Shown: positions 1 through 27,518 of the stretch, in pieces
How positions within the stretch are numbered: the stretch's first letter is position 1
Layout of the letters: each line of letters begins with the position of its first letter
Source: Pezizomycotina sp. ARF18
Lineage: Eukaryota > Ascomycota
DNA: 27,518 nucleotides
Reading direction: 5' to 3'
Assembly: GCA_002224055.1 (NCBI GenBank)
Contig: AZLU01000355.1
Coordinates: 1-27,518 of the forward strand
Translations under genes and position numbers: made by a program
The notes under the pieces: generated by a model
Seen by the model: only the letters and a program-made list of their open reading frames with translations
What the model was told of the DNA's origin: nothing
The model's database searches: none

Positions 1-62
1 CGCCGGTGTATCACCAGCGCCTCTCGTCCGTCCCTCCGGACTCCGTGATCTTTGGTTTGGCT

Positions 63-1333
63 TTAGACTGACAACCTTATATGCTTCCCCGTGCCGCTTG
101 TCGCGTCGCCGGTAACGCTCTCGATAGTCCCTTTGATCCGTCCTTCTATTGTTACGATGATAGTGCACGCGATGTTCCGCTCGAGTGCTTTCTTGAAGAG
201 CGGTTTCAGTGGAGTAAAGAGGCGGATATTATACCGGTTTACTTCGACGGCGTTCCATAGCGGAATAACGGATGCGTCGAATGTGAAATCTGCCGTTCCG
301 TTCCATGTTACAAGGGATTGCACGCGGAGTATTGAGGCGAGGACGGCTACACCGCCGATGGAGAATGTGGCGAAAAGAGCGATTTTCTTGTTTCGGTTCA
401 TGTTTATTTTGGCGAGTATCGGGATGGGAGGATGAAAATTGCAAGATCGGTCGCGATGTTTATGGATGAGGAGATGAAGTTGAAGAGGGTAATGTTGTAG
501 CAACCCTAACAGCCAGATATTAGTGAAAAGTTTTCAACTTGAAAGTGAAGAAAACGGGTGAATTTACCTGAGGAAACGTATGTATATTGAACCCGGCGGA
601 TATAGGTAGGCATTGGAACGTAACCGACTAGAATATTACGTTGTTAATCACCGCTCACTCAGAAATTTAGGATTAGAATAACGGAAGGTGTAGCATACCA
701 ATGTACACGCTGAACAGAATAACGTAACGAAAACCCAAACGCCGATAATCAACCGCTTTTGGGCACCTTTCGACGCGATGCGGTAGTATAGCGACAGAAT
801 ACTGCTTTAATAAACCTGTAATGACAAATTAGCGACTCTCCGACGTGAAAATCCGAAACTCAGGAAGTATTTACCATAGCGACGCTTGATATATTATATT
901 ATTCGCGTATCCGGCTATCAATGATTTGGGAATAGGTCGGGATGTTCGTAAGAAAACTCGACGTGTTTGCCATGCCCGTCGCTATTTGGACATGGTTCGT
1001 TACGGCCTGGCCGGTCGCTAGTATCTGTCAAATGTCAGCGAGATTACGTTCATGCACCACCAAAAAGAACCTCGATAGTATAGACTTACTAGAGCGATCG
1101 ATATCAGTAATCCGCAACCTGTAACTCTTGATAATCCATATTCGGCAGAATAGCCTGTCAATGCCATAGAAAGTTAGCATGAAAAACTCTATCATAAAGG
1201 AAAGGGAAAACAAGAAGAGGAAAAATTACCGAAGCGCGACAACAAGAATGGAGCAACTGAGGAGCGAGAATATAACCGTATATAGCAGCGGTGCCTTCGT
1301 CTCCTGCATATATCTAGGGTCCGATTTAAGCAT
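63..1333 (-). CDS. PTH11-like fungal rhodopsin-domain integral membrane protein, six exons, frame-broken
   Basis: Multi-pass membrane protein of the fungal rhodopsin/PTH11 class; members are plasma-membrane receptors or sensors, many of unknown ligand. Exons inferred at 1333-1230, 1154-1090, 1024-875, 815-699, 627-568 and 506-63. Donors are GTAATT, GTAAGT, GTAAAT, GTATGC and GTAAAT; acceptors CAG or TAG with CTAAC, CTGAC or CTAAT-type branch sites. The start at 1333 follows AGCAAAA and opens a first membrane segment (LLYTVIFSLLSCSILVVALR). Later family marks are SILSLYYRI, LIIGVWVFVTLFCSAC, TFQC, an IATDLAIF segment leading to PIPIL, MNRNKKIALFATFSIGG, and the last-helix signature IPLWNAVEVN. 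No CFEM domain is visible. Exon 6 has a 1-nt loss before PIPIL and two breaks after AVEVN; exons 3 and 4 are also shifted internally. The C-terminal tail is short and basic. Family assignment is confident; exon ends are inference. Confidence 0.8.
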
Positions 1334-2260
1334 TTTTGCTATAAATGTTTTAGGAAAAATTTCCTCCCCAGAGAGTCATCCGCGACCGTTTCTCAGGAAA
1401 AGAAGATCTGTCTACACCCCCAGGAAGAATCTCTAATATATAATACGGTCGGCATATAACTATAATCTGGGTAAAGAATGCTTCTTTTCTTTCAAGAAAA
1501 TAGACACTGGTATTCGGGAGTTAGTGTTCTGAATCAGGTACCGAAATTTGTCGACTTGTGATAATTCGGAGTGTAAACCGGCGCGGATGGAGGCGTGCCG
1601 CCCGGCGATCGTGTGTTTTTTGTGGTTGCGGTATTTGGTATAGTTGAGCGTCAGAACTGCTTGGGATTAACGTTTTAAAGAGCCTCTCGATCTCGAATAG
1701 GGGGTGGGGCTCGTCCGCTCTTAATATCTCCTGGATATTGTGGATCTTCGAATTCAGATGATATATTTTTTTTCTAGAAGCTCCGCATGGATGAGCTTCT
1801 CAGCTTGATGTTTCCCTAAACGTTCATTGTACCTGAATATCGAATTTGTATGAAAACGAGAGAACCAAAGAAAGCGTTTACAGCCAACGAAGGCGACGCC
1901 AGTAACATATATATTAGACCTTGAATAAAATACATTGCATTTCAGCAAACATCGTCTTCTGGGCTGAAAATGAGTGCGGGTAGACGCCTAAAGCTTTCAG
2001 GGGTTTCGGCTGTCCTTGTTCTTTCAGCAGGGTTTCCCATGAAGTCATCGTATCCGTGAAGGAGTGGTCAGAATGAGTTCAAGATGATAAAAAAAAAAAA
2101 ATCAAATGGATCGGAAAACGCCGCCTATAGTCAGCTAAGGGAAAAGAATGAGAGACCTGCTGTCGATAAGCTCCATCGAAGGGGGGGGGGGAAGATACTG
2201 AAACGCCAACCTGGCTGGAATTTGAACCATGTTGCCTATATATAGATGGGATAGTGGGGA

Positions 2261-2278
2261 TGAGATTCCAGAATCTCA
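2261..2278. repeat. 18-nt inverted repeat, 8-bp arms
   Basis: TGAGATTC and its perfect complement GAATCTCA are separated by two bases. The repeat lies about 35 bp from a B-box-like motif (GGTTCAAATTCC on minus, 2217-2228). It may be a chance hairpin or part of a small element. Confidence 0.45.
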
Positions 2279-2570
2279 CGCCGTGTTAACTCAGACTTTC
2301 TGGAAGTTTAAAGATGCAGTGACCTAGGCTTTCGCATATACAGCTTTCGCGACGGGAAAATTGTCTCTTCTTTCCTCAACTAGTCGCCGTTTCTAATAGC
2401 TCTAGGTAATCCAAAAAAACCATTTACGCCCCGGTACTCCTGTAGAAGATTTCGATGAATCTCTAGGCAACGCAAGAGGACATTTCCTCGTCTTCACCGT
2501 GGCTCTTTTCTCCCCTGCTCATCGCGGGGCTTCTCGGGAAAACCCTCACCAAAATCTTCTTTTGGTGCCT

Positions 2571-2640
2571 GAATTCGAACCAGACCAGTCTATCATCTGC
2601 AGAAACGGAAGTATTAGCCATATACGGGAAGATCCACCCT
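2571..2640 (-). other. Possible tRNA-derived element (A-box/B-box pair)
   Basis: On the minus strand a TGGCTAATAC motif (2611-2620) is followed about 30 nt later by GGTTCGAATTC (2571-2581). The second matches the pol III B-box consensus at 10 of 11 positions, and it can form a T-arm with a TTCGAAT loop and a 5-bp stem using two wobble pairs. The acceptor pairs only partly and no clean anticodon stem is visible, so this is not a functional tRNA. A tRNA-derived SINE or relic is the likeliest reading; chance is possible. Confidence 0.3.
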
Positions 2641-2899
2641 GAGAGACGGCACAGATTTTTCGCTGTCTCTATATGGAATCTTATTCCTTGAGAAGGAATT
2701 AGACCCGCATACTTCTTTTCCCCCCTGCAGCTGGTAGTTCCTGATGTTTTGAAGTTTGAACAGCTTTTAGTCGCGGGTGGCGCAGAAGAAATGTGGGGCA
2801 ATAGCAATAACAGGTGCAAATTTGGGCATTCAGGGGGGCAAAGAGGCCGGTTCTGCATCGGGGCAGTAGACCGTGAAATAGCTCGCGTGGGATAACAAG

Positions 2900-4930
2900 A
2901 GACATTGATTAGATGAAAAAATGTCTTTGAGTAACCAATCTTTAGCGTCTTATAGCTGTCAAATCTTAAAAGGAAAACAAAAAGGTTTCAAAAATCGAGC
3001 AAAGGATTGGGACCCACTTTCGCGATGGAGCGAATAATTACCGCTTGAGCCGTATGATATTACGCGTGGCCTGTGCTCGTTTTTATCGATAGAAGCCGTT
3101 TGAGCGTTATATTTCCAGAAATTTTAAATTGTGGCGTCCGGCGCAAAGTTTTTCTTGAGTGTCAGACGACATCAATCTCTCTGGACCTATTCCGCTCGTA
3201 ACTTTTAGATTTCGGGCCTATTCATGTCTGCACGGAGGTTCAGCAGTTAACGATGTACAACGGGACAAAAGCGCAGTTCCAAAAGAACTGAGCATTCACG
3301 ATCAAGACATCGTGAGGGTATCGGATTTAAAGCACGAGCTCTGACTGTGTTTTAGTCTAGAGAGCTTTGCGAAGTTGGAGAACCATGTGGTATCGCTTGA
3401 GTCAGGCCAGTGATGAAGGTCCAACTTGATCGAAGGTTAAAGAAACCGTATCAAATTATATCAATTATTGCATTATTCACGTGAAATTTTATGGCTGATG
3501 ATTAGTCTGCCTAGCCTTAGCCAGTATTCGGGGCCGCGAATTGATTAAAGTGATGAGGTGGAACATCTGGTATCGTGGGGTTCCATGGGTATACGTTGAC
3601 TGAAACCCTAAGATCAGCAAATGTCTTCACTAAGATCTGTGAGGAAAACCAAAATATAGGGGAAAATTGGAGACACTCAGGCCCGTTTAAGGATTTATTT
3701 ACTCGCTATTTTGGTATAACACAAGCACGGAAATGGATCCGGATATACGTATACCATATTATCTGTTGGAAAAGAAGTATAACATCATAAGAGAGAACTG
3801 TCGATTAAGCAAGCATTCTTAATATATTTTAATCTGCCGTCCTAAGTTCTTTATATAAGAGAGTATGCACTACTTAATAAAATATATATCCGAACTGTGG
3901 ATTTGCTTATATATAAATTAAATCTAATGTATTATTTTAAAAAAAAAAATTTAAGTCAATTACAATTTGTATAATTTATATATAAGCAAGTATTTTATGA
4001 ACAAGAGTATCGTATATAAGAAAGCACACTTAGGCGTGTACTGTCGGAGTAATAATATTATAAGCAAGCGCGCTTCTCCGCCTAATAATACGGTATACCA
4101 ATTAATATACGCCCACAGAGGTTTATTTGATTGATCTCTCGGAATCGGAGGTTGCTCCAGATGGACGAAGCACGGCGGTCTTTTTCGACACTAATAGCAG
4201 AAATTTGCGAAATGCGTAGGAATGGTTAATCATCGTTGGCAATTGACACCACTTGCATCCTAACGTCTTATGGTTTACACTGAAAGGGGTACTCGAAAAT
4301 CTTACATGAATCTATTGATATCGTTGTTATAAACCCGGTATTTAGTCAGGTTCTTGCGTTGTGTTTAGTACTTAAAAGGAATTGGAAAGTTCTAGCATCA
4401 TCTGTATACGTATATTGTAAAATGTGCACCATCTGGGCATATATAAATTGTTATGTAAACACATAGTAGCCCATAGGTAAGCGCTGATCTACGGATCGAG
4501 ATATCCTCCTGGCAGTCGTAGAAATTCGAATTGGGGATAAAGATACCGACAATTTTCGATTCAGCACCGATAGCGAGAATGCTGCAGCAGCTTGCTTGCT
4601 TTCGATTGTACCCGGTGGGGAAAGAGCCTCAAATAATTGGGCCTCGCGCGGTCTTTGTCGCCTTTCGCTTCATTAGCGAGGCTACTGACCAACAAGACTT
4701 TTATATTCTGACTTAAACTGGTTGTCTGTATACCGGATGCAAGCTAAGCAGCCGCGAAGTGTTCAGAACAAGCTGTAACAATGAGATTCAATATGCAGAG
4801 ACGAGGTTTTGTGGGCTGAGATTTAGTACGCAAAGGATTTCGATATATTTAATCATTTCTGTTTGCGGTCGAAGTCGTTGAAACTCTTGTACACTGCTAT
4901 CAAATCTTCAGATACATAAATACTAAACGC
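2900..4930. other. AT-rich stretch, no firm gene
   Basis: Open stretches on plus at 3159-3344, 3575-3790 and 4531-4716 have protein-like composition, for example LTETLRSANVFTKICEEN in the second. A short ATG frame at 4161-4229 (MDEARRSFSTLIAEICEM) has a reasonable start context. None is linked by convincing splice sites or shows a known motif, and open runs of this length are expected by chance. The most AT-rich part is 3800-4075, with a repeated TATAAG-type motif. Confidence 0.4.
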
Positions 4931-4935
4931 TGGAG

Positions 4936-5604
4936 CAGACTTATCACCGATTTCATGGCAGGAAAGCGCGGGGAATGGGGTTTATTATGATGAACTTCAT
5001 GCATCTGCAGCAAAATGCGGAATTTCGCTCTGGGCGAACATAAGTCGAGGTGGGTTTGCATAGGGAACGAAAGGCTGGACAGCAGACGCGCATGCAAGCC
5101 GAGTCATTGTCCCAAACTATACTCCGGCAAATAAAGAAGCCGTCACGTAGGTCCATGAGCATTCTCTCACTTCAATATTCAATGCTGATGAATTCTTGAC
5201 CAGCTATACCAATCTTTGGCTCTAACGCCACCTCCAACGTCGTCCGTTTCGGGTCATGGGGTCAGTGGCAAGTAACCTACGTAGCCCGTCACCCGACCGC
5301 AGCATGCTTGGCGTACCTAGCCAATAAAGTCCACTCGAGCGGTTGAGCCAGAAGCAGAAGCGAAAATGGAAGCGATGCTGAAGAAGGGCTGGCTGGAGAT
5401 CGAATACATAGCCGCCGACGACGAAGCGAGAAGTGCGAAATCCGTGGAAAGTATGGAGTTTGATATGCAGGTGGAAAACATTTGGAGGGAAATTGAAATG
5501 TTAGCCTTGGCGGAGCAGAATGAACGATCTTACCGTCGCGATGGAGGCTATTGTTGTATAAATAATATCTTATGTGTTTTCTATTCTTTCTTAATGACTT
5601 CTTG
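4936..5604 (+). CDS. Unrecognised protein, fragmentary reading
   Basis: I do not recognise this protein. A first stretch follows a TACTAAAC...GCAG acceptor-like site near 4925-4937 and reads with balanced composition (SAGNGVYYDELHASAAKCG; then RVIVPNYTPANKEAV and FNADEFLTSYTNLW), interrupted by two TAG codons. A second stretch at 5227-5345 contains RFGSWGQWQVTYVARHPTAA. A third, 5366 to about 5545, is acidic and helical (MEAMLKKGWLEIEYIAADDE, VENIWREI). The three lie in different frames, so they form one gene only if small indels or unseen introns join them. The start is not placed, and the end at 5604 is the stop of the last open frame, possibly past the true end. The antisense frame over 5289-5639 is probably a shadow. 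Confidence 0.42.
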
Positions 5605-5878
5605 ACGTTGTTTTTCGTTCTTTTGCTTTCTCTGTTCAATTATTTTGTTACAAATGCAGGCGGCCTTTGAACCCTTTTTGCGGTGCCGAACTCGTTTGCT
5701 TGGCTGTAGCTGCTTTTTCATGCGTAATTTGTGCATCTTCGGTTACTTAGTGTTTCCGGTCGTCTCCGGGATCTACAAAACACCTCTCTAGAAAAAGAAG
5801 AGGAGGATGCGACGCGACATTGAAAGCATCTCGATGGTACCACTCGCGATAAAAAAAAAAAAAAGTAAAAGAAATTGC

Positions 5879-7035
5879 TCAAAGGCCTCCTTCGCGAGCA
5901 TATCCGCCAAATCAAGGTAGAACGCGATGGCATTAAACCTGGTTTTGGGAAGATTAGCAATTATATTTCCTCAGCATCTAAGCAACGACGTCAGACTTAC
6001 TTCCTTCCTGACCCAACCACCCTTTAACGGTATACCTCAGCCTATTACTCCAATTAATAAGCTCCAGATGATTAACCCCCACAAGTGTCCCCTTATATTC
6101 CCCCCACCGACTACTCTCCAAACTAACCAAACCGTCGTTCTTCCCTTCCTTTCCCACCAGTATCTTATGCGACAACCTAAACGGGTCAGCAGCGTGGCTT
6201 ATCCACCACCGTCGCACCGTATGAGAAATACCGCACGTCGGATCGTCGGGAGTGTTCGGATTAAACTCCCTTCATGTACTCCTTCGTCAGCTGCTTAAAC
6301 GCGCCCGTATCAACCCCGTCGTCCGCTCCCACATCGCATACACGCGCGATAAGTTATTCTCCCGATAACATCCAGCAAATAATCCGCGAAGCTGGACCCG
6401 TGGTGCGGCGTCGATATGGTTTACTAAGCTCTCACTTTAAATTCCGATGGCTTAAAGCGGGATATCAGGAGGCGCGCGTCGAGTCCGCCCATAGAGTGCG
6501 CGATTATGTTGACGGGCTGGCCGGGGATACTTGGGAGGCTATCTGCCGCGTGAGCCGCTCGCGCGCTGTTCGATTGTACCGGACGCGGGACGGAGGTTGC
6601 GATGACGGGGAGGCCGCCGGACATTGCGCCGAGCGCGTCTTCGATGCCGAACCAGTAGTGTACGGGGGAAGCCAGCGGCCGGCTAGCTTGAGCTCGGAGA
6701 AGCCAAAGAGGCCGTGGCGAGGACTATGGGGTTCCTCGGCGTGTCTGCGGGAGCTGTGCGTTAGCAGCGAGAGACGGGGAGGGAAGGGTGCAGCTGAAAG
6801 GGTAGAGGGCTCTACCGTAATGGTCGCGGATATGCGCGTATTCGTCCTCGATTTCGCGACCTAGGTCCTTCACCCTGGGGTCGGTCTTGCCCATTTCGTC
6901 GAGGAGAGCTCTACCGCTGCTGAACGTCCTTCCTCGACTCCCTGCACTGCCGACGACAGACCATGGATATCTGGAATTGCTGCTGCATGGTCGCAGACAA
7001 GCTCGCGCGATTTGTTCCACGGAATTTATCTTCAT
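5879..7035 (-). CDS. Alpha/beta-hydrolase lipase (fungal triacylglycerol lipase family), three exons, many frame breaks
   Basis: Putative lipase or esterase acting on acylglycerols. Exons: 7035-6816, 6744-6001 and 5938-5879; introns of 71 and 62 nt have GCTAAC/GCTAAT branch sites and CAG acceptors. The N-terminus from the ATG at 7035 is Arg- and Ser-rich and may be a mitochondrial presequence. Family landmarks in order: DEMGKTDPRVKDL, PRNPIVLA then the HG oxyanion strand, LPPVHYWFGIEDALGAM, VNIIAHSMGGLDARLLISRF with the catalytic Ser in AHSMGG (near 6485-6502), TGAFKQLT, RLSHKILVGKEGKNDGLVS, GTLVGVNHLELINWSNRLR with the probable catalytic His, and FNAIAFYLDLADMLAKE. About a dozen one-base breaks, such as GCCCAC read as GCCAC and CCCCCC as CCCCC, split it. 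No catalytic landmark is lost, which argues for sequence error rather than an old pseudogene. Confidence 0.85.
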
Positions 7036-7838
7036 AGCTTGCCTTTGACATGAAAGCGATCCTGATACCAGCGCTCCCTCCTGTCCTCCCTTGTGTTGTC
7101 GTTTGATTTTTTGATGTCGGTTGACGTCAGAATTTAAGGCGCGGAATTGAATCCCCATTTTTGCCTCGGCAATTGGCAGCGACCAAAAAAAAATTTAAAA
7201 TTTCGAGGTTGTTCTCAGGAACTTCCGCGACTCCGCTGCCGCTTCTCACGCATCCCTGGAGGACTAATATTATGCCACGATCGTGCGATGTCTCCTTTTT
7301 CAGCGGTGGATGGCCATACGAATCATTCTCTTGTAAAATACCAACCGTTACTAAACTTTTCATAGCGGTTGTAGAATATTATATATCAAGCTCTTCTTTG
7401 TAATCCGGCGGCGAAACTAAATGTATTTAAATGACGACGGGCGATGAAGCTGTATTAGGTTTCATAGGATGTCAAGACCCCATGGCTGTTGATTGCTGGG
7501 TCGATATGTGCGCCGAAACACTTAGCATTATGTTACATTACCTGCAAGGGCTACGATGTGCTACCTACAGTTCTCATGGTCGCCGCGGAAGCCATAACAA
7601 GCCTCGCGTTCACCATCGGGACTCGAAAGCCGTTAGGCTGATGCTTGGCTGGCGAACTAAACGATATTAAATTGGAAGAATATTAATGCGTGGGTGAAAG
7701 ATTTGAACTTTTGAGATTTCCTTCCTTTATTTAAGCTTTTTGAAATTTTGGGTTTCTCATATTCCGCAACGAGGTGTCAAGTTTGTGAAACTTTGACCAG
7801 ATCATTATAAATTCCATGAAAGTTTTATCGTAGCTGAG

Positions 7839-7845
7839 TATATAA
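7839..7845 (+). promoter_or_regulatory. TATA box of the 7975 gene
   Basis: TATATAA followed by GG lies 130 nt upstream of the ATG at 7975. A pyrimidine-containing, C/A-rich leader (CAAACTACAAGG, CCAAACAAAG) follows, as in many ascomycete promoters. Confidence 0.55.
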
Positions 7846-7974
7846 GGCGCCATCGCCGAGTTCGTTTCAAAGTTTATCCAATCGTGTTCGTTTTTTTTCC
7901 CCCTGGTTAATAAACCAAACTACAAGGTCCTATCCTCCAAACAAAGAGTCCAACTCGACCTATAGCTTTTCATC

Positions 7975-8733
7975 ATGTCTTATCTATTCCCGACTTTAGC
8001 CGATCGTCTGGCTCGGTTGGAGAGGGCCATGCTGACCCTCCGGCGGGATATTTCATCCCTAAACTGCAACTTGGATTGCTTAAAACGAGACTGGAGCTTC
8101 AACATCCTCGACATCGAAGAAACGATGCTCAGAGAAGAACAAGAGAAACTAGTCGATGCAGCTGCTAACGTTCGGAATCACGCATTACTGAAGCTCTATC
8201 AGAGCTTCCGCGCTGGCCGACGCGGACGCGCGGCGCACCTGGACGTTTTACAGATGACGACGATATTGATTACGACGACGAAGACCAGTTCATGGACGAA
8301 TGGAACAGAGATCGGAGGCAGGCGTGGGCTGAGATGTTTTTCGATGAAGATTTCATCGGGAGATATGGAGAAGGGATACTGATGGCGGAAGATTTACCGG
8401 TTTGAGGAGTTGTAGTGTTAGTTTCCTTTTTCTCTACGGGCTGGTCTAGTCCCTTCTCCGGTTGTAAAATCGGCTTCGTTACTAACTCGTATGACCATTC
8501 TCGTATAGCTGAACTACAGAGGGGTTACCGGTTACATGGAACCGCATCAAATATTTTGGGCAGTTCTGCGAAGAGATTGATGCAGTACCCAGATTGGGGA
8601 AACGGATGGAGAGGTTATTTCTCTTCGTGGAGGGCAAGACGCCGCAGGATACTGTACACGGTTCGTTGCAGACACGGTAGATAACCTCGACCGTGAATGT
8701 TCAGGTTCTGTTGATGTGAATGCGCAGTGCTAA
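7975..8733 (+). CDS. Unrecognised protein, paralogue A (two exons, acidic centre)
   Basis: I do not recognise the family. Exon 1 (7975-8411) starts at ATG after TTTTCATC and encodes a predicted coiled coil (LADRLARLERAMLTLRRDI, ETMLREEQEKLVDAAANV). A frame break near 8200-8225 leads into a very acidic stretch (FTDDDDIDYDDEDQFMDEW), then FIGRYGEGILMAEDLPV. A 97-nt intron (8412-8508, GTAGTG donor, TACTAAC branch, ATAG acceptor) precedes exon 2, read in shifted frames as GYMEPHQIFWAVL, RMERLFLFVEGKTPQDTV and DTVDNLDRECSGSVDVNAQC. The gene at 11133 matches in YGEGIL, in the residues before the intron, in intron position and length, and in ERLFLF. That paralogy is the best evidence that both are genes. 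No signal peptide or membrane segment seen. Confidence 0.68.
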
Positions 8734-8739
8734 TGGATA

Positions 8740-9598
8740 CGATTAAAACAGAGAGAGTTCGACGAAGCAGGAGACCGTACAAATTTCGAGTCTTGGATTT
8801 AATTTGAGACGAGATTTCTTAGGGTTGAAGCATATTATTGTTCCTCTTTGTGATGCAATTGGAAAAAAATTCATATTTGACTGAATTTTCAAAATCCGGA
8901 ATAAGGCAATTATCTGGGATGAAACCTCATTGTTAGAATTATAGAATACCGTCGGAACTGTTATTCTCAGAATAAGGAGTGAATAGAACCAAAGATTAAG
9001 TTACGCAGAAATGTATTCACATTTTATAGGTTATGGCAGTACGAAGTATACTATACCACAGTTCCTAGTCTGGGATACCCCGCAGTATGGAACTACGAAT
9101 GTCTACTGTACCATATCGTCGCACTTGTAAAGCTGAGCTATCGCGTAGAATTTTATAACAAAAAGAAAATTCCCCAAAAAGGAACACGCACTCGCATTCT
9201 TTGTCGGATCCCTACTAAAGCACAACTATTATTCACGAATTTCGTTCCCTAATTCTCAGAGCATTGAGATCGCATGGATATATTAGTATTGCTACACGCC
9301 TGGAGCATAATTCGGCGTATTATCAGACATAATACATCTATCACTAGTACTTCCAACGCAGCCCTATCGTGCTTACGCTTCTCAAGAAGTTATAAATAAC
9401 CTCGAGGAGCCCAACACTGTTCTCGTAACCATCTCTAGCATACCAGTGCGCTTCACTAGAATTAACTCGTTTTACTTCCAGAAATATTCTCTAAATCCGA
9501 AAAGCAAAGCCCCTAAATACTAGCTTAAGTCGTTTAGAGATACTTCATAAGATAGCCGTTTCCCACATTTATTTATCGCTTTTGAAAAAGAGGGGGAA
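8740..9598. other. Intergenic stretch, no supported gene
   Basis: AT-rich, no coding signal seen. TATAAATA at about 9394-9401 lies roughly 200 nt upstream of the ATG at 9599 and could serve it. Confidence 0.5.
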
Positions 9599-10042
9599 AT
9601 GGATAGCTCTTGTCGCACCCGGGCTCTCCCGAAGGGCAGCCATGAAGCACCAATAATCCAGAACTGTCGGACAACTCCACAGAAAGCTCCGAAGGGAACC
9701 CCGCAAGACAGCTTACCTATACGGCCATGAAGGATGCAGAAGAAAAGCCACACTGCGCTGCCCACGGGACAAGCGACCGCTACCTGGCAGACCTGGCGGC
9801 AAAGCCCTCGCGATTGGGAAAATACGTGATGAAAGGATCGCAAGGGAGGAGGCGCGGCAGAAGGAATGGCGGAAGTCAAGAAAGTAGAGTACACGCCGGT
9901 TGATACTGCAGAATTGTGGGCGTGGGCACGCGCAAAGATTAAAGCAGACGCAGATTTGAAGGCAAAAGCCGAAGCATTGGCCACAGAAAATGCAGAACTA
10001 AAAGCACAGGTGGCAGAACTGACAGAGAGGCTGGGAAATTGA
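9599..10042 (+). CDS. Leucine-zipper/coiled-coil protein of unknown function, frame-broken
   Basis: The ATG at 9599 opens MDSSCRTRALPKGSHEAP. After a one-base break the frame reads NNPELSDNSTESSEGNPARQ, then LTYTAMKDAEEKPHCAAHGT and SDRYLADLAAKP. A second break leads to the basic helix DERIAREEARQKEW, and a third to VEYTPVDTAELWAWARAKI and the end at TGA 10040-10042. The last 30 residues have leucines in heptad spacing (LATENAELKAQVAELTERL), a clear leucine-zipper dimerisation pattern. A basic stretch before a zipper resembles bZIP architecture, but the canonical Asn/Arg contact pattern is absent and the spacing is not fixed because of the breaks. No antisense homology was recognised for the open minus frame over 9520-9984, probably a shadow of codon use here. 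It lies between the two paralogues at 7975 and 11133. Confidence 0.6.
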
Positions 10043-11132
10043 TGCTAATAACCTTGTGAGCCATTAGCTAGCTAGCTCTTGGTTATTAACAGAGCGTTTT
10101 ATATTTTATCTCCCTGGTTAAGAACAGAAATAAGCCAAAGACACAAAATAACAAAAGAAAAATTTTGTATAAAATCAAATACAAGGATCTTAAAAGGGTC
10201 GCGCTAAACAGCAGAGCTAAACCAAGCTATCATAGCACTTCTATGTATCTTAATTAAGCTTTATTTTTTTCAAAGCGAATATAGCTTAAGTTTTAGTGTA
10301 AATGGTTCTCGTATAAGATTTAACACTCTCCAGTTATTCATCTAGATGCTGCCTACGGGATATTCGATATTCGAATGGCGTAGACGACTACATGATTGAG
10401 TACTATTGGTAAGCTACATTAGTAATACAGGAATCATATTTCTATTTCTCAGATTATAGCTAGGAAGAAATATTTCGAAATAATGGTACTTCTGCAACAA
10501 GGGACTTCTTTCTGCTTTCTAAGTATTAACTCCGGTTACTTGCCGCCTATTTGATTGCAGAATCCTTCTCAGTTTCGACTTCAGATGACTATTACGTACG
10601 CGCCTTAGGCTATAGTCGCTTTGAGAGTTAACCTTGAGATTGAATTTCATATGAAATTTGCGTATATTAATCTTATAGCCGAGTTTTTCAATCCATTACT
10701 GTACCTAAAAGGATAGGCCAACCTTACATTAATATCAACTCGATATATCGCGAATCTTCTACTAAATTCACGACCTTTCGTGCCTTTGCTCGGGTTCCAG
10801 TAGCTCAACCCCATCATGTATTACGGAAGAGACTATATGAAAAGCTTAAGCACATATCAAGAAGAGCGCTACTGTGATGAGCTCGAGCTATGCGGTCAAC
10901 AACAGGCCTCAAGCTTGAGGTTTTTGGGAATTATAAAATGAAGCACAATTTTTTTTTACTATAATCCAGACATCTCTCCAAAAAGCAAATAACATCACCA
11001 TACCCGACTTTCCTTTGAAAAAAAAAAAAAAAAAAAAAAAGCAATTCACATTCGACGGCATTACAGTAAAACCGACTTTTCACGTACAAATTGAGATTAC
11101 TTCGACGACAAAAGACAATTTAGAGCTATAAA
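10043..11132. other. AT-rich intergenic stretch
   Basis: No gene signal seen. It contains a GCTAGCTAGCT run near 10069 just after the zipper gene, a TATAAAA motif at 10932-10938 about 200 nt upstream of the next ATG, and an A22 tract at about 11019-11040. Confidence 0.5.
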
Positions 11133-11819
11133 ATGCATCAAATTGTTCCAGACTGGGATGATCCCAAAACTGTCAGAAAGCGCTCAAACTCCGGCGTAGT
11201 AATGCCGGAGTTGCAAGCGTTTGCGGCGAATGTACGCAGCGCAGCTGTGGAGAAACTTTGGCGAAATCATGCCAAAGACGCGCCTTGCGAGCAGTGTATT
11301 TTGAGAACGAAACGCACCAAATTGAGATGGAGCTCAAGCGCCAGCGCTTCGTTGATGCACACGTGGACGAGAAATTCCTAGGGAAGTATGGTGAAGGAAT
11401 TCTCATCGCGGACGATGTTAAAGTCCTCCGTTGGAAATCTGTAGGTTGTCCCTCTTATTACTGTTAAGCCTTTTGAGTTCTTCTTGCCATGCTTTTCTTT
11501 ATCTATCCGCGTGATGCTAACCTTTTGCGCCAAAACAGTTCAAATACGTATTCCCTGGGAGGAGGGCAACAATACCGCGAGACGTACTTACTGGATGGTG
11601 GCCGCAAAGATGTTCTTGGATAATCCGCTTTGGGCGATCGGTATCGAGCGGTTGTTCTATTCGCCAGCGGCATGACTTTGGAGGAAGCTGCGAAGAATGA
11701 AAGGGAATTTCCCTGTATTGCAACAATATATAGAGGACACTGATCCAAAGGTTCAGGATTGCCGTGCTTCTAGGCCTCTTTTAGCTAGTTTTCAAACCAA
11801 GCCTAAAGCAGATAAATAG
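11133..11819 (+). CDS. Unrecognised protein, paralogue B (two exons)
   Basis: Paralogue of the gene at 7975; function unknown. Exon 1 (11133-11440) begins MHQIVPDWDDPKTVRK and reads VEKLWRNHAKDA. One lost base near 11281 moves the frame to LRAVYFENETHQIEMELKRQ and FLGKYGEGILIADDVKVL. The intron (11441-11538, 98 nt) has a GTAGGT donor, GCTAAC branch and AACAG acceptor, in the same place as the 97-nt intron of paralogue A. Exon 2 reads, across two frames, WMVAAKMFLDNPLWAIGIER, then LFASGMTLEEAAKNE, then VLQQYIEDTDPKVQDC to TAG at 11817-11819. The acidic Asp/Glu tract of paralogue A is missing, so the copies differ in the middle. Sequence between the shared motifs is strongly diverged, so the duplication is not recent. 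Confidence 0.66.
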
Positions 11820-12290
11820 ACGTCCGCCCAATCGAAGCGAATTTTGACTTTTCAGTGTTACTAGGAACGAAACTGAGACAGGAAATATCATAATCATTAG
11901 CGTAGATCGCTCTGCAAAAGTTTCTGTACTTTTTGTTCCTTGAGGAAGTATTGTGACGCTAAATAAATACATTAAAGGGGAACTTTGCGTATAAAGTGGT
12001 TTGCCAGCGGTACCTTGTCTTTTATGCTGTAGCTATTAAGTAGCTCTTAGTGTCCCTTGCCTCGCATTTTCACTTTATCTGCTGGTAGTTGTTGCAAGAA
12101 ATATTTGTCCCTTGAAGAGAAAAAGAGGACCTCTCAAAAAACATGGACGACTCAGCGCTGACGCAGCTCCGGTCTCAATTGAGAAAAAGCAGTCGCAACT
12201 GAGGTCATGATGTGGGAGGTCCAAAAAAAAAAAAAAAAAAAAAAAGGGGGTGGGGGCTTTTTTCAATTAAATATTATTTTCTCCACCGAC
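11820..12290. other. Intergenic stretch between convergent genes
   Basis: No gene signal seen. It contains an A24 tract at about 12222-12245 followed by a G-rich patch. It separates the plus-strand gene ending at 11819 from the minus-strand gene ending at 12291. Confidence 0.5.
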
Positions 12291-15200
12291 TTATGAAATG
12301 AACGAGGGCATCTCCAACTAACAAATAACAATATACAACATCAAGTTAACCACCCATCTCCAAGGTATGTATTGTCCATTTAACTCAGACAACAATTCTC
12401 AAGATTCTTTCACATACCTTCTGTTGCCCAAGAGCCCAGACATCTTTGGGATCAAGAGGAAAGTGGAACTCCTGCTCTGCTGCCAAAGAGCGAAAGTTTA
12501 ACACTTTGCCATCGCATAGTGACAGTTTGCCCTTCTTTCGAGTATTATTTCCCTAAGCCCTTGTTTATTGAAAAACCAGAAAACGGAGACCATTAGCAAT
12601 ACCCTCAAGAGATATTGAGTATCTTTGATCTTCCATATACTTATTCTACCTTCTTTCGATCCTCTCAGATAATTGAACGTATTTTTTTTTTTTTTTTTTC
12701 ATCCGAAAGCCTACTGGACTTCCATCAAGATGATGTTGAAAGCCTTTTTTTTTTTATTCATCATGCGGATCTGCCGTGTAGACATCGTGCAAAAGGGTAG
12801 GTAGTGCAGATAGTTTCGAAATACTCAAAGAATATTCCGGAAAGACAAGTATCGAGGATAGGGAAGTACTCACCGATATTATTTTCACTGCTTTTCCCTT
12901 GAAATATAATTAATCAATCCACAAAAAGCCAGAGAACTTCCAAAGGAAAAAAAAAATAAAAAAATAAAAAAAATAAAAAAAAAATTTTTTTTCTCTTTTT
13001 TTACTGCAGGTCATGAAATAACCCGCAGCAAATAATAATCCCCTTCCCTAACCATCAACAATATTTTAGGTTAGTAAGCATGATACCTTTCAACCCCATC
13101 CTTGACCACTTCTTAAGCAATCCGTTCTTTAGTGGTAGTAGAGGAGAAGTCATCACTCACAGGGGTGGTTGAACTTCTAGATAACGATTAAAATCCCTAT
13201 AGGGATGGTAAAATATCAGCATACACTCCTCAAAGAGTTGGTCTTAGGTCTTCGTTCTGTAACCCCTTTAATACTAATGCTCTTGGGATATTCTTCAGAT
13301 ATAGGTCGTTTTAATTCATCGGCGAAAGCCTCATAAGATGAATCAGTTTTGTTTGTGTGTCATAATTAGAACTTCCGGGGTGAGAGCAATGATTTTCCTA
13401 TTGACATCATCATCATCATGATCATCTTTTTTTTGTTTTATTTTTTAGCCTAAAAAGGGTAAATTGGTTGAGCATACTTATGATGGATGTCGAAAAGTCT
13501 TCGGGGAAACAAGCGCTGTTAGTATTCGTACAACCTCCTCGTTCGAGGTGATGTGTAGGTCGTCTTGCTAACCAGTTGCCCTTCCCTCAACCGGTTTCAT
13601 CGCTGCAGAACTTTCTCCAAGTCATCCATGATGAAATGACAGTGCAACTGTCTGTTCTGATTATGAATTTACCGAGAGGAAAGCATTAAGAGGTAAGCAC
13701 CCACAGAATCCCTTCCTGAACCTCAGCTAGAACTACATCATCAAATAAAGAGTTAGCTGTGGTCAAAGAAGTCAAGAAGGGTCTTTTAAAGCTAATTTTT
13801 CAACGCGTAGTCTTTGAGGCTCGCTCGGAAAATAATAAATAGTTATTTTTTCACGGAAGAAAATTCTCCGAATACGTTCTCGCTGTGTGGTTATTCATCA
13901 TCGCGGAGCCTTCTCTTGAACAGAAATGGAAAAATCAAAAGGTATTAACTCACCAAAGAATTCTGTCTAAGTACTCAGCTAAATACTACATCACAAAAAA
14001 ATGTTAGCAGTGATCGAAAATCCCCTAAGCTAATTTTTATAATGCTGTTTTAGGCTCTTCAGAAAAAATAAACAGTTTAGTCCGTTATGAAACATTTCCG
14101 TAATACGTTCTCGTTGTGTGGTTATTCATTATCGCAAAGCTTCATCTCTAAAAACAAATGGAACAACAAAAAACAGGTACGAACTCACCGCGTTTCTTCG
14201 TCTTTTTTTTTTTTTTTTTTTGAACCTCTTAGAGATTGATCCAGGCAGGAAAGGAAGCAGTTCGTTAGCAAACAGAGTCGAGGAGGCACGAATTACACTA
14301 CACGCTAATGAATTTCTTCCTTTTCTTTTTATCTAGGCCGCTCAGAAGCATCAACAAATAATTTGTCGTCATCGGAACACTCTGACAAAGCTACTTTGAA
14401 TCATCATCATCAGGCTTTGTTTATCTGGCAGCTGTGCTCCAGATTCTATGGGCGGGAGGGAGGGATATCACAGACAGGTACGTACTCACCACATCCTTTC
14501 TTTCTTTCTTTTAATCTTTCAGCTGCAAGATGAAGACAGAATCAAAACAGAAAACATAAGGCTAGCCAGCCAGGTCAACCTGGTTTTGGTACACTTCAAT
14601 GCTAATGTTTTTTTTTTGTCTTTGGCTGCTCATCAGATAACAGAGTGTCGAGTCGTCATTAAGAAAATTCCGGTTATCGATATGTTTGATAATCATACTA
14701 GGCCATCGTTTTTGCAGCTACCAGCTGTGGGTGGGAGGGAGAGGAAGGTAAGGACTCACTCACCCGATTTTCGGGACCTTTGCTGCAAAATCATCAAAAA
14801 AAAAAAAAAAAAGGCATACTGTTAGTCAGAGACTTAAGAAGATGCTTATACATTCCCGTACTGATATTATTGTTTTTTTTTTTTTTTTTGGCTACTCATC
14901 AGTAAAAGCAAAGGAGATTTGGATCGCCATTGGGAAGTCCGATTGTAAACGTATTTGATCATATACGGCCGTCTTGCTAGCAGCTGTGCTTCAGCTGCTT
15001 GGGTTGGAGGGTGACGGAAGGTAATTACTGACCGCATTCTATTTATTCGGCGTTGCGAGATGAAATCGAAGATAAAAAGAGAGTAAATTTTAGTAAAGGA
15101 TACTTGTACGTTTCCACACTAATAATATTTTTGTTTTCATCTTACGGCCGCTCATCAGTAGAAGCGCAAAGGTTCTAAATCGTCATCGTGAAAACTCCGA

Positions 15201-17737
15201 TTATCGATATGGTTTGATCATCATATAAGGCGGGGGTCTTTGTAGCTGCGAGCAACTAAGGGTGGGAGGGTGAGGGAAGGTACGTACTGACCACATTCCG
15301 TTTAATATGCACTGAGAGATAAAAAAAAAATCCATTGTTAGCATTGGCAAGGCAATTCTGTGCATGTCTATACTAATATTGTTCTTCCTTATTTTTATGG
15401 CCGCCATCAGTGGAAACGTAAAAGAATTAAATCGTCATTGCGAAAACTCCGATTATCGATATGTTTTGATCATCATTCAAGGCCGTCTTCTCAGCAGCTT
15501 TTGCTATAGTTGCTAAGGTTGGAAGCGTGAGGAATCGTGAAGAAAACAGGTATGTACTCACCATATTTTTTTTCTTCAACTGTCTCCGGGAGAATCTCCA
15601 GTACCTATACGGAAAACTCATGAGTTAGTATCTTTCTTGATCTCAGTATAATATTTAAGCTAATGGTTTCTTTTTCTTTCTTTTTTGTGGGGTGCTCAGA
15701 GGACAGTAAGATTTTTTTGAACGCGCATTGGGAACATTGCAACAAAATTCCCTCACGCTAGGTACTAGTATCATCATAGGCAAGCCAGAGAGACTTCCAA
15801 AATAAAAGGGTTCAAGCAAAGGTACGTAATTGCCTTCCTGAGTACTTACTAAATTTTTACATGCCGAATTGTCTGAAATTGACGAAGTGCTTATAAGCTG
15901 CGCCTTAGAGTGAGGGGTGAGTACCGACTCCAAATCTCGGCATGAGAAATATTGTATAAGAACACTAGGTTGAATGTGTAAGAGAAAACTAACATTAGTA
16001 ATGATATCTTCAAACTTTATATATATATTTTCAAGTTACAGGTTAAAAACCCGATAATAATTGAGGTGTGGGGAGTCAGATTACTGATGCGATACTTGTT
16101 TGAATCAGTGACAGCACCAAGGGTGGCCTCATTCGAACGAGATTCTTGTTCTCATGATGATAACTCTCGGAGGGAACTGGGGAATGACAGAGAGAGACGA
16201 GGGAGAGAAAGTAAGTAACCACTTACATATACCTTTTATTGCGTATGAGCCGCTTTGGCAAACCACCTGGGATGAACTTCCAAGCTGATTCTGTTCTTAG
16301 GTCCCAAAAATAGCACTACACAGATACCAACAAAGGTCCGCAGCAAAGACACAAGCTCTTGAAATGATGAGAGAAAACTTCGTCGATGATCTTACTGCAA
16401 TGCAAATGCGGCTAATGAACACTTGAAATCGTAGCAGTTTCAGTCTGATCTTGAGCTAGGTCTTTGCGGACCTGTCTTGCGTGGCAGTACGATTCGATGC
16501 ATAGGTAGGCTTCGAAGAGATCGAGCAGAATCTCTGAAGGTGGTAGCTATATCCAAAGCATTCCTGTCCCCTATGTTGCGCTTGAGGAAGGCAGTTTATT
16601 GTTAGCCCATAAGTCCCATTGAAAGAAAATTTTTGGGTGTTTGCCTTGATGTTTTTTTCTTTGGAGATCATTGGATCAGATTTTTGGTGCATGTGTGGGC
16701 TCTTGAGAAACACCGTTTCTGAAATGATGAAAAAATACCCCAAGGATGCCAAAGAAGATAAGACTAAGTCGAATCTTTCTAGTGAAGCACTTTTGACCCT
16801 CTTTGAGTGTACGATTTTTCTTGGACCTGGTATCAAAGATTCCAAAATCCTTGGGTTTGCTCTTGACTCTTTCAATACCCTGATCAGAAACTGTTTTACG
16901 CAAGCAAGGACCTCATGCTCTAGGTCTTTTGCTGATTCAGAATGATTGGTCTTGTGTTAACCAATTAGTGTAGTCCCCAGTCCATGTTTTGGCCATGAAT
17001 TTTTGCTTCAATTTGGTAGTGAGGCGCTAACAGCATTCGCCATGGGAAATTCATGGCTTCTCATCATATAGATCTCCAAAAAGATAGAATGGGAAACCTC
17101 GGAAAAGGACATGTGGGTGACACTTACAATTGCGTGAGGTTTGCCTCCTGACACTAATTGTTCGCGAGCGTTCGTGGATTGTTCAAATGTTTGCAAAGTC
17201 AGTAGAGAGCGCATCAAAGAGGGAAGTAAAAAAACATCCTGCATTCAAAATATTCTTTTCTTGAAGAGATCATGCATCGCACGGACATTTTTTGTGGAGA
17301 AAAGATTGGTTCTTAAATGATGATCCATACCATCAATCTTCTGAACACCAGGTAAGTGTTTACTGTGTAGAAAATTGGGACTCTGATAAGAATCAAACTA
17401 TGTATAGACCATTCTTGAAGGAGGTGTAGTTCTATACTAGCTGTTCAAAAGTTTTGCAGTTGACACTCGCTAACAGCTTGAGCGCGCTACCATCAATGAT
17501 GGCATTGCGACAATTTTCATTTTCTTCCACTTGATTCTTGGGGATCATTCTTCTAGCTCAGCGGCATTCTTCTCATCATGGATCTCTTTTGACTGAAGCT
17601 TTTGGATATGTAATGATGTAACGGGGACGGACTACTTACAGTTTGGCGAGACGCTGAGCGTATTCCAAAACAAGCTCGTCAACAAGACATCGCCAACGAA
17701 GCTCAAGCTTTTGAGACAGAATCAACGACAAGGTCAT
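12291..17737 (-). CDS. Long multi-exon gene of unknown function with a microexon array
   Basis: I do not recognise the product. The start at 17737 (exon to 17640, donor GTAAGT) reads LSLILSQKLELRWRCLVDEL. Next exons: 17592-17438 (IHDEKNAAELEE, then NCRNAIIDGSALKLLASVNC; donor GTATAG), 17340-17128 (NLFSTKNVRAMHDLFKKRIF; donor GTAAGT), and an open exon from 16919. Then come microexons between 16266 and 13705, listed separately. Larger exons resume about 13645-13230 (VRILTALVSPKT, KDDHDDDDVNRKIIALTPEV, YEAFADELKRPISEEYPKSI), 13170-13020 (STTPVSDDFSSTTTKER, with a short TACTAAC intron), a 24-nt exon at about 12890 before GTGAGTAC, YVQLSERIERR, and about 12560-12418 (LCDGKVLNFRSLAAEQEF, LDPKDVWALGQQK). 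The last exon is 12317-12291. Several frame breaks. CT-rich leader. The plus strand also has open pieces in places, so exon calls in 16200-16500 are uncertain. Confidence 0.55.
13705..13726 (-). other. Candidate microexon, 22-25 nt
   Basis: Acceptor TTCTAG with a GCTAAC branch about 25 nt before it; donor GTGGGT or GTGCTT. It is related to the next microexon upstream: both begin CTGAG and carry GATTCT or AATTCT near the end, reading E-V-Q-E-G-I-L against E-Y-L-D-R-I-L. Confidence 0.4.
13954..13978 (-). other. Candidate microexon, 25 nt
   Basis: Acceptor ATTTAG preceded by TGCTAAC and a T-run; donor GTGAGTTAA. It reads EYLDRIL in one phase, the counterpart of the 13705-13726 exon. Confidence 0.42.
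14189..14227 (-). other. Candidate microexon with a long A tract, about 39 nt
   Basis: Acceptor CTCTAAG with a TTTGCTAACG branch and pyrimidine tract; donor GTGAGTTCG. About 20 A residues would encode a lysine run before DEET. Tract length is uncertain, so phase cannot be judged. Confidence 0.35.
14490..14522 (-). other. Candidate microexon, 33 nt
   Basis: Acceptor TCATCTTGCAG with a long pyrimidine tract; donor GTGAGTACG. It encodes a basic stretch (ERLKERKKGC) in one phase. Confidence 0.42.
14764..14782 (-). other. Candidate microexon, 19 nt
   Basis: Acceptor TGATTTTGCAG with a CTGACTAAC branch and a T17 tract; donor GTGAGTGAG. This is the cleanest acceptor in the array. Confidence 0.45.
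15033..15054 (-). other. Candidate microexon with a damaged acceptor
   Basis: The unit aligns with its neighbours and has a TTTACTAAA branch and pyrimidine tract, but the expected CTCGCAG reads CTCGCAA. The donor is the weaker GTCAGT. An in-frame TAG occurs in one phase. It could be a dead unit or a base error. Confidence 0.25.
15292..15311 (-). other. Candidate microexon, 20 nt
   Basis: Acceptor TATCTCTCAG with an ATGCTAACA branch and T10 tract; donor GTCAGTACG. The ATTAAA...GAATGTG core resembles parts of the 15033 and 14490 units. Confidence 0.42.
15562..15604 (-). other. Candidate microexon, 43 nt
   Basis: Acceptor CCGTATAG with a perfect TACTAAC branch 26 nt upstream; donor GTGAGTACA. 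It reads YWRFSRRQLKKKNM in one phase. Confidence 0.45.
15850..15872 (-). other. Candidate microexon, 23 nt
   Basis: Acceptor CAATTTCAG; donor GTAAGTACT. Two phases are open (NSACKNL or TIRHVKI), so phase is not decided. Confidence 0.4.
16227..16266 (-). other. Candidate small exon, 40 nt
   Basis: Acceptor CATCCCAG; donor GTAAGT at 16226 or GTATAT at 16232. It reads VVCQSGSYAIKGI. It links the array to the larger upstream exons but is not itself a clear repeat unit. Confidence 0.38.
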
Positions 17738-18121
17738 ATCCCGTCAAGTTAAAGGCTTAGCAAGACTCTTCTGAGAAGAGGGCTTCAGAGAAAGGGAATT
17801 GAGGAGATGTATTGGATACCAAAGTGATGGAAAAGGATAAAAAAAATCTTTTTTTTGGGTGATGGGTGTTAATTTTTTCGTTGTTGTGGGAGGGTAGGAA
17901 GAGTGGTTTGTGTGCGTCGACGTAGAAGGGAGAAAAAGAAATAATTCTGTCCTCCCACCTACGAAGAAAATAAAATAACGCGAAAGGCGGGAAGAAAAAA
18001 AAAAAAAAAAAAAAACATCGAAGGTGCTGGAATCAAGGGAACAATAGCCAAGCGAAAAGATGCCTTTGCTAACCACGAACCTTTTTAAAGAAAAAATGGA
18101 TGGAGCTAGGGCACGTGATCT
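17738..18121. promoter_or_regulatory. Shared divergent promoter region
   Basis: This 384-bp segment lies between the minus-strand ATG at 17737 and the plus-strand ATG at 18122. Most of it, about 17760-18050, is purine-rich on plus and pyrimidine-rich on minus, which suits a CT-rich leader for the minus gene. It contains an A21-class tract near 18000. No single TATA box was assigned. Confidence 0.45.
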
Positions 18122-18414
18122 ATGGCTGCTACCACGAAGCTATTATTTTCTCAGACCACCTTTTGGGGTCGCCTCTCTTTGACCAGGTCTTGCTGGGCTT
18201 TACGCGTACATGAAATGGTCTTCACGATATATCTAGCGTTGAACACATTAGTAAAAGCGAATATCGCGGCTTATAAGAAGCATTGGAGAGAACAAGTATG
18301 TGAAGAATAGAATCCAAGGCTCAGCCCTCGACAGTGCGCGCTGTTTTTATTGCGGAATGGTTGATAAGACGGGCAAGAGAGGAAGAGCTGAGAAGAATTG
18401 AGATAGAAAGCTGA
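18122..18414 (+). CDS. Small protein with one hydrophobic segment, unrecognised
   Basis: The ATG at 18122 (context GATCT) opens MAATTKLLFSQTTFWGRLSL, then a likely membrane or amphipathic segment (MVFTIYLALNTLVKANIAAY) and KKHWREQVCEE. A stop near 18308 appears to be a frame break. The next frame continues KAQPSTVRAVFIAEWLIRRA and a charged helix REEELRRIEIES, ending at TGA 18412-18414, about 97 residues in all. A GTATGT directly after HWREQ could be a donor, but no acceptor lies at a normal intron distance. The gene is divergent from the long minus-strand gene. A Ser/Thr/Arg-rich N-terminus could suit organelle import, but I assign no function. Confidence 0.5.
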
Positions 18415-19615
18415 TGCTAAAGAGTACAAACCAAGGGACACTCAACTAAGAGAGATCTAGGGGGCTGTCGTTCCTCCTTCAAGTAAGCACAAGCTAAGTA
18501 TTCACCTAATCTTTCAATTTTCTTTCACGAATACGTTCTCTTGTACATGGAGACCATGACTGACGGTGATTTTAGTGAATGAAGGGGCTTGTTTGCAACT
18601 TTTGAAGGATAAAAATAAGAAAACACTTATTAATATTTATATTTAGAAAACTACTCCTGCGTTACTATTCCCTTCCTCAAATAACATTCAGGCAGGTGTT
18701 TATTTCATTTATTTTTAATATTTTCCTTTGTGGCTTTTACTCTGCCCTGGTCACAAACGGTCTACTAGCGACATTGCACAGGATTCTTGTCTTCAAGCAG
18801 TTTCACTTGACCAAATATTATCTTTTCTCATTACTATCCGTTAATTAAATACAGGTATTCGAGTTTGAAACCCAATTTCAAGACTTATAATGGTAAAATC
18901 TTCAATAAGGCTTGGAAATGATTTCCTCCCCGTACGATATAAATTCTTCAGTGTATTATTATGACCAAGAACGGTTATTGTTTAGTAAGCTTAACATTTC
19001 TGTGAGAATCAGGACCTCCAAATTGCCCATTTTTTCAATAAACCCCTCCCCCCAATCCGAGAAAAAAAAAAAAAAAAAACACTCCAATGAGAATTCTCAA
19101 ATTTTCATCAATTGAAACGCGTGGGCTCAAGCGAGGTGTACGTGGTATAGAGGTTTGCTATTACTAAATTAAGCAATTGCTACATACCAGAACAAAAGAG
19201 CGTGCAAAAGAAAAGATACATTAAACCTTTTTTTTTTTTTTCTCTCTTTTTTCCTCGACAGTTCCCGGTCTATATTTTCGAGTTGAGCCCTTCATAACAG
19301 CTACAGTTACTGAAAAGTCTCGTCAAGAAAGGCATTGTAAGCAGTTTCCCCATCAGGTTATCCGGATCTCTACGAGAATAGGCTAAGCTTTATCTGAAAT
19401 ATTCTCTTGTGCGTTCAAAGCTAAATCTTTTCGCGTTTCGGTGCAACTTACATGGTTAACCCTAAGTTTAGCTTTTAACAAGACCTTCGGCCAATTTTTT
19501 TTTTTTTTTTGAATAGAAGTCAATGATTTAATTAAGCTTCGAGTTAAACCCGATTAAGCCCCGCGTACTGGTAGTCGTTGTCTCGATCCAACTTCTCCTC
19601 CCCTGTAAACTTCCA
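18415..19615. other. AT-rich intergenic stretch
   Basis: No supported gene. Poly(A) near 19063-19079 and poly(T) runs near 19228 and 19496. The open frame at 18912-19115 is low complexity at its end and lacks support. Confidence 0.5.
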
Positions 19616-20146
19616 ATGAACAGACTTCCTTTCTTTGCAAACCATTTTCACCAGAAGCACACCCTGCTGTTGATCCTTATACAGCCTTATCTAGATTGCA
19701 CAACAAGAAGTGATACGCCGTCCGAGAAATATTTCGCAATACATCGCCGGTGGTGTCGAGAACAATAGCATAGCCCCGTGCGTATTCCTCTTTCTCTTTT
19801 GCTTAACTCGAAGCTTGTGGTTCTTTGGCAGCAAATTCATCCATCTTTTAACCTTAGGTCTCCACCCACGCCGGCTCCAAAATCAGCCGAACAGCAATTA
19901 GCCGAGCGGATATCCTTTCTAGAGTCTGTTATCGACGACGAAACGTGCTCCACAGCTATCCGGGAGTTGTACAGACAGGTGGTAAAGGATATAAAAGAAG
20001 GCAAGATCCACTATGTGGAGAACCACGTCTGGATTTACGGGACGGATGGAATTTTACAGAGCGAAACGCCTGTCACCTATGACGAAGTGGAAGTTCTGTG
20101 TGCCAAGCACCTGGCTGCGGGAGAAGATATTCACGTCGAAACGTAG
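19616..20146 (+). CDS. Unrecognised acidic protein, probably two exons
   Basis: The likely ATG at 19616 gives MNRLPFFANHFHQKH and a short hydrophobic run (TLLLILI). An in-frame TAG at 19766-19768 or a one-base shift to the frame reading YIAGGVENNSIAP interrupts it. A 54-nt intron fits at 19778-19831 (donor GTGCGT, branch CTTAAC, acceptor GGCAG). Exon 2 from 19832 is a clean frame: QIHPSFNLRSPPTPAPK, a helical part (QQLAERISFLESVIDDE, AIRELYRQVVKDIKEG), then HYVENHVWIYGTDGIL, VTYDEVEVLCAKHL and a TAG stop at 20144-20146. The C-terminal half is rich in Tyr, Val and acidic residues and looks like a compact domain. The hydrophobic start could be a signal peptide, but it begins late and is short. 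Exon 2 is more certain than exon 1. Confidence 0.58.
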
Positions 20147-20927
20147 GTATAAATCATTTACGTTCGTAGGGACCATTATACTAAAGATATTATAGTGCTT
20201 TATGAAAACCATGGTATTGAACAGCCATGGCGTTTGAAACCAAATACCTAAGCACTTATCCGCGTGATTTATCACCAATAGCACCATCATTCGTCAATTC
20301 TTATTTCCTCTTCCCAATCTCTTATGGTTTTCCCGTTTATTATTAACTCTCTCATCCGTTACTTTCTCCGTAAATCTGCTAATATTGATCACGCTTGTAT
20401 CTTCTCGGTCGTTCTATGCAATACAATTGCATTCCTACAATTTTGTCACCACTAGATATCTACTACTACTAATAGATGAGAGGTATTGATATCGGTCTCT
20501 AGATAATTCCAATCCTGCTACTGATATACAGCAAAGCGATATAAAGGAGAATTTAAAAAAAATTTCCCGGTCCCGACTATTCCGAGCAGTTTATCAAAAC
20601 ATCTTGAACAGTCAAGCTATTTCTATTTTCGAAAACAAATCAAGTATTTAAACTAAACATATAAACTATATCTAATGACGCTCTGATGGTACTCGACTTG
20701 CTAAACTCCAATATTTTGTGAAAATAAGAATACACGAAAGTGTAAAAGACAAACTGAAACGCCTCAAAATTCAATGACACGAAAAAAAAAAAAAAAAAAA
20801 AAAAGCAAAAAACCCGAAAAACTAACGCCGTATCATTCAAACCTTTGAGGAGTCTCTAACCCGGAGATCCGATCTTGTCGTAAAGCCGCCGCCCCATCGG
20901 CGTTCTTTGTCGATTAGTTACCTTTCA
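20147..20927. other. AT-rich intergenic stretch
   Basis: No gene signal seen. An A22 tract lies near 20781-20803. The open minus frame over 20640-20840 is created largely by that tract. Confidence 0.5.
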
Positions 20928-21197
20928 TTATACCGACATCGGCCACGAGTGTCGTCGTTGGAACACTGAGCGCAGAACTTCGCCGTCCTGACCCGGAATA
21001 TTGGGAAGGGCGATATTATTGCGGAGACCGTAAAAGCCCTGTTGGAGCTGGCCGGGTGGGCGTGGGTTCAGCCCAGGTGGGCTGGAGCTTCGACTCGGAC
21101 TGTCAACTGGGGTGCTGGAACCCGACGTGGGGTTGTAGCCTGGATACCCCGGCTGCGGAGCGGACCATAATTGCAATTGCTGGTCGTTGTAAGACAT
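20928..21197 (-). CDS. Small Pro/Ser/Gly-rich conserved-type protein, 89 residues, intact
   Basis: The ATG at 21197 sits in a good context (ACAAA before ATG) after a long CT-rich leader reaching about 21340. The protein starts MSYNDQQLQLWSAPQPGYPG, has a Ser/Pro-rich disordered middle (SGSSTPVDSPSRSSSPPG, with several SP sites that could be phosphorylated), then GFYGLRNNIALPNIPG and ends RRHSWPMSV. It has no membrane segment or catalytic motif. It is one of the few frames here with no break. Composition and leader strongly suggest a real gene; I assign no function. A regulatory or adaptor role for a short disordered protein is only a guess. Confidence 0.72.
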   Translation of the reverse strand: MSYNDQQLQLWSAPQPGYPGYNPTSGSSTPVDSPSRSSSPPGLNPRPPGQLQQGFYGLRNNIALPNIPGQDGEVLRSVFQRRHSWPMSV

Positions 21198-22159
21198 TTT
21201 GTTGTGACTAGCGGATGCGAATGAGTGGAGATGGTATGGTGGTGTATGATTCGAGCGCTAGTGATTTCTAGCGGTAAGGAGTAGAGGATGAACTCAATGA
21301 AGAGGACCCAAAGATGAGAGTGACCGCGGAGAGTATGGGGTATTTAGAGAGACCCAATTGATATTGTGGAGAAGTGAAAGGAGCAACTGCGGATGGAGAA
21401 TGAGGATGAAAATGGAGATGGGTAGATTTGAAGGCGATACGAGCTGACTTAAATCTTCAGAAATTATTCTTAGAATCTTCTTGTTTCCTGGTAGTATTGT
21501 AATTCTACCACCAATACATTCATAATTGATTCAATTACAATCGACGACGTGGCTTCATGTTGAAAGGGACCGAGTAGAAGAGTAAAAAGATCACAAGGAC
21601 ACGAAAGAAGCCAGTGTAGGACCGACAAGTCTGTAAGGCCCATCGCGAGAGGTCATTTTGGCTGCCACGGATGTTTCTGCAAAGGAATGCATTACTGAAT
21701 GGGAGCAATGAAGCGTAAATAGTCGAAGGGATGGAAAAACCCATGGTGGTTGGATGAAGTCGAAGGGCGTGTTGACAGTATGCTCCGTATTCTTTTTTTC
21801 TCTTTAGGATTCCGGAAGTTAATTGAAAGCTAGGCGTGGGGGTATAATAGCTACGGTAGCAAGGAATTGGAGGTTTTTGGTAAAGAGTGTATCGGAGTGT
21901 ATCGGAGCTCTTTCTCTAGAAAACAAGACCATGATTCTTCCAGCTTTTTTATGTTTGCGGGGAGAAAGTTCTTCTTCCGTTTCAATCTCCTCCGATTTTC
22001 AATTCTCACAACCTTCCTGGACAACCTCAATCACAGACCCATAAATTGTGCAACACATCACCGTGAATTACATTTGCATCCTGCACTCTTCCCTTATAGG
22101 GCTCTTGGAACCCGTTCTGTATCAATAACTCCTGTCTTTCTTTTCTCATCCCATGTAAA
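21198..22159. other. Leader of the 20928 gene, then sequence with no firm gene
   Basis: 21198 to about 21345 is the probable leader of the minus-strand gene. A minus frame with ATG at 21744, ending at 21535 (69 residues), has a hydrophobic segment (GFFRVLVIFLLFYSVPF) and a basic end. It could be a small membrane protein but has no other support. No further gene seen. Confidence 0.35.
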
Positions 22160-22591
22160 GTGAAACGCCAACATCACCCGCATATGCACGCTGCATGTCG
22201 TGACTCGATGGTGGAAAAAATTTGGAAAACGAAAAATTCTGCCCACTCTATTCTCTCGCTAGAACAACCTAATTATGAGCCTTTCCCGCGGAGACTCTCT
22301 CGAGATTTTGTGTTCGGAATTTTTCTTGGGGGTGCTTGGTCAGAAGACCAAGCGCTCTCACACGCGCCAGCTGTCCTCCGAATTCTTTTCTCTCTTATCC
22401 TTTGTCCCGTCAGATCCTTCGCTATCAGTATCCGCAATGGTGATATATTGTTAAGCTCGAAACAATCAAAGTTTAGTCTTGAACGGTTGCTCATGGAGTG
22501 GACTATGCAAGACTTTCCTCTAGCTAGTTATATCCTACTGATGTTCAACCAAACTATTATCGATATATCGCTATTTGCTGATACAACCTAG
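22160..22591 (+). other. Open frame of doubtful coding status
   Basis: It is open for 144 codons from a GTG at 22160, with the first in-frame ATG at 22184. It includes FVFGIFLGGAWSEDQALSH and hydrophobic RILFSLILCPV. Part of the antisense strand (22494-22273, ATG start) is equally open and basic. No splice sites, promoter or family motif favour either strand. Confidence 0.25.
22334..22353. repeat. Perfect 8-bp hairpin with AGAA loop
   Basis: GCTTGGTC, loop AGAA, GACCAAGC. It lies inside the doubtful open frame; no U-run follows on either strand. Confidence 0.5.
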
Positions 22592-22599
22592 AGTCAATG

Positions 22600-25500
22600 C
22601 TCATTGAAAAAAATAATGAAGTAGTAACAATAATCATTAAATACGTTTCTCGGTGACTGAAGGGGAAAATCGCTATGATGCGCATACCTATTTCAGTCAT
22701 CTCTAGGAGGTTAATGCTCTTGGGATTGGAGATGACCTGCCGAAGCTTTTTTATTTTATTTATTTATTTATTTATTTATTTTTGGGAAGAGGATTAATCA
22801 AGTATTTCCATGAGTGGGGATGGACATCAACAACTAATTTCAGTGAAAAAATTTTTATTCCCGTATCGCCCAACAAACAGCTACTCGACCAGTAACCCAT
22901 TCGATCAAGGCTACCTTTCGCAGATACAACTATTCCGGACTACCCGTTTATTTCGCTTTCCAAGTAAAGCAATTATATATTCAAACGAAATAAAATTGCA
23001 AGAGCCTTCTCCTCGCGCGGCGATATCCTATAATCGAAAGTGTTTGCCAACTCCCGCGAAAGATCCCGAACACTCTATATCACGTTCATTCAGGGGCTAT
23101 TACACACCGAAGTCATCGTATATTCATATCAGACTACACACCTCCCGTTACGTCGTTCGCTTATCCATCGTGAAATTGCTACACCCGAACGCTTCATAAT
23201 ATCATTCATCGCTTTAAAGCGACATGAAAGCTACAAAGATGGGACCATCCTTAGCTAAGATATGAGGAGAAATGCCAGGAAATACAATAGTCCAACTTCT
23301 CCCATAGTACTCTCTAAGCTGCAGAACAAGAGGATACGATCAACGCACATTATCCTCTCCGACGTTTGATATTAGGAGTACCAATGTAAAGCCTACCACG
23401 TAGCACTGCAGAGAACGTCTTCAACGCGTGGCTGGCATAGTAAAAACTTCACCGCTGGTTTAAACCGGACTCCATCAAAAATGCGTTCAATGTGCTTCTC
23501 CAAGTAGCCCAATTACATATAAACGTGGTAAAAGGAAGCCCACACGATATCATTCTCCAAAGCTTCAGACAGTAAGATTGGTTTCGTTCCACACAGCCGG
23601 TCGATACTTAACGGCGAAGTTTGTCAAGATGTCTGATATCAAAAGATCTGCTACATTCATTTCTGTAGATCTACAGGCTTCATAGATTTCTAATTGAATT
23701 CACGTGGACCCTTTTTCACATCAAATTATGAGTGCAGTCAAAATATACTCCACGGTATCTCGAAGTCTGAAGATGAACTTTCCGGTTCCATGCTTCACTC
23801 GATTTTAGAAAAATCCTCGAATAATAAAGGACACATACTACCTCAACGAAACCTCTTTCCAATCCGCTTAATAACGCGTAATATGAAAATAATTGTCGAT
23901 AGCGTCCTGTAGCCTCTCCAACCTTTTGTATGTGACGAGCAACGGAAATAAAAGGGTATCTTAGAACTTTAGAACCACTACGTAGTTGTATAGTCTCATT
24001 CCCCTTCAGAAACTTCTATTTCTTATACTTTTGTTAGCGGAAAGAAATATAAACCAAAAGCTGTAAATCCTCACAGCTTCTTTCCGACACCCGGATAGCT
24101 CCATCAACGTTTCTTATTTTATTTTATTTTTTTTTATTTATTTTATTTTTTTCTTTAGGACAGTGCGGCTACAAAGCATACCTTACACCCGTAAGAGGCA
24201 GAAAAATGTTATCTTCTATTTACGAAAGAATGCTACTCGAAATTTGGGAATCATATTTAGTATGATGCAAGACAGGTAAAGTATAATATCTAGCGCTTGC
24301 ATCGCAGGGACGAATGTTCGGATAAGCTGGATACTGGACAAACAAAAGCTTGCGTATAACAAAAGTGAAAACCAATACGCAGGCCTACCCGCCTACCCAT
24401 AAAAAAGAAATGTTTACGAATCTGTAGCATCTATATCTCACCCATTATCGCCCCGCTCTATCCAATGACCTTAGGGAGACTTTCCCTACTAAACTCTCGT
24501 CGAAAAAAAACTTTCCAAAAGCATATTCCTACTTTCTCATGCGTTTCTCTTCTCTTATGTGAGGTAGATGTACTAACGGCAAACTACAATGATCGCATAG
24601 GCATACTTCACAATGTTTACACCTGTGGAATCGATACCAAGTCACTATTCCATACGGTTCCTCACATACTAGAGTGGCCACAGGGACCATAGAAACCCAC
24701 AAGCTCTTATTTCCAACCCCTTTAAGCGACCCACCTTAACCATGCGATATTCTGGCATCGCTCTCTACGGACCGATACTCAAATGGACCACTAAATGGAG
24801 CGACAAATCCCTGATTATGCCCACGCGAGACGTCCTGATAAAGAAACAAGTGATATGTAAACTTGTAGCAAGCTTTCCGTGAGACTCTTTCCGCTCCCGA
24901 ATCTTCGCATGCCTATTAGTCTTAACCGTCACCCCGCGCTCTTATAAGTATCATGTCCCTGCAATCATGTTCACAGCTTGTGTCGAAGGACGATAGACTG
25001 TTTCCAACATTGCAAGTACGAAACGAGATACTCGAGAGAAGCTCCGGTTCTCTTTACACGCCGCAGTCCTACGCCACATAAAATGAATCTTGTGCCCAAC
25101 CAAACACATAGACCGTATTTTGCACTACTGCGTTGCAGAACCCAGTCGTAGTGAAGCAGGATATCTCTGCAGAGAGCTCGAAAAGTACAATCGTAAATCG
25201 AACCTGCTCGGTTTTCTTCGCAAGTCTATATTGTACAAATAGGTAGAACGTAGTGTAGCCTATAACTCTAATCTTTCTGATATCCCGCCCAGGTTCCACT
25301 GATATTCATGGAGTGAGGCTTCCGACGTCTCCAATATCATAGATTCTACTACGCGATCGACCTGCGGCGCCTCATAAGTTTTAACTCGACATGAGTACCT
25401 CTTCGTCTTAGACTATATACTGGAATTAAAAGAAGCTGTAGAGATCTCGGCGTCGCTACCTCATAAACTCACCTTCAATTGCCGCCACATTCGTCCCAAA

Positions 25501-25805
25501 CCCCAATTCCGAGGATAGTACTTCCATTTTTATTTCCCCTACGAGAATATCCAGAGCCATAAAAATCTTACAGAAGCTACCACTTGCCGCGCCCAAAATC
25601 CATGCATAACATTAAATTAGATGAGTGGAGGACGCATACTATAATGCCGGCACTAACACCCCATAGTACTTTCGCTTTATGATCCATTGCGCCGCATTTC
25701 CTTGACATGAAACGGAAGTTAACATAAACCCAAAGCATTTACGTCCTCACAGCTTTCTCCTCCGAGAGTCGCATAGTTCGATTGACGTTATCTTTGCTTT
25801 TACAG
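22600..25805. other. Long stretch without a supported gene
   Basis: It contains a TTTA microsatellite (about 22748-22783) and a T/TTTA-rich tract (about 24110-24160). Open frames at 22810-23199 (ATG, 129 codons) and 23694-23912 show no motif. Two segments near 24025-24190 and 25700-25835 look related (listed separately). The rest may be decayed repeat sequence; I see no transposase or reverse-transcriptase motif. Confidence 0.45.
24025..24190 (+). repeat. Diverged direct repeat, copy 1
   Basis: It shares with 25700-25835 the order of ATAAACC, CTCACAGCTT, a stretch rich in C/T, an intron-end-like pyrimidine-AG, and the exact 15-mer AAGCATACCTTACAC (24174-24188). This copy has a long T/TTTA insertion before the AG. 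Confidence 0.4.
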
Positions 25806-25835
25806 ATGCAAGTAACTCCAAGCATACCTTACACA
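25700..25835 (+). repeat. Diverged direct repeat, copy 2
   Basis: It carries ATAAACCC, CTCACAGCTTT, TTGCTTTTACAG and the exact 15-mer at 25820-25834. It runs into the open frame that starts at 25806. Confidence 0.4.
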
Positions 25836-26021
25836 ACGCATTTCGCTGACGCATATACACCTTATTTATCCAAGGCAAAGTTAAATAACGAAGTCTTAAA
25901 GTATTATCTAGAAGAAATAAGATCATCGATAAAAAAAAAAGCGTGTAAGAGAAAAGAAAAGAATGAAAAGATCGACGTAAGCGATCGACGCTCTTCAGAC
26001 AAAGTAAAACACCAAGTTTAA
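25806..26021 (+). CDS. Candidate short basic protein or last exon
   Basis: The ATG at 25806 directly follows GCTTTTACAG, a typical 3' splice site, so this is either a short gene or the last exon of one whose upstream exons I cannot place. The 71-residue frame reads MQVTPSIPYTTHFADAYTPY, a helical part (KAKLNNEVLKYYLEEIRSSI) and a Lys/Arg-rich tail (KKKACKRKEKNEK) that could act in nuclear targeting or nucleic-acid binding. It ends 81 bp from the stop of the glutaredoxin gene, which runs the other way. Its 5' part overlaps the diverged direct repeat, so the frame could also belong to a repeated element. Confidence 0.4.
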   Translation: MQVTPSIPYTTHFADAYTPYLSKAKLNNEVLKYYLEEIRSSIKKKACKRKEKNEKIDVSDRRSSDKVKHQV

Positions 26022-26101
26022 AGATCTATTATCTCATCCCTTCCACGTACTCCACTCCGATCCTCCCCTATCCACCCTTCTATCCGACTCATAAGCCCCA
26101 C

Positions 26102-26641
26102 TCAAAGCTTCGCATCGACCATCTGCGCCAGTTTCTTCCTCGGAATAGCCTGCAAATCACTATTCCCGCCAATATGACTCTGTCCGATGAAAATACTCGG
26201 CACCGTGCTCTGGCCCGTTTTATTCTTCCTAAAATCACATAATTCCCATTCTTAGTCCCTTCCTCTCGCACCTCCAGCATAAAAAAAAGAATAGAGGAAA
26301 AAAAAGAACCTACAGCGCAACCTGAATATCGTCGCCATCTACAACCACCAGCTCCGTCAGCGTCAAAAACACAATTTAAAACAAATACATACGAGAAGGA
26401 TGATAACTTACTTTCTTCCTTGTCCAATTCAATAACCTTAAACTCCACCTTGAGATCCGAAATGGTTTCCTTGGCCTTTCTACAGTAGGGACACCACGAT
26501 TTGAGAAAACCACTTATGATGCACATTTATTAGCATGAGGTCCCTACTTTAAGAACCTGAGCTCGACTTGTGTAATGATTTTCTTTTTACCTATCTTATT
26601 ATCGTTGACATATTCCTCAACTTGTCCTTTGCCGTAGACAT
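26102..26641 (-). CDS. Dithiol glutaredoxin (CPYC type), four exons, frame-broken in two
   Basis: Glutathione-dependent thiol-disulfide oxidoreductase of the cytosolic Grx class. Exons: 26641-26591, 26512-26412, 26338-26314 and 26228-26102. Donors GTAAAA, GTAAGT and GTAGGT; acceptors AAG, TAG, TAG. Joined, the reading gives the start MSTAKDK, VEEYVNDNKI, VVFSK, then SWCPYCRKAKETISDLKVEF with the CPYC active site, KVIELDKEENGDDIQVAL, then TVPSIFIGQSHIGGNSDLQA with the TVP cis-proline and the GG-ND glutathione-binding motif, and QMVDAKL. About 100 residues, the family's normal length. Exon 1 lacks one base before GTT and exon 2 lacks one in the AAA before TCG; all catalytic and glutathione-binding residues are present. 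A longer N-terminus upstream of the ATG is possible. Confidence 0.88.
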
Positions 26642-27321
26642 GGTTGCTGTAGTCGCTCTTGCCGTTGTTGTAGTCGTGTACCGTCTGAAGAATTAGATAT
26701 AAATTGCATTTAAAAGGAGAATGATGATTTTTGATGATGTAACGGTTGTGTGGTTGTTTTCTGTCGTGGGAACACCAGGTTTATATAGACGATTTCTCTT
26801 GGCGGAAAGGTTTAAGATTTCAAATAAGACTTTCGGAAAATGATGATCCGTTCCGACTTTTCGGCCGAGCGAGGGGAGGCCGGTTCTAGACTTATTTTCT
26901 TGCTAATCTTTCACAACTTCTTATATCCGTTCGTGAATAACACGAGTAAATCGTTTTCTGCTCAGTAATCATGGCAAAATCGCAAATTTATTTATTAAAA
27001 GAAGCTGGGATGAAGTATAAGCTGAAAATTAGGATATATACTCGTAAATGTGAATAATGTCTGGAGCGAAACTGTTACAAATCAAAAGGAAGAAAAGTGC
27101 TTGTAAATCCTTCTTTCGATCATTTCCTGTGTCGCAGGCGCGCAATATTTTGGGAAAGTTGAAGACTCCTTCGCCGACTTTTCCCACGAGGCTTACAAAA
27201 AAAAATTTAAAAAAAAAAAAAAAGTCAGGGCGGAACAATTGAAAACCTATAGGTAGCCCGTTATGCTTCACAGAATCAATAAAACATGCGAAGGAGCGTC
27301 CAATGACATTGGTATCTAAGT
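26642..27321. other. Upstream region of the glutaredoxin gene, otherwise no supported gene
   Basis: On minus, CTATATAAACC (26779-26789) is a good TATA box about 140 nt upstream of the glutaredoxin ATG. Farther out lie A-rich tracts near 27199-27224. The open minus frame 27029-27340 includes GRSFACFIDSVKHNGLPIGF, but it has no intact motif or start support. Confidence 0.45.
26779..26789 (-). promoter_or_regulatory. TATA box of the glutaredoxin gene
   Basis: Minus-strand CTATATAAACC, about 140 nt before the ATG at 26641. Position and sequence fit an ascomycete core promoter. Confidence 0.5.
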
Positions 27322-27504
27322 AGCCTTTTTTGTATACCAAACCCAGCCATTCAAAGTAAAGTATCGTGAAATATCAAAATGGGGATGGGTACAGAGTATT
27401 CACGCGAACGGCGCCTGGAATATTACTGGCTCACTTCGAGGCTCGGGGCAGATGTCCATGCATGACAACGCCTACTTTAGTGTGTCCGACTTGAACACAG
27501 AATA
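27322..27504 (+). CDS. Possible exon at the right edge, unrecognised
   Basis: The open plus frame reads YQTQPFKVKYREISKWGWV, then SIHANGAWNITGSLRGSG, then QMSMHDNAYFSVSDLNTE to TAA at 27502-27504. Composition is protein-like, with alternating aromatic, Gly and Asn residues suggestive of beta structure and an N-I-T glycosylation site, as in secreted enzymes. No ATG opens it; an upstream exon would be needed, and TCTAAG at about 27313-27318 is only a weak acceptor. It could instead be the tail of a gene continuing beyond the window after a frame break. Another frame has ATG at 27379 (MGMGTEYSRERRLEYYW), less convincing. Confidence 0.35.
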
Positions 27505-27518
27505 AGATATGTAAACGA

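Follow-up and report, generated by a model that had tools for sequence, protein, structure and literature searches.

A probable tandem array of intronic box C/D snoRNA-like elements on the minus strand of a Pezizomycotina contig

The window (the whole 27,518-nt stretch of contig AZLU01000355.1 from Pezizomycotina sp. ARF18) carries, at 13692..15872 on the minus strand, a row of related putative introns that each hold a box C/D snoRNA-like element, with the box layout conserved across units 3-7. Judged from the DNA, this region is probably a tandemly duplicated array of intronic C/D snoRNAs in a host gene that is itself probably non-coding. The host RNA would be transcribed and spliced, each intron would be debranched and trimmed to its C/D core, and this core would be bound by the usual C/D proteins, maturing into a snoRNA that may direct 2'-O-methylation, with the spliced exons as by-products. 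The array would have arisen as a single exon-intron unit was duplicated in tandem several times over, with boxes and splice signals retained while guide stretches and exons drifted. The introns would then be conserved because they hold the product, the guide RNA, whereas the tiny exons, probably no more than packaging, would be free to drift.

The units are defined by nine anchors (13693, 13942, 14177, 14478, 14748, 15021, 15280, 15550 and 15822) with eight spacings of 235-301 bp, in agreement with the roughly nine units of that size proposed in an earlier note on this DNA. The GTGAGT-type minus-strand donors described there were recovered as GTNAGT at 8 of 9 anchors, with GTGCTT at 13700 as the sole exception; the ninth donor (GTAAGT at 15849) is displaced from its anchor. 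Branch sites, given as CTAAC-type in nearly all units, read CTAAC in 6 of 8, with CTAAA in unit 6 and no such site in unit 4, and the first acceptor past the branch place is YAG in seven units, as the note's CAG/TAG would have it, and AAG in one. Exons beginning after the first such AG measure 43, 20, 6, 19, 33, 39, 32 and 32 nt from unit 8 to unit 1, so that the previously given range of 19-43 nt holds for all except the 6-nt exon. A run of 19 A lies inside one small minus-strand exon. The features, all on the minus strand, are as follows.

15998..16226, minus: upstream neighbour of the array with the same layout; GTAAGT donor at 16226, one-mismatch C box TCATGA at 16157, D ending at 16076, CTAAT at 15998
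15605..15849, minus: unit 8 intron; 245 nt, GTAAGT ... TACTAAC ... TAG
15696..15777, minus: unit 8 box C/D element; C ATGATGA, D CTGA
15562..15604, minus: small exon after unit 8; 43 nt
15312..15561, minus: unit 7 intron; 250 nt, GTGAGT ... GCTAAC ... CAG
15407..15476, minus: unit 7 box C/D element; C ATGATGA, D' CGGA, C' ATGACGA, D CTGA
15292..15311, minus: small exon after unit 7; 20 nt
15039..15291, minus: unit 6 intron; 253 nt, GTCAGT ... CTAAA ... TAG
15155..15224, minus: unit 6 box C/D element; C ATGATGA, D' CGGA, C' ATGACGA, D CTGA
15033..15038, minus: small exon after unit 6; 6 nt, possibly skipped
14783..15032, minus: unit 5 intron; 250 nt, GTCAGT ... CTGACTAAC ... CAG
14899..14962, minus: unit 5 box C/D element; C TGATCA (one mismatch), D' CGGA, C' ATGGCGA, D CTGA
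14764..14782, minus: small exon after unit 5; 19 nt
14523..14763, minus: unit 4 intron; 241 nt, GTGAGT ... without CTAAC ... CAG
14633..14696, minus: unit 4 box C/D element; C TGATTA (one mismatch), D' CGGA, C' ATGACGA, D CTGA
14490..14522, minus: small exon after unit 4; 33 nt
14228..14489, minus: unit 3 intron; 262 nt, GTGAGT ... GCTAAC ... AAG
14342..14413, minus: unit 3 box C/D element; C TGATGA, C' ATGACGA, D CTGA
14189..14227, minus: small exon after unit 3; 39 nt
13986..14188, minus: unit 2 intron; 203 nt, GTGAGT ... GCTAAC ... TAG
14059..14133, minus: unit 2 box C/D-like element; C TAATGA (one mismatch), D CTGA
13954..13985, minus: small exon after unit 2; 32 nt
13733..13953, minus: unit 1 intron; 221 nt, GTGAGT ... 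GCTAAC ... TAG
13825..13901, minus: unit 1 box C/D-like element; C TGATGA, D degenerate (CCGA)
13701..13732, minus: small exon after unit 1; 32 nt
13343..13419, minus: possible extra box C/D element, TGATGATGATG stretch; 7-bp flanking stem
12592..12873, minus: downstream neighbour of the array with the same layout; GTGAGT donor at 12873, C box TGATGA at 12763, D ending at 12665, CTAAT at 12596

The arrangement probably extends beyond 13692..15872, since similarly built units stand at 16226-15998 and 12873-12596. The layout expected of a snoRNA host gene, one element per intron between splice signals, is seen in the 8 units (units 4 and 6 without CTAAC), and the coding potential of the exons is weak, not nil.

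A box C/D snoRNA-like element lies in every one of the eight minus-strand introns, although the boxes are not always perfect; C precedes D at a distance within the 50-100 nt expected of box C/D snoRNAs (C RUGAUGA, D CUGA). C is perfect (TGATGA) in units 1, 3, 6, 7 and 8 and has one mismatch in units 2, 4 and 5, D is CTGA in 7/8 units (CCGA in unit 1), and both are perfect in 4/8. For unit 2, the composite scan paired D with a different one-mismatch C (AGATGA at 14147). Both internal boxes were found in units 4-7, where D' is CGGA in 4/4, the D'-C' gap is 7-9 nt and the C'-D distance 16-21 nt; conserved islands in these units fall mainly on the boxes C, D' (CGGA), C' (ATGRCGA) and D (CTGA), and the guide stretches vary. 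With boxes kept and guides drifted, the copies would now be paralogs with different guides. C' is also found in unit 3, whose D box lies three alignment columns off that of units 4-7; D' and C' are not evident in units 1, 2 and 8. Alignment of units 3-7 left 23 of 94 columns invariant: box C accounts for 5 and C' for 6, D for 2 with another 5 directly behind it, and 5 lie elsewhere.

Scanning of the minus strand at 12201-17800 gave 11 C/D candidates scoring at least 2, against a shuffled mean of 1.0 (0 of 200 shuffles reached 11); among the candidates listed, four are array elements (units 3, 6, 7 and 8), and several overlap at 13295-13425. A combined scan for donor, C/D and branch site over the whole window, with criteria chosen after the units had been seen, gave 6 minus-strand hits, all within 12.6-16.2 kb and two of them outside the array, missing units 1, 3, 4 and 6; shuffles gave a mean of 0.22 and a maximum of 2 (100 shuffles), and 266,136 strand-bases from other, partly overlapping pieces of this genome gave 0 hits. 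Donor-to-C distances in the six hits were 41-110 nt, and D-to-branch distances 51-77 nt.

Rfam gave no match at gathering score in the window, and an Rfam scan of 40 of 60 sampled contig heads of this genome gave nothing; a motif check of sampled pieces of the genome found no rRNA. A permissive Rfam scan of 15100-15520 gave matches that were all on the minus strand (8/8) and mostly to snoRNA or scaRNA families (7/8), at chance-level E values of 1.4-3.9, those in register with the elements being snoU30 (units 6 and 7) and SCARNA18 (unit 6), also at chance level. The same kind of scan over 11800-18100 gave 13 matches, of which 7 were to snoRNA families on both strands (4 minus, 3 plus); one of these, to SNORD48 at E 4.6, falls in register with the element of unit 3. 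Single-sequence folds showed no structure common to the units, and external helices formed from intron flanks were hardly better when matched (mean -16.6) than when mismatched (-15.8) or shuffled (-16.3).

Whole units aligned with MAFFT were 0.50-0.71 identical within units 3-7, 0.67 between units 1 and 2, and 0.41-0.49 in the remaining 17 pairs, against a shuffled-unit baseline of 0.38 +/- 0.04 (95% point 0.45, maximum 0.51, 30 sets), so that distant units share little except the signals. Under permissive pairwise alignment, the introns of units 4-7 gave 0.77-0.81 against 0.71 for shuffled sequences, and their exons gave 0.68, 0.85 and 0.50 against 0.69, about at baseline (3 of 6 pairs, exons of at least 15 nt only). 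Intron pair 3-4 was merely at baseline (0.71), and in the close pair 1-2 the exons also exceeded it (0.79 vs 0.67). These unit-against-unit alignments support homologous minus-strand introns with faster-changing exons, as had been proposed; introns above baseline beside exons about at it were seen in units 4-7, but pairs beyond 3-7 and 1-2 fell near the shuffled level and the exons of units 1-2 are conserved. Intron-encoded snoRNAs would explain conserved introns with unconserved exons, and the conserved exons of the pair 1-2 count as evidence against a snoRNA array.

The imperfect C or D in units 1, 2, 4 and 5, as in snoRNA pseudogenes, and the weak terminal stems also count against it. An unlikely alternative is that the tandem copies descend from a C/D ancestor and have lost processing; it shares its origin with the preferred array of intronic snoRNAs, and the two probabilities are not fully exclusive. 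Loss of processing would fit boxes that are imperfect in 4/8 units, terminal stems that are weak in the C/D candidates of the array region (short, offset or imperfect), and guides without rRNA targets, but the boxes are the least variable part of units 3-7, and the splice signals persist in units whose remaining sequence is now close to the shuffled level.

Guide pairing with rRNA was found for unit 7, in which the stretch upstream of D pairs at 17 of 18 positions with this genome's own 18S at 1127-1144 (15 Watson-Crick pairs, 2 G-U, one mismatch), the best among 188 CTGA sites in the window. Its shuffle P of 0.010 rises to about 0.13 over 13 tests and is statistically modest. Under the D+5 rule unit 7 would aim at A1129 rather than G1127, two nucleotides short, and the fifth nucleotide upstream of its D is not the snR41/CD9 position (18S-G1126 in yeast, G1122 in N. 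crassa). Unit 6 weakly keeps complementarity to the same 18S site. The N. crassa snoRNA CD9 (18S-Gm1122), listed as a homolog of yeast snR41, acts at this site, is intronic and uses its D guide (Table 1, PMC2780460); unit 7 resembles it in pairing with the same 18S stretch just upstream of D, and differs in its mismatch, its two G-U pairs and its spacing.

Upstream of D, the other 12 candidates showed no convincing rRNA guide relative to shuffles; upstream of D' in units 4-7 none was clearly above shuffles, no contiguous rRNA match was longer than in shuffles, and U2 as a target, searched without controls, gave nothing striking. Over these guide searches the nearest scores were those of candidate x13419 (P 0.03-0.06) and unit 4 (P 0.14). 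Units other than unit 7 look like orphan snoRNAs. A canonical snR41-type gene elsewhere in this genome was sought with 0 exact matches and 21 near matches, fewer than the 49 of a reversed control pattern; none of the 15 near matches outside rDNA had a perfect C box within 110 nt. In near match L114 a C box with one mismatch precedes the end of CTGA by 51 nt, and L113 combines a one-mismatch C box with CTGT in place of D.

Splice signals on the plus strand are as regular as those on the minus strand and count against the snoRNA-array reading. [ACG]AG/GTA occurs at 9/9 anchors, the donors match the consensus at a mean of 7.6 of 9 positions (6.7 for minus donors), and CTAAT or CTGAT is followed by T-rich tracts and YAG in 8/8 units. 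It is rather improbable that the plus strand is the spliced one (introns running from AG/GTACGT to TCAG), giving a non-coding RNA whose 95-141-nt exons are antisense to the snoRNA-like blocks, or that both strands are spliced. In its favour, [ACG]AG/GTA is also retained at anchors whose minus donor is displaced (15849) or slipped, the CTAAT/CTGAT element recurs in every unit, and there are two plus-strand C/D candidates (16364-16448 and 17317-17386), of which one surpasses all minus candidates in its stem. Against this, the acceptor TCAG is an automatic by-product of any antisense D box, the order and spacing of C, D', C' and D are found on the minus strand only, and the combined scan gave 2 overlapping plus hits against 6 minus. 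The best frame through plus exons was 103 aa over 576 acceptor choices, with single-choice shuffles averaging 70 and reaching 140. A plus-strand protein gene was rejected, no frame exceeding shuffles.

The first model of the earlier note, a minus-strand protein gene with tandemly duplicated, quick-evolving microexons, is now highly unlikely. When the first-AG minus exons are spliced, one frame stays open over 94 codons (P 0.006 in exon-wise shuffles; P 0.03 for the six core microexons alone), but this was equalled by 6% of 120 slid-exon controls, the spliced translation had no Pfam match above cut-off (best MLIP, E 0.0095, 15.2 vs a cut-off of 27 bits), one exon holds the 19-A run, assembly indels seem present, and conservation lies in the introns, where it follows a snoRNA box layout. 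The translation looked bZIP-like by eye, and no bZIP Pfam match was obtained at E 10. The note's second model, introner-like elements repeatedly inserted in one gene, would account for homologous introns with good signals and is most improbable, as the copies stand in a single tandem row, the snoRNA layout accounts for their conservation, and the search for further intron-unit copies in this genome's DNA (skipping simple repeats and common words) returned the array itself and one 30-bp match. Introners are spread over many genes. The Dothideomycetes introner-like elements are likewise fungal families of similar spliceosomal introns, from which the present units differ in forming one row and in having no other copy found save the 30-bp match. 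Introners are described as invasive, multiplying introns (PMC4457414).

The preferred reading of an intronic snoRNA array has its closest likeness in the polycistronic snoRNA host genes of N. crassa and other Euascomycetes (clusters I-V; UHG-like), which have one box C/D snoRNA per intron and a non-coding host with poorly conserved exons (PMC2780460, PMC3596301). The snoRNAs of those clusters differ from one another and rRNA guides are predicted for most of them, whereas here the introns are paralogous and most guides have no rRNA match; N. crassa snoRNAs are also mostly singletons. According to PMC2780460, the usual distance of intronic snoRNAs from the 5' splice site in N. crassa is 41-60 nt, shorter than in the six combined-scan hits here (41-110 nt); intronic clusters of filamentous fungi are portrayed there as conserved groups of guides, mostly in single copy, and RIP is proposed as the cause of the few isoforms in N. 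crassa. SNORD115 and SNORD116 of mammalian SNHG14 similarly occupy tandem host introns with related C/D snoRNAs that have no known target (PMC11608373, PMC4063771), but are mammalian, imprinted and hosted in 29 and 48 introns, and the fungal copies are fewer and far more diverged. The fungal array presumably arose independently of them.

Tentatively, and with considerable doubt, one intronic snR41-type C/D snoRNA may have been amplified in tandem and its copies freed from rRNA guiding, as a fungal counterpart of SNORD115/116, with functional splice signals on the opposite strand. The guides of the copies may have diversified toward other targets, boxes and splice signals being kept, and sense and antisense RNAs may both be spliced, at interleaved sites. 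A limited survey of titles and abstract openings in the open literature turned up no tandem array in a fungus made of paralogous or orphan snoRNAs. If the array is real, its diverged paralogs would show snoRNA birth via exon-intron duplication in a fungus, as a small and tractable parallel to SNORD115/116, and would offer a system for asking how guides switch target while boxes stay fixed. There is also a trap here, in that a snoRNA host gene can pass for a gene of fast-evolving microexons or for an array of introners. Indels seem to be present in this assembly; elsewhere in the genome, chaperonin-gene frames break in ways resembling assembly indels, and few introns were recovered from them.

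The array at 13692..15872 is probably a snoRNA host gene read from the minus strand, its copies being putative as to activity. Every minus-strand intron carries a box C/D layout between donor and branch site, imperfect in units 1, 2, 4 and 5 (units are numbered from the lowest coordinate, 1 to 8). In a core alignment of units 3–7, 23 of 94 columns were invariant, of which box C (ATGAT) accounts for 5, C' (ATG.CGA) for 6 and D for 2, with 5 more directly behind D and 5 elsewhere, and the sequence between the boxes, i.e. the guide places, varied among units. In units 4–7, D' was CGGA, 7–9 nt ahead of C', and C' to D spacing was 16–21 nt. Units 1, 2 and 8, otherwise barely alignable, kept TGATGA or TAATGA and CTGA or CCGA at corresponding places.

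Nine anchors (repeated donor places) were located from 13693 to 15822 with a period of 235–301 bp, and on the minus strand GTNAGT was the donor at 8 of 9 anchors, with CTAAC in 6 of 8 units and a downstream YAG acceptor in 7 of 8. Minus-strand introns measured 203–262 nt, and exons starting at the first AG past the branch place measured, from 15604 down to 13701, 43, 20, 6, 19, 33, 39, 32 and 32 nt. Units 1 and 2 form one pair (67% identity) and units 3–7 a second group (50–71% mutual identity), the remaining 17 unit pairs being 41–49% identical, close to shuffled units (38 ± 4%). The array is old or fast-diverging, since the tandem-repeat finder, run on the window, did not report it. Intron alignments of units 4–7 exceeded the shuffled baseline and their exons were roughly equal to it; in the close pair 1–2 both exceeded it. 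The earlier note's description of homologous minus-strand introns separated by fast-diverging microexons was thus mainly borne out, and a snoRNA host gene would account for it, because selection in such genes targets introns.

Scanning 12201–17800 for C and D boxes with a terminal stem produced 11 minus-strand candidates with a score of at least 2, and 3 on the plus strand (shuffled minus-strand mean 1.0; 0 of 200 shuffles matched 11). Among the minus candidates listed, four were array elements (units 3, 6, 7, 8), and others lay at 12665–12764, 13295–13425 (several, overlapping) and 14826–14902. A composite scan of the whole window, searching jointly for donor, C, D and branch, gave 6 minus matches, all within 12.6–16.2 kb, and 2 overlapping plus matches (shuffles: mean 0.22, maximum 2 in 100); other pieces of the same genome, in part overlapping and 266,136 strand-bases in total, gave 0 matches. 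The minus matches were units 2, 5, 7 and 8 and two new units, one on either side of the array, with donors at 16226 and 12873; units 1, 3, 4 and 6 were missed. The criteria were fixed with the units already known, and paralogous units have no statistical independence; the two flanking units are stronger evidence than the array's own composite matches. Rfam at gathering score gave no match in the window. A permissive Rfam search of 11800–18100 gave 13 matches, of which 7 were to snoRNA families (4 on minus, 3 on plus; SNORD48 in register with unit 3). On 15100–15520 alone it gave 8, all minus, 7 of them to snoRNA or scaRNA families, with 3 lying in the register of units 6 and 7. With E from 0.03 to 8, these matches have no proof value.

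Splice signals on the plus strand were interleaved with those of the minus strand across 13693–15830: [ACG]AG|GTA at 9 of 9 anchors, CTAAT or CTGAT in 8 of 8 units, and in most a T-rich tract preceding TCAG, with donors matching a mean of 7.6 of 9 consensus positions (6.7 on minus). The TCAG is accounted for as the complement of box D, but AGGTA and CTAAT, kept even where the minus donor is shifted, are not; either splicing occurs on both strands, or the minus strand uses these bases in some further way. No long frame was found in the plus-strand exons (at most 103 aa across 576 acceptor choices; single-choice shuffles, mean 70 aa, up to 140). A weak alternative is that the minus-strand exons are coding: when first-AG exons are joined, a frame of 94 codons stays open (P 0.006 in exon-wise shuffles), but 6% of 120 slid controls were equally long and the translation had no Pfam match above cut-off.

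Two plus-strand candidates lie near the array:
17317-17386, plus strand, C/D candidate with perfect C and D and a 9-bp terminal stem
16364-16448, plus strand, second C/D candidate with a long but imperfect terminal helix
The first, on the strand opposite to the array, had a stem score of 10.5, reached by 0 of 200 whole-window shuffles and by no minus candidate, an Rfam match to snoZ185 that stays below threshold (25.2 bits; cut-off 50), and no guide to the organism's own rRNA; the second had an 11-nt complement to 5.8S, distant from box D (P 0.23).

Were the array a snoRNA host gene, it would most likely be transcribed from the minus strand, spliced and debranched, each intron then being trimmed to its C/D core. 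The comparison behind this is with fungal snoRNA host genes, which, in excerpts of PMC2780460 and PMC3596301, have one C/D snoRNA per intron and non-coding exons. Donor-to-C distance in the six composite matches (41–110 nt) exceeds the 41–60 nt of N. crassa intronic snoRNAs in the excerpted PMC2780460. Known fungal clusters have members unlike one another, whereas the array's are related, an organisation nearer to SNORD115/116, described in excerpts of PMC11608373 and PMC4063771 as related orphan C/D snoRNAs in tandem introns. Two features picked out by eye, a GT donor near 17640 and a pyrimidine-rich stretch near 17.75–17.97 kb, could mark the host gene 5' end.

Guides were compared with the organism's own rDNA (contig C189; 18S numbered from its start motif) for 13 candidates, namely the 8 units of the array, the 2 that flank it, a further minus-strand candidate (13343..13419) and the 2 on the plus strand. 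A strong duplex adjoining D was found in unit 7 only, with 18S 1127–1144 (18 nt; 15 Watson-Crick pairs, 2 G-U, 1 mismatch); it ranks first among 188 CTGA sites in the window, and when its own guide was shuffled 200 times P was 0.010, or about 0.13 across 13 tests. Unit 7 thereby resembles N. crassa CD9, listed in the excerpted PMC2780460 as the homolog of yeast snR41, whose D guide acts on 18S-Gm1122: it pairs with CD9's 18S site, next to D. By the D+5 rule, the predicted unit 7 target is A1129. In yeast numbering, the snR41/CD9 site is position 1126. In the unit 7 register, percentiles among rRNA positions were 100.0 (unit 6), 98.1 (unit 5), 97.0 (unit 2), 95.8 (flanking unit 12873), 93.3 (unit 1), 87.7 (unit 3), 82.4 (unit 8), 56.4 (flanking unit 16226), 50.2 (unit 4) and 44.9 (the further minus candidate); as AT-rich guides favour an AT-rich site, these ranks are no more than suggestive. 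Guides other than unit 7's look orphan. No canonical copy of a snR41-type guide, and no exact match, was found elsewhere in the genome, so that descent of the array from a snR41-type snoRNA may be taken as a lead, not a result. With up to 2 mismatches there were 21 matches (reversed control pattern, 49), 6 of them rDNA; within 110 nt of the 15 non-rDNA matches there was no perfect C box, and one-mismatch C boxes occurred in genome pieces L114 (51 nt upstream of the CTGA end) and L113 (CTGT in place of D).

Contig C189 has 6 rDNA places, spaced 10.8–10.9 kb. At C189:15800-23400 (pieces L099 and L098), the ITS1 primer site lies about 2.6 kb from the 18S start motif, a distance that probably reflects at least one insert in the 18S (a group I intron?). 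On C139, at ~74,526-76,271 (L004, L018), a TCP1-family gene frame appears broken within an exon, which suggests indel errors in the assembly, whose homopolymer lengths are best not relied on. The window is a complete contig (27,518 bp; genome 46.4 Mb, 408 contigs), with Fung_rhodopsin and glutaredoxin matches at 63-530 and 26092-26526, respectively, which point to a filamentous ascomycete as the probable source. Among 60 other contig heads sampled from C348–C408 (L036–L095), 12 had GC of at most 27% (lowest 12%) and may resemble RIP-affected compartments of ascomycetes. A plus-strand stop-free frame of 199 aa at 6265-6861, with no Pfam match, sits in the contig's most GC-rich kilobase (57%), and at 12127-12245 an inverted repeat (GGACCTC ... 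GAGGTCC) with a long A tract behind it, noticed by eye, is possibly a small mobile element.
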